A DNA stretch of 64,000 bases from Hysterangium stoloniferum (Eukaryota; Basidiomycota; Agaricomycetes; Hysterangiales; Hysterangiaceae): contig WHVD01000075.1 of assembly GCA_015178975.1 (NCBI GenBank), positions 248,001-312,000 on the forward strand, in the 5' to 3' direction. Both the position numbers and the translations under genes were made by a program. The notes beneath the pieces are model-generated. The model was not told where the DNA came from, did no database searches, and saw only the letters and a list, made by a program, of their open reading frames with translations. Shown here piece after piece: positions 1 to 64,000 of this stretch. How positions within the stretch are numbered: the first letter of the stretch is position 1; each line of letters starts with the position of its first letter.

Positions 1-983
1 CGCTTGCGTAGTCGCTCTCTGTGGAAGTATCATTTGGGGGTTCCGGGACTAGATCAATATCTGCTTCGAGCGTTAATTCAACCAAGAAAGGCCAAGATGC
101 GTGTCGCCAGATAACCCAAAAGTCAAAGTCCTCCGGTCTTCTCACAAAAGATAGCTGTAGATGCTTCAATGTTGTAAATTGCATCATCCAAGCAGTGATA
201 TTATCAAATTCATGGTCCCAAGGGACGTCATGGATGGTTAGGCAAAACGTCGTAATATTGGGAAAATTTCCGAACTGAATATGTGAAAGGATTGACGACA
301 AGTTGAATAAATTACGTGATGCTTACTGGGGAAATAGGGTTGATTTTCACAGGCACCACTATAATCTCCTTATTGGGTAGAAATTTCGCCCAGTCGTTCA
401 TAAAGTCAAAATAGAATTCATCCATATCGTTTCGTTGCCCAAGGCTCTCGAACAGAAATTCGAGGGCAGGTGTCATGGGTAGGTTGAAATTCCATCGAAA
501 ACGGCGCAGACGTGTCATATCCTTTACGGCTGCGGCGAGCGCCGCCACACTCTCCTCGTAGGCCTCCTGCTCTTGGGGTAGATATAAATCCTTTGGTGAG
601 AAAGAGGGTATAATAGATTGAACCGGTGCAATAGGTTTAGAGCGGAGAATATGGCTACAGTATGGAATACCTCCGCGGTTGGGCCAAAAGTACTGCTCAG
701 ACCCACCCAACTCGTTGATTAGTTCGAGTGCCCGCGTTCGCGCAGCGAGATGGGGGCGAGAAGCAAGCGATTGCCATATGTGGATTCGGCGAGAATCACA
801 CCGGATGTGGATAAAGTCGAGCCACGACGGAACGATTATTGCTTTGAAAGACTTGGATGTTAGCGCCAAACTCAGGAGATCACGACGGTCCTCGACGTGA
901 GAGAGGATTATATCGACCAGTTCTTGGGGAAGAGTGAAAAACGGTTGGGTGAACACGGAAACTGCTAGATTTGCTGTAGACAT
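1..983 (-). CDS. F-box / LRR-like protein, paralogue A, copy in D1 (partial)
   Basis: The window holds the start of this minus-strand gene. Exon 1 is 983-327 (219 codons from the ATG at 983-981), the intron is 326-275 (52 nt, GTAAGC donor, CAG acceptor), and exon 2 starts at 274 and leaves the window. Residues about 20-65 form an F-box-like helix bundle (TLPQELVDIILSHVEDR then LALTSKSF), which in this family binds Skp1 in SCF ubiquitin ligases. The rest resembles the degenerate leucine-rich tail of agaricomycete F-box proteins. An in-frame upstream start is possible, but this ATG gives the common N-terminus shared with the complete copy at 47249-48958. The substrate is unknown. The exon 1 peptide seen here matches its D2 twin, so the gene is probably intact to the left of the window. 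Confidence 0.85.
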
Positions 984-1004
984 GGGGGGAAAAACGACGT
1001 GCAA

Positions 1005-2670
1005 GCAAGTGTGCCTGCGAACGGCAAGCGGCTACACAGCCAGTATATATGCCCTCCGAGATCCCGTATCATAATATGATTATGTAAAGGCTTCCATCAG
1101 CTTGAGGCGTCGACTCACTCAATTAAAAGAAGCGCACGAGAACTCCAAAAGCTTGCCGAGAGGTGCAACATCTTCGCCTTCAAATGACGATTTTTGGACT
1201 CTCTCAGGCTTATTGTGAGCCAGGAAATACCGAACGCCATGCACAAGCCGGAGCCGTAAGCACGCTAACAGATATATGCGGAGCACGTACCCATAACATA
1301 GTTACAGTGTATGGGTGAAATAAAAATAGATTTGAGAATGTTTAGGCGTACCATCGATGACACAGCCTACCATGTGTCTCCGCTAAACTACGACATCTGG
1401 TATATAGTTCAGTGTCGCTGACACTGTAACATGCACACTCCTCCTAGTTGGTTGTACACAATACACTTCTGAACATCGCCGATTTACTCATGTTCCCATT
1501 CTTCCCTGGAGAATACTCGGGTATGCCCATGCAATGAAGAGTGAAACCTGCGTAAACATTCAGTCCTAACATAGAGTCTGCAATGGTGTCCAGTAGTCTC
1601 CGGATAGATTAGGATATGTATCTCAGACTGGCAGTCCTGCTATCACAGGATCGTAGATCAGCTGGGGCGAATTTTGATTAGCATTCCCGGTTATTATTGA
1701 TCCTAAACAGATACGGAGGTCGGAATGGGATATGGAAATTGATGATGTCGCCGGTTTTGGAATGGTTCACTGTAGTATATATGTGAATGTGTAAGTGTAG
1801 GTCAGTGGTATATGTTTATTACTCTGTATGGTTTGACTGTTTTCCCGTGATTCAACTGTTCTATTGTCCACATATCCATATCTTACCTCAAATCCCTATC
1901 AGTCGAGCTTGTTTCATTTAGGGCATTCAGGGATAACCGGATGAACTTTTGTACTAGTCTGTAGTCAACGGATTTCAAGAAATGTGTCAAATTGGCCCTG
2001 GTTAATAATATGAGTTATTCACGAGTTATGGCACTGGCGGTTCCTCCGTTATGAGAATTTATAACTCTGTGCATACATATAGGTAATCCGTGGAAGATAT
2101 AGACAGCTTGGAGACAGCTTGAATGGCATTAAAAGTAAAAAATTTCCCTATCCTCAAATACCGTTCGTCAGAGTGCAGTGCAACTTGATTCCGACTAGAC
2201 ACATCCCACTCCTCATACTTTTGTTTCCAAACAGCTACGCAAGTAATAAAAACTAAATGTATGCCTGCACGTCATTCCGTCAATTCACCGCTCATTTCAG
2301 TCCATGTGGAATCATGTTCTCGTACGCCAGTCTTGCTTTAACCATAGCTAATATCTCAACTTATGTCACAATGAACTGGAGTAGATAAAGTGACAGGGAA
2401 AATGAAAAAAAATGAAGAAGACAAGAAAATGAGATAGGAAAAACTCCTGTTATAATTGAAGGGCTACAGGCCGTTACACTATAACACAGTCACAGGGTAC
2501 CGAGTGTGACTTCCAACCATTTATTGGTTTCCCGATATTGTTCGCCCAAACTACGTATAAGGCTATTACATTACACCTCAGTCGATTCTCACTGCGTGTC
2601 GACTGAAATACATTACCCATCTCTAGCTCATCGTCCACAATAGTATTAACTAGACAGTCGATTCTCATTG
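1005..2670. repeat. Repeat unit U behind F-box A (non-coding)
   Basis: No gene is visible here. This stretch is paralogous to the sequence that follows F-box B (60640-62020 in D2, and the inverted 17000-18348 in D1) and is nearly identical to 48980-50580. It contains a dispersed sub-repeat at about 2105-2360, recurring at 8800-9045, 50000-50260, 56845-57090 and 61460-61720 and in reverse at 16960-17220. Its recognisable core is the stretch with GTTTCCAAACAGCTACGC followed by AAACTAAATGTATGCCTGC. Together with the F-box genes this shows that an F-box plus flank unit duplicated before the large D1/D2 duplication. Confidence 0.75.
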
Positions 2671-2671
2671 C

Positions 2672-3350
2672 GTGTTATATTTGTCACAACTTCAAAAAGC
2701 CTGCTGTTGCGTCACCTCGAAAATCAGCGCACTCTCCCGACCAAGAGGTAAACATCTCGTTACAAGGCCATCTGAATCCTGGCATAAGCACGCTGTTCGA
2801 TCACTGGTCGTCCGACACCGCATACATCGTCGCCACCATCTCATCGTTACCGGCTACATCCCAATATATGCATCACACCCCCCGCGACCGCGGTTGTCAC
2901 AGATCCCGAGCACGTCGTCGAACCCGTTTCAGTCTAAAAGCCCGGCCACCCGTGCCAGGTTCCACACTGCTTTGCATCTGGCGTAGGAACGGACAACTAT
3001 AAGCTTGGACGAGGTCGGCGACCAGCGAGATATGGTCGCCAGTTGAGGTAGTGAACGACCATGTGAGGAGGGAGCCTCCCCGTAGGTATTGTTGTTGCTG
3101 TTGCTTTTGGATGAGGAGCACAGGGTGCGCCGTGACAGTTACGAACCTTAGTTTTCTTGCGAGTATTGGCGTGTAGTTTCGGCGTGTCTTTTCGTGATGG
3201 AAGCTTTTGGAGAGGCAAGGACTTCCACGAACTTCGCAACAAGAGCTACGCGATCACCGCTTGCGTCATTCCTTATCAAGACGTATCACAAATTCAGGAC
3301 GAAGTATCTATATCATCCCATTGACTCAGTCAAATGAGCACCAAAAGGGG
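2672..3350. other. Unassigned, GC-richer segment
   Basis: This segment is conserved in D2 (50580-51130), with an 85-bp stretch near 3205-3290 missing there. The minus strand has a short open stretch at 2897-3121 with a poly-glutamine run (QKQQQQQYLRGGSL), and there are other short frames on both strands. I do not recognise a family, and no frame is clearly favoured. It may be part of a broken multi-exon host gene. Confidence 0.35.
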
Positions 3351-3449
3351 TATAACGTACAATCAATAAAAACACCTTCCCATCCCAACGGAAAAATCCG
3401 GAGCAAAGAAAAGGATGAAAGCAAGCAAAGAGAAGAAAGAAAGAAGCCT

Positions 3450-4804
3450 GACTAACCGACTAGCCAACCCGCCCATAAAACCAACTCTTATCCTCCCCCA
3501 CCTCCTGGCAGGAAGACCATGACCACTCATGTGCAGATGCGCCTGAGCCATCTCGACGCTCTTCACGCCATCGATGAAGGCTGTTGCTGCTGCGTATTTA
3601 GGGAAGTTCATGGCGATGTTGTGGTGTCTTGGGCAGGAGGGGAGGTAACGAGATGAGATTGCTAGAAATGTCTATGGGGCTAGCATGTTTATACGATTGT
3701 ATCAATAAAGAAGGCTAGAAGGAAAAGAGGTGGGAAAGGACTTACAAACAGTCAAGAGGCACGGGTCCCGTTCGTAGACGTTTCGGACAGTGTGGAGAAC
3801 GGGGTCTAAGACGGATACGAAGGGCTGGCAAATAGTAGAAAACACTATAAACATACGTCTTTTGAAAGGAAGAAGGATAAACACTGCTTACGCTAACATA
3901 TTTGAAAAATCTACTGCCATTGGAAAAGGAAAAGTCAACACCGAATATCAAAAATCCTAGATCACAAGCCACTCACATATCAAACAACTCCTTTGAAGTC
4001 TCCCAATCCACTAACCCACTCGAAAGAATAGCGGGAGGGGCGGCGCGCATTTTCAAGACCCTTCGGTGCGAGGTTGGAGGCAGGCCGTGGGGCGAGATAA
4101 TCTGTCGATGGGAGACCGAATCCTTCGGTGGTTGCAGATTCGGATTGTGGTTCAAAGTCGTCTTCGTCATAGCTAGCGGCGCGTTTCAGCTTGGACTCGA
4201 AGCCTTCTTCACTTTTTATTGTTGTGACGACGATGACGTTGAAGAAGCGGGTTTCGAAACAATACACGCCTATAACAAGAAAGCCCGACTAACCGACTAG
4301 CCAACCCCCCATAAAGCCAACACCTATCCTCCTCCCACCTCCTCGGAGGAAGACCATAAACACTCATCAGCAGATACGCCTGAACCATATCAACGCTCTT
4401 CAGTCGACGAAGGCTGTTGCTGCTGCGTGTTTAGCGAAGTGCATGCCAATTTTGTAGGCGGCAGGGGAGGTAGCGGATGAGATTGCTAGGGCTGTGCATT
4501 GGGCTAGCCTGTTTGTACAAGTTGGATCATAAAGAAGGCTGGAAGGGAAAAAAGTGGGAAAGGACTCACAACAGTGAATAGGAACGAACCTTGACAAGTT
4601 CTTCAACTGCTCCGTATACGCAACTAAATGAACATTGTCGGGATGATTGAATCTAGAATACACCACCGCATCAGCAAAGATCCAAAGCTTTTCAAGACTA
4701 TGCTCACTTGCTCTCCCGACACCAAGCCTTTGGACCTCTAATCGCCTCGTCATCCTGCATACCCGCCTGGTTCCCCCACTGCGTCGAACCCGACCGTTCC
4801 ACAT
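3450..4804 (-). pseudogene. Fungal transcription-factor pseudogene, fungal_trans domain, tandemly duplicated fragment
   Basis: Minus-strand peptides resemble the start of the middle homology region (Pfam Fungal_trans) of Zn2Cys6 regulators. At 4420-4290 a frame reads LKSVDMVQAYLLMSVYGLPP then RRWEEDRCWLYGGLAS, matching the family pattern QAYLLLSLYPVP..RWEEDRSWLY.GLAIR. A second, more damaged copy lies at 3611-3450 (AAATAFIDGVKSVEMAQAH). Between them, 4267-3980 encodes a serine/acidic linker. The first copy has a frameshift between the AFVD and LKSVD blocks, and the second lost the aromatic core. No Zn2Cys6 cluster is visible in the region. In intact proteins this domain follows the DNA-binding cluster in nuclear regulators. 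Here it is a non-functional remnant duplicated in tandem at about 830-bp spacing, shared by both D copies. Confidence 0.6.
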
Positions 4805-6640
4805 TTAAACGGTTTATTCACGTCTGTGCACAGTATAGTCAATAACGCCTCCCTCACACTCGGTGTCTGCGGTTTTCAGCCTTCAACAACACGGGATAGC
4901 GTCGTGGTCTGACAGCGTCGACAGCTGGGGTGTTGTTGGGTTTGTGGGCAGGAGGGTAGGCGGAATACTCATTCATTGGGAGAAGTGGAGGCTAGTAGGG
5001 TTCTGGGTGGATTATGAAAAGAAAGCGGGGAGATATCATTAAGGGATTAAATGAAGACAAGATAATGGAGAATAGAGAATAAATAGAAACAGTAAAAGGT
5101 GTTAAAGAAAATAACACCACTGCTTTTTAAACAGACGCATCCACCATTTGAGTGTCAAGCCAGGGGAGACTTAGCCAGAGGAAGAGGTGTAAATCCACTT
5201 CGCGGCAAGATCATACGCTGGAGTGGTGAGATGGAATGATCCAAAACTCGCGCATACACCTTATGTGCATCTGCGTACCCCGATACACCCAAGTGCTCAG
5301 GGTGGAATGGAATGGTCGAGGAGTCCGCACTCGCATATTACCTCACGTACAGCTGCGACCACCGATTATGAGCAGACGGAAAGAGAGGGAAACAAGGAGA
5401 TAGCGTTACCACTGTCATCGTATTCTCCGCGAACATCGATCAACATGGAGGAAGAAGAGGTCCAATACCCGTTCCAACTTGGGGATGGAAGAGGGTGTTC
5501 GATTCCTTCGTATTTGCATCTACACACCCAGCGTCCAGCGGCAAACCCCACGGACCATGCGCATATTGAAAAGAGGTGTCATATCCGCGTTGAGGGGGGT
5601 CTAGCTCGGAATTGGAATCGGGTGGTTGATAGAAAGAGAGAGCTGGGATCGGTGAGGTGATGTGATAGGTGTTATTGAAACTGTGATGACTGCGACTGTG
5701 AGAATATGCCGCCGCCCCTGTGGTTCTAATAACACCAGGATCCAGGCACCCAACAAAGCCTATCTTACATAATCTAAGATCGACTGGATATTTGACCATA
5801 GACATTATGTAACCCTTTCATCGTGTATTGAAGCGGACATCTCATGTCTGCTCCTATGCTGCGCCTTTGTGTTTGTCAGTGTATGCCCCACGCCAACGGC
5901 AGTCCAATATCATTTTACTGCAAATCACTCTTTCATTAGGGGAAATCAACCCGACACCGTCATCTGGCATTCCCGCTGCACTACCACTGCACCTTCACCT
6001 TTCGTCGCGCCCACCACAAACGGCGTTTCTACCTGTCGGTCAAGACCATCATGACCCGGCTCCGGCTATGCAATCTTGGAAAGCGGGACGCAATTTCCCA
6101 TGCCAGTGGAGAAACTCGCAGCGGGGCCGCAATCAATGGGTGGACCCAGCGCTTCTACAAGTACGGTTGGGCAACCTGAGTCCGAGTTTTTCTGTACATG
6201 TTATTGCCACTAACCTGCAGAACCAAAATCAAGAACACGCTGAGCGCGATCGCGACGAGCTAAGTTCACCGTTGCGTCTCGCAAGCATCTAAGCAGCTTC
6301 CCGCACGCCGTCCGTGTCCAGTAGCCCCAGGTTCAACAATCTCGTGGGCGCTTGAAGAGTTTGTTTCGTGCGATGTCGCTGCGTATTCACAATGGTGCAG
6401 TTGACTAGGCGACGAGTACGAGCAGGGTGCGCGTGCGGTCTTTGCGCATGCGACGAAAGTGTTGCAGGGGCATGGTTCTCAAGATATCTGTCCGAAAAAG
6501 GGGGAATATGCAGCTGTTGCGTTGATGGGAAGTGTGACCTCGACTGGAGTGACTTAACGTCTCCCTTTCCATAAATCCAGTACCTGATTCGATACTGAGT
6601 GGGACGGCAACCTTATCTCTGAGGTCCCCGAAGGCACAGC
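4805..6640. other. Unassigned region with short overlapping frames
   Basis: Conserved with D2 52490-54350 apart from indels. Several frames of 60-150 codons overlap on both strands (for example plus 5828-6292 and minus 5440-5805), but none has a recognisable domain, and indels between D1 and D2 change the reading frames. That argues against coding constraint. Some of the minus-strand frames may belong to the N-terminal part of the broken regulator downstream, but I could not find its zinc cluster. Confidence 0.3.
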
Positions 6641-6904
6641 GGCGTCTGAGGCGATTTATGGCCATCAAGTACGGTCCTCGGTTAATCCAATATTGCGAGC
6701 AAAAGATTCAACCTTCGTGCGCCGCGGGGCTTTCTTGAGGGGGTCGGCTGGGTTGTCGTTAGTGTAGACATCTGCAATATGCACGATTGTTTAGGCACGG
6801 TGTCTCGAATAAAATGATAATATATATCAATGTGTTTCATTCCTGCATGGAACTTGTCATTTTTAGTGATAGCGATCGGCGATGAGTTGTCGCAATAAAG
6901 CGAG

Positions 6905-7335
6905 AGTGGTCAAGTGAGCGGGCGAGCAATTACAATAAACGCACGTATCCACAATGCCTCCTTAGTTCCGTGGGTTGCTGCAATATAGTTGGCTTTTTCT
7001 TCGAACTCCAGGACACGGCGCCCCTGTTTATCGTGAAGATTTAGCCCGAGATTGCATGGCGGTACTGCTGTGAAGCCCAGTGCCGGTCGGTATAATCTTC
7101 TATGCCGCTTACCTCCGTACCTTGTCCCTCCCCAAGTGTATAGTTGTTTAGTGCCTGAAGGTACTGGAAAGCTCTTTTGAGAGCTTCCCAATGGGCTCAT
7201 CCAGGGTTCTGCATGAATTGCAAGAGCAGTGATACTGCAAATGCGATATCGGGGTGTGCCGAGTGCGGGGGACATGGGTAATCCCATCGATTCGCAGTAG
7301 GACACGTTATACATCCCTTCGTACTGTCGAGGCAT
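6905..7335 (-). pseudogene. Ty1/copia RNase H remnant
   Basis: Read on the minus strand, fragments in two frames give a copia-type RNase H: a PDIAFAVSLL-like end of reverse transcriptase, then a TLGEGQGT / DYTD.HWASQQYRHAISG-like block, a GAVSWSSKK-like block, and in another frame ANYIAATHGTKEALWIRAF, the family's SSTEAEYIA...EAIWIR motif. Frame changes and stops make it non-functional. No LTRs are recognisable around it. It is present with the same damage in D2 (54614-55044), so it was already dead before the duplication. Confidence 0.6.
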
Positions 7336-7499
7336 GCTCTATATTTGTATCACAGGTAGGTGTTGGTGCGGGTTGAGCGGGGTGGATAGCGGTTTCGCAT
7401 CTTGTAAACCGAATGGCACTATAACGTCGTCAACGTAAGTACGTTGCGAAAATTAAATTACTCGAATTAAATTACTCGTGAGGTGCGATCTTGCTTGGC

Positions 7500-7801
7500 C
7501 TCCATGCCTAAAAAGTGACTGGCTCTCACATAGGCATCCATAATATCGCTGACTTGGTTATTACAGCTCTCATAAACACTTCCCAGGTCGAGCCACACCA
7601 CATTGATGTGAGGGTTGATTCAGATCGAAGGTCACATTATCGGTTTATTTGGAAGTAGAGTACGCTGATCAAACAATAGAATGTAGAGTTGCAGCTGTCA
7701 CGGTAGATGGCTTGCTAGTAGACTACGTAGGCTTTATCGTAATTCTGGCCTTGCATGTAGGTGCAGCCAAGGAGATACCAGGATTTGGCGTCACCAGGAT
7801 C
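7500..7801 (-). pseudogene. Ssn6/Cyc8-like TPR corepressor fragment
   Basis: On the minus strand, 7801 downward reads DPGDAKSWYLLGCTYMQGQ, then NYDKAYVVY, a stop, QAIYRDSCNSTFYCLISVL, YFQINR and a second stop. After a frameshift it continues NPHINVVWLDLGSVYESCNN and QVSDIMDAY. This is the characteristic TPR array of the general corepressor Ssn6/Cyc8 (WYLLGRAYMAGQKYNKAYEA and VWFDLGSLYESCNNQISDA in the family). Ssn6 pairs with Tup1 to repress transcription. The fragment covers about two and a half TPRs, has two stops and a frameshift, and is preceded by a pyrimidine-rich CTTTTTAG acceptor. It is therefore a genomic rather than a processed copy. A twin lies at 55208-55509. The functional gene must be elsewhere. 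Confidence 0.7.
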
Positions 7802-7865
7802 CTAAAAAGAGACGTGTTATCAGTGGATAGTGCATTAACGAAGAGGAAGAATATGGAAAAATGAA

Positions 7866-8441
7866 CAACGACAACTCGCCTGCCTTCAAACTGTTAGAGA
7901 AATATTGAATCGCACGTTTCTCATTCTGAAAAGGTGCATCGGGATGGTGATAGAGCCATCCGAGCTGTTGCAGTGGACTTTTTCAACAATGATGTGCTCA
8001 TAGGAAGAGAATGGGGAGTCAGCGCTTAGTTTAAAGTTGTATATCCATCCAGGGAGATGATGGGAGACAGTGCGGTTACATATCAAGAGGCGACCAAGAT
8101 ATCTGATAAAAATTTGGATTTTGAAAGTGCCTTAAATGCGTCCAAAATCACGTCAAGGACCTGTGAGGAGTTGTAAAACACAAGTAATGCTCCCACTGAA
8201 GTAATACAGGTGCTGAACCGGAAGAACCCGATCGGTAGTTGGGTTTTGTGCCTTTCCTTCTACCATTTGAGCATTTTTTAATAATACACTCTTCAGTTGA
8301 TCTGTTGAAACCATGGAGGAATTAGTGTAACAAGCATTAATCTTCCATCTTGTATGAAGAAAATATTTTTTGTTTTTAATTCTCACTTGCTATTTGGCTG
8401 TCTGTCACAACTGAGACTGTTCTGTCAGGAATAAGTGTGGG
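7866..8441. other. Unassigned minus-strand frames
   Basis: Two short open frames on the minus strand (8086-7886 and 8386-8153) have no recognised domain. In D2 the first is fused upstream into a 103-codon frame (55905-55594) by a 1-nt difference, so the reading frame is not conserved. Probably decayed coding or TE sequence. Confidence 0.3.
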
Positions 8442-8629
8442 TGTTAGAATTCAAGACCCATATTATTGGGGAGTCAAGGATAAGTATAATCGACTAGGTA
8501 ACATAGTAACAAACTCATAGTATTTATACAAGGTGACGTGGCCCTACATCCCCGTGTGTCCACAAGTTCCAGAGACCACCCCTTTGTCATTCTAAAAATA
8601 GACACTGTTGTCCATGATGCTTTCCAACA
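8442..8629 (+). mobile_element. Solo LTR (188 bp), D1 only
   Basis: The segment starts TGTTAGAATT and ends TTCCAACA and is flanked by the 5-bp duplication GTGGG (8437-8441 and 8630-8634). The D2 copy has the uninterrupted site at 56138-56142. Orientation is arbitrary because no internal region remains. The short length suggests a copia-type LTR. It was inserted after the D duplication. Confidence 0.9.
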
Positions 8630-8634
8630 GTGGG

Positions 8635-9660
8635 TTGTTCAATTTCAGCTTTAGTCTTATTTAAATTTTCAAGGTCAGTCTATTTGGGATGTAACTAAGG
8701 TTGGGCATATTTCCAACCCTACTCGTTGTATGTGGACCATTATGTGTGAGCATCATTGAGTCGACGTCATACCCTCTGTACTTACATGTAGGTAGCCCAT
8801 TAGACAGCTTTTGAGACGGCATCAAAAGTAAAACATTTCCATATTCTCGAATATCATTCGTCAGAGTGCAGTGTAACTCGATACCGACTAGACACATCCC
8901 ACTCCTCACGGTTTTGTTTCCAAACAGCTACGCAAGTAATAGAAACTAAATGTATGCCTACACGGCATCCCATCAATTCGCCGCTGATTTCAGTCCATCT
9001 GCAATCATGTTCTCGTGTGCCAGTCCTGCGTTAACCATAGCTAATACCCATACCCCATACCCCATACCCTTCACTCCCCAGATCACCTCTCACAGCCTCC
9101 CGTCCGGAGAATTATCCGTTTTCCCTCTCCCCGCGCTTTAATGATCCCCAATATCATATGAAGACTGTATGTGAATTCTATCGCCACCCTGCTGGGAGGA
9201 TGGTGGGCGTTCATTCGCAGTTTTGGAATGATTCTTGTTGAATTTTAAATTATAAAGTTGTATGCTTACCTAGATCGGATTTAGACTTATGGGTATCGTA
9301 CCGCAATGAGAGGACAACACTGAATTATTGTCGACCATTATCAATGTACTGTATGCATGCTCGGACCCGCAAGAAAAATACACGAAATATGAAAAACGAA
9401 AAGAAAGCGAACCAAAACCCCATCCCACAAGGCGTACTAATCGTTGCATATCTTCTGCTTGTTTATTCCTCTGCTCATCCTAGCAATGGTTATTGATATA
9501 GAAAATAAAATGTACAAAATCAAAGTATACTATTCGAAGCTCACGGTTACCTCTATCTAGATCTAGAGACCTGATTTCGAGCTTGGTACAGATGGTCCTT
9601 GCTTACTTCCTAGTCCATGAATTCTTACTGCAATTCTGTGTATAGAGACATGCACTCAGA
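8635..9660. repeat. Dispersed repeat and low-complexity, no gene
   Basis: 8800-9045 is another copy of the dispersed sub-repeat seen at 2105-2360. It is followed at about 9047-9073 by a 7-bp microsatellite (CCCATAC units), also present at 57090-57118. 9250-9660 is shared with 57290-57700 and contains no recognisable coding sequence. Confidence 0.6.
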
Positions 9661-10014
9661 CGGCCGGAGTGCTACATCCAGAGCTGTGATCATCGACATC
9701 AAGGTTTGGCAGTTAACCTGTAAAATCTAACCCCCGTCGTGATCCTACTAACCTGACTGTAGTCACGACTCAGGTAGAGTGCTGTGCCAGCGAAGAGAAT
9801 TCGGAGGCTTAGGTCTGAGATAAAAGTATTCACAGACGGCGGATTACGACCTTACTGAGACCATGGGTCAAATATTTTAATTCACCTCACAAGGGGCAAA
9901 CCCATTTCCATTACAATGGAAACCATGAACAAACGTGCAACTGGGCTGCTCAAGAGTCAAGCATTGGGTTAAAATCAATTTATTGCTCGGTATATGTATG
10001 AATGGCGACAGAAT

Positions 10015-11753
10015 TTAGTATTGCATCTCACAGTTCTTAATGTAGAAACCTGCGTATTCTCGTATGTCCGGGAGAGTGACACAGGGTAAGTGAATCTCGA
10101 ATCTCTCTCTGAGGGCGGCCTCCTTGAGCGCCAAGTTCCACTGCTCCCGGGTCAAAGAATCAATATAGACGAGGGATTCGTGTTCCATTATTTTATTGAT
10201 GAGGTATTGCGTTTGAAATAGATCACATTCCTTATCCATGACGACGAACTCCCCCTCCAACCGAACAAGATCCTTCAGCTTGAAGAGACAGCTGGCTACT
10301 GTATCTGCCAAGTGACACTATAACATCAAGGTCAATATTATTATACGTGAGCTCAATGCCTTGAAGTAGACGTACTGGTTCAATACGAGCAGGGTTGTTC
10401 CACGTCGCGTAAGGAATATGAAGGTGTTGGATGGGTGGGGCGGCCTCAACAAAACGTTTGAATACCTCCAAATCCATATAAAGGGCATTGAAGACACGTA
10501 ATGAAGTCATTGCTTGGAGAGTGGGTAGGCATTCCGGTGAGATTGAACATTCCAAGTATTCTATTTGCTGGGCAATATCGAAGGAAAACCCATTGCCGAA
10601 AGGCCCAACATGGGAGATGAAGCCAAATACCAGGGAATGAAGTTGAGTTAGGGTTTGTAGCTGGATGAAACGGGAGTAGTTGTTCAGAGTGCGAATCCGT
10701 AAACGTTGGATAGTTTGATGATTTTGGAGGAAGGTTGTGAAGGGGCTCTCTTCGCTTGAGTCGCCCAATGCGGAATTATCATCTGGGAATAATTTGATAT
10801 CCTCTTCGAGTGTTAATTCAACCAAGGAAGGCCAATATGCACGCTGCCAGATAACCAAAAAGTCAAAATTGTCCGGTTTTGGCTTAAAACGTAGCTGTAG
10901 ATGCTTCAATGTTTTAAATTGGATTATCCAATCGACGAGACTATCAGATTCGTGGTGCCAAGGGACATTATTGATCGTTAGGCAAAACGTCGTAATATTG
11001 GGAAATTTTCCTAACTGATTATGTATAAGGATTTACAACAAAATGAACAGATTATGGTAGGCTTACTGGGGAAATAGGGGGAAGAATCACAGGCACCGTT
11101 ATTTCCTCTTCGGATAGAAATTCTTGCAAGTTGTGGTTCCCTAAGTCAAAATAGAATTCATCCATATCGTTTCGTTGCCCAAAGCTCTTTAACAGAGATT
11201 CGAAGGCATATCCAACGGGTAGCCCGAAACCCCATCGAAAACAACGTAGATGTGTCATATGCTTTACGGCGTCAGCGAGCGCCAACATACTCTCCTCGTA
11301 GGCCTCTCGTGTACCGGATGGATTGAAAAACACTGGTGAGAAAGATGGGATAATAGAGGGGAAGTATGTGATAGATTTACAGTGCTCAATATCGTTAAAG
11401 CTTGGAATATCGTTACAGCTTGGAATAGCTCTACAGGCGCTCCAGCTGTACTCCTCAGTGCCAACCAACTCGTTGATTAATTCGAGTGACCGAATTCTCG
11501 CAGCGAGATGAGGATTAGAAGCAATATATTGCCATATGTTGATTCGGAGAGGATCACACCGGATGTGGATATAGTTGAGCCACTCCGGAACGATTATGCG
11601 GTGGAAATCCTCCGATACTTGTGCCAAACTCATGAGATCACAACGATCCTCAATGTGAGAGATGATCATAACGACAACTTCTTCGGGACGAGTGAAAAGC
11701 GGTCGGTTGCACGCGGGGACTGCTGGTTCTGTGGATGGACATGTTACAGACAT
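10015..11753 (-). CDS. F-box / LRR-like protein, paralogue B, copy in D1 (three exons)
   Basis: Predicted exons on the minus strand are 11753-11067, 11014-10376 and 10317-10015, with introns of 52 nt (GTAAGC...CAG) and 58 nt (GTACGT...TAG). All exons are phase 0 and give about 542 residues with no internal stop. Residues about 25-70 carry the F-box (RPEEVVVMIISHIEDRCDLM then LAQVSEDFHRIIV). Exon 2 has LRR-like repeats (FLVIWQRAYWPSLVELTLEE, IEYLECSISPECLPTLQAMT). F-box proteins of this kind recruit substrates to SCF ubiquitin ligases; the substrate is unknown. It is a paralogue of gene A with the same intron positions. It lies downstream of repeats and solo LTRs, which may affect its promoter. 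Splice sites are inferred from consensus and from agreement between A and B. Confidence 0.85.
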
Positions 11754-12145
11754 GGGGGGCAAAACAACGTGCTAGCAAACAATCCTGCGAACGGCAAGCG
11801 GCTGCATAGCGAATACATATCGCCTCCGAGATCCCGTATTATAACATGATTATGTAAAGGCTTCAAGCAAAGGTGGTCAGCCGATTTGATCTCACTCAAT
11901 TAGAAGGAGCGCACGAGAACTCTAAAAGCTTGCCGAGAGGATGCAACATCTTCACGTTCAAATGTCGATTTTTGGATTCTCTCAGGCTTATTATGAGCCA
12001 GGAAAGACTGAAAGCCATGCACAACCCGGAGTTGTAAGCATGCTAGCAGATATATGCTGAGGTAAAGTCCTTTGGTGAGCCGGAGCAAGTGCCCATAACA
12101 TAGTTACAGTTTATGGGTGAAATAAAAAAGAATTTGGGAATGTTC

Positions 12146-12336
12146 TGTTAACTTTTGGGAATTCGGTGAACGAGCAGCAAGGACTCGAACCATACGGGGA
12201 TTAGTAAGCGGGTTACTAGGTATATATAGATGAGACTTGTACTATAGTCCTCATCTATTTACAACGAATTAACTGTCACTACTCAGACAAACGGAAATTC
12301 ATACGGTCTAGTAACAGCACCACTGTAAACTTAGCA
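12146..12336 (+). mobile_element. Solo LTR (191 bp), present in both D copies
   Basis: Starts TGTTAACTTTTGGG and ends AACTTAGCA, with the 5-bp duplication TGTTC on both sides (12141-12145, 12337-12341). It resembles the LTR of the 2.4-kb element at 12726 over its first half (GCGAGCAGCAAG versus ACGAGCAGCAAGG, then TTAGTAAGC). The empty site is visible in the paralogous unit around 1345. It is present at the same place in D2 (60191-60381), so it predates that duplication. Confidence 0.85.
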
Positions 12337-12725
12337 TGTTCAGGGTGTACCATTGATGACACAGCCTACCATATGTCTCAGGACATCAGGAGATACTATG
12401 TCTGGTACAGTCCTGATTAGTATTCATTCTTTTCCCGATGTCAGAGCGGGATGCGCCCAGCTTTGGGATCGCTATGTCTAAGCGGGGGTATACGGATCCT
12501 CTCAGGCTTATTATGAGCCAGGAAATACCGAATGCCATGCACAAGCTGGAGCCATAAGCACGCTAACAGATGTATGTGGAGCACCATAACATAGTTACAG
12601 TTTATGGGTGAAATAAAAATAGATTTGGGAATGTTCAGTGCATACCATTTATGACACAGCCTACCATGTGTCTCCGCTAAACTATGATATTGGGCCTTTA
12701 GGTTGCGACATCAGGAGGTAGTATG

Positions 12726-15130
12726 TGTTGGATTTTGGGAATCTGATATGCGAGCAGCAAGAAGCACGGACCATACGCCTATATTAGTAAGCAGTTACTA
12801 GACGTATACATATAAGGACGATACATGTATTGTAGCCCTTATCCGTTTGTAACGAGACTCACTTCGTATCTCAACAGGTTATGGGCCCCGGCCGCGCACT
12901 CCTGCACATTCGAAATGTCAATTTCATGAAACGTCAAACGGATCACGGTTAGCTACCGTTCACCAAAGCTAGGTGCTGTTGTAGACCACCTTTAATCCCA
13001 TTGCTACAAACTGCCATTCCACGCATTGTCATTCACTGTGCGAACTTCACTCTTCACATACTACCACTAATTCTACAGTCATTACCATACAAGAATTTAC
13101 ACTCAAAACTGTAATATCCTGCACATGCTCCCAATAACGCTGCGACGACCTGGCTGACTGAGGTGCCGAAAATCCCAGAGCCATTGTGCCTGAGGATGGC
13201 CAACCCGACAGGTCGATCGTGAGCTGGAAAGACACTGTCTTCACCAGAGGGAATGCTATGACTATCACGTCTTGGAGAGATACGGTGCATCAGGATAAAA
13301 TTGCAGTGAGGAAAACTTCATCTGGGAAGAACTGGACAGTATGGATTCTTTATTTGAGGGAGTGGGAATGGTCACTGCGAGCCCCTCATGCTCGAGGGAG
13401 TGGATTAGATTTGGGATAGTGTGGGATAGCGAGCATCAGGACTCGCGGGACAACATGCAGGGACTGCCACGTATGTAACAGCCAGGAACCGCTGTCTACG
13501 TCACACGCATCACAGGTGGCTCCCGTTAACCACAGCTGAACTGCGAACATGCGAGACCTCAAATTGAGACGACTCGACGTACAAAGACCCGAGGGCAGTT
13601 CCGGGCATTGAAGAAAGTCCTCACCTTTTCGAGGCACCACCAATCACAACTACCGCCATATCGTAATCAACGACAGCTGCGATAGAGATGGATGCGAAAG
13701 TAAGGCACGCAGGAAAGCCCAGTGGATGACTGGGGTAGCGGCCGATGCAGTCTCATCGTGAGCCAGAGGGACGGAAGAGTTCTACTGGAGGGAATGCTGA
13801 ACTGGGTGATTAGCTGGATGGACAAGGGAATGTTGGTGATGGGGTGACTAATTGGAAGAAGAAAATCAAGAATTTTACTTCGAGGCATGTCACACAGGAT
13901 GATGACAATTGGCGACCGACTCTCTCACCAGCGCACAAACGCACATTTCGGATTGTTTGCACCTCAACGCTGCATGGAATGGAGATCCTGACGGAACTCA
14001 GGTGAGGGGATACATCGTATATTTTCGAGCTTCTACGCTCGAGGGGGTGTGTTGGAGCATTGCGAACAGTAGGGCTCGAGTCACGATGGTCAGGGATGAC
14101 TGTCCACATCCACGATGGTCGATGCACCCACAGGGACCTGCTCAAATATTTCGAAGAGTCCACATGCTGGAATCGGAACCATCAGTTGAGGCCATCATAT
14201 ACGCAAATCGTTAGCGCACACCTGCATATTCGATCAGCAGCTACGAAGGCATGGTTGAATGGGACATTAGTATCCCTACGCTTCCCCAGAACAACCTGCC
14301 ACGAAATGTTGCTGCCGTCGTAGCCTTGCTACGCATAGATAATCAGCCCCAGGACAAAATGGACGAGAACATACCTGGAATTTCAACATCGTTCGAAAAT
14401 GCAATGGCAATGGCCATATAGGACCTCAATGATCCACTGCGAATGTTACGGAGGTGAAACGATGTCAGGACTGGCCAATGAGAAGATGTTGCAATGCCAT
14501 GTCAATGCCGAGCCAAGCACATCAACATCAAATGCACTGAGCATACCAGTGTCAAGTCCTCAATCGAATATCAAGGAACCGACTGTCCTCTTTTCAAAGT
14601 CGCATAACACTTATCGTTTATAACACATTACATTCGCACTATGACACTCATTCATGCCCAAATTCATATAGCGACAATCCTTACAATCCGCGTTTATCAT
14701 TGCCCGCCCATTGGAAGAGCCAAATCGCGATTTTACTATTCAAGTTTGTCCTGGATCACTGTCGAACATCGCCACTTGCCATTATCACCTGTAATATCCA
14801 GGATAGGATTGGGAGTCGAAACGATGGACAATTGTATGGGAGTACGTGAGGCTCAAGGAGCGCATTTGAGGGATTTGGAGGATGTTGCGGTTATCTCATG
14901 GAGTTCAGGCAAATGAACTCAAGGATATGTTTAAGGGAGTGCTCTGATTAAGTGTGATCTCCTTGTGCTCGAGGGAGTGTGTTGGATTTTGGGAATCTGA
15001 TATGCGAGCAGCAAGAAGCACGGACCATACGCCTATATTAGTAAGCAGTTACTAGACGTATACATATAAGCATGATACATGTATTGTAGCCCTTATCCGT
15101 TTGTAACGAGACTCACTTCGTATCTCAACA
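12726..15130 (+). mobile_element. Non-autonomous copia-type LTR element, 2405 bp, D1 only
   Basis: Two 151-bp LTRs (12726-12876 and 14980-15130) begin TGTTGGATTTTGGG and end CTCAACA, with about two differences. The element is flanked by the 5-bp duplication GTATG (12721-12725, 15131-15135). The D2 copy has the intact empty site at 60766-60770. Immediately after the 5' LTR is GGTTATGGGCCCC, the half-tRNA(iMet) primer site used by Ty1/copia elements. A purine-rich tract (CTCGAGGGAGTG) precedes the 3' LTR. The 2.1-kb interior shows no gag, protease, integrase or reverse transcriptase in any frame, so it must depend on enzymes supplied by another copia element. Confidence 0.93.
12877..12889 (+). 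promoter_or_regulatory. Primer binding site, half-tRNA(iMet) type
   Basis: GGTTATGGGCCCC abuts the 5' LTR. It is complementary to the anticodon stem-loop of initiator tRNA-Met (anticodon CAU inside GGGCCCATAACC), as in Drosophila copia, rather than to the tRNA 3' end. The same site occurs at 42127-42138 in the autonomous-type copia element. Confidence 0.8.
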
Positions 15131-15417
15131 GTATGTCTGGTATATAGTTTAGTGTCGCTGACACTGTAACATGCACACTCCTCCTAGGTGGTTGTAGATA
15201 TCACAAGCCAAATTCCTTGATTTTACACTGTCCCTGCCATGGAGTAAAATGTGGAACCTATGCGATTTTTAAGGCAGGCATAGAATAGAGTCTGCAATGA
15301 TATCCAGTAGTCTCCAGATAGATTAGGATATGTATCTTTTTTTTGGCATTCCTGCTATCACAAGATCGTAGATCATCTGGGGCGAATTTTGATTAGCATT
15401 CCCCGGTTATTATTGAT
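15131..15417. repeat. Continuation of unit U after the insertion
   Basis: Resumes the D copy exactly at the target duplication and matches 60766-61050. No gene is visible. Confidence 0.8.
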
Positions 15418-18348
15418 ATCAGTTGACAGAGCAAAAAAAGTGTCTCGATGCACCATGTCCTTGTTTTTTACTCTCCTGATAAGGAAGGCTATGATGTCAT
15501 GCTTATGTCATCAAATAGGTCAGATGTATACCTCTTACTTCTGATTCTTCTAATTTTTATCTATTTTATTTCTGGAACTGTGAACCCCTCTTTCCAATTT
15601 CACCAAACATCTGGATGCTTTTTTCGGTCACTGTAAGTTGAAGCCAAGCTCCACTACATTTATAGAGTTGGACCTCCCAACTAGTACAATCTCTATTGTT
15701 GGCCCCCCAATTAACTCATTTCTTATCATTGGTCCCCCCTGACTTAGAGCCTCTCCCCTCTTTTAGCTTAGATCTTAACAGTATGCATGATAAAACTCAT
15801 GGACTGTCTATACTGTCTGTACCAAACCCCATCAGTCTAGACAGTACTGTACACAGTAGCACCCATCCCTGTTTTCCTGATGTTAGATCCACCCAGGTAC
15901 CCATGTTGCTTGCAGTGGGAGGAACCTTAAGGTGTTTATGCATGACTTTTTTTTATTTTAAGACTCCACTATATGACATTAGAAAGATGATGTCTAGGAT
16001 GAGTGTATGCAGGTAGTGCAAGTATGAGTCTGCAATGTGCTTGCATAAAAATATAAACACTAAGTGATTGTGAGTAATACCTCAAATAAAGGACTTGAAA
16101 TGAAGGAAGCAAGTAATCACAGACATAAACCATGAAGGCCATCTCTAAATGCACATAGACCTTTGCATCAGAGCCACTCATCGATGGCCTTGTAGTTGAG
16201 CATGGTGCAGGGGTGGTACCCAGCTCAGCCGTGACTCCCAGGGCAAGCACAAGTGAGGCCTTCAGCGTTTCATTTCAGGGCATGATGTGTTTGCATTGTC
16301 GCTCAATTCAATGTCAACTATGCCCACTCCAACACAAAAGAAGTCCCACCCGTCTTTGGCGAACCATTCATGAACAGAGCGTGTGCTAATAGGTTCGTAT
16401 GCTTTGCAGCTAAGTGAGAGTACACCTGATGCGAGTAGCAGTAGCCTGAAGTTTCGTATCAACACAGAGACATACTGAACGTAATGCTTTGGGAGCGGTT
16501 ACCTCTGTAAATTACCCATGGGGCGAGCGAACTAGGTGTGTAGAAGCAGGCACCTACATGGAGAGACAATCACGTATTGCATAATGGACCACTTCATGGT
16601 GTACACGAACAACGGTTGCAGATACATCAGTAATGTGAATAGACCAAGACAGGGATTATGTACTATTGTGGAAGATGAGCTAGAGATGGGTAATGTATTT
16701 CAGTCAACACGCAGTGAGAATCGACTGAGGTATAATTTAACAGCCTTATACGTAGTTTGGGTGAACAATATCGAGAAAATATAGGAAATGGTAATCAAAA
16801 TGGTTGGAAGTCACGATCGGTACCCCATGAACCTGTGTTATAGTGTAATGGCCTGTAGCCCTTCAATTACAACAGAAGTTTTTCCTATCTCATTTTCTTG
16901 TCTTCTTCATTTTTTATCATTTTCCCTGTCACTTTATCTACTCCAGTTCATTGTGACATAAGTTTAGATGTTAGCTATGGTTAAAGGAAGACTGGCATAC
17001 GAGAACATGATTCCAGATGGACTGAGATGAGCAGCGAATTGACAGAATGCCGTGCAGGCATAGATTTAGTTTTTATTACTTGCGTAGCTGTTCAGAAACA
17101 AAAGCATGAGGAGTGGGATGTGATTAGTCAGTATCGAGTTACACTGCACTCCGATGAATGGTATTCAAGATGGAATTTTTTACTTTGATTCAAGCGGTCT
17201 CAACGCTGTCTTATAGAATACCTATGTCATAAATTCTTGCAACTGAGAAACCGTCGCAGCGCCATAACTCCTAGCTCACTAGCATGCAGTGTGTTACGAC
17301 CGTGTCGCAACCCTATCGGTCCCGAGGTTATTGCCACTTGTCAACGTTTCAAGTCACCATCTCGGAAACCATTGGCCCCGAAGCTGATGAATGTTTTCGC
17401 GAAGATCAAACTCCGTTTACGCCCACGTCAAAATAACTCGTATTGTCTGGTCAAACTTTGATACGTCCCCTTTATTATGTTGATCTGTTCAATCTTATGT
17501 TTCGCATATGTCTATCTATATTTGTAGTCCTTGAACTATTTCCTTTTATCGTAATCCCGCTCTCGGTTATCATCAGCCTCCGAACTAATCATAAACTTCC
17601 CATTCCTAGTCAAGCTTATTGTTAATACCGTGTTCCACCCTTCTCCCCATTAGTATTTTCCAGATGCCTGTTACTTGTATATGAACCCGCTGTAGTTATA
17701 GTCACTAGGCAATCAGAATATCGACTCAGAATACCCTCATATGCCTGTATCAGTCTCATACTAAGAATCCCCCCATCCGCCTTCACGTGTGCTCGTCCAC
17801 TCCCGGCCCCGACCCCGACCCCTTGGCCCGACGCTCGACTTGTCCTTCGATTCCGATCGGTATCACGCTGAAAGGTACTCATTAGGATTAGTCTTCGCCT
17901 GCCCGAAATTTAAGGACACCCTACGGATATTTGCGAGGGCGCAGCACATAAGCTGAAGCCAAGTCCTTCCGATCGGTCCCTGTCGGCCACCGACATTAGT
18001 CAGTTTTCAGTTCTTAACACAGTGCAGATTTGAGTCTGGCAAAGCCAGAATAGCTCATATTATTAACCAGGTCTAATTTGGCACATTTCTTGAAATCTGT
18101 TGACTACAGAATAATACAAAAGTTCATTTGGTTATCCCTGAATGCCCTAAATGAAACTAGCTCGAATGATAGGGACTCAAGGTAAGATATGGATATAGAA
18201 ACAGCTGAATCACAGGAAAAAAGTCAAACCATATCATACCATACAGAATAATGAAGATACCACTTACACATTCACATATATACTACACTAAACCTGGCAA
18301 CATCATCAATTTCCATATCCCATTCCAACATCTGTATCTGTTTTGAGT
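15418..18348. other. 2.9-kb segment inverted relative to D2
   Basis: The reverse complement of this segment matches 61051-63984. The left junction joins TTATTATTGAT to ATCAGTTGACAGAG, and the right junction joins TTTTGAGT to ACCTGAAACTC. In D2 the same four ends are joined the other way. Paralogous unit A (about 1690-1720) has the D2 order (TTATTATTGATCCTAAACAG), so D1 is the derived, inverted state. Inside lie a decayed LTR-like stretch (about 15430-15830), several short frames without good starts, and the solo LTR at 17292. No convincing gene. Confidence 0.9.
17292..18019 (+). mobile_element. Solo LTR (728 bp, family 3), D1 only
   Basis: Runs from TGTTACGACCGTG to CAGTTCTTAACA with the 5-bp duplication CAGTG (17287-17291, 18020-18024). 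The matching D2 site (61375-61379, CGCTG on the plus strand) is empty. Near its 3' end, about 17939-17965, it has the shared U5 box (GCAGCACATAAGCTGAAGCC). The same family is inserted independently at 62029-62754 in D2. Ty3-type by size and box. Confidence 0.9.
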
Positions 18349-18491
18349 ACCTGAAACTCAACCAAGGTTCATATGACTGTGGGAATTTCTGGTTAGATTC
18401 AACAAGGTCATGTGACCACATGTTTAAATAACACATTTATATAAACCTTTGCCTCATCTCATTGAATAGACATTGTCACCAGGCCTGTATA

Positions 18492-18935
18492 ATGTCAAGA
18501 TAAAATTCATTCATATTGTTTCATGTTCCCAGGGTCAATAGGAGAGATTTGAAGGCATAACACTCCATCAGAAATGGTGCAGATGTGTCATATGCATTAT
18601 GGCTGTAGTGAGTGCCAAGACCCTCTTCTCATAGTCCTCTTGTTTACCAGGTGGCTTGAAAGATTTTGGTAAAAAAGAGGATAAAATAGGATTACAGGGT
18701 GTAATAGCTTTACAGCATGCAATATCATCTCACTGTGGCATTGCTTTACAGTAGCACCAGTGCTCCTGAACTAACTCATCAATTAATTTGAGTATCCACA
18801 TTCTTGCAGTGAAATGAGGTAGAAGCAATCCATTGCTATACATTTATTTGGCAATGGTTGCACCAAATATGGATAATGAGAAATGATGAGATGATTATGG
18901 AGTGGAAGGCTTTTGATGTCAGTGCCAAATGGGCT
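18492..18935 (-). pseudogene. Decayed F-box gene fragment (exon 1)
   Basis: The plus strand reads as a degraded copy of F-box exon 1 in the same orientation as genes A and B. TTCATTCATATTGTTTCATG corresponds to the intact TTCATCCATATCGTTTCGTTG, and GTGTCATATGCATTATGGC corresponds to GTGTCATATGCTTTACGGC. Nearly every CpG of the intact genes is TpG or CpA here, and frames are broken. It ends abruptly at 18935, where block X1 begins. It represents an older member of the F-box family silenced by C-to-T decay. Confidence 0.8.
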
Positions 18936-19318
18936 ATAGGAAAGTGCTGTGACATGTGGCTTTTTTCAAATTAAGTAGATACTTCATCAATTTTGTATTG
19001 GAAATTATCAAAATAAAATGATGTTTGACATTATTTATCAAAAGGTGAGAACTGTTACATGTAATGTACAGTTTCCTGGTGAAATATACCTTGTGCACCA
19101 CTTATTTTTAGCCTTTCCTTTAGTGATATTAATACTCAAATAAACTTACTAAAGTCCAAAATAACAAAATTTAACTTCTAAATGACATGGGGTCTTGGTT
19201 TATGCCAAAATTTGAATATCATGGCAGTTACATACCTTTTTAATTAGAAAGGTACTGTTGTGACACTGAAACAACTTTACTTATGGATGATGGAAGCTAT
19301 AAAATGCCAAATACTATG

Positions 19319-19426
19319 TGTTCTATACTCTATATTGTGTTCTATGCTCTATATTGTGTTTAATGCTCTATATTGTGTTCTATACTCTATATTATGTTCT
19401 ATGCTCTATATTGTGTTCTATGCTCT
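19319..19426 (+). repeat. 19-bp VNTR, 5.7 copies
   Basis: Units of the form TGTTCTATGCTCTATATTG repeat five times plus 13 nt. X2 has only 2.7 copies (34498-34548). The plus-strand solo LTR is inserted in the last partial unit. Confidence 0.9.
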
Positions 19427-19898
19427 TGTTACAACTGGAATTCCCCCCGGACTCTGGGCACTAACTTATATGCACCCACACCCTATACGCACCAATTGTC
19501 AGTTTACCGGAATTCCCACTAAACTCCATACGTCAGACTTGTCTACGTTCGACTTTGTTACATTGTGTATCAGTCACCAGAATACCCACTGGACTCCGTC
19601 CCTGTCTATGTCTGACCTCGTCCCACACATCAGTCACCGGACCCCACTTGGAAAACCCGTCATCCCTCTAACAGAGCCCCGTTCCCATTTTAGTCAAATG
19701 ACCTGTCACGATTCAGACTCCGCTCCCACTCCATTTCCCATTATGGTTTATGATTTGTCACAATTCGGACTCCGCTCCATTCCATCCCATTCCTAATACC
19801 AAATTTGGTGTTTACTATTCTCGTTTTATGTTTTGCTAGTTTCATTTCATTATTACTGGATTTGGTACATATGTCACTCATTCCACGGTCTATATAGT

Positions 19899-20442
19899 TG
19901 TTACGACCCATTCCCGGATGTTTCAATATCCGACTTCCGATCTCCGACTACAGAACATCATAGTTACCGTATCATCTGCATTCTCCCCTTGTTCCACATT
20001 TGGTAATTTGTCCGTTGACAAGTATTCACTCCTTTGTTTGTTATATTCACATTTTGGAATATTGTCCCCCTAATATGTCTTATTGTATTTCCGTTTTAAG
20101 AACACTTCCATTTCCGTCTTATTATGGTCTTAGTTTGTAGTACAATAACAAGTAGACTTATATTAGTTTCTGCGAATTTGTACTTTACCTTAGATCTGAT
20201 ATTGACTTAGTTTCTTATTCCTCCTCCCGTCTTTCTGTACGCTCGATATTTGGAACTCTTTGGAACTCTGAATATCCATATCTTCCATCGTAAGCCTTAC
20301 TTCTGAAATTAAGGACTTAGAGCGTTTGCGTAGAGGTGCAGCACATAAGCTGAAGCCGACATCCTGACCCTATCTGATAGTTCCCGACTTCCCGGTGACT
20401 TTCCAATAGTTCCAGAATAAGTTTCTGACACGGCACTTAACA
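19899..20442 (+). repeat. 5' LTR of element A, with predicted promoter
   Basis: A TATA-like TTATATTA lies at 20158-20165. About 30 bp downstream, AGATCTGATAT at 20192-20202 is the likely start of R, because it is complementary to the primer site behind the LTR. The U5 box (GCAGCACATAAGCTGAAGCC) is near 20338-20357. Confidence 0.85.
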
Positions 20443-20444
20443 GT

Positions 20445-20455
20445 ATATCAGATCT
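20445..20455 (+). promoter_or_regulatory. Self-priming primer binding site of element A (11 nt)
   Basis: ATATCAGATCT, two bases (GT) after the LTR end, is the exact reverse complement of AGATCTGATAT at 20192-20202 in the LTR. It does not look like a tRNA 3'-end complement. This is the arrangement of the Tf1/sushi group, in which the RNA 5' end folds back and primes its own minus-strand synthesis. Confidence 0.75.
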
Positions 20456-20476
20456 CAACTCTGCGACTCGCTCATT

Positions 20477-21708
20477 ATGGGTCCCAAACGCAAAGCTGCT
20501 GAAGGACCATCCCAACTCCAATCCCCATTGCAACTTTACACCACTCAACCCGAAACCCCAATTCAGCCGACAACATCAGCTTCAGTCGAAGAAGTTACCA
20601 AGGAGATTACCGAGGTACATAATGAAGGACACCAATATTCCCCACACTTCTGACAACAAAGCAGAAGATCAGCCGGAGACATCGAAAAAGAAATCTTCCG
20701 ACGAACCGACTGAAATGTTGTTTATCAACTCCATTGTGAAATTCGCTGACTATTTGAAATCCGCTGAGGATAGTAAAGAATCATCCCGCACCAGAGTCAA
20801 AGAACCCGAACCATTTACCGGCAAGGATCTGAAAAAATTGAAGAATTTCCTTCTCCAATGCCGTTTCAGTTTCCGTGATCAACCCACTGCATTTAAATCC
20901 GACAGTCGAAAAGTCAATTTTGCGCTCTCTTATCTCAAGGATACCGCTCAAGATTGGTTTGAACCAGACTATCTGGAATATCCGACGAGACATCTGTATG
21001 GCTCGATGACTGGGACGCCTTTGTGGAAGAACTGGAAACTAATTTTGGACCTTACGATCAATCTGGCGAAGTGGAAAATGAATTAATGACGCTCAAGATG
21101 AAGGACAATCAACGAGTTTCCAATTATCTCGTCAAGTTCAATACCCTCGCCGCACGATGTGGATGGGATGATTCCACCCTCAGACACCATTTCTATATGG
21201 GACTTCCATCACGCCTTAAAGACGAGATCTGCAAAGATGGAAAGCCGAAAACTCTCCAACTCATGCGGATTAAAGCTCAAACATCCGATGCCCGTTATTG
21301 GGAATGCAAAGCTGAGGTCTCTCGAGAGAACCCAATGGAACATTCTCAGAATAACAAGGCATTGACTAGCAAGTCTTCCGGCAACAACTCAGGCAATAAC
21401 ACCGGCAACTCTGGCACTAATACTGGCAAATCAAACTCCGACCGGAAGAAAGACAAGAAATCCAACAAGGAAAAACAGTCAACTTCCAACAAACCCGACA
21501 TTTCCCATTTGTTGGGTACCGATGGTAAACTCACCCCGAAGGAGAAACAATGATGTATGGACAACGACCTCTGCCTTTTCTGTGGGAAAGGCAGACACAA
21601 GGTTTCTGACTGTACCGTTAAATCTAACTCTTCCAAGGCCAGCGTGGCAACTTCCACTACAACTACAACATCTAAGGAAAAACCCGCCACGGAGTTGAAA
21701 AAAGAGTA
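20477..21708 (+). pseudogene. Gag of element A
   Basis: Starts at ATG 20477 (MGPKRKAAEGPSQLQ). A frame change near 20620 leads into a capsid-like region (FTGKDLKKLKNFLLQC, then LKDTAQDWF). Another change near 21000 leads into DDWDAFVEELETNFGP and FNTLAARCGWDDSTL, typical Retrotrans_gag motifs. It ends in a basic Ser/Asn-rich stretch. After a stop at 21551 the CCHC zinc knuckle (CLFCGKGRHKVSDC, 21572-21613) follows. Gag packages the RNA into virus-like particles in the cytoplasm. There are at least two frameshifts and two stops relative to the expected protein. Confidence 0.85.
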
Positions 21709-21854
21709 AGCAACCCTCCGGAATCTGCATGGACAGAGGGTTGCATTGACTCTCTCCATGTTTCCGAGGTTATCTGTCTCAACGTGTCCGCTCTCTCTAA
21801 TCCCGATTCATTATTTGTAAAACTCGTCTCTGACTTGCTTGGAAATTTAGTGTT

Positions 21855-24800
21855 CTGAGCTCTGAAGATTCTGGCTCCACACACTGTTTTGTAGATACCA
21901 CCTTTGCCTCGAAACATAATCTGAAACTCCATTCTGTTCCCACAATTTCCTTGCGTCTGTTTGACAGCACTAGCAATACGGCAATTACCCAAGCCTGCGA
22001 CATGTTTATCCAGTTCCCTTGTGGAACATCCCAGAAGGTTACTTTTTTCGTAACACAGTTGGACTCTAGCTGTTCGGTAGTTCTTGGATACAACTGGCTC
22101 ACCCAATATAATCCGTTGATTGACTGGGTATTGGGCAGTATTAATTTCTGAATTCCCGACACTTCGGTTCCTCCTGCAGCGTCTCTTCCGGCCAACGCCT
22201 TTTTGGCATCAACGGCATGTCCAGCTTCTACCGAAACCTCCGTGCCTCCAAAAATCTCTCTCATCACCGCTTCGGCATTTGTTAGGGCGAGTAAACTGGA
22301 TGGTTCACAGTGTTTTTTGATCAGCTGAAAAGTTGATGAAGCATCTGGACGTTTTGCAACTCCAGAATTATCCAAGCTAAAAGCCGACCTGGAAGGAGTT
22401 CCTGAAAAATACCATGATTTCGCAGACATTTTCAGTAAGCAGAAAGCTGACAGGCTTGCAACACATAGGCCCTACGACCTAAAAATCAATATTGAGCCTG
22501 GTTCAAACCCTCTGTTAGGACCTATTTACCCATTATCCCAATCAGAACTTTCGTCTATTTGGGAGTTCCTGGATGAACATCTGTCGATAGGTTTTATCCG
22601 TCCCTCAAAGTCTCCGTATGGAGCACCCGTCCTTTTCGTCAGAAAGAAGGATGGCTCCCTTCAACTCTGTGTCGATTTCAGAGGATTAAATTCCATCACA
22701 CGGAAAGATAAGTATCCACTTCCACTTGTTACCGATTTACTCGATGCCCCACAGAAAGCTCGGATCTACACCAAAATAGACCTCAAACACGCCTATCATT
22801 TGGTCTGAATTGCTGAGGGCGATGAATGGAAAACTGCTTTTTGGACTCGCTATGGATCCTTTGAATGGTTGGTTATGCTGTTCGGCCTTACCAACGCTCC
22901 TTCCGCTTTTCAATGTTTTGTTAATGATATATTTTCTGACATGCTTGATGTATGTGTTATAGTCTATTTGGACGACATTTTGGTATTTTCTGAAGATCCC
23001 GCTCTTCACGATGAACAGGTCCATGAAGTCTTCCGAAGACTCCGTAAAAACGGTCTTTTCGCCAATGGTAAAAAATGTTACTTTGACATGGATTCTATTG
23101 AATACTTAGGTTTCATTATTGGACCTGATGGTCTCCGTATGGATGAAACCAAGGTTCAAGTTGTCCGTGACTGGCCCAAACCATGGAAGTCAAGGACATT
23201 CAGTCATTTTTAGGTTTTGCCAACTTTTACTGCCGTTTTATTCAGAACTACTCAGACATTACAGTCCTGCTCACTCGTCTTACCCATAAAACTCAACCAT
23301 GGGTCTTTGACGACAAATGCCACTCCGCCTTCCAGACTTTAAAAAATGCTTTCACTTCTGCCCCAATTCTTTCCCATTGGAAACCTGATGTCCCAATTAT
23401 TGTGGAAACCGATGCTTCCGATTATGCAATTGCCACGATTCTTTCCATTCAAGATTCCGACGGTGAAATTCATCTGGTCGCATTCCTCACTCAACTACGA
23501 TGTTCATGATAAGGAACTTTTGGCAATTTTTGAAGCTTTCAAACATTGGCGCCATTATCTCGAAGGTTCCGCAACTCCCGTTGATGTTGTTACCGATCAC
23601 AAAAATCTCAAATATTTTCTACCACTAAACTTTTAACCCACCGGCAGGCCCGCTGGTCTGAATTCCTTTCCGCTTTCAACATGATTATCCATTTCTGACC
23701 TGGACGTCTTGGTGGAAAACCAGATGCCATGACTCGACGATGGGACGTCTATCCTAAAGAGGGGGAAAGTAACTATGCCATTGTTAATCCGCATAACTTG
23801 AAACCAGTTTTTACAACACAACAACTTTCCGCATCTATTTGAGCGACTTCCCTCTACTATCCAATTATGCGTAGCATCATGATTATGGACATTGAGCAAT
23901 TACATCAAGATATCCTTTCTGCACTCACTTCCAATCCGGTTCTCAAACCACACCTAGAAGTTCCTGACAATCCCGACCAACCCCGATGGTCACAAGACTC
24001 TCAAAGTTTTATCCATCTCGATGGATGTATCTATGTTCCAGATTCCAACAATCTTTGACTCCACATACTTCAGTATAAACATGATCATCCAATCTCCGGA
24101 CATTATGGCATTAACAATACTCTTGGTTTAATCCGTAGAGAATACACTTGGCCCAACCTCCGAGATTTCATAACCCAGTTCTGTAAGTCATGCACCACCT
24201 GCTTATGCTCTAAGACCCAGAGGTATAAGCTGTACGGCCTTCTCAAGCAACTCCCGATACCAGAAAAACCCTGGAACTCAATTTCCATGGATTTTATTGA
24301 ACAACTCCCGACTTCCGAAGGCTTTACATCCATTCTAGTTGTTGTGGATCAATTCTCGAAACAAGGCATTTTCATACCTCATGATACAATCACATCCTTA
24401 CAATTAGCGGAACTTTTCATTATTCATGTATTTTCCAAACACAAAGTTCCATCTCATGTAACTTCCGATCGAGGCTCCAAGTTTGTCTCCCATTTCTTCC
24501 AGGCCCTCGGAAAAGCCCTCGACATGAAACTACACTTCACCTCAGGATATCACCTGGAAGGTGATGGACAAACGGAACATGTAAATCAAACATTGGAACA
24601 ATATCTCCGCATCTATTGCAATTATCAACAGGACAACTGGAAATCCCTTCTTCCGATCACAGAATTTGCCTACAATAACTCTCCAAATCCAACTACCGGC
24701 GTATCTCCTTTCTCCGCCAACAAAGGCTATAATCTGAATCTCACTGTACATTCTGAACGAGATTTGGCTTCTGTCCGTGCTCAAGAATTTATTACCGACC

Positions 24801-25366
24801 TCGACGAATTACATCAAGAACTTCGGAAAGCTATTTCTTCCGCACAGGAATATTATCAACGTTCCGCAGACAAAAACAGGATCCTGCCTCCTAATTTTAA
24901 AATCGGTGATCAGGTTTTTGTAAAAGCTCAATTCTTCCATACTACCCGACCTTCTAAAAAACTCGCTGAGAAATTCTTAGGCCCTTTTGAAATCATAGCA
25001 CAAGCCGGTTCACTCTCATGGACTCTCCGACTTCCCGATAGTATGCGAGCAGTTCATCCCGTTTTCCACGTTTCCATGTTAGAACCCTGTGTTCTTAACA
25101 AAATCCCGGAATGTATTCAACCTCCGTCCCCTCCGGTCATCATTGACGGAGAACCCGAATTTGAAGTTTCCGAAATTTTGGATTCTAAAATCGACAATCG
25201 CCGACATACTTGTAAATTGCTCTATTTAGTCAAATGGGCAGGTTATGAAGGTACTGACGAGGAAACTTCATGGATATTGGCCACGGAACTCGGACATGCT
25301 ATGGAAATTGTTACTGATTTCCACACAGCTTATCCAAGCAAACCCAGACCTTTATCATCACTCTGA
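21855..25366 (+). pseudogene. Pol of element A: protease, RT, RNase H, integrase, chromodomain
   Basis: Protease: [10 protein letters not shown] near 21862-21890 and VVLGYNWL near 22080. Reverse transcriptase at about 22330-23180: YGAPVLFVRKKDGSLQLCVD, then [11 protein letters not shown] and the catalytic YLDDILVF near 22966. RNase H at about 23395-23640: [17 protein letters not shown] and [10 protein letters not shown]. Integrase: H2C2 finger HDHPISGHYG...CKSCTTC at 24080-24210 and a D,D-E core with MDFI, TSDRGSKF and GDGQTEHVNQ (24285-24600). A C-terminal chromodomain ([18 protein letters not shown]) lies near 25220-25280. Chromodomains in this lineage target integration to chromatin. Several stops (for example after HAYHLV, after IIHF and after DSNNL) sit where element C or the family has arginine, which fits CGA-to-TGA mutation. 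The open 359-codon stretch 24287-25366 is the integrase C-terminal half. Confidence 0.93.
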
Positions 25367-25461
25367 CCATTCCCATTTTCTTTCTGTTCAGCTTCCAACA
25401 CTTCCGTTACTTCCGATATCACACTCGTTTTGAAATCATACAAGTCAAAATTTATTTGCAT

Positions 25462-26525
25462 CTATTTTAAAGTCTCTGACACCCCGAATCCTCCTTCCAT
25501 TTCTACTCCCATATCATCCGCAATCTCCGCACTTTCCACCATATCCTGTACCTCTTCATCTTCACTTTCCAGCCCATTTCCTGACTCCCACCTTTTCTCA
25601 ACACATTCTGCCAATGGATCATTAGGCTGTTCCCGTGCCTTATCGGAAAATCTCTCAGAAACTGCGATAATACCGATGCTAACCATTACCTTCTCCAGGA
25701 ATTCGTTTTGCCTCCAGAAGCTTTGGATCAATGAATGGAAACCTTTTTCCTGGATCTCATTATGGCGATCTAGTGTATCCCGCATTTTCATGACTTCCGT
25801 TCCGATAAAGACTAACACGTCAACAGTGTCCTTGAGGAGCTCCATGCCCATACTGTCCATTTTCGGGACCTCAGTTTCCGCAGCTTTGGCCGCTCCCGAA
25901 CTTTCCACATCGTTAGTTTTCTGAGGCTTCTCACCTTTTGGAACCCTTTGTGAGGCGAGAGTGCACGGAAGTTTAAGAACCACGCAGGGATAGCAAGTTC
26001 CACCCCATTTTACCTTCTGTTTCCAACACGTCATATTCCATATGGAACATTGATAACACAGATTTTCATGGACCACTTCCATCCGTTCCGGAGCCTTGAC
26101 CTTTGGCTTCTGTTTCGGAAGTTAATCAAATACCGGCCTTTTTGTAGATGCACTTACTTTAGGACTCGAAGGTCCAGCCTCTCCCTCTACCTCCACCTCC
26201 ACAGCTTTTCGCTGTACCCAATATTTATCGATTGGAACCATGGAAACTTATGGATTTCACTTACCTTTCCTTCCCTTATCTCCTCACATTTTTTCGCGAC
26301 CTCTGACTCACGCTGTAACCTTTCTGCCTCTTCCTTCTTTTTCTGAGCCTTCGCTGTTTTCCGGATCCACGCTTCTTTCTCCACCTTTGCCCGCTCCAAC
26401 TCCTGTTTTTCCGCCTCTTCCGCATCTTTCAACTCCTGCATTAATGCCTTTTCCTCCTCCTCCTGTCGTCACCTCAACTCCTCCATCCTTTGTCGTTTTT
26501 GTTGAAGTTCTGCAACCTTCGACAT
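25462..26525 (-). pseudogene. Antisense accessory gene of element A: coiled coil + six-cysteine zinc-cluster-like protein
   Basis: A spliced gene on the minus strand converges on pol, with its stop 96 bp from the pol stop. Exons are 26525-26265 (87 codons), 26211-26158 (18 codons) and 26109-25462 (216 codons with stop). Introns are 53 and 48 nt with GTAAGT donors and CAG acceptors, all phase 0, giving about 320 residues. Exon 1 is a charged helix (KVEKEAWIRKTAKAQKKKEE). Exon 2 reads RKAVEVEVEGEAG. Exon 3 opens with a C-X2-C-X6-C-X10-C-X2-C-X6-C module (CYQCSIWNMTC...CYPCVVLKLPC), the spacing of Gal4-type Zn2Cys6 clusters. A long helical segment and an acidic tail follow (ESEDEEVQDMVESAE). One TGA in exon 1 (26471-26469) breaks it. 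A minus-strand TATAAAAA lies near 26652-26646. The homologue in element C has the same plan. The function is unknown; a DNA- or RNA-binding regulator of the element is my inference. Confidence 0.7.
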
Positions 26526-26781
26526 TTTTTGAAGTACGGCAATTTCGGTATCTGAATCTTCCGGGGTAGTGATGAATAGAGGCCGATGAATCAACATACA
26601 AGTTGTGGATAAAGAAACAAAAACATTAATTCAAATATTTGGAGGTTTTTATACTCAGAACATCAGCTGAAACTCTCACCTCCAGAATTGCGTAAATTTC
26701 ACGACACATAATAATCAGCCGTCACTTCAATCACTCAGTACCTAATCGCCTCTATGGGATTTCAGCCTAACAGGGGGGTAC

Positions 26782-27325
26782 TGTTACGACCCATTCCCGG
26801 ATGTTTCAATATCTGACTTCCGATCTCCGACTACGGAACATCATAGTTACCATATCATCCGCATTCTTCCCTTGTTCCACATTTGGTAATTTGTCCGTTG
26901 ACAAGTATTCACTCGTTTGTTTGTTATATTCCTGTTTCGGAATATTGTCCCCCTAATATGTCTTATTGTATTTCCGTTTTAAGAAGACTTCCATTTCCAT
27001 CTTATTATGGTCTTAGTTTGTAGTACAATAACGAGTAGACTTATATTAGTTTCTGCGAATTTGTACTTTACCTTAGATCTGATATCGACTGAGTTTCTTA
27101 TTCCTCCTCCCATCTTTCTGTACACTCAATATTTGGAACTCTTCGGAACTCTGAATATCCATATCTTCCATCGTAAGCCTTACTTCTGAAATTAAGGACT
27201 TAGAACGTTTGTGTAGAGGTGCAGCACATAAGCTGAAGCCGACATCCTGACCCTATCTGATAGTTCCCGACTTCCCGGTGACTTTCCGATAGTTCCGGAA
27301 TAAGTTTCTGACATGGCACTTAACA
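26782..27325 (+). repeat. 3' LTR of element A
   Basis: 544 bp, the same limits as the 5' LTR, preceded by the G-rich tract CAGGGGGGTAC. It keeps AGATCTGATAT, so the self-priming complement is conserved in both LTRs. Confidence 0.93.
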
Positions 27326-27724
27326 ATAGTCTGGCAGATGTTGTACATACAATCCAGTCAGAAAATCAGCTTAGATTCCCCCCAGTAATCTAATACATTT
27401 TCCGCTCTAAACTCCTACTTGAATTACACTGCTCATGCTAGTCAGAGCCCACGGGCTCCAGCGCATCTATCTCTCTTATTTATCTTGACTCCCGATCTCT
27501 CAACCCACAACCTCCAACCTACAACCCCTCGACCCACAAACCCTGCCCGGACTCCCTGGGATTCCTGTCCGCCTGTCTGAAATTGGACAACACGATCTCG
27601 CAAGGGTGCAGCCTATAAGCTGAAGCCAAGTCCTACCGGATATTCCATGGGTTTCTCCGGAAACCTGCCGTGTACGTACCCTAACAGCTCTTGAAAATGA
27701 ATAGTATATACAGAAAACCTTTTA

Positions 27725-27755
27725 TTAGGGGTTAGGGTTAGGGTTAGGGTTAGGG
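27725..27755 (+). repeat. Interstitial telomere-like TTAGGG run
   Basis: Four perfect TTAGGG units (27732-27755) follow an imperfect TTAGGGG. X2 has three perfect units at 35464-35481. They lie between the two solo LTRs. TTAGGG is the usual telomere repeat of filamentous fungi. Confidence 0.9.
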
Positions 27756-27834
27756 TCTTGCTATGCCTCTACATGTTAGGACAACACTAACAAGGTTACC
27801 AAAACACAAAGAGGAAACAAGAGATAAGACAAAG

Positions 27835-28581
27835 TGTTAAGAGTCATGCATGGAGCTTATTGGAGGGTTTCTGGAGAAACCTGCAGGAAAGCAGGTAGGA
27901 CTTGGCTTCAGCTTATAGACTGCACCCTTGCAAGATCATCTTGTCCAATTTCAAATGGGCAGATGGGAATCCCGGGGAGTCCAGGAGGGGCTCGTGGGTT
28001 GAGAGGTCAGGGAGTTGAGATAGATAGGTTGGTGAGTGATAGATGGGTCAGAGCCCATGGGCTCCCACGAGTAAGAGCAGTGTGTTTCAAAGAGGAGAAT
28101 AGAGCAGAAAATATACTAAGATTACTGGGGAGAATCTAAGCTGACTTTCTGACTGGATTGTACATATGTACAACATCTGCCAGACTATATAGACTGTAGA
28201 ATGAATAACATACCAAATCCAGTAATAATGAAAACTTAAACTAGCAAACATGAAACGAGATAAATAAACACCAAACTTGGTGTTAGGAATGGGATGGAAC
28301 AGAGTGGAGTCCAAATTGTGACAGATCGTAAAACCATAATGGGAATGGGGCGGGAGTGGAGTCCAAATTATAACAGGTCATTTGACCATAATGGGAATGG
28401 GGCTCAGTTAGAGAGCTGTCGGGTTTTCTGAGTGGGATCCAGTGACTGGTGTGTGGGACAGGGTTGGAGATATACAGGGGCAGAGTCCAGTGGGTATTCC
28501 AGTGACTGATACATGAAGTAATGAAGGTTGAGCATGGACAGGTCTGACGTATGGAGTCCGGTGGGTTTTCCAGTCATAACA
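27835..28581 (-). mobile_element. Family-2 solo LTR, minus strand (747 bp)
   Basis: The reverse complement of a family-2 LTR: it starts TGTTAAGAGTC on the plus strand and ends CCAGTCATAACA. It is flanked by the 5-bp duplication CAAAG (27830-27834, 28582-28586). The X2 copy is 35561-36307 with the same duplication. CpG-poor and therefore old; inserted before X duplicated. Confidence 0.9.
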
Positions 28582-29406
28582 CAAAGATGCAGAATAGAGG
28601 AAGAGAGGTTTTAGTGACTTAAGAATATCACACTTGTGTTTAGCAGAAATCCTAAGAGATTGAAATTGGGGTCTAGTTATATACATCCTGAAGTAGGTAT
28701 GTATACTAAAGAAAAATCTAAATAAAGTTTAAACTTAATATTTTGAACATGTATATCACATGACATGTGACATGTGACAAAATAAACTAAACTAAAATAA
28801 AATAAACACAAATTTAAACAGAGATAAAAAGACAAGAAAAATATTCAGAGCCCTGACACTAAGTCTCTTTATAGATCAGCTTGGGTGTTAGAATAAGGAA
28901 ACCTACCAAGACCCAGAACTCATCCTATATGCACTCAACCCTCTATATCATATGAACCACTCACCAGACTCTGACTGGACACTCCAGACCTGTCAGAGGA
29001 CTTTCTGTCACAGACCCCAGGGAGTACCATTTCCTCATCTTATTGAAGTCCCTGAGTCTACAGTCCGACCCCATGCCTTTTGTCACTTTCCCTCTCCTTG
29101 TGGATATCAACTACTCTGGCTAATACATATCTCTGAGGAGTAGGTGACTAACTTCAGGAGCTTGTAGCACTAGTGTTCCATTGTGGGAAGGGCCCCTGTT
29201 CTGTATTAGGTAGAGTAACTATTTTTGGACTACTGAATGCCTATGGGTCACACCTTGCAGGGGGAATTCCTTAGACTGTTTCTCTTCAGATTCTCTCCTC
29301 CTAGGTGAGTTAGGTAGTTGTTTGTATATATGTATAGCAGTTCTAATATAACTTTGGATTCCTTCCTGCTAGCCTAGTGTGAATACTATTGGTAGCAGAG
29401 GTTGGC
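28582..29406. other. AT-rich non-coding stretch of X1
   Basis: Matches 36308-37129. It contains AAATAAA-rich runs near 28780-28830. Short frames (for example 28952-29143) start at ATG but show no domain and are not credible genes. Confidence 0.5.
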
Positions 29407-30065
29407 TGTTATGACTGGAATTCCCACCAGACTCTGGGCATTAACTTATACGCACCTGCACCCTACATGCACCAATTATCAGTTTACCGGAATACCTGCT
29501 GGACTCTGTACATCAGACCTGTCCACACTTGACCTTCATTACTTCATGTATCAGTCACTGGAATACCCACTGGACTCTGTCCCTGTCTATCTCCAACCCT
29601 GCCTGTCCCATGCACCAGTCACCGGAACCCACTTGGAAAACCCAACAGCTCTCTAACTGAGCCCAGTTCCCATTATGGTCAAATGACCTGTCATGATTCA
29701 GACTCCACTCTGCTCTGTTCCATTCCTAACACCAAGTTTGGTGTTTATTTATCTTCTTTTATGTTTGCTAGTTTAGTTTTCATTATTACTGGATTTGGTA
29801 TGTTATATTCCACAGTCTATATAGTCTGGCAGATGTTGTACATACAATCCAGTCAGAAAATCAGCTTAGATTCTCCCCAGTAATCTTAGTATATTTTCCA
29901 CTCTAAACTCCTCTTTGAAACACACCACTCTTACTTGTTGGAGCCCATGGGCTCTGACCCATCTATCACTTGACCTCTGACTTATCTATCTCAACTCCCC
30001 AACCTCTCAACCCACAGACCCCACCCGGACTCCCTGGGATTCCCATCCACCTGTTTGAAATTGGA
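29407..30065 (+). mobile_element. Truncated family-2 LTR at the X1 / element C junction
   Basis: Starts TGTTATGACTGG like the LTR at 37130-37890. It stops within GTTTGAAATTGGAC, where the full LTR would continue ACAAGATGATC. At 30066 the sequence switches directly to RNase H of element C. This LTR is CpG-depleted while element C is not, so the two were not one element and a deletion joined them. Confidence 0.8.
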
Positions 30066-31881
30066 CTATTTGGAAGGTTCAGGAGCTCCTATTGACGTTG
30101 TAACAGATCACAAAAACTTGGAATACTTTTCTACCACAAAACTCTTGACCCATCGGCAGGCCCGCTGGTCTGAATATCTCTCCGCCTTCAACATGATTAT
30201 CCGTTTTTGACCTGGCCGTCTCGGCGGCAAACCCGACGCTTTAACTAGACGATGGGACGTCTATCCTAAAGAGGGGAGCAACGACTATGCAACGGTAAAT
30301 CCGCACAACCTGAAACCTATTTTCACGAATCAACAACTTACCGCATCGGTCCGTGCAACTTTCCTCGTCAATCCCATTGTCCGTGGAATTATCATTATGG
30401 ATATCGAGAAGTTACATCAAGATATTCTATCGGCAATTCCCCTAGACCCAATTACTAAAGCTCATCTGGACAATCCCGTGGACCCCGATCAACCTCGGTG
30501 GTCTCTTGATCAACATGGTTTCATTAGACTTGACGATCATATCTATGTACCGGACTCCGACGGCCTCCGCCTCAGGATCCTTCAATACAAACATGATCAT
30601 CCACTCTCAGGACATTTCGGGTACAACAAAACTCTATCATTAATAAGAAGAGAATATACTTGGCCCAGACTCCGTGGATTCATTAAGCACTATTGTAAAT
30701 CTTGCACTACTTGTCCCCACTCGAAATCTCAGCGACACAAGCCATACGGCCTTTTGAAACAACTCCCGGTACCGGAACACCCGTGGAATTCTATATCTAT
30801 GGATTTCATTGAACACCTACCGGATTCCGAAGGCTTTTCCGCTATTCTAGTCGTTGTTGACAGATTCTCAAAACAAGGTATATTCATCCCTACTTATGAT
30901 ACAATTACGTCCATGCAGTTAGCGGAACTTTTCATTATCCACGTATTTTCCAAGCACGGAGTTCCATCCCACGTGACTTCCAATAGAGGATCAGAGTTCG
31001 TATCTCACTTCTTTAGATCCCTCGGAAAATCCTTGGACATGACGTTACATTTCACGTCCAGACATCACCCAGAAGGCGACGGACAAACCGAACGTGTCAA
31101 CCAGACATTGGAACAATACCTCCGCGTATATTGCAACTACCAACAGGACAATTGGAAATCCTTGTTACCACTTGCAGAGTTTGCTTACAACAATGCACCC
31201 TCGGCCACTACTGGCGTTTCCCCGTTCTTTGCAAATAAAGGATATAATCCAAACATTACAGTACATCCAGAACGAAATCTCGCCTCTGCTCGCGCTCAAG
31301 AGTTCACCACGGACCTCCACGAGCTCCACGAGGAACTCCGGACTGCAATATTGTCCGTCCAAGAGCAATACCAACATTCAGTGGACAAACACCGGATCCC
31401 GCCACCCAACTTCAAGATTGGCGACTGTGTTTATGTCAAAGCTCAATTCTTCCGGACTACCCGTCCATCAAAGAAGCTTGCTGAAAAATATTTAGGTCCC
31501 TTTGAAATTATCGCACAAGTAGGTTCAGTTTCTTGGACACTACGGCTTCCGGATAGCATGCGCGCGGTACACCCAGTATTTCATGTCTCTATGCTAGAAC
31601 CTTGTACTGCTAACACTATCCCGGATCGCGTGCAATCTCCGCCTCCTCCTGTCGTCATTGACGGAGAACCCAAGTTTGAAATCTCGCAGATTTTAGATTC
31701 AAAAATTGACAAGCGTCGATGCACTTGTAAACTGCTTTACTTGGTCAAGTGGGCGGGTTACGAGGGCACCGATGAAGAAACCTCATGGATTTTGGCCACG
31801 GAACTCGGTAATGCCACGGAAATCGTTACTGACTTTCATACAGCTTACCCACTCAAACCTGGACCATTATCGTCTCTCTGA
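30066..31881 (+). CDS. Element C pol fragment: RNase H end, integrase, chromodomain
   Basis: Begins within RNase H ([17 protein letters not shown]) and continues [15 protein letters not shown], a TGA at 30208-30210, and then an open frame to 31881. From 30397 there are 494 codons without a stop. H2C2 finger: [10 protein letters not shown]...CKSCTTC. Integrase D,D-E core: [18 protein letters not shown] (Asn in place of the second catalytic Asp) and [10 protein letters not shown]. The chromodomain ([18 protein letters not shown]) lies near 31735-31800. The gag, protease and reverse transcriptase halves are missing. CpG content is much higher than in the X blocks, so this is a younger insertion. 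It is close kin to pol of element A but clearly distinct. The Asp-to-Asn change and the lost 5' half make it non-autonomous. Confidence 0.9.
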
Positions 31882-32086
31882 CCGCACCCCGCAGACCCCG
31901 TGTTACGTTTGGACTCATTTTCACTATTCCCTGTCGCCCTATGTCTCTCTTTGCTTTTACAGGTTCTGACATGTCAAGTCAAGTCTTTAAGCGGACTCTC
32001 CATGGACTTTGGCTTTGACTTTTATTTTTATGTTCTCTTTCACGCTTTACTTTATGTTCAATTACTTTCTATTTCTATGTTACTCT

Positions 32087-33084
32087 TCAGTCTACATTTA
32101 TGGGGCTATGTTTTTTCCCCGCTGCCTCAGCTACCTCCTCAGGGAGCTCCGCGACCTCCGCGGCAACCCCGTCCTCATCCGATCTGGCATCCTCGGAACT
32201 CCCAACTTGCGGCTCCTTATAGATATAGCCACCATACTCCGCCAGGAACTTCCAAAACTCCTCGCGAAGTCCGGACAGCTCCTTTGCCACCACAATTTGG
32301 ACCTTGTTGCTCTTCCGGAGCAACTCGTTTTGGGCCTCGATGCCCTCGGTGATCCGTCCAAGGACTTCGTCCAAGGACTTCGTCCAACCCAGACAACCCG
32401 TCCGTCCCGCTTACGTCTCACGCCCCGGATCCCGTGGCCTGCTCGTGCACAAGCGAGCACCTCGCCTTGAGGTGCGCGCATTGGTAACACCCCGGACCCC
32501 GACCGGACTTTCGATTGCACTCCGTGTTCCAGTCGTTACAACCAGAACACCACGGCTCGTTCCGCGTTGGTAGTCGGACTGGTGCCGCCTTCCTTGCCTT
32601 CTGTTGATATGGTCAGTTTTCATCGGTTATCCCACAGACATGAGGCCTAGCTTTTGGGGGCTCTCCGGCTCCCCCTCGGACTCCAACTCCACCTCTGTCG
32701 CTTTGCGCTGAAAATTACAAGTCAGTAAAGTTCGACAAGTTGAATATTGGGACTTACCTTTCCCGCAACAATGGCGGCCCTCTCCGCGGCCACCCAGGCT
32801 TTCTCTGCAGCCACCCGGGCGTTCTCCGTGGCCACTCGCGCAGCCTCCTCCGCCTCTCGTTCCCTCTCCTTCGCGGCCTCTTCCTCCGTGGCCAACGCTT
32901 CCTGGTACTCTCTGTCCAGGGCCTCCTCAGCCTCCCTCGCCTCTCTCTCCGCTGCTTCACGAAGCTGGCGCTGCTCTTCTCGCCACGCCAACAATTGGGC
33001 CGCCGTCCAAGGCGCCCGATACGGAGTGCCCATGGAGGGCCCTGCTATAGGCATTGGCTTGCGTGGTGTTGGTTTTGGTCCCAT
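32087..33084 (-). pseudogene. Antisense accessory gene of element C (homologue of 25462-26525)
   Basis: The layout matches element A: minus strand, between pol and the 3' LTR. Exon 1 is 33084-32758 (109 codons), starting MGPKPTPRKPMP and then an EAER/AREAEEA coiled coil. Intron 1 is 32757-32708 (50 nt, GTAAGT...CAG). Exon 2 starts RKATEVELESEGEPESP, the counterpart of RKAVEVEVEGEAG in A. The next donor is degraded and about 1 nt out of frame. Exon 3 has the six-cysteine module CSGCNDWNTEC...CYQCAHLKARC (CX2CX6CX9CX2CX6C), then a TGA and a 13-bp tandem duplication near 32355-32380 that shifts the frame, and finally a helical and acidic tail ending near 32087. A minus-strand TATATAAAA at 33134-33123 lies about 40 bp upstream of the ATG. 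The copy is broken but its architecture is conserved. Confidence 0.65.
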
Positions 33085-33284
33085 AGTGACGAAGATGGGG
33101 GTAATGAAGAAGAAGAAATTTCTTTTTTTATATAGGCTCGTCGCATTTGAACCTTACCTTCCAGATCACATGACTCTTTGACACATACGTGTAACCGACA
33201 TGACTTTTGACACATGCGCGTAGCCGACAAGAACCTTATTTAGGTCTAGAGCCTCTTTGGGACTTCGGCATAAAGGGAGGATAC

Positions 33285-34114
33285 TGTTACGACCCGGACA
33301 AATCCTGCCGGACTCCGGGCACTAACTCGTACGCCCCCACGCACTACAAGCACCAATCGTCTGTTTATAGGATTTCCTGCCCGGACTCTGTTACGTCAAG
33401 ACTCGTTACGTTCGACCTCATTAAGACACATATCAGTCACCGGACTTCCCCCGGATCCCATCTCTGTCTATGTCCGTCTTCATCCCATGCATCAGTCACC
33501 GGAACCCGCTCAGAATCCCGTCACCACTCTAATCGAGCCCCGTTCCCATTTTAGTCAAATGACCTGTCATGATTTAGGACTCCGCTCCCGCTCCATTTCC
33601 CGTTATGGGTTATGCTTTGTCACGATTCGGACTCCGCTCCATTCCGTCCCGTTCCTAACACCAATTTGGTGTTTACTATTCCTGTTTTATGTTTTGCTCA
33701 TTTCGTCTCATTATTACTGGATTCGGTATGTCATGCATTCCACGGTCTATATAAACTGGCAGATGTTGTACATACAATCCAGTCAGAAAATTAGCTTAGA
33801 TTCCCCCCAGTAATCTAATACATTTTCCTCTCTAAACCCTACTCTTATCAGATCACTCGCACTAGTCGGAGCCCACGGGCTCCGGCGCATCTATCTCTCT
33901 CAACCAACTCGACTCACGACCACGACCTCCGACTTACGACCCACGACCCGACTTACGACCCACGAACCCCGCCCGGACTCCCTGGGATCCCCGTCCGTCC
34001 GTTTGAAATTGGACAACACGATCTAGCGAGGGCACAGCCTATAAGCTGAAGCCAAGTCCTACCGGATATCCCGCGGGTTTCTCCAGAAACCCGGCCTGTG
34101 TGTGTATCCTAACA
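33285..34114 (+). mobile_element. 3' LTR of element C (family 2, 830 bp)
   Basis: Starts TGTTACGACCCGG after a purine tract (AAGGGAGGATAC) and ends TGTATCCTAACA. It is CpG-rich. It keeps the TATA box (GGTCTATATAA), the R-start AGTCAGAAAAT about 27 nt later, and the U5 box (GCCTATAAGCTGAAGCC, near 34040). The base after it (34115, ATAGG) is the first base of block X2. In X1 the same ATAGG follows the F-box pseudogene directly, which suggests that element C inserted at that junction. Confidence 0.9.
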
Positions 34115-34548
34115 ATAGGAAAGTGCTGTGACATGTGGCTTTTTTCAAATTAAGTAGATACTTCATCAATTTTGTATTGGAAATTATCAAAATAAAATGA
34201 TGTTTGACATTATTTATCAAAAGGTGAGAACTGTTACATGTAATGTACAGTTTCCTGGTGAAATATACCTTGTGCACCACTTAGTTTTAGCCTTTCCTTG
34301 AGTAATATTAATAATCAAATAAACTTACTAAAGTCCAAAATAACAAAATTTAACTTCTAAATGACATGGGTTCTTGGTTTATGCCAAAATTTGAATGTCA
34401 TGGCAGTTACATACCTTTTTAATTAGAAAGGTACTGTTGTGACACTGAAACAACTTTACTTATGGATGATGGAAGCTATAAAATGCCAAATGCTATGTGT
34501 TCTATACTCTATATTGTGTTTAATGCTCTATATTGTGTTCTATGCTCT

Positions 34549-35418
34549 TGTTACAACTGGAATTCCCGCCGAACTCTGGGCACTAACTTATATGCACCCA
34601 CACCCTATGTATACACACCAATTGTCAGTTTACCGGAATTCCCACTGAACTCCGTATGTCAGACTTGTCTACATTTGACCTTGTTACATTGTGTATCAGT
34701 CACCAGAATACCCACCGGACTCCGTCCCTGTCTATGTCTGACCTTGTCCCACACATCAGTCACCGGACCCCACTTGGAAAACCCGTCATCCCTCTAACAG
34801 AGCCCCATTCCTGTTTTAGTCAAATGACCTGTCACAATTCAGATTCCGCTCCCACTCCATTTCCCATTATGGTTTATGATTTGTCACGATTTAGACTCCA
34901 CTCCGTTCCATCCCATTCCTAATACCAAATTTGGTGTTTACTATTTGCATTTTATGTTTTGCTAGTTTCATTTCATTATTACTGGATTTGGTATGTCACT
35001 CATTCCACGGTCTATATAGTCTGGCAGATGTTGTACATACAATCCAGTCAGAAAATCAGCTTAGATTCCCCCCAGTAATCTAATACATTTTCTGCTCTAA
35101 ACTCCTACTTGAATTACACTGCTCATGCTAGTCAGAGCCCACGGGCTCCAGCGCATCTATCTCTCTTATTTATCTTGACTCCTGATCTCTCAACCCACGA
35201 CCTCCAACCTACAACCCCTCAACCCACAAACCCTGCCCAGACTCCCTGGGATTCCCGTCTGCCTGTCTGAAATTGGACAACATGATCTCGCAAGGGTGCA
35301 GCCTATAAGCTGAAGCCAAGTCCTACCAGATATTTCATGGGTTTCTCTGGATATTCCATGGGTTTCTCTGGATATTCCATGGGTTTCTCTGGAAACCCAC
35401 TGTGTACGTACCCTAACA
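34549..35418 (+). mobile_element. Family-2 solo LTR in X2 (870 bp)
   Basis: Flanked by GCTCT duplications (34544-34548, 35419-35423), the counterpart of the LTR interrupted by element A. It is 42 bp longer than that copy, exactly two extra units of a 21-bp tandem triplication at 35329-35391 (GATATTCCATGGGTTTCTCTG). The site where element A sits in X1 (ATAGT) is uninterrupted at 35016-35020. Confidence 0.92.
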
Positions 35419-35560
35419 GCTCTTGAAAATGAATAGTATATACAGAAAACCTTTTATTAGGGGTTAGGGTTAGGGTTAGGGTCTTGTTATGCCTCTAAGT
35501 GTTAGGACAACACTAACAAGGCTACCAAAACACAAAGAGGAAACAAGAGATAAGACAAAG

Positions 35561-36307
35561 TGTTAAGAGTCATGCATGGAGCTTATTGGAGGGTTTGTGG
35601 AGAAACCTGCAGGAAATCAGGTAGGACTTGGCTTCAGCTTATAGGCTGCACCCTTGCAAGATCGTCTTGTCCAATTTCAAATGGGCGGATGGGAATCCCG
35701 GGGAGTCTGGGAGGGGCTCGTGGGTTGAGAGGTCAGGGAGTCGAGATAGATAGGTTGGTAAGTGATAGATGGGTCAGAGCCCGTGGGCTCCGACAAGTAA
35801 GAGCGGTGTGTTTCAAAGAGGAGAATAGAGCAGAAAATATACTAAGATTACTGGGGAGAATCTAAGCTGACTTTCTGACTGGATTGTACACATGTACAAC
35901 ATCTGCCAGACTATATAGACTGTAGAATGAATAACATACCAAATCCAGTAATAATGAAAACTTAAACTAGCAAACATGAAACGAGATAAATAAACACCAA
36001 ACTTGGTGTTAGGAATGGGATGGAACAGAGTGGAGTCCAAATTGTGACAGGTCGTAAAACCATAACGGGAATGGGGTGGGAGTGGAGTCCAAATTGTGAC
36101 AGGTCATTTGACCATAATGGGAATGGGGCTCAGTTAGAGAGCTGTCGGGTTTTCTGAGTGGGGTCCAGTGACTGGTGTGTGGGACAGGGTTGGAGATATA
36201 CAGGGGCAGAGTCCAGTGGGTATTCCAGTGACTGATACATGAAGTAATGAAGGTTGAGTGTGGACAGGTCTGACGTATGGAGTCAGGTGGGTTTTCCGGT
36301 CATAACA
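35561..36307 (-). mobile_element. Family-2 solo LTR, minus strand, X2 copy (747 bp)
   Basis: Same limits and CAAAG target duplication as 27835-28581. Confidence 0.9.
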
Positions 36308-37129
36308 CAAAGATGCAGAATAGAGGAAGAGAGGTTTTAGTGACTTAAGAATATCACACTTGTGTTTAGCAGAAATCCTAAGAGATTGAAATTGGGGTCT
36401 AGTTATATACATCCTGAAGTAGGTATGTATACTAAAGAAAAATCTAAATAAAGTTTAAACTTAATATTTTGACACATGTGTATCACATGACATGTGACAT
36501 GTGACAAAATAAACTAAAATAAAATAAAATAAACACAAATTTAAACAGAGATAAAAAGACAAGAAAAATATTCAGAGCCCTGACACTAAGTCTCTTTATA
36601 GATCAGCTTGGGTGTTAGGACAAGGAAACCTACCAAGACCCAGAACTCATCCTATATGCACTCAACCCTCTATACATATCATATGAACCAGTCACCAGAC
36701 TCTGACTGGACACTCCAGACCTGTCAGGGGACTTTCTGTCACAGACCCCAGGGAGTACCATTTCCTCATCTTATTAAAGTCCCTGAGTCCACAGTCCAAC
36801 CCCATGCCTTTTGTCACTTTCCCTCTCTTTGTGGATATCAACTACTCTGGCTAATACATGTCTCTGAGGAGTAAGTGACTAACTTCAGGAGCTTGTAGCA
36901 CTAGTGTTCCATTGTGGGAAGGGTCCCTGTTCTGTATTAGGTAGAGTAACTATTTTTGGGTGCCTATGGGTCACACCTTGCAGGGGGAATTCCTTAGACT
37001 GTTTCTCTTCAGATTCTCTCCTGCTAGGTGAGTTAGGTAGTTGTTTGTATATATGTATAGCAGTTCTAATATAACTTTGGATTCCTTCCTGCTAGCCTAG
37101 TGTGAATACTATTGGTAGCAGGGGTTGGC

Positions 37130-37890
37130 TGTTATGACTAGAATTCCCACTGGACTCTGGGCACTAACTTATACGCACCCACACCCTACATGCACCAATT
37201 ATCAGTTTACCAGAATACCTGCTGGACTCTGTACATCAGACCTGTCCACACTTGACCTTCATTACTTCATGTATCAGTCACTGGAATACCCGCTGGACTC
37301 TGTCCCTGTCTATCTCCAACCCTGCCTGTCCCATGCACCAGTCACTGGAACCCACTTGGAAAACCCAACAGCTCTCTAACTGAGCCCAGTTCCCATTATG
37401 GTCAAATGACCTGTCATGATTCGGACTCTGCTCTGCTCTGTTCCATTCCTAACACCAAGTTTGGTGTTTATTTATCTTCTTTTATGTTTGCTAGTTTAGT
37501 TTTCATTATTACTGGATTTGGTATGTTATTCATTCCACAGTCTATATAGTCTGGCAGATGTTGTACATACAATCCAGTCAGAAAATCAGCTTAGATTCTC
37601 CCCAGTAATCTTAGTATATTTTCTGCTCTAAACTCCTCTTTGAAACACACCACTCTTACTTGTTGGAGCCCACGGGCTCCGACCCATCTATCACTTGACC
37701 TCTGACTTATCTATCTTGACTCCCCAACCTCTCAACCCACGGACCCCACCCGGACTCCCTGGGATTCCCATCCACCTGTTTGAAATTGGACAAGATGATC
37801 TTACGAGGGCGCAGCCTATAAGCTGAAGCCAAGTCCTACCAACATTCCCGTGGGTTTCTCTGGAAACCCTCCATGTACGCAAAATTAACA
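37130..37890 (+). mobile_element. Family-2 5' LTR followed by gag (element E)
   Basis: 761 bp from TGTTATGACTAG to GCAAAATTAACA. TATA (GTCTATATAG) is followed by the R-start AGTCAGAAAAT at 37576-37586. The U5 box is near 37810. Because a primer site and gag follow, this is the 5' LTR of a real element whose 3' part is lost. Confidence 0.88.
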
Positions 37891-37892
37891 GT

Positions 37893-37903
37893 ATTTTCTG
37901 ACT
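37893..37903 (+). promoter_or_regulatory. Self-priming primer binding site, family 2 (11 nt)
   Basis: ATTTTCTGACT, two bases (GT) after the LTR, is the exact reverse complement of AGTCAGAAAAT at 37576-37586. It has the same length, GT spacer and logic as in element A, although the sequence differs. Confidence 0.75.
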
Positions 37904-37924
37904 AAGACTCACAGATTGTTCAAT

Positions 37925-38290
37925 ATGCCACCAAGAAGAAAAGTACACATACAGGAATCATTACCTGGACCGTCGACTCTTCATTCCCTGCTGACTTTGT
38001 ATACCAGCCAGACACTCAGAAACCAGCCGGATGCCATGGAAGAAGCCCATATCAAAGAAGTCCCAGAAAACCCAGATAAATCAGAGCACGAGGACAAGTC
38101 CATGGCCCCCAACAAGGACAAAGGTGTCAAAAATCCTCCGTCTAACAATTGACCACCACTTTCGGACCCCACCTCTGAGTTGTTAGCAATCACTTTAGAG
38201 AGATTGATGAATCACATGCTCGGAGAAGGCAATAAGAAGGATCTGGAACCTCCACAGTCAAAAGGAATTCCAGTGCCAGTGCACAAGGAG
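37925..38290 (+). pseudogene. Gag N-terminus of element E
   Basis: MPPRRKVHIQESLPGPSTLH aligns in style with the element A start MGPKRKAAEGPSQLQ. A stop at 38150 is followed in frame by PLSDPTSELLAITLERLMN. The capsid region and everything after are missing or unrecognisable. It is an early-truncated copy. Confidence 0.65.
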
Positions 38291-38519
38291 GTCTCCATGG
38301 GCACACAGTGCAAAGCAATGTGTGTCTGTCAGGGTGTTGGTGGCAGCGTTGGCCTTACATCAGCACCATCATTTGGCCATGCCATGCTACATTGCATCAC
38401 AGTGCCGCTGCGCAGCCGTGTTCAGGACATAGGCAACACCATCGTCATTATGTCAGCACCATTGCTTCGCTGTTCCACCCACAAAGTGCACAAATTGTGA
38501 CTTTGCTGCGTACCCAAAT
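38291..38519. other. Unassigned, CpG-poor
   Basis: Repeats of CAGCACCAT and GCCATGC-like words but no credible gene. It may be decayed gag or an unrelated insertion. Confidence 0.3.
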
Positions 38520-38876
38520 GTAATAATACCAAATCCGGTATTAATGAGGGGCAGAACTATTAAACATAAAATGAAACAAGTAAATACTAAACTGAGAATT
38601 AGGGACGGAATGGAATGGGAGCAGAGAATGAATCATGACAGGTCATTAGACCATAATGGGAACAGGACTCTATTAGAGGGATTCTTGGGAGCCCAGCCAG
38701 GGGTCCGGTGACTGGTCCATAAGATACAGAGTGTCAGGTGTATATAGGGTGGAGTCTGGAGTCTGGTGGGTTTCCTGATGACTGGTGTGTGAGACGCAGA
38801 GACAGACCATAACAGGAGCAGGGTTCTATGCTCTGTTAGGGTTCTGGGAGTCCAGTGGGGTTTCTGGGTCATAACA
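38520..38876 (-). mobile_element. Family-2-like LTR fragment, minus strand
   Basis: The reverse complement starts TGTTATGACCCAG and follows the family-2 U3 pattern (CACCAGTCATCAGGAAACCC, then AAATGAC-like and TTAGTATTTACTTG blocks). Truncated near the U3 promoter at 38520. 38877-39094 beyond it shows nothing recognisable. Confidence 0.7.
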
Positions 38877-39094
38877 GAAGGTGCCTAGTCAGGGGGCAGA
38901 CTGACAGAATGGGATGTGAGTCAAAGGATACTTGAGGGATGAGGGTCAGGTTCTGGTGGATTCCAGATCTTGATAGTGGTCCGGAAGATGGTTCAGAACC
39001 TAATATAATATCTGAAGGATACTCCATGGAGTTCCCAGGAATGGGTCTTGACAGGCTTGGACAATCAACCTGGTAATGACTATGTCCCCCACAG

Positions 39095-39790
39095 TTGCAT
39101 TACGTAAGGTGCCGCTAAATTTGTGTGGAAATATTGCTGAAAGTTGCGAACCTTGTAGCTTGCTCAATAATTGACCAATTGTCTTGTAACTTCATATACT
39201 GTATGTATTTTACTACTATATATCTAGTATATTATGATGTTATAACTCCAAAATTTGACCTACAGCATGTTTCCCAAAATTGCAGTCCATTTGAGCTTGT
39301 GAACCAATTCATGAGCCAACAAATGTGTCACTCCCAATGAGCTTGTAATATGTTGTTTTATATGTATCTAGGTAGTAAAAAATGACAGCACCTGGCATTT
39401 ACTGTCTAAATACCAGCTGCAAACCTGTATGAGGGTAGTTGTATGCATTTACTCAGCAACCTCACTCACATTAGCTCTGACCGCAAAAGCCAGGTGCTGT
39501 CATTTTTTACTACCTAGATACATGTAAAACAGCATATTACAAGTTCATTGGGAGTGACACATCTGTTGGCTCATGAATTGGTTCACAAGCTCAAATGGAC
39601 TGCAATTTTGGGAAACATGCTGTAGGTCAAATTTTGGAGTTATAACATCATAATATACTAGATATATAGTATTAAAATACCTATATTAAGTTACAAGACA
39701 ATTGGTCAAGTATTGAGCAAGCTACGAGGTTCGCAACTTTCAGCAATATTTCTGCACAAATCTAGTGCACGCCTTACATATGTAATGCAA
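39095..39790. mobile_element. Foldback element with ~302-bp inverted arms
   Basis: 39095-39396 and 39489-39790 are inverted repeats with a few mismatches and small indels, separated by a 92-bp loop. The outer tips are TTGCATTAC and GTAATGCAA; the inner tips are TAGTAAAAAATGACAGCACC and its complement. Each arm contains TTGACCTACAGCATGTTTCC. No open frame codes for a transposase, and no clear target duplication was found. It resembles foldback or large-TIR MITE elements and would fold into a long hairpin if transcribed. Confidence 0.85.
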
Positions 39791-39831
39791 AGCACTGTAA
39801 TATAGCATATATTGCATCATAATCATCAGTA

Positions 39832-40031
39832 TCAAAACCTTTTCAATGAGCAGGCCTGAATAAACTATTTTTAGCATACCCAAAAATGGATATTACATAA
39901 TAATATGTTAGACACTGATTCTACACATGTTTAGCTATATACTGTATTCATTTGAGATTTTTTGCTATTTTATCTCCCCTGGTAGTAGCCTGCCAATATG
40001 CAAATGTCAAACATTGAAAAGGTTTTGAGAG
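39832..40031. mobile_element. MITE-like repeat with 17-bp inverted termini
   Basis: TCAAAACCTTTTCAATG at the left is matched by its exact complement at the right end (CATTGAAAAGGTTTTGA), about 200 bp in all. No convincing target duplication is visible. Confidence 0.5.
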
Positions 40032-40860
40032 TCACTGTATGTTTCACAGTGGCAATCCATAGCTGCATGCTTTGTGAGTCATCTTTCTTCATGGTCAGAA
40101 AGTGGTGAAGAGCAAGATGAGACACAAATCCATGGGTGACATGCACTTGGTGCAGGTTTTCCCAAGAGATGATGGGATTGTTTTCATGGAGGTGAGGGAT
40201 TTGCTCTGGTTCATACCAAGAGTAAGTTCTGATTGCACAAGTTGCTGTTTTTTAATGAATGTACAGACCAATTTTGAGGAGGATGAGCTGAGTGGTTGAG
40301 TTTCCAAACCATCAATAAGATCTCGGATGTCCTTGCAGATGAGAAGTGCTTTCATATAAACACACCATGTACTATAATTTTCTTCCCCTAGTTTTTAAAA
40401 GTAATTCTCATTCCCCATTTTTGGAGAAGTGTGCAATGCCAATGTGAGAAAAATGAAGATAAGGTGTGCAGTGCCAATTTAGATGCACTGCCCCGGAATC
40501 CTTTCCATGCACATACTGTGACTTCTAAGTCCTTTTATATGGTCACCTTCAATATACTGCCCTGGAGTCCTTCCCATGCAAGTATTGCAGCTTCTAAGCC
40601 CTTCTATACGGCTGCCTAAAGAGAATATGATGAGTAGCTACTCAAAGGAACAAAAATGTGCAGTGATGAATCTGAAAGATAAGTCTGTGGGGCCCATAAC
40701 CTGTAAAAATACAGTGCAGACATATATCGAGACACAGTGGATGCAAGCAAAGAATGTTAGTATTACTAAGCAGCTATACAGTAGTTACTTATCTATTTAC
40801 AAAAGAATGCAAGATTACTAATTATATATATCATATTTCAACATCCAATGCTTTCCCATC
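40032..40860. repeat. Unassigned stretch with a ~70-bp tandem duplication
   Basis: Around 40484-40620 two diverged ~70-bp units repeat (CACTGCCCCGGAATCCTTTC versus TACTGCCCTGGAGTCCTTCC). A 65-codon frame at 40102-40299 has no recognised domain. Confidence 0.5.
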
Positions 40861-41315
40861 ATCCACTCTACATGTACATATCACTTGCCACCTCAAACCC
40901 TTTTAGTATTATCCTATTACTTTGCATTTGATTTCTTTCATTCCTCTGTTCCATCACTTGCTTCCTTTGATCTTGTCTTCTTACCTCCATGATTAGTCTC
41001 CCCCAATCACCCATCTTGCTTTAGTATAAAACTCTCATCTTGTATGCTACAGTTCTTTAGCTCAAATATCAACTTAAGTTCCCCTACTCCTTACTTAATA
41101 CTCTTTGAGACATCTTCAGCCAGCTGAGACTCTTATCACTCCAACCTTTAGCATTCTGGCCTTCTAGTTGATTTAGTTAAGTGTTGACTCTTAGTCTATT
41201 ACATACTACTTGCTTGTTTCTAAACACCAGAGTAACTGAAGTTTGTGTGAGGGCATAACACATAAATTGAAGCCAAGCCCTACTTGTCTTGTAGAACTGG
41301 ACCTTCCAGTTAAGT
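40861..41315 (+). mobile_element. Decayed LTR remnant
   Basis: Contains a degraded U5 box (ACACATAAATTGAAGCCAAG near 41258) and the pyrimidine-rich style of the neighbouring LTRs, but no clear ends. It is probably the 5' LTR of the decayed Ty3 element that follows, with gag and most of RT deleted. Confidence 0.5.
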
Positions 41316-41840
41316 ATGTTCCAACCCTATAGACCCTTGGCATACTCTCCCTCTTTGGCCTTTAGACATATAGACTTTATGAAAAGTGTTGTGCAGCTTC
41401 AACCTTTTGAAAGATGTTTTTTCCTTGGCCTGCATCCTCTCATTAGAATCCAGATGTCCTGCTCATTGTGGCAATGGATGCTTCTGACTATGCACTAGAT
41501 GCAACTTTATATCCAGGACTCCAATGGTGGAGTGCACCTGGTAGCTTTCCTCTCTTCCTCTTCCAGACTTTCACTGGACCCAAGCTCACTTATAATGTCC
41601 ATGACAAGGAACATCTTGCAATTAAGCATTCAAAGTGTGGCAACACTACTTGGAAGATGTAGGAAGTCTGATTGATGTTGTTACAGAACACAAGAATCTG
41701 GAATAGTTTTCAATCACAAACTTTTGACCCATCAGCAAGCCTGATGGTCCAAATACTTGTCTGCTTTTAATATGGTTATTCATTTCTGGCCTGGCTGCCT
41801 TGATAAAAACCATAATACTTTGACTAGACAATAGGATATC
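41316..41840 (+). pseudogene. Decayed Ty3 pol, part 1 (RT/RNase H)
   Basis: Fragments VAMDASDYALDATLY, NVHDKEHLAI and KLLTHQQA.WSKYLSAFN correspond to RNase H of elements A and C. Frames are broken, CpG is nearly absent, and the copia element is inserted right after GGATATC. Confidence 0.8.
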
Positions 41841-42126
41841 TGTTGTAAAAAGGGAACAATAACGGTCGAATTACCTCCAAGCACAATGACTACTTGAATC
41901 TATTATTAGATTCCTATTATGCCCCTTATTCTAAGTGGCACATGACTGTGGATATATACGCCCATTGTTATACTCATTTAGATAGAACAATGGACGTAGA
42001 TTAGTATAAAGTAAATAGGTATTATACGATAGTAAAACAACAGAGTCAGTCTACTTGCACTCCTCTACTCGCACTCAGGAGTTTCCTGAGTGGCACTGCA
42101 TCTACAAGTTGCGACCTTTTACAATA

Positions 42127-42138
42127 GGTTATGGGCCC
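42127..42138 (+). promoter_or_regulatory. Primer binding site, half-tRNA(iMet) type
   Basis: GGTTATGGGCCC directly behind the 5' LTR, complementary to the initiator tRNA-Met anticodon stem-loop as in classical copia. Confidence 0.82.
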
Positions 42139-42221
42139 TGCTGCCTAACGCACTTATAAAATACTATTCCTACCTGACAATACCTACAGCACACACACAC
42201 CCATCTTGCGACAATCAGAAC

Positions 42222-45200
42222 ATGTCATCAACAGCTTCCAGACTTCTAACTTCAATTGAAAAATTCGATGGAATGAATTGGGAAGATTGGTCATATTCAG
42301 TACGAAGTGCATTTCGCTCACACACATATTACGCATTGCTGAGGGAAATGAGACTTGCCCAACACCAAAAACACCTGAGACCCCTACGAGTGAAGAAACA
42401 CAGGCCATTAACGAATGGGACAGACAAAACGACGAAGGACTAGGCTTGATACAACTCGCAATCAAGCCAATGATCAGGCAATCTATCAAAGATGATGAGA
42501 GCCTTGCAGACAACTGGAAAAGACTACAAGAAACTTATGGCACTCGCACAGGACTCAATCTTTGGGTCGACATCACCAAATACTTCAATACATCTATTAC
42601 AACCGATCTCCCATTCATGCAACAGATAGATGAGATGTCTGAATACCACTCCCGTATCGAAACAGCTGGAATGCCCATTGCGGATAGCCTCCATGCACTC
42701 CTTATCCTTCGCGCCCTACCCCCCACATATGAAATAATCCAGCAAACTATTCTAGCGAACGTGAGCGACTACAAGACACTCACTTCTGCGAATATGCATG
42801 CCCGCATCCTATCTGAAGAACTCCAACAAGGAACGACCTCAGTTAATGCCATAAAACAAGGGAAAAGGAGGACTAACGATACATGTAACTTCTGCGGCAC
42901 CCCGGGGCATTGGGAGAGAGACTGCCGATGGAAACAGCGTGGCCTTTCAAAAGAGGAGGCACAGAGCGAGAGAAAGCAATGGAAAGTGGGGAAGGATGGG
43001 AAAGAGAAAGATACACCAACTGTGAGCACATCAATACAAGAGGAAGCATATACCCCACCTCCTAGCAGTACTGATGTAACGGTTAAGTCAATCTCAAATG
43101 AGGCCATTATCTTTTACATTGCGCGTGAAACCAAATGGATGTTAGATTCAGGATGCTCAGATCACATCACTCACGAAATCTCGGACTTCTCAGAATACCG
43201 AGCTCTGCCAAGACCAGAAAACATTCGCCTGGCAGATGGGACCACACGAATCTCCTACATTAGAATTGGCACAGTTGCAGCCACCACACAAATCAAAGGG
43301 ATTGAAAAACAAATTACATTAACAAATGTCCTACACTCACCCAACATTAATGGGAGGTTCATTTCAATACGGAAACTAGGAGAAAAAGGGATCTCTACCA
43401 CCTTTTTCACAAACACTGTTACTCTCAGCAAGAATTCTGCTCCATGCGCAAAAGGGATTTTAATTGGACAACAATACTGGATCACACTCCGTTCCTCACA
43501 GCCTACAGTTCACTCGATCCAGAAGAAATTCCCGATTGAGACTCTCCATGCCCAGTTGGGACACCTCTCCTGGACAACTCTTCAGAAGCTCAGTGATCAC
43601 ATAGATTCCACTTCTGCACACAGGCTCTCTACATGTGAAGGCTGCTTGCTTGGAAAATCCATGAGAAGGACCTTTAAAACTACGCATACAAGGAGACAAA
43701 CCCCTTTGAACTAGTCCACATGGACCTTTCAGGACCAATGAACACATGATCTATACAAGGGAATTCTTATCACTACATGCTTGTCGATGATTACACACAC
43801 TTTAAATGGACATTTTTCTTGTGCACCAAAGATCAAGCCTTTAACACATTTAAGTCTTTCGCTGCATATATATCGACCCAATTTCAAACAGACATACGGG
43901 CCGTACATTCTGATCGAGGGGGGGAGTTTTTATAGAAAGACTTCATCAAATTCTTGGAAGAAAAGGGAATAAAACATGAACTCACCACACCCCACACACC
44001 ACAGCAAAATGGTGTAGCTGAGAGAGCAAATAGGACAATAGTGGAAGCTGCCCAGGCCATGTTACAATCTGCCAATGAATGCACACCCTGATTGGGAACA
44101 CATACAACAAGGGTTACACCCCTGGGTTGCCAATGCCTGGGATGATTCCCCAGAGGCCTTCATAGCTGCTGCAAGTATTACACCAACTGGAGATCCTAGC
44201 ACCTACACTTATGCCATGAAGACACCCAAAGAATACCTTTGGCAGCAAGCTATGAATGAAGAAATCACATCACTAGCAGATAATAAGACTTGGGAGCTGG
44301 TCAGTCTACCAGAAGTCCAGACCACCATTAAGAACAAATGGGTGTATGTGACGAAATGAAATACGCAGGGAGAAGTCACAAGATATAAGGCCCGGCTTGT
44401 GGCGAAAGGGTTCACACAAACTGAAGGAATTGACTATGAGGAAACATTTGCTCCAGTTGCTCGTCTGGACTCATTACAACTTTTATTATCATTGGCAGCT
44501 GTCTACGACTGGGATATCCACCAAATTGACATCAAGTCAGCCTATCTAAATGGGAATCTCAATGAAGAAATATACATGGATCAACTGCAAGGCTTCACAG
44601 TACCCAGGAAGGAAACACTCGTGTGTCGTCTCCTGAAAGCGATCTATGGCTTGAAGCAAGCAGGGTGCCAATGGCATGAGCACCTGCAAGGGACTTTAGA
44701 AAGCTTCGGATACAGTAAGCTACTTTCAGGGGATGTCTCCATCTTTTTCAAGAGTCACAACGAAGGGGGAGAGTTTACAATTATCCTAGTATATGTTGAT
44801 GACATGGCGATTTTTGGCAACTTGAAAAACATTCAAGATGTGAAAGCTTTCATTGGTTCCAAGTATAAATATACTGATCTAGGGGAAATCGAACAATTCC
44901 TGGGACTTCACATTACCCGCAACCATTCGAAAAGGACTATCACGATAGACCAGACCCACTACATACAACATATAGCTGATCGCTTCAATATGCAGAACTG
45001 CCCGCCAGCATACACCCCCTTTCCCACAGGACCCAATCTTGTATCCAATACAGAGACAGGATTCTATCTTACGGCTAGGTCACATTACCAACAACTTGTC
45101 GGGTCCCTCATGTATGCCATCCTAGGGACACGACTAGATATATGCTATGCTGTTAACAAGCTATCACAATATGGATCGAACCCCACATCTGCTCACCTAG

Positions 45201-45817
45201 CCACTGCTCGGCACACCCTGCAATACCTCATCACGACACGACATCACAAACTTACATATGGAAAAAGTGACTCTACAGAACTGGTCAGGTACAGTGACTC
45301 TGACTGGGCAGGAGATAAAGACAGTTGTCGATCAACTACAGGATACACATTTGTGCTCACAGGAGGGGTGGTAACCTGGGCTACTCAGAGACAATGCACT
45401 GTCACACTCTCTTCAACCGAAGCAGAGTACATGGCCCTCACCGAATGCTCTAAACATGCACAGTGGATTGTATCCCTTCTCCAACAACTCTATTTCGACA
45501 TTGACCTCCCAATTAATATCTTTAGTGACTCACTTGGTGCCCGCTCAATTGCTTCAAACAATGTCTATCACAAGAGGACAAAACACATCAATATTAAATA
45601 CCACTACATCTGAGAAAAAATTATGGATGGGACAGTCAGTGTAAATGAAGTCAACACTAAGAATAATCTTGCCGATGTTTTCACGAAATCACTACCACAG
45701 GATCAACACAACACTTTAATATCGCGACTTGGACTCGTTGATAATTCGACCGAGGGGGAGTGTTGTAAAAAAGGAACAATAACGGTCGAATTACCTCCGA
45801 GCACAATGACTACTTGA
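42222..45817 (+). pseudogene. Copia Gag-Pol polyprotein, broken
   Basis: Starts at ATG 42222 (MSSTASRLLTSIEKFDGMNW). A frameshift near 42340 leads into a long frame to 43714. Domains: UBN2-like Gag; CCHC knuckle CNFCGTPGHWERDC (42886-42927); protease WMLDSGCSDHIT near 43136; GAG-pre-integrase HAQLGHLSW...CEGCLLGK (43550-43660). The integrase core, in another frame, has HMDLSGP, VHSDRGGEF and QQNGVAERANRT. Near 44075 the sequence jumps directly to the start of reverse transcriptase, so the integrase C-terminus is deleted. RT has KARLVAKGFTQTEGIDYEET and YVDDMAIFG (44790). RNase H has SDSDWAGDKDSCRSTTGYTF and SSTEAEYMA (45300-45440). In-frame stops at 43750, 43933 and 44357 also disable it. The RT/RNase H frame 44399-45613 is still open. 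Confidence 0.93.
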
Positions 45818-46015
45818 ATCTATTATTAGATTCCTATTATGCCCCTTATTCTAAGTGGCACATGACTGTGGATATATACACCCATTGTTATACTCATTTA
45901 GATAGAACAATGGACGTAGATTAGTATAAAGTAAATAGGTATTGTATGATAGTAAAACAACAGAGTCAGTCTACTCGCACTGCATCTACAAGTTGCGACC
46001 TTTTACAATAATATC

Positions 46016-46635
46016 TACCCAAAAGAGCAGAGTAGTGACTATTCCACAGTAAACCCACATAATCTGAAACCTATTTTCATGACTATGCAACTTTCTGCAT
46101 CAGTCTGTACTATTTATCCTATCCATCCAGTCATGTATGGCATCATCATTGTGGACATTGAGAAACTACACCAAGACATTCTATTGGCAATTCTACTAGA
46201 TCCCATAACCAAGGCTCATCTCAACAATCCTGCAGACCCCAACCCAGTGGTCCCAAGACCCACATGTTTTCATTAGACTTAACAACCACATATATGTACT
46301 GGACTCTGATTGACTCTGCAAGCCATAGAAGCTGTGAGACTCGTATGGTGTCTCAGATGAGTGATTCTGGGATTAAATTAAGTAAATTTGGGTACATAAA
46401 GGTCATGTAGTTAGCATTATACAACACTGTGCTTTGCCCTTATACATTGAGACTCACAAAATATTTAATGCATCCAGTACAAACATAACCACCTAATCTC
46501 AGGATATTTGGGCTCCACAGGACTCTAGCAATGGTCTGCAGAGAGTGTACTTGGTCTAGACTCTGAGATTTTGTTAAGCACTATTGTAAATTATGCATCA
46601 CTTTTTCATCCTCTAAAGTATACAGTCAGGGATCA
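46016..46635 (+). pseudogene. Decayed Ty3 pol, part 2 (integrase N-terminal region)
   Basis: Continues the element interrupted by copia: [27 protein letters not shown] and [13 protein letters not shown] match element C 30300-30480. The H2C2 region recurs around 46470-46600 in broken form. About 140 bp of unrelated sequence (46311-46450) sits between. Confidence 0.75.
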
Positions 46636-46639
46636 GGCA

Positions 46640-46850
46640 CTCTACTGTAACTCCAGGCTCACACTGGTTGTCCAGTGCTTTTATGCTTTCTTATGAAATA
46701 ATTCATTCCCTGGACACCGCTTCTTGGTTCTCAGCAAGCATTCCAAATATTCTTTGGAATTAATGATGACTGAGCCTGCACCTGTGTCAATTTCTACAAT
46801 ATCTAAGATTCTGCTGTAATTTTCCCATTCTATCATCTACAACAAAGATA
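46640..46850 (-). pseudogene. Retropepsin-like fragment
   Basis: On the minus strand one frame reads ILDIVEIDTGAGSVIINSKE then YLECLLRTKKRCPGNE. The DTGAG followed by hydrophobic residues is the active-site loop of an aspartyl protease as in retroelements. No neighbouring gag or RT in the same orientation is visible, so it is an orphan fragment at the edge of the D2-related sequence. Confidence 0.5.
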
Positions 46851-46854
46851 ACCT

Positions 46855-47248
46855 TGTCCTGTCTGTTACCGACCGAGTGAGGTTGACACAGCAACAACCG
46901 TACAGTTTAACAGTTAACCTGTATCTCCAACCCCCGTGATCCTCTTGGTCACGACTCACGCGCACGTGACGTAGAGTGGCGTAGAGTGGCGTGCCAGCAA
47001 AAAGAGTTCGAAGGCTCAAATCTTAGATATAAGTATTCACAGACGGCGGAGTGCGACTTTACTAAATACGTGGATCGGATATTTTAATTTACCTCACGAG
47101 GGGGGGTCCAATTTTAATTGTAATGGGAACCATGAAGGAACGCGCACTTGCGCTGCTCAAGAATCAATTGGGTTAAAAATCAATTTATTTTCTCGAACAA
47201 ACTTGTTTGCATATTTCAGGGCGGTGTAGATACGGATGACGGTAAAAT
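46855..47248. repeat. 3' flank of F-box A2, paralogous to the F-box B flank
   Basis: GCAGTTAACCTGT-type sequence and the TCACGACTCA block match 9705-10010. No gene. Confidence 0.7.
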
Positions 47249-48958
47249 TTAGCATATAGGCACAGTGTTCTGAATGTAGAAACCTGCAGATTCCCGTATG
47301 TCCGGGACAGTGACACGGGGGAATTGAATCTCGAAGCTCTCTCTGAGGGCGGCCTCCTCGAGCACCAGGTTCCACTGCTTCGGGGTCAAATAATCGATAT
47401 ACACAAGGCGTTTGTGTCCCGTTAGTTTAGTGATGAGGTATTGCGTTTGAGAAAAATCACATCCAGGGACGACGAACCCCCCTTCCAACTGAACGAGATC
47501 ATTCAGCTTGAAGAGACACTTGACTGTTGTATCTGCCAATTGACGCTATAACACTGACGTTAATATTATATGTGAGCTCTGTCTTGAAGTTGACGTACTG
47601 CTTCAAAACCGGCAAAGTCGTACCACCACCCGTAAGGAATACAAAGTTGTTGGATCTGTGGGGCAGCCTCAACCAAGCGTTCAAATACCTCCAAATCTAT
47701 AAAAAGCACATTCAAGACACGTAGTGAAGTCATTGTTTGGATGGTGGGTAGGCATCCCGCTGCGATTGAACATTCCAAGTACTCTATTTGCTGAGCATTA
47801 TCCAAAGGAAACCATTGGCCGAGAGGTCCTCCATCGAACCGGTCGCCAAGCACTAGGGAACGAAGTCCAGGCACGCTCTGTGGTTTGACAAAACCTGAGT
47901 TATTTTCCTCAATGCATATTCGTAAATGTTTGATCGTTTGATGGTTGTGGAGAAAGGTCACGAAGGGGCTCTCTTCGCTTGCGTAGTCGCTCTCTGTGGA
48001 AGTATCATTTGGGGGTTCCGGGACTAGATCAATATCTGCTTCGAGCGTTAATTCAACCAAGAAAGGCCAAGATGCGTGTCGCCAGATAACCCAAAAGTCA
48101 AAGTCCTCCGGTCTTCTCACAAAAGATAGCTGTAGATGCTTCAATGTTGTAAATTGCATCATCCAAGCAGTGATATTATCAAATTCATGGTCCCAAGGGA
48201 CGTCATGGATGGTTAGGCAAAACGTCGTAATATTGGGAAAATTTCCGAACTGAATATGTGAAAGGATTGACGACAAGTTGAATAAATTACGTGATGCTTA
48301 CTGGGGAAATAGGGTTGATTTTCACAGGCACCACTATAATCTCCTTATTGGGTAGAAATTTCGCCCAGTCGTTCATAAAGTCAAAATAGAATTCATCCAT
48401 ATCGTTTCTTTGCCCAAGGCTCTCGAACAGAAATTCGAGGGCAGGTGTCATGGGTAGGTTGAAATTCCATCGAAAACGGCGCAGACGTGTCATATCCTTT
48501 ACGGCTGCGGCGAGCGCCGCCACACTCTCCTCGTAGGCCTCCTGCTCTTGGGGTAGATATAAATCCTTTGGTGAGAAAGAGGGTATAATAGATTGAACCG
48601 GTGCAATAGGTTTAGAGCGGAGAATATGGCTACAGTATGGAATACCTCCGCGGTTGGGCCAAAAGTACTGCTCAGACCCACCCAACTCGTTGATTAGTTC
48701 GAGTGCCCGCGTTCGCGCAGCGAGATGGGGGCGAGAAGCAAGCGATTGCCATATGTGGATTCGGCGAGAATCACACCGGATGTGGATAAAGTCGAGCCAC
48801 GACGGAACGATTATTGCTTTGAAAGACTTGGATGTTAGCGCCAAACTCAGGAGATCACGACGGTCCTCGACGTGAGAGAGGATTATATCGACCAGTTCTT
48901 GGGGAAGAGTGAAAAACGGTTGGGTGAACACGGAAACTGCTAGATTTGCTGTAGACAT
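47249..48958 (-). CDS. F-box / LRR-like protein, paralogue A, complete copy in D2
   Basis: Predicted exons on the minus strand are 48958-48302 (219 codons), 48249-47599 (217 codons) and 47545-47249 (98 codons plus stop), with introns of 52 nt (GTAAGC...CAG) and 53 nt (GTACGT...TAG). All are phase 0 and give about 534 residues with no stop. The F-box is at residues about 20-65 (TLPQELVDIILSHVEDR, LALTSKSFKAIIVPSWLDF). Exon 2 has LRR-like strands (WPFLVELTLEADI, IEYLECSIAAGCLPTIQTM). The last exon reads LADTTVKCLFKLNDLVQLEG. Such proteins couple a substrate-binding repeat domain to Skp1 in SCF ubiquitin ligases; the target is unknown. Intron positions match gene B, confirming a common origin. 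Confidence 0.87.
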
Positions 48959-48984
48959 GGGGGAAAAACGACGTGCAAGCAAGT

Positions 48985-50580
48985 GTGCCTGCGAACGGCA
49001 AGCGGCTACACAGCCAGTATATATGCCCTCCGAGATCCCGTATCATAATATGATTATGTAAAGGCTTCCATCAGCTTGAGGCGTCGACTCACTCAATTAA
49101 AAGAAGCGCACGAGAACTCCAAAAGCTTGCCGAGAGGTGCAACATCTTCGCCTTCAAATGACGATTTTTGGACTCTCTCAGGCTTATTGTGAGCCAGGAA
49201 ATACCGAACGCCATGCACAAGCCGGAGCCGTAAGCACGCTAACAGATATATGCGGAGCACGTACCCATAACATAGTTACAGTGTATGGGTGAAATAAAAA
49301 TAGATTTGAGAATGTTTAGGCGTACCATCGATGACACAGCCTACCATGTGTCTCCGCTAAACTACGACATCTGGTATATAGTTCAGTGTCGTTGACACTG
49401 TAACATGCACACTCCTCCTAGTTGGTTGTAGACAATACACTTCTGAACATCGCCGATTTACTCATGTTCCCATTTTTCCCTGGAGAATACTCGGGTATGC
49501 CCATGCAATGAAGAGTGAAACCTGCCATGAGAAGCGTAAACATTCAGTCCTAACAGAGAGTCTGCAATGGTGCCCAGTAGTCTCTGGATAGATTAGGATA
49601 TGTATTTCAGACTGGCAGTCCTGCTATCACAGGATCGTAGATCAGCTGGGGCTGGCACTCCCGGTTATTATTGATCCTAAACAGATACGGAGGTCGGAAT
49701 GGGATATGGAAATTGATGATGTCGCCGGTTTTGGAATGGTTCACTGTAGTATATATGTGAATGTGTAAGTGTAGGTCAGTGGTATATGTTTATTACTCTG
49801 TATGGTTTGACTGTTTCATTTAGGGCCTTCAGGGATAACCGGATGAACTTTTGTACTAGTCTGTAGTCAACGGATTTCAAGAAATGTGTCAAATTGGACC
49901 TGGTTAATAATATGAGTTATTCACGAGTTATGGCACTGGCGGTTCCTCCGTTATGAGAATTTATAACTCTGTGCATACATATAGGTAATTTGTGGAAGAT
50001 ATAGACAGCTTGGAGACAGCTTGAATGGCATTAAAAGTAAAAAATTTCCCTATCCTCAAATACCGTTCGTCAGAGTGCAGTGCAACTTGATACCGACTAG
50101 ACACATCCCACTCCTCATACTTTTGTTTCCAAACAGCTACGCAAGTAATAAAAACTAAATGTATGCCTGCACGTCATTCCGTCAATTCACCGCTCATTTC
50201 AGTCCATCTGGAATCATGTTCTCGTACGCCAGTCTTGCTTTAACCATAGCTAATATCTCAACTTATGTCACAATGAACCGGAGTAGATAAAGTGACAGGG
50301 AAAATGATAAAAAATGAAGAAGACAAGAAAATGAGATAGGAAAAACTCCTGTTATAATTGAAGGGCTACAGGCCGTTACACTATAACACAGTCACAGGGT
50401 ACCGAGTGTGACTTCCAACCATTTATTACTATGGTTTCCCGATATTGTTCGCCCAAACTACGTATAAGGCTATTACATTACCCCTCAGTCGATTCTCACT
50501 GCGTGTCGACTGAAATACATTACCCATCTCTAGCTCATCGTCCACAATAGTATTAACTAGACAGTCGATGCTCATTGCGT
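48985..50580. repeat. Repeat unit U behind F-box A, D2 copy
   Basis: Near-identical to 1010-2670, with small deletions (for example about 65 bp near 49810). No gene. Confidence 0.85.
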
Positions 50581-51284
50581 GTTATATTTGTCACAACTTC
50601 AAAAAGCCTGCTGTTGCGTCACCTCGAAAATCAGCGCACTCTCCCGACCAAGAGGTAACATCTCGTTACAAGGCCATCTGAATCCTGGCATAAGCACGCT
50701 GTTCGATCACTGGTCGTCCGACACCGCATACATCGTCGCCACCATCTCATCGTTACCGGCTACATCGGAATATATGCATCACACCCCCCGCGACCGCGGT
50801 TGTCACAGATCCCGAGCACGTCGTCAAACCCGTTTCAGCCTAAAAGTCCGGCCACCCGTGCCAGGTTCCACATTGCTTTGCATCTGGCGTAGGAACGGAC
50901 AACTATACGCTTGGACGAGGTCGGCGACCAGCGAGATATGGTCGCCAGTTGAGGTAGTGAACGACCATGTGAGGAGGGAGTCTCTCCGTAGGTATTGTTG
51001 TTGCTGTTGCTTTTGGACGAGGAGCACAGGAACCCAGGGTGCACCGTGACAGTTACGAACCTTGGCTATTCATGCGAGTATTTGGCGTGTAGCTTCGGCA
51101 TGTCGTTTCGTGATGGAAGCTCAAGTATCTATATCATCCCATTGACTCAGTCAAATGAGCACTAAAAGGGGTATAACGTACCATCAGTAAAAACGCACTA
51201 CAAAACCTTCCCATCACAACGGAAAAATCCGGAGCAAAGGAAAGGATGAAAGCAAGCAAAACAGAAGAAAAACAGAAGCCTGAC
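50581..51284. other. Unassigned segment, D2 copy of 2672-3440
   Basis: The 156-codon plus frame 50579-51049 is shorter and differently phased in D1 because of single-base indels (AGGTAACATC versus AGGTAAACATC). It is therefore probably not coding, or already broken. Confidence 0.35.
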
Positions 51285-52489
51285 TAACCGACTAGCCAAC
51301 CCGCCCATAAAACCAACTCTTATCCTCCCCCCACCTCCTGGCAGGAAGACCATGACCACTCACGTGCAGATGCGCCTGAGCCATCTCGACGCTCTTCACG
51401 CCATCGATGAAGGCTGTTGCTGCTGCGTATTTAGGGAAGTTCATGGCGATGTTGTGGTGTCTTGGGCAGGAGGGGAGGTAACGAGATGAGATTGCTAGAA
51501 ATGTCTATGGGGCTAGCATGTTTATACGATTGTATCAATAAAGAAGGCTAGAAGGAAAAGAGGTGGGAAAGGACTTACAAACAGTCAAGTGGCACGGGTT
51601 CCGTTCGTAGACGTTTCGGACAGTGTGGAGAACGGGGTCCTAAGACGGATAGGAAGGGCTGGCAAATAGTAGAAAACACTATAAACATTCGTCTTTTGAA
51701 AGGAAGAAGGATAAACACTGCTTACGCTAACATATTTGAAAAATCTACCGCCATTGGAAAAGGAAAAGTCAACACCGAATATCAAAAATCCTAGATCACA
51801 AGCCACTCACATATCAAACAACTCCTTTGCAGTCTCCCAATCCACTAACCCACTCGAAAGAATAGCGGGAGGGGCGGCGCGCCTTTTCAAAACCCTTCGG
51901 TGCGAGGTTGGAGGCAGGCCGTGGGGCGAGATAATCTGTCGAGGGGAGATCGAATCCTTCGGTGGTTGCAGATTCGGATTCTGGTTCAAAGTCGTCTTCG
52001 TCATAGCTAGCGGCGCGTTTCAGCTTCTTCACTTTTTATTGTTGTGACGACGATGACGTTGAAGAAGCGAGTTTCGAAACAATACACCCCTATAACAAGA
52101 AAGCCCGACTAACCGACTAGCCAACCCCCCATAAAGCAACACCTATCCTCCTTCCACCTCCTCGGAGGAAGACCATAAACATTCATCAGCAGATACGCCT
52201 GAACCATATCAACGCTCTTCACTCGACGAAGGCTGTTGCTGCTGCGTGTTTAGCGAAGTGCATGCCAATTTTGTAGGCGGCAGGGGAGGTAGCGAGATGA
52301 GATTGCTAGGGCTGTGCATTGGGCTAGCCTGTTTGTACAAGTTGGATTATAAAGAAGGCTGGAAGGGAAAAAAGTGGGAAATGACTCACAACAGTGAATA
52401 GGAACGAACCTCGACAAGTTCTTCAACAGCGCCGTATACGCAACAATATGGACATTGTGGGGAGGATTGTATCTAGAATACACCACCAT
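51285..52489 (-). pseudogene. Fungal transcription-factor pseudogene, D2 copy
   Basis: Counterpart of 3450-4804 with the same two fungal_trans fragments and serine/acidic linker (52032-51814). It carries extra single-base indels relative to D1, consistent with drift after the duplication. Confidence 0.6.
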
Positions 52490-54350
52490 ATCAGCAAAGA
52501 TCCAAAGCTATTCAAGAAAGCGTATGCTCACTTGCTCTCCGACACCAAGCCTTTGGATCTCTAATCGCCTCGTCATCCTGCATACCCGTCTGGTTCCCCC
52601 CCACTGCATCAAACCCAACCATTCCACATTTAAACGTTTTATTCACATCTATGCACAGTATAGCCAATAACGCCTCCCTCATACTCGGTGTCTGCGGTTT
52701 TCAGCCTTCAACAACACGGGATAGCGTCGTGGTCTGACAGCGTCGACAGCTCGGGTGTTGTTGGGTTTGTGGGTAGGAGGGTAGGCGGAATACACATTCA
52801 TCCGGAGAAGTGGAGGCTAGTAGGGTTCTGGGTGGATTATGAAAAGAAAGCGGGGAGATATGAATAAGGGATTAAAGGACGAGAAGATAGTGGAGAATAG
52901 AAAAAAAATAGAAACAGTAAAAGGTGTTAAAGAAAATAACGCCACTGCTTTTTAAACAGACGCATCCACCATTTGAGTGTCAAGCCAGAAGAGACTTAGC
53001 CAGAGGAAGAGGTGTAAATCCACGTCGCGGCAAGATCGTACGCTGGAGTGGTGAGATGGAACGATCCAAAACTTGCGCATACACCTTATGTGCATCTGTG
53101 TACCCCGATACACCCAAGTGCTCAGGGTGGAATGGAATGGTCGAGGAGTCCGCACTCGCACATATACCTCACGTACAGCTGCGACCACCAATTATGAGCA
53201 GACGGGAAAGAGAGGGAAACAAGGAGATAGCGTTACCACTGTCATCGTATTCTCCGCGAACATCGATCAACATGGAGGAAGAAGAGGTCCAATACCCGTT
53301 CCAACTCGGGGATGGAAAAGGGTGTTCGATTCCTTCGTATTTGCATCTACCCAACGCTGTGAGAATCTGCCGCCGCCCCCGTGGTTCTAATAACACCAGG
53401 ATCCAGGCACCCAACCGAGCCCATCTTACATAATCTAAGATCGACTGGATATTTGACCATAGACATTATGTAACTTTTTCATTTGTTATGGCGGACATCA
53501 TTCTGGGGATGTCTGCTCCCATGCTGCGCATTTGTGTTTGTCACTGTGTGCCCCAACGCCAACGGAAGTCCAATATCATTTTACTGCAAATCATTCTTTT
53601 GTTTTACGAGAGGGAGCTGTGCAAGAAGGGGAAATCAACCCGATACCTTTATCTGGCATTCCCGCTGCACTATCTACTGCACCTTCGCCTTTCGTCGCGC
53701 CCACCACAAACGGCGTTTCTACCTGTCGGTCAAGACTATCATGAACTGGCTCCGGCTATGCAATCTTGGAAAGCGGGACGCAAAGCCTTTTCCCATGCCG
53801 GTGGAGAAACTCACAGCGGGGCCGCAATCAATGGGTGGACCCAGCGCTTCTACGAGTACGGTTGGGCAACCTGAGTCTGAGCCTTTCTGTACAGGTTGCC
53901 ACTAACCTGCAGAACCAAAATCAAGAACACGCTGAGCGCGATCGCGACGAGCTAAGTTCACCGTTGCGTTTTGCAAGCATATAAGCAGATTCCCGCACGC
54001 CGTCCGTGTCCGGCAGCCGCAGGTTCAACAATCTCGTGGGCGCCCCTGCAGCGCTTGAAGAGTTTGTTTCGCGCGACGTCGCTGCGTATTCACAATGGTG
54101 CAGTTGACCAGGCGACGAGCACGAGCAGGGTGCGCGTGCGGTCTTTGCGCATGCGACGAAAGTGTTGCAGGGGTATGGTTCTCAATATCTAGCGCGACTC
54201 CGATATCTGTCCGAAACAGGGGGAATATGCAGCTGTTGCGTTGATGGGAAGTGTGACCTCGACTGGAGTGACGTAGCGTTTCCCTTTCCATAAACGCAGT
54301 ACCTGATTCGATACTGAGTGCGATGGCAGCCTTATCTCTGAGGTCCCCGA
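52490..54350. other. Unassigned region, D2 copy of 4805-6640
   Basis: A 175-bp block present in D1 is missing near 53350, and about 25 bp are extra near 53607. Frames on both strands shift as a result. No recognised domain. Confidence 0.3.
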
Positions 54351-54613
54351 AGGCACAGCGGCGTCTGAGGTCATCAAGTACGGTTCTCGGTTAATCCAAT
54401 ATTTCGAGCAAAGATTCAACCTTCGTGCGCCGCAGAGCTTTCTTGAAGAGATCGGTTGGATTGTCGTTAGTGTAGACATCTGCAATATGTACGCATTGTT
54501 TAGACACGATGTCTCGAATAAAATGATAATATATATCAATGTGTTTCATTCCTGCATGGAACTTGTCATTTTTAGTGATAGCGATCGCCGATGAGTTGTC
54601 GCAATAAAGCGAG

Positions 54614-55044
54614 AGTGGTCAAGTGAGCGGGCGAGCAATTACAATAAACGCACGTATCCACAATGCCTCCTTAGTTCCGTGGGTTGCTGCAATATAGTTG
54701 GCTTTTTCTTGGAACTCCAGGACACGGCGCCCCTGTTTATCGTGAAGATTTAGCCCGAGATTGCATGGCGGTACTGCTGTGAAGCCCAGTGCCGGTCGGT
54801 ATAGCCTTCTATGCCGCTTACCTCCGTACCTTGTCCCTCCCCAAGTGTATAGTTGTTTAGTGCCTGAAGGTACTGGAAAACTCTTTTGAGAGCTTCCCAA
54901 TGAGCTCATCCAGGGTTCTGCATGAATTGCGAGAGCAGCGATACTGCAAATGCGATATCGCGGTGTGCCGAGTGCGGGGGACATGGGTAATCCCATCGAT
55001 TCGCAGTAGGACACGTTATACATCCCTTCGTACTGTCGAGGCAT
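54614..55044 (-). pseudogene. Ty1/copia RNase H remnant, D2 copy
   Basis: Same remnant as 6905-7335, with the same breaks and a handful of substitutions. Confidence 0.6.
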
Positions 55045-55207
55045 GCTCTATATTTGTATCACAGGTAGGTGTTGGTGCGGGTTGAGCGGGGTGGATAGCG
55101 GTTTCGCATCTTGTAAACCGAATGGCACTATAACGTCGTCAACGTAAGTACGTTGCGAAAATTAAATTACTCGAATTAAATTACTCGTGAGGTGCGATCT
55201 TGCTTGG

Positions 55208-55509
55208 CCTCCATGCCTAAAAAGTGACTGGCTCTCACATAGGCATCCATAATATCGCTGACTTGGTTATTACAGCTCTCATAAACACTTCCCAGGTCAA
55301 GCCACACCACATTGATGTGAGGTTGATTCAGATCGAAGGTCACATTATCGGTTTATTTGGAAGTAGAGTACGCTGATCAAACAATAGAATGTAGAGTTGC
55401 AGCTGTCACGATAGATGGCTTGCTAGTAGACTACGTAGGCTTTATCGTATTTCTGGCCTTGCATGTAGGTGCAGCCAAGGAGATACCAGGATTTGGCGTG
55501 ACCAGGATC
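55208..55509 (-). pseudogene. Ssn6/Cyc8-like TPR fragment, D2 copy
   Basis: Twin of 7500-7801 with the same stops and frameshift; decayed before the duplication. Confidence 0.68.
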
Positions 55510-55593
55510 CTAAAAAGAGACGTGTTATCAGTGGATAGTGCATTAACGAAGAGGAAGAATATGGAAAAATGAACAACGACAACTCGCCTGCCT

Positions 55594-56137
55594 TCAAACT
55601 GTTAGAGAAATATTGAATCGCACGTTTCTCATTCTGAAAAGGTGCATCGGGATGGTGATAGAGCCATCCGAGCTGTTGCAGTGGACTTTTTCAACAATGA
55701 TGTGCTCATAGGAAGAGAATGGGGAGTCAGCGCTTAGTTTAAAGTTGTATATCCATCCAGGGAGATGATGGGAGACAGTGCGGTTACATATCAAGAGGCG
55801 ACCAAGATATCTGATAAAAATTTGGATTTTTGAAAGTGCCTTAAATGCGTCCAAAATCACGTCAAGGACCTGTGAGGAGTTGTAAAACACAAGTAATGCT
55901 CCCACTGAAGTAATACAGGTGCTGAACCGGAAGAACCCGATCGGTAGTTGGGTTTTGTGCCTTTCCTTCTACCATTTGAGCATTTTTTAATAATACACCC
56001 TTCAGTTGATCTGTTGAAAACATGGAGGAATTAGTGTAACAAGCATTAATCTTCCATAAGAAAATATTTTTTGTTTTTGATTCTCAATTGCTATTTGGCT
56101 GTCTGTCACAACTGAGACTGTTTTGTCAGGAATAAGT
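55594..56137. other. Unassigned minus frame, D2 copy
   Basis: Minus frame 55905-55594 (103 codons) has no recognised domain and is broken by 1 nt in D1. Confidence 0.3.
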
Positions 56138-56229
56138 GTGGGTTGTTCAATTTCAGCTTTAGTCATATTTAAATTTTCAAGGTCAGTCTATTTGGGATGT
56201 AACTAAGGTTGGGCATATTTCCAACCCTA

Positions 56230-56620
56230 CTCCCATTTTGTTGCTGTTGGATGTGGACCATTATGTGTGAGCATCATTGAGTCGACGTCACACCCCACAT
56301 GGGAAGACAGTTTATTTTATAGTATATGTTGAATTGAAGACAAGGATTGAGTCTGTAGGCGAAGCTCAGTGAGACAATAACTTTCACTGTATATTATAGT
56401 GTATGCGAAGCTACAAGATGTTTCATAAGTAATAGAATGATAATAAATGATTGCGCATATACCTCAGTGAGTGAATAACTTTCACGAGGTATATGGTGAA
56501 TATTTCGACTTTTTATTTACTTTGTAATTGTTTAGGAGAGTTGTTAGGAGAGTAAAAAGGAGGGATTTCGATACTCGAAGGTTCTGGTTAATTGTTCATT
56601 TAGGGCATTCAGGAATAACC
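56230..56620. other. D2-specific segment
   Basis: Sequence between GTCGACGTCACACC and TTCATTTAGGGC is absent from D1, where GTCGACGTCATACC runs on to TCTGTACTTACATG. It contains two TAACTTTCAC words and no gene. Because 56600-56810 resembles unit U, D1 more likely lost about 0.5 kb than D2 gained it. Confidence 0.6.
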
Positions 56621-57740
56621 GGATGAACTTTTAGCGTTGTATGTAGTCTCAGCTTGTACTAGTCCGCAGTCAACGGACTTCAAGAAATGTGTCAAATTAG
56701 ACCTGGTTAATGATATGAATTATTCTGGCTTACCAAACTCAAATCTGCGCTGCATGCCAGTCAGCCAAACGTTATGGAGCTGTGGCGTTTTCTGGGTTGG
56801 GAGAATTTATAACTCTGTACTTACATGTAGGTAGCCCATTAGACAGCTTTTGAGACAGTTTGAATGGCATCAAAAGCAAAACATTTCCATATTCTCGAAT
56901 ATCGTTCGTCAGAGTGCGGTGTAACTCGATACCGACTAGACACATCCCACTCCTCACGGCAAACAGCTACGCAAGTAATAGAAACTAAATGTATGCCTAC
57001 ACGGCATCCCATCAATTCGCCCCTCATTTCAGTCCATCTGCAATCATGTTCTCGTGTGCCAGTCCTGCGTTAACCATAGCTAATAGCTAAGACCCCATAC
57101 CCCATACCCCATACCCCTCACTCCCAGATCACCTCTCACAGCCTCCCATCCGGAGAATTATCCTTTCCCTCTCCCCGCGCTTTAATGATCCCCGATATCA
57201 TATGAAGACTGTATGTAAATTCTATTGCCACCCTACTGGGAGGGATGGTGGGCGTTCATTCGCGGTTTTGGAATGATTCTTGTTGAATTTTACATTATAA
57301 AGTTGTATGCTTACCTAGATCGGATTTAGACTTATGAGTGTCGTGCCGCAATGAGAGGACAACACTGCAATTATTGTCGACCATTGTCAATGTGCTGTAT
57401 GCATGCTCGGACCCGCAAGAAAAATACACGAAATATGAAAAACGAAAAGAAAGCGAACCAAAACCCCATCCCACAAGGCGTACTAATCGTTGCATATCTT
57501 CTGCTTGTTTATTCCTCTGCTCATCCTAGCAATGGTTATTGATATATAAAATAAAATGTACAAAATCCAAGTATATTATTCGAAGCTCACGGTCACCTTT
57601 ATCTAGATCTAGAGACCTGATTTCGAGCTTGGTACAGATGGTCCTTGCTTACTTCCTAGTCCATGAATTCTTACTGCAATTCTGTGTATAGAGACATGCA
57701 CTCAGACGGCCGGAGTGCTACATCCAGAGCTGTGATCATC
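56600..57740. repeat. Dispersed unit-U sub-repeat and microsatellite
   Basis: 56600-57090 matches 1910-2360 and 61245-61720. It is followed by CCCATAC units (57090-57118) and the non-coding flank of F-box B2. Confidence 0.7.
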
Positions 57741-58060
57741 GACATCAAGGTTTGGCAGTTAACCTGTAAAATCTAACCCCCGTCGTGATCCTACTAACCT
57801 GACTGTAGTCACGACTCAGGTAGAGTGCTGTGCCAGCGAAGAGAATTCGAAGGCTTAGGTCTGACATAAAAGTATTCACAGACGGCGGATTACGACCTTA
57901 CTGAGTCCATGGGTCAAATATTTTAATTCACCTCACAAGGGGCAAACCCATTTCCATTACAATGGAAACCATGAACAAACGCGCAACTGGGCTGCTCAAG
58001 AGTCAAGCATTGGGTTAAAATCAATTTATTGCTCGGTATATGTATGAATGGCGACAGAAT

Positions 58061-59799
58061 TTAGTATTGCATCTCACAGTTCTTAATGTAGAAACCTGCG
58101 TATTCTCGTATGTCCGGGAGAGTGACACAGGGTAAGTGAATCTCAAATCTCTCTCTGAGGGCGGCCTCCTTGAGCGCCAAGTTCCACTGCTCCCGGGTCA
58201 AAGAATCAATATAGACGAGGGATTCGTGTTCCATTATTTTATTGATGAGGTATTGCGTTTGAAATAGATCACATTCCTTATCCATGACGACGAACTCCCC
58301 CTCCAACCGAACAAGATCCTTCAGCTTGAAGAGACAGCTGGCTACTGTATCTGCCAAGTGACACTATAACATCAAGGTCAATATTATTATACGTGAGCTC
58401 AATGCCTTGAAGTAGACGTACTGGTTCAATACGGGCAGGGTTGTTCCACGTCGCGTAAGGAATATGAAGGTGTTGGATGGGTGGGGCAGCCTCAACAAAA
58501 CGTTTGAATACCTCCAAATCCATATAAAGGGCATTGAAGACACGTAATGAAGTCATTGCTTGGAGAGTGGGTAGGCATTGCGGTGAGATTGAACATTCCA
58601 AGTATTCGATTTGCTGGGCAATATCGAAGGAAAATCCATTGCCGAAAGGCCCAACATGGGAGATGAAGCCAAATACCAGGGAATGAAGTTGAGTCAGGGT
58701 TTGTAGCTGGATGAAACGGGAGTAGTTGTTCAGAGTGCGAATCCGTAAACGTTGGATAGTTTGATGATTTTGGAGGAAGATTGTGAAGGGGCTCTCTTCG
58801 CTTGAGTCGCCCAATGCGGAATTATCATCTGGGAATAATTTGATATCCTCTTCGAGTGTTAATTCAACCAAGGAAGGCCAATATGCACGCTGCCAGATAA
58901 CCAAAAAGTCAAAGTTGTCCGGTTTTGGCTTAAAACGTAGATGTAGATGCTTCAATGTTTTAAATTGGATTATCCAATCGACGAGACTATCAGATTCGTG
59001 GTGCCAAGGGACTTTATTGATCGTTAGGCAAAACGTCGTAATATTGGGAAATTTTCCTAACTAATTATGTATAAGGATTTACAACAAAATGAACAGATTA
59101 TGGTAGGCTTACTGGGGAAATAGGGGGAAGAATCACAGGCACCGTTATTTCCTCTTCGGATAGAAATTCTTGCAAGTTGTGGTTCCCTAAGTCAAAATAG
59201 AATTCATCCATATCGTTTCGTTGCCCAAAGCTCTTTAACAGAGATTCGAAGGCATATCCAACGGGTAGCCCGAAACCCCATCGAAAACAACGTAGATGTG
59301 TCATATGCTTTACGGCGTCAGCGAGCGCCAACATACTCTCCTCGTAGGCCTCTCGTGTACCGGATGGATTGAAAAACACTGGTGAGAAAGATGGGATAAT
59401 AGAGGGGAAGTATGTGATAGATTTACAGTGCTCAATATCGTTAAAGCTTGGAATATCGTTACAGCTTGGAATAGCTCTACAGGCGCTCCAGCTGTACTCC
59501 TCAGTGCCAACCAACTCGTTGATTAATTCGAGTGACCGAATTCTCGCAGCGAGATGAGGATTAGAAGCAATATATTGCCATATGTCGATCCGGAGAGGAT
59601 CACACCGGATGTGGATATAGTTGAGCCACTCCGTAACGATTATGCGGTGGAAATCCTCCGATACTTGTGCCAAACTCATGAGATCACAACGATCCTCGAT
59701 GTGAGAGATGATCATAACGACAACTTCTTCGGGACGAGTGAAAAGCGGTCGGTTGCACGCGGGGACTGCTGGTTCTGTGGATGGACATGTTACAGACAT
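58061..59799 (-). CDS. F-box / LRR-like protein, paralogue B, copy in D2
   Basis: Predicted exons on the minus strand are 59799-59113, 59060-58422 and 58363-58061, the same structure as 10015-11753 and about 542 residues. Both introns keep usable sites; the first acceptor is TAG here instead of CAG. It differs from its twin by only a few residues (for example Pro to Thr in the IIVPEW motif). It has no stops, so it is probably functional or recently so. An in-frame upstream extension exists, but the ATG at 59799 matches the other F-box genes. Confidence 0.85.
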
Positions 59800-60190
59800 G
59801 GGGGGGCAAAACAACGTGCTACGAAACAATCCTGCGAACGGCAAGCGGCTGCACAGCGAATACATATCGCCTCCGAGATCCCGTATTATAACATGATTAT
59901 GTAAAGGCTTCAAGCAAAGGCGGTCAGCCGATTTGATCTCACTCAATTAGAAGGAGCGCACGAGAACTCTAAAAGCTTGCCGAGAGGATGCAACATCTTC
60001 ACGTTCAAATGACGATTTTTGGATTCTCTCAGGCTTATTATGAGCCAGGACAGACTGAAAGCCATGCACAACCCGGAGTTGTAAGCATGCTAGCAGATAT
60101 ATGCTGTGGTAAAGTCCTTTGGGGAGCCGGAGCAAGTGCCCATAACATAGTTAGTTTATTGGTGAAATAAAAAAGAATTTGGGAATGTTC

Positions 60191-60381
60191 TGTTAACTTT
60201 TGGAAATTCGGTGAACGAGCAGCAAGGACTCGAACCATACGGGGATTAGTAAGCGGGTTACTAGGTATATATAGATGAGACTTGTACTATAGTCCTCATC
60301 TATTTACAACGAGTTAACTGTCACTACTCAGACAAACGGAAATTCATACGGTCTAGGAACAGCACCACTGTAAACTTAGCA
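60191..60381 (+). mobile_element. Solo LTR (191 bp), D2 copy of 12146-12336
   Basis: Same ends and TGTTC duplications (60186-60190, 60382-60386). Confidence 0.85.
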
Positions 60382-61050
60382 TGTTCAGGGTGTACCATTG
60401 ATGACACAGCCTACCATATGTCTCGGGACATCAGGAGATAGTATGTCTGGTACAGTCCTGATTAGTATTCATTCTTTTCCCGATGTCGGAGCGGGATGCG
60501 CCCAGCTTTGGGATCGCTATGTCTAAGCGGGGGTATACGGATCCTCTCAGGCTTATTATGAGCCAGGAAATACCGAACGCCATGCACAAGCCGGAGCCAT
60601 AAGCACGCTAACAGATGTATGTGGAGCACCATAACATAGTTACAGTTTATGGGTGAAATAAAAATAGATTTGGGAATGTTCAGCGCGTACCATTTATGAC
60701 ACAGCCTACCATGTGTCTCCGCTAAACTATGATATTGGGCCTTTAAGTTGCGACATCAGGAGGTAGTATGTCTGGTATATAGTTTAGTGTCGCTGACACT
60801 GTAACATGCACACTCCTCCTAGGTGGTTGTAGATATCACAAGCCAAATTCCTTGATTTTACACTGTCCCTGCCATGGAGTAAAATGTGGAACCTATGCGA
60901 TTTTTAAGCCAGGCATAGAATAGAGTCTGCAATGATATCCAGTAGTCTCCAGATAGATTAGGATATGTATCTTTTTTTGGCATTCCTGCTATCACAAGAT
61001 TGTAGATCATCTGGGGCGAATTTTGATTAGCATTCCCTGTTATTATTGAT

Positions 61051-63984
61051 ACTCAAAACAGATACAGATGTTGGAATGGGATATGGAAATTGATGATGTC
61101 GCCAGGTTTAGTGTAGTATATATGTGAATGTGTAAGTGTTATCTTCATTATTCTGTATGGTATGATATGGTTTGACTTTTTTCCTGTGATTCAGCTGTTT
61201 CTATATCCATATCTTACCTTGAGTCCCTATCATTCAAGCTAGTTTCATTTAGGGCATTCAGGGATAACCAGATGAACTTTTGTACTAGTCTGTAGTCAAC
61301 AGATTTCAAGAAATGTGCCAAATTAGACCTGGTTAATAATATGAGCTATTCTGGCTTTGCCAGACTCAAATCTGCGCTGCATGCTAGTGAGCTAGGAGTT
61401 ATGGCGCTGCGACGGTTTCTCAGTTGCAAGAATTTATAACATAGGTATTCTATAAGACAGTGTTGAGACCGCTTGAATCAAAGTAAAAAATTCCATCTTG
61501 AATACCATTCGTCGGAGTGCAGTGTAACTCGATACTGACTGATCACATCCCACTCCTCATGCTTTTGTTTCCGAACAGCTACACAAGTAATAAAAACTAA
61601 ATGTATGCCTGCACGGCATTCCGTCAATTCGCTGCTCATCTCAGTCCATCTGGAATCATGTTCTCGTATGCCAGTCTTCCTTTAACCATAGCTAACATCT
61701 AAACTTATGTCACAATGAACTGGAGTAGATAAAGTGACAGGGAAAATGATAAAAAATGAAGAAGACAAGAAAATGAGATAGGAAAAACTTCTGTTGTAAT
61801 TGAAGGGCTACAGGCCATTACACTATAACACAGGGTCATGGGGTACCGATCGTGACTTCCAACCATTTCAATTACCATGTCCTATATTTTCTCGATATTG
61901 TTCACCCAAACTACGTATAAGGCTATTACATTATACCTCAGTTGATTCTCACTGCGTGTCGACTGAAATACATTACCCATCTCTAGCTCATCTTCCACAA
62001 TAGTACGTAATCCCTGTCTTGGGTCTATTGTTACGACCATGTCGCAACCCTATCGGTCCCGAGGTTATCGCCACTTATCAATGTTTTCAAGTTACCATTT
62101 CAGAAACCATCGGCCCCCAAAGCTGACGTATGTTTTCACAATGATCAAACTCCATTTACACCCACGTCAAAATAACTCGTATTTGTCTGGTTAAACTTTT
62201 GATACGTCCCTTTTATTATGTTGATCCGTTCAATCCTATGTTTCACATATGTCTATCTATATTTGTAGTCCTTGAACTATTTCCTTTTATTGTAATCCCG
62301 CTCTCAGTTATCATCGGCCTCTGAACTAATCATAAACTTCCCGTTCCTAGTCAAGCTTATTGTTAATACCGTTTTCTGCCCTTCTCCCTGTTAGTATTTT
62401 CTAGATGCCTGTTACTTGTATATGAACCTGCTGTATTTGTAGTTACTAGGCAATCAGAATAACGACTCAGAATACCCTCATACGTTTGTAACAGTCTCAT
62501 ACTAAGAATCCCCCCATCCGCCTTCACGTGCGCTCGCCCACTCCCGGCCCCGACCCCTTGGCACGACGCTCGACTTGTCCTTCAGTGCCAATCGGTATCT
62601 TGCTGAAAGGAACTCTTTAGGATTAGTCTTCGCCTGTCTGAAATCTAAGGACACCCTATGGATATTTGTGAGGGCGCAGCACATAAGCTGAAGCCAAGTC
62701 CTTCCGATCGGTCCCTGTCAGCCACTGACATTAGTCAGTTTTCAGTTCTTAACATCTATTCACATTACTGATGTATCTGCAACCATTGTTCGTGTACACC
62801 GTGAAGTGGTCCGTTATGCAATACGTGATTGTCTCTCCATGTAGGTGCCTGCTTCTACACACCTAGTTCGCTCGCCCCATGGGTAATTTACAGAGGTAAC
62901 CGCTCCCAAAGCATTACGTTCAGTATGTCTCTGTGTTGATACGAAACTTCAGGCTACTGCTACTCGCATCAGGTGTACTCTCACTTAGCTGCAAAGCATA
63001 CGAACCTATTAGCACACGCTCTGTTCATGAATGGTTCGCCAAAGACGGGTGGGACTTCTTTTGTGTTGGAGTGGGCATAGTTGACATTGAATTGAGCGAC
63101 AATGCAAACACATCATGCCCTGAAATGAAACGCTGAAGGCCTCACTTGTGCTTGCCCTGGGAGTCACGGCTGAGCTGGGTACCACCCCTGCACCATGCTC
63201 AACTACAAGGCCATCGATGAGTGGCTCTGATGCAAAGGTCTATGTGCATTTAGAGATGGCCTTCATGGTTTATGTCTGTGATTACTTGCTTCCTTCATTT
63301 CAAGTCCTTTATTTGAGGTATTACTCACAATCACTTAGTGTTTATATTTTTATGCAAGCACATTGCAGACTCATACTTGCACTACCTGCATACACTCATC
63401 CTAGACATCATCTTTCTAATGTCATATAGTGGAGTCTTAAAATAAAAAAAAGTCATGCATAAACACCTTAAGGTTCCTCCCACTGCAAGCAACATGGGTA
63501 CCTGGGTGGATCTAACATCAGGAAAACAGGGATGGGTGCTACTGTGTACAGTACTGTCTAGACTGATGGGGTTTGGTACAGACAGTATAGACAGTCCATG
63601 AGTTTTATCATGCATACTGTTAAGATCTAAGCTAAAAGAGGGGAGAGGCTCTAAGTCAGGGGGGACCAATGATAAGAAATGAGTTAATTGGGGGGCCAAC
63701 AATAGAGATTGTACTAGTTGGGAGGTCCAACTCTATAAATGTAGTGGAGCTTGGCTTCAACTTACAGTGACCCAAAAAAGCATCCAGATGTTTGGTGAAA
63801 TTGGAAAGAGGGCTTCACGGCTCCAGAAATAAAATAGATAAAAATTAGAAGAATCAGAAGTAAGAGGTATACATCTGACCTACATATATGGTGACATAAG
63901 CATGACATCATAGCCTTCCTTATCAGGAGAGTAAAAAACAAGGACATGGTGCATCCAGACACTTTTTTTGCTCTGTCAACTGAT
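61051..63984. other. Segment in ancestral orientation (inverted in D1)
   Basis: Matches the reverse complement of 15418-18348. Flanked on both sides by TGATAC in direct orientation. 61051-62020 is unit U, then the solo LTR. 62760-63984 is a stretch with short frames lacking good starts and a decayed U5-box-like motif near 63745. Confidence 0.9.
62029..62754 (+). mobile_element. Solo LTR (726 bp, family 3), D2 only
   Basis: TGTTACGACCATG to CAGTTCTTAACA with the duplication TCTAT (62024-62028, 62755-62759). The D1 site (16639-16643, complementary ATAGA) is empty. The U5 box is near 62672-62691. Same family as 17292-18019, different site. Confidence 0.9.
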
Positions 63985-64000
63985 ACCTGAAACTCAACCA

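Follow-up and report, generated by a model that had tools for sequence, protein, structure and literature searches.

What gene lies on the strand opposite pol in two LTR elements of Hysterangium stoloniferum, and what might its product do? We analysed a stretch of 64,000 nucleotides (the window) from an assembly of this fungus (111 Mb in 554 contigs), which is described as an ectomycorrhizal member of the Hysterangiales (PMC7550596). A preliminary description of the window had reported that two elements, A and C, carry a gene of common plan between their pol and 3' LTR, and had proposed that it encodes a regulator or a nucleic-acid-binding partner of the element. Here, we address whether this gene is real, whether it is selected as a protein, and which role best fits the evidence.

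Two chromoviruses carry an antisense gene between pol and 3' LTR

Elements A and C are chromoviruses: in both, a chromodomain lies C-terminal to the integrase, and the integrase core (PF00665), SH3_Tf2-1 (PF24626) and chromodomain (PF00385) all score above the Pfam cut-off. Element A contains the following features.

19899..20445, + strand: 5' LTR, 95.4% identical to the 3' LTR over 547 nt
24287..25366, + strand: 3' end of pol, with integrase core, SH3_Tf2-1 and chromodomain
25462..26109, - strand: exon 3 of the antisense gene, encoding a basic stretch (KPKVK), the six-cysteine module, a long helix (predicted) and an acidic tail, up to the stop codon
26110..26157, - strand: intron 2, phase 0
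26158..26211, - strand: exon 2 (RKAVEVEVEGEAGPSSPK), acidic, holding the first half of a stretch resembling a nuclear localisation signal (NLS)
26212..26264, - strand: intron 1, phase 0
26265..26597, - strand: exon 1, charged, a coiled coil as judged by eye
26598..26781, - strand: candidate antisense promoter region, from the gene to the 3' LTR, marked by flank conservation
26646..26653, - strand: antisense TATA, in the internal region outside the LTR, within a block well kept in 44 copies
26782..27328, + strand: 3' LTR, defined by comparison of the LTR pair

Pol stops at 25366, about 95 nt from the end of the antisense gene, and the two genes converge. The gene had originally been assigned to 25462-26525. 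Its end and its exons hold at these positions, but its start does not: an ATG at 26597, 24 codons upstream of 26525, is present in 44/44 copies, and across these copies the added codons have a dN/dS of 0.207 and, among 1056 codon cells, a single stop. We therefore reset the start to 26597. The copy in the window is broken by an in-frame TGA in exon 1.

Element C has the same arrangement.

30397..31881, + strand: 3' end of pol, with H2C2, integrase core, SH3_Tf2-1 and chromodomain (Pfam)
32087..32600, - strand: exon 3 of the antisense gene, with a basic stretch, six-cysteine module and acidic tail
32651..32707, - strand: exon 2, with stops in 0/18 copies
32758..33084, - strand: exon 1, with its ATG in 17/18 copies
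33127..33134, - strand: antisense TATA, largely conserved in C copies
33177..33232, - strand: two direct 27-nt repeats in the presumptive antisense promoter, 85% alike, with one CGG each on the gene strand, largely conserved in copies

Here too pol and the antisense gene converge, with about 205 nt between their ends. The 5' side of element C appears truncated, with A-like sequence starting near 30.1 kb, and direct and inverted repeats flank the element on both sides (27238-37879). This copy of the antisense gene is also broken: exon 3 contains a TGA and is frameshifted, and the second 5' splice site reads CT in place of GT.

The position and orientation given in the preliminary description were thus borne out in both elements, as was the exon plan: an exon 1 ending in GK before GTAAGT, two introns of about 50 nt, a short exon 2 starting RKA[VT]EVE[VL]E, and a cysteine-bearing exon. 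The cysteines follow CX2CX6CX10CX2CX6C in A and CX2CX6CX9CX2CX6C in C, within the range originally proposed. A minus-strand TATA precedes the start codon by about 50 nt in both families (in A, from the corrected start). In a tblastn search of the window, the antisense gene is confined to elements A and C. The window also holds two further LTR-like starts (TGTTACGAC) at 17292 and 62029, a degraded integrase fragment of another related element at 46151-46617, and an inverted repeat at 39197-39688 with 210-nt arms, 95% complementary and 72 nt apart.

The antisense gene accompanies the integrase at most scored loci

A genome search with the integrase of element A scored 113 of 4879 candidates and gave 114 matches, corresponding to 113 loci after two pieces were joined. 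Searches with the antisense exons, each returning the best 150 of about 690-960 candidates, together identified at least 174 places with exon 3. With a distance limit of 400 nt, at least 90 of the 113 scored integrase loci have a convergent exon 3, 84-181 nt from the integrase match; one further locus (C3) has an exon 3 at 782 nt, beyond the limit. Among the remaining 22 loci without a placed exon 3, all three that we inspected carry remnants of the gene with parts missing. Loci L072-L074 combine an integrase 94% identical to that of A with an antisense gene that lacks parts, and these elements may be helped in trans.

At several loci the A-type pol frame that contains the integrase match stays open for 1236-1239 codons, so the A family was probably active recently. 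In the C family, 26 of the best 150 modules share the same score and identity (3.6e-34, 122.7 bits); two of these, L058 and L059, are 99.7% identical over the gene, which suggests a recent burst. Many of the same-score modules sit near contig starts, probably because repeats broke the assembly.

We found no relatives outside H. stoloniferum among the annotated proteins searched or in a scan of viral contigs. The protein search relied on shared five-residue words and annotated proteins, in part with about 8000 candidates scored; because transposon genes are often masked in such sets, the missing outside relatives are weak evidence. Four annotated H. stoloniferum proteins are related to the antisense gene and look like partial or chimeric models.

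Splice sites and cysteines are conserved among copies

For family A, we chose the best 30 exon 3 matches and 20 of the next 21, and excluded six of these 50 loci for coverage below 85%; the 44 aligned rows comprise 43 loci and the window copy. For family C, 20 of 150 matches were picked by eye for variety, and after three exclusions the remaining 17 joined the window copy to give 18 rows. The integrase alignment has 39 rows; left out were eight loci with too little coverage, L001, which duplicates the window copy, and the remaining loci, which had no match. On the A tree, L013-L015 and L006/L007 are near-identical and may be duplicated contigs or alleles.

The splice sites and cysteines, which the earlier account expected to be kept in other copies, are near-invariant in these sets. 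In family A, GTAAGT is present at the first 5' splice site in 42/44 copies and at the second in 41/44, with AG at each 3' site in 42/44. In family C, all 18 copies have GTAAGT at the first 5' site and AG at the 3' sites, and 16/18 start with GT at the second 5' site. The introns vary by 0.12-0.24 per site across the two families while these sites hold, and we infer from the conserved sites and the reading frame that the gene is spliced from three exons. All six cysteines are present in 18/18 C copies and, per position, in 43 or 44 of 44 A copies; since the C copies were retrieved by their cysteine segment, conservation of the C cysteines is partly a selection effect, which leaves other parts of the gene unaffected.

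Intact genes, open and with canonical splice sites, occur naturally in 6/44 A copies and 9/18 C copies. In family A, exon 1 (counted from 26525) is free of stops in 14/44 copies and exon 3 in 24/44. On the A tree, stops were gained on 40 terminal and 16 internal branches, with at least 35 of these 56 gains being CGA to TGA; 18 apparent stop reversions are likely parsimony errors at recurrent sites.

The antisense gene is selected at the codon level

We calculated dN/dS for each exon in both families. Exons 1, 2 and 3 give 0.234, 0.189 and 0.216 in family A (44 copies; exon 1 counted from 26525) and 0.235, 0.202 and 0.256 in family C (18 copies). These values of 0.19-0.26 are far from the neutral value near 1 that would have spoken against the gene, and close to the integrase's 0.27. 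A codon bootstrap of A exon 3, with 20 of the 44 rows, gave 0.20-0.34. On the tree of family A, internal branches give 0.276 for the antisense gene and 0.286 for the integrase, and terminal branches 0.316 and 0.330; within this family, conservation of the antisense gene resembles that of the integrase.

Shifted frames give dN/dS values of 0.72-1.80 in A and 1.24-1.55 in C. We computed reverse frames for family A, where two give 0.90-1.44 and the third, whose third positions are shared with the gene, gives 0.21-0.39. For A exon 3, the wrong frames lie at 1.05-1.35, apart from the one reverse frame with shared third positions at 0.27. Over this exon, stop cells number 157-424 in the reverse frames and 24 in the gene frame, in agreement with the original remark that there is no sense ORF here.

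The A copies were chosen by exon 3 similarity, which could depress the exon 3 ratio; copy choice does not explain the low values across the gene, because neither exons 1 and 2 nor the 24 codons added at the start were part of the query. Raw divergence is 0.077-0.126 in A exons versus 0.12-0.15 in A introns, and in C exons 1 and 3 it is no lower than in intron 1. As raw exon divergence is barely below that of introns, the case for selection depends on the codon pattern. Overall, the antisense gene is almost certainly real and protein-coding, and comparison of copies strongly supports a retroelement-encoded protein under purifying selection.

Predicted features of the antisense protein

The predicted protein is about 290-350 residues long and comprises a charged N-terminal part, the six-cysteine module, a predicted helix and a tail of acidic residues. 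Charged residues abound in exon 1, whose coiled-coil appearance was judged by eye. Across the exon joins runs a basic stretch, GKRK...SPKKPKVK in A and GKRK...SP(Q/N)KKARK in C, which we take to be a putative bipartite nuclear localisation signal that is complete only once both introns are removed. Among the A copies, 42 or 43 of 44 retain its lysines, as do all 18 C copies; the first arginine of exon 2 is present in 26/44 A copies (Q in nine, a stop in eight) and 15/18 C copies.

Zn2Cys6 clusters follow the spacing rule C-x2-C-x6-C-x5-12-C-x2-C-x6-8-C, and the spacings in A (2-6-10-2-6) and C (2-6-9-2-6) both satisfy it. When pieces spanning the module were searched against Pfam, Zn_clus (PF00172) was the sole match, at 14.9 and 10.7 bits against a cut-off of 21. 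The C piece matches with an E value of 0.03 in half register (residues 2-15 on profile positions 18-31), and the A piece, a blend of copies, matches along its length with an E value of 0.6. The Pfam search of the antisense proteins gave sub-threshold matches only: TAF4 in two of five (best E value 0.047) ranks ahead of Zn_clus in three of five (best 0.81), and the TAF4 score probably stems from the charged part.

In a PDB profile search with both families, PPR1 (1pyi) aligned with all six cysteines in register at an E value of 1, below talin at 0.68; another profile search gave maltose-binding proteins at 0.74-0.75. A PDB sequence search with the C module alone gave no match. Structure models were poor, with mean pLDDT values of 65 and 53 (the C module, 60 residues from one sequence, and A exon 3 from three sequences), and fold searches with the poor C module model returned weak unrelated matches, none of them a zinc-cluster chain. 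The best-scored part of a poor model is a long helix at residues 77-151 of A exon 3.

In Zn2Cys6 clusters, DNA is contacted by basic residues in the interval from cysteine 2 to cysteine 3. In the antisense protein this interval has a single basic residue, an arginine three positions after cysteine 2, in 22/44 A and 10/18 C copies, and no second lysine. Like fungal Zn2Cys6 regulators (Zn_clus; PPR1, 1pyi), the protein combines the six-cysteine spacing with a predicted helix after the module and an acidic tail; it differs from them in scoring below the Pfam cut-off, in nearly lacking the basic loop between cysteines 2 and 3, and in having a charged part also before the module. As the cut-off is missed, we do not file the protein as Zn2Cys6, though it may still work like one. 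The proposal of a regulator or nucleic-acid-binding partner thus stands in part: the NLS-like stretch, module, helices and acidic tail are consistent with it, and the profile comparison names Zn_clus alone for the module, at scores below the family threshold.

A candidate antisense promoter

The sequence between the gene and the 3' LTR looks like a separate antisense promoter. In family A, an 88-nt promoter flank varies by 0.063 per site, against 0.165 for introns without their splice ends (35 copies); this conservation may stem in part from sequence needed beside the LTR for reverse transcription. CGG is a frequent binding site of zinc-cluster proteins, and the CGG-bearing repeats upstream of the C gene are a candidate target of the antisense protein, as a lead only. 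The A promoter has a weaker direct pair of 13 nt. The only 8-mers common to both promoters are TATGTGTC and a TATA stretch; by a rough estimate, this sharing is about chance level, so we do not claim a binding site.

The antisense protein diverges rapidly between families

Between A and C, the integrases are 82% identical over 359 codons, with a dS of 1.9 that places synonymous sites near saturation. Identity between the antisense proteins is 30-34%, and their alignment brings the six cysteines, the intron positions and the basic stretch into register. Across this comparison, dN is 0.84 for the antisense protein and 0.11 for the integrase.

Within family A, divergence at silent sites of the antisense gene and in its introns is about double that at silent sites of the integrase (35 copies). 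We rejected a CpG effect as the cause, since the excess persists outside CpG in these 35 copies: four-fold sites outside CpG diverge by 0.140 in the antisense gene (26 columns) and 0.068 in the integrase (52 columns), with introns at 0.138. The five most variable 150-nt bins of element A lie in or at the antisense gene (25450-26500), with fewer copies available for other parts of the element. Pairwise distances in the antisense gene and the pol-side gene are partially correlated, with r = 0.56 over 595 pairs. Recombination between elements is a possible cause of the raised silent divergence.

Relation to known antisense genes

Antisense genes of LTR retrotransposons have been reported since the 1990s, for example in Grande (PMC7264820). 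An ORF on the reverse strand, located after pol and before the 3' LTR, is reported for the plant elements Grande, RIRE2, Retand and PvRetro13 and for Boty of Botrytis (PMC7264820, PMC11963269, PMC8365987, PMC4227169). The H. stoloniferum gene shares the place, the orientation and the presence in most copies of the plant aORF-3R genes (Grande gene23, RIRE2, Retand, PvRetro13; PMC7264820, PMC11963269). As expected of this class, it is conserved within family A about as well as the integrase, although between A and C it diverges faster. For Grande, these sources report an own antisense promoter and a nuclear protein, and for the Retand ORF a TRP28/PF04195 domain thought to bind DNA (PMC7264820, PMC11963269). 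The plant genes differ in that Retand is described as a non-chromovirus and other domains are reported, and the descriptions given there mention neither a zinc-cluster-like module nor a three-exon plan (PMC7264820, PMC11963269).

The nearest precedent is brtn of Boty in Botrytis cinerea, reported to lie antisense in a fungal Gypsy element that has a chromodomain; its host is an ascomycete, and we liken it to the H. stoloniferum gene by its published description only (PMC4227169, PMC7264820, PMC8365987). The arrangement thus has precedents in plant Gypsy elements and Boty. The preliminary description was aware of no account of it in basidiomycete chromoviruses, and the open-access literature searched yielded none of a basidiomycete or zinc-cluster version. 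The antisense position and orientation are of a known kind, and the three-exon, zinc-cluster-like variant appears undescribed in that literature.

A further comparison is HBZ of HTLV-1, which accounts of that virus describe as an antisense retroviral gene whose protein acts on LTR transcription. HBZ differs in being a bZIP protein with its promoter in the 3' LTR; no homology to the antisense protein is known, and the likeness is one of function only.

Discussion

Weighing our analysis as a whole, we tentatively favour a nuclear, element-specific antisense protein that regulates transcription of its own element, a reading whose likelihood we put a little short of even. In this model, chromoviruses of H. 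stoloniferum carry a third gene, spliced from three exons and read towards pol from what seems to be its own promoter. The protein would enter the nucleus through the bipartite NLS-like stretch formed by splicing, form oligomers, and bind DNA, most likely that of the LTR or antisense promoter of its own element. It would thereby set that element's transcription, much as HBZ acts back on the HTLV-1 LTR; the rapid divergence between A and C would fit element-specific recognition. A broader version, possible but rather doubtful, holds that basidiomycete chromoviruses took up or evolved an antisense zinc-cluster regulator that recognises the DNA of its own family, a fungal counterpart of HBZ, and that regulator and target diverge fast as a pair (dN about eightfold that of integrase) so that families avoid cross-control.

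The protein could instead act after transcription or at integration, as a nuclear partner of the integrase or pre-integration complex in import or chromatin tethering. The NLS-like stretch fits such a role, as does constraint on the antisense gene as strong as that on the integrase, and the authors of a review suggest nuclear roles for plant antisense ORFs (PMC7264820). Two points make this unlikely in our judgement: a separate antisense promoter would uncouple the protein's dosage from that of gag-pol, and the gap between the two proteins in A-C divergence does not suggest close co-adaptation with the integrase.

Alternatively, the gene might limit its own element as a form of self-restriction or copy-number control, with elements that lose it still spreading. 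All three elements inspected with an integrase 94% identical to that of A have a damaged antisense gene beside it, and rapid divergence between families would avoid cross-repression. Such deletion derivatives could equally depend on help in trans, or the loss of the gene could have followed insertion, and the gene is kept at most of the scored integrase loci, at least 90 of 113; we regard self-restriction too as rather improbable.

We assign a low probability to a captured host zinc-cluster gene carried as mere cargo. Zn2Cys6 genes are abundant in fungi, but two diverged families have the gene in the same place with the same introns and under selection as strict as that on the integrase, and our protein searches, limited as described, found no host progenitor.

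It is very improbable that the antisense RNA matters and the protein does not, with convergent transcription yielding double-stranded RNA for silencing. The facing ends of pol and the antisense gene, about 95 nt apart in A and 205 nt in C, suit such a scheme; the codon-level selection, at a dN/dS near 0.2, and the kept cysteines show that the protein is selected, which an RNA-only role would not produce. An additional RNA effect beside the protein is possible. Finally, a chance ORF or a side effect of sense-strand coding can be practically dismissed, because the sense frame is not open, the introns vary and the splice sites do not, the other wrong frames mostly lie around 1 or above, and the one reverse frame with a low dN/dS, an expected consequence of its sharing third positions with the gene, is interrupted by 157 stop cells in exon 3.

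Returning to the favoured model of a nuclear regulator of the element's own transcription, the gene family is represented by many copies, its exon structure is clear, selection on it shows at the codon level, and its module can be tested for zinc and DNA binding, all in an ectomycorrhizal fungus. The partial or chimeric appearance of its four annotated relatives suggests that spliced antisense genes in transposons are missed by standard annotation. The family offers a concrete way to ask whether the antisense genes of LTR elements are HBZ-like self-regulators.
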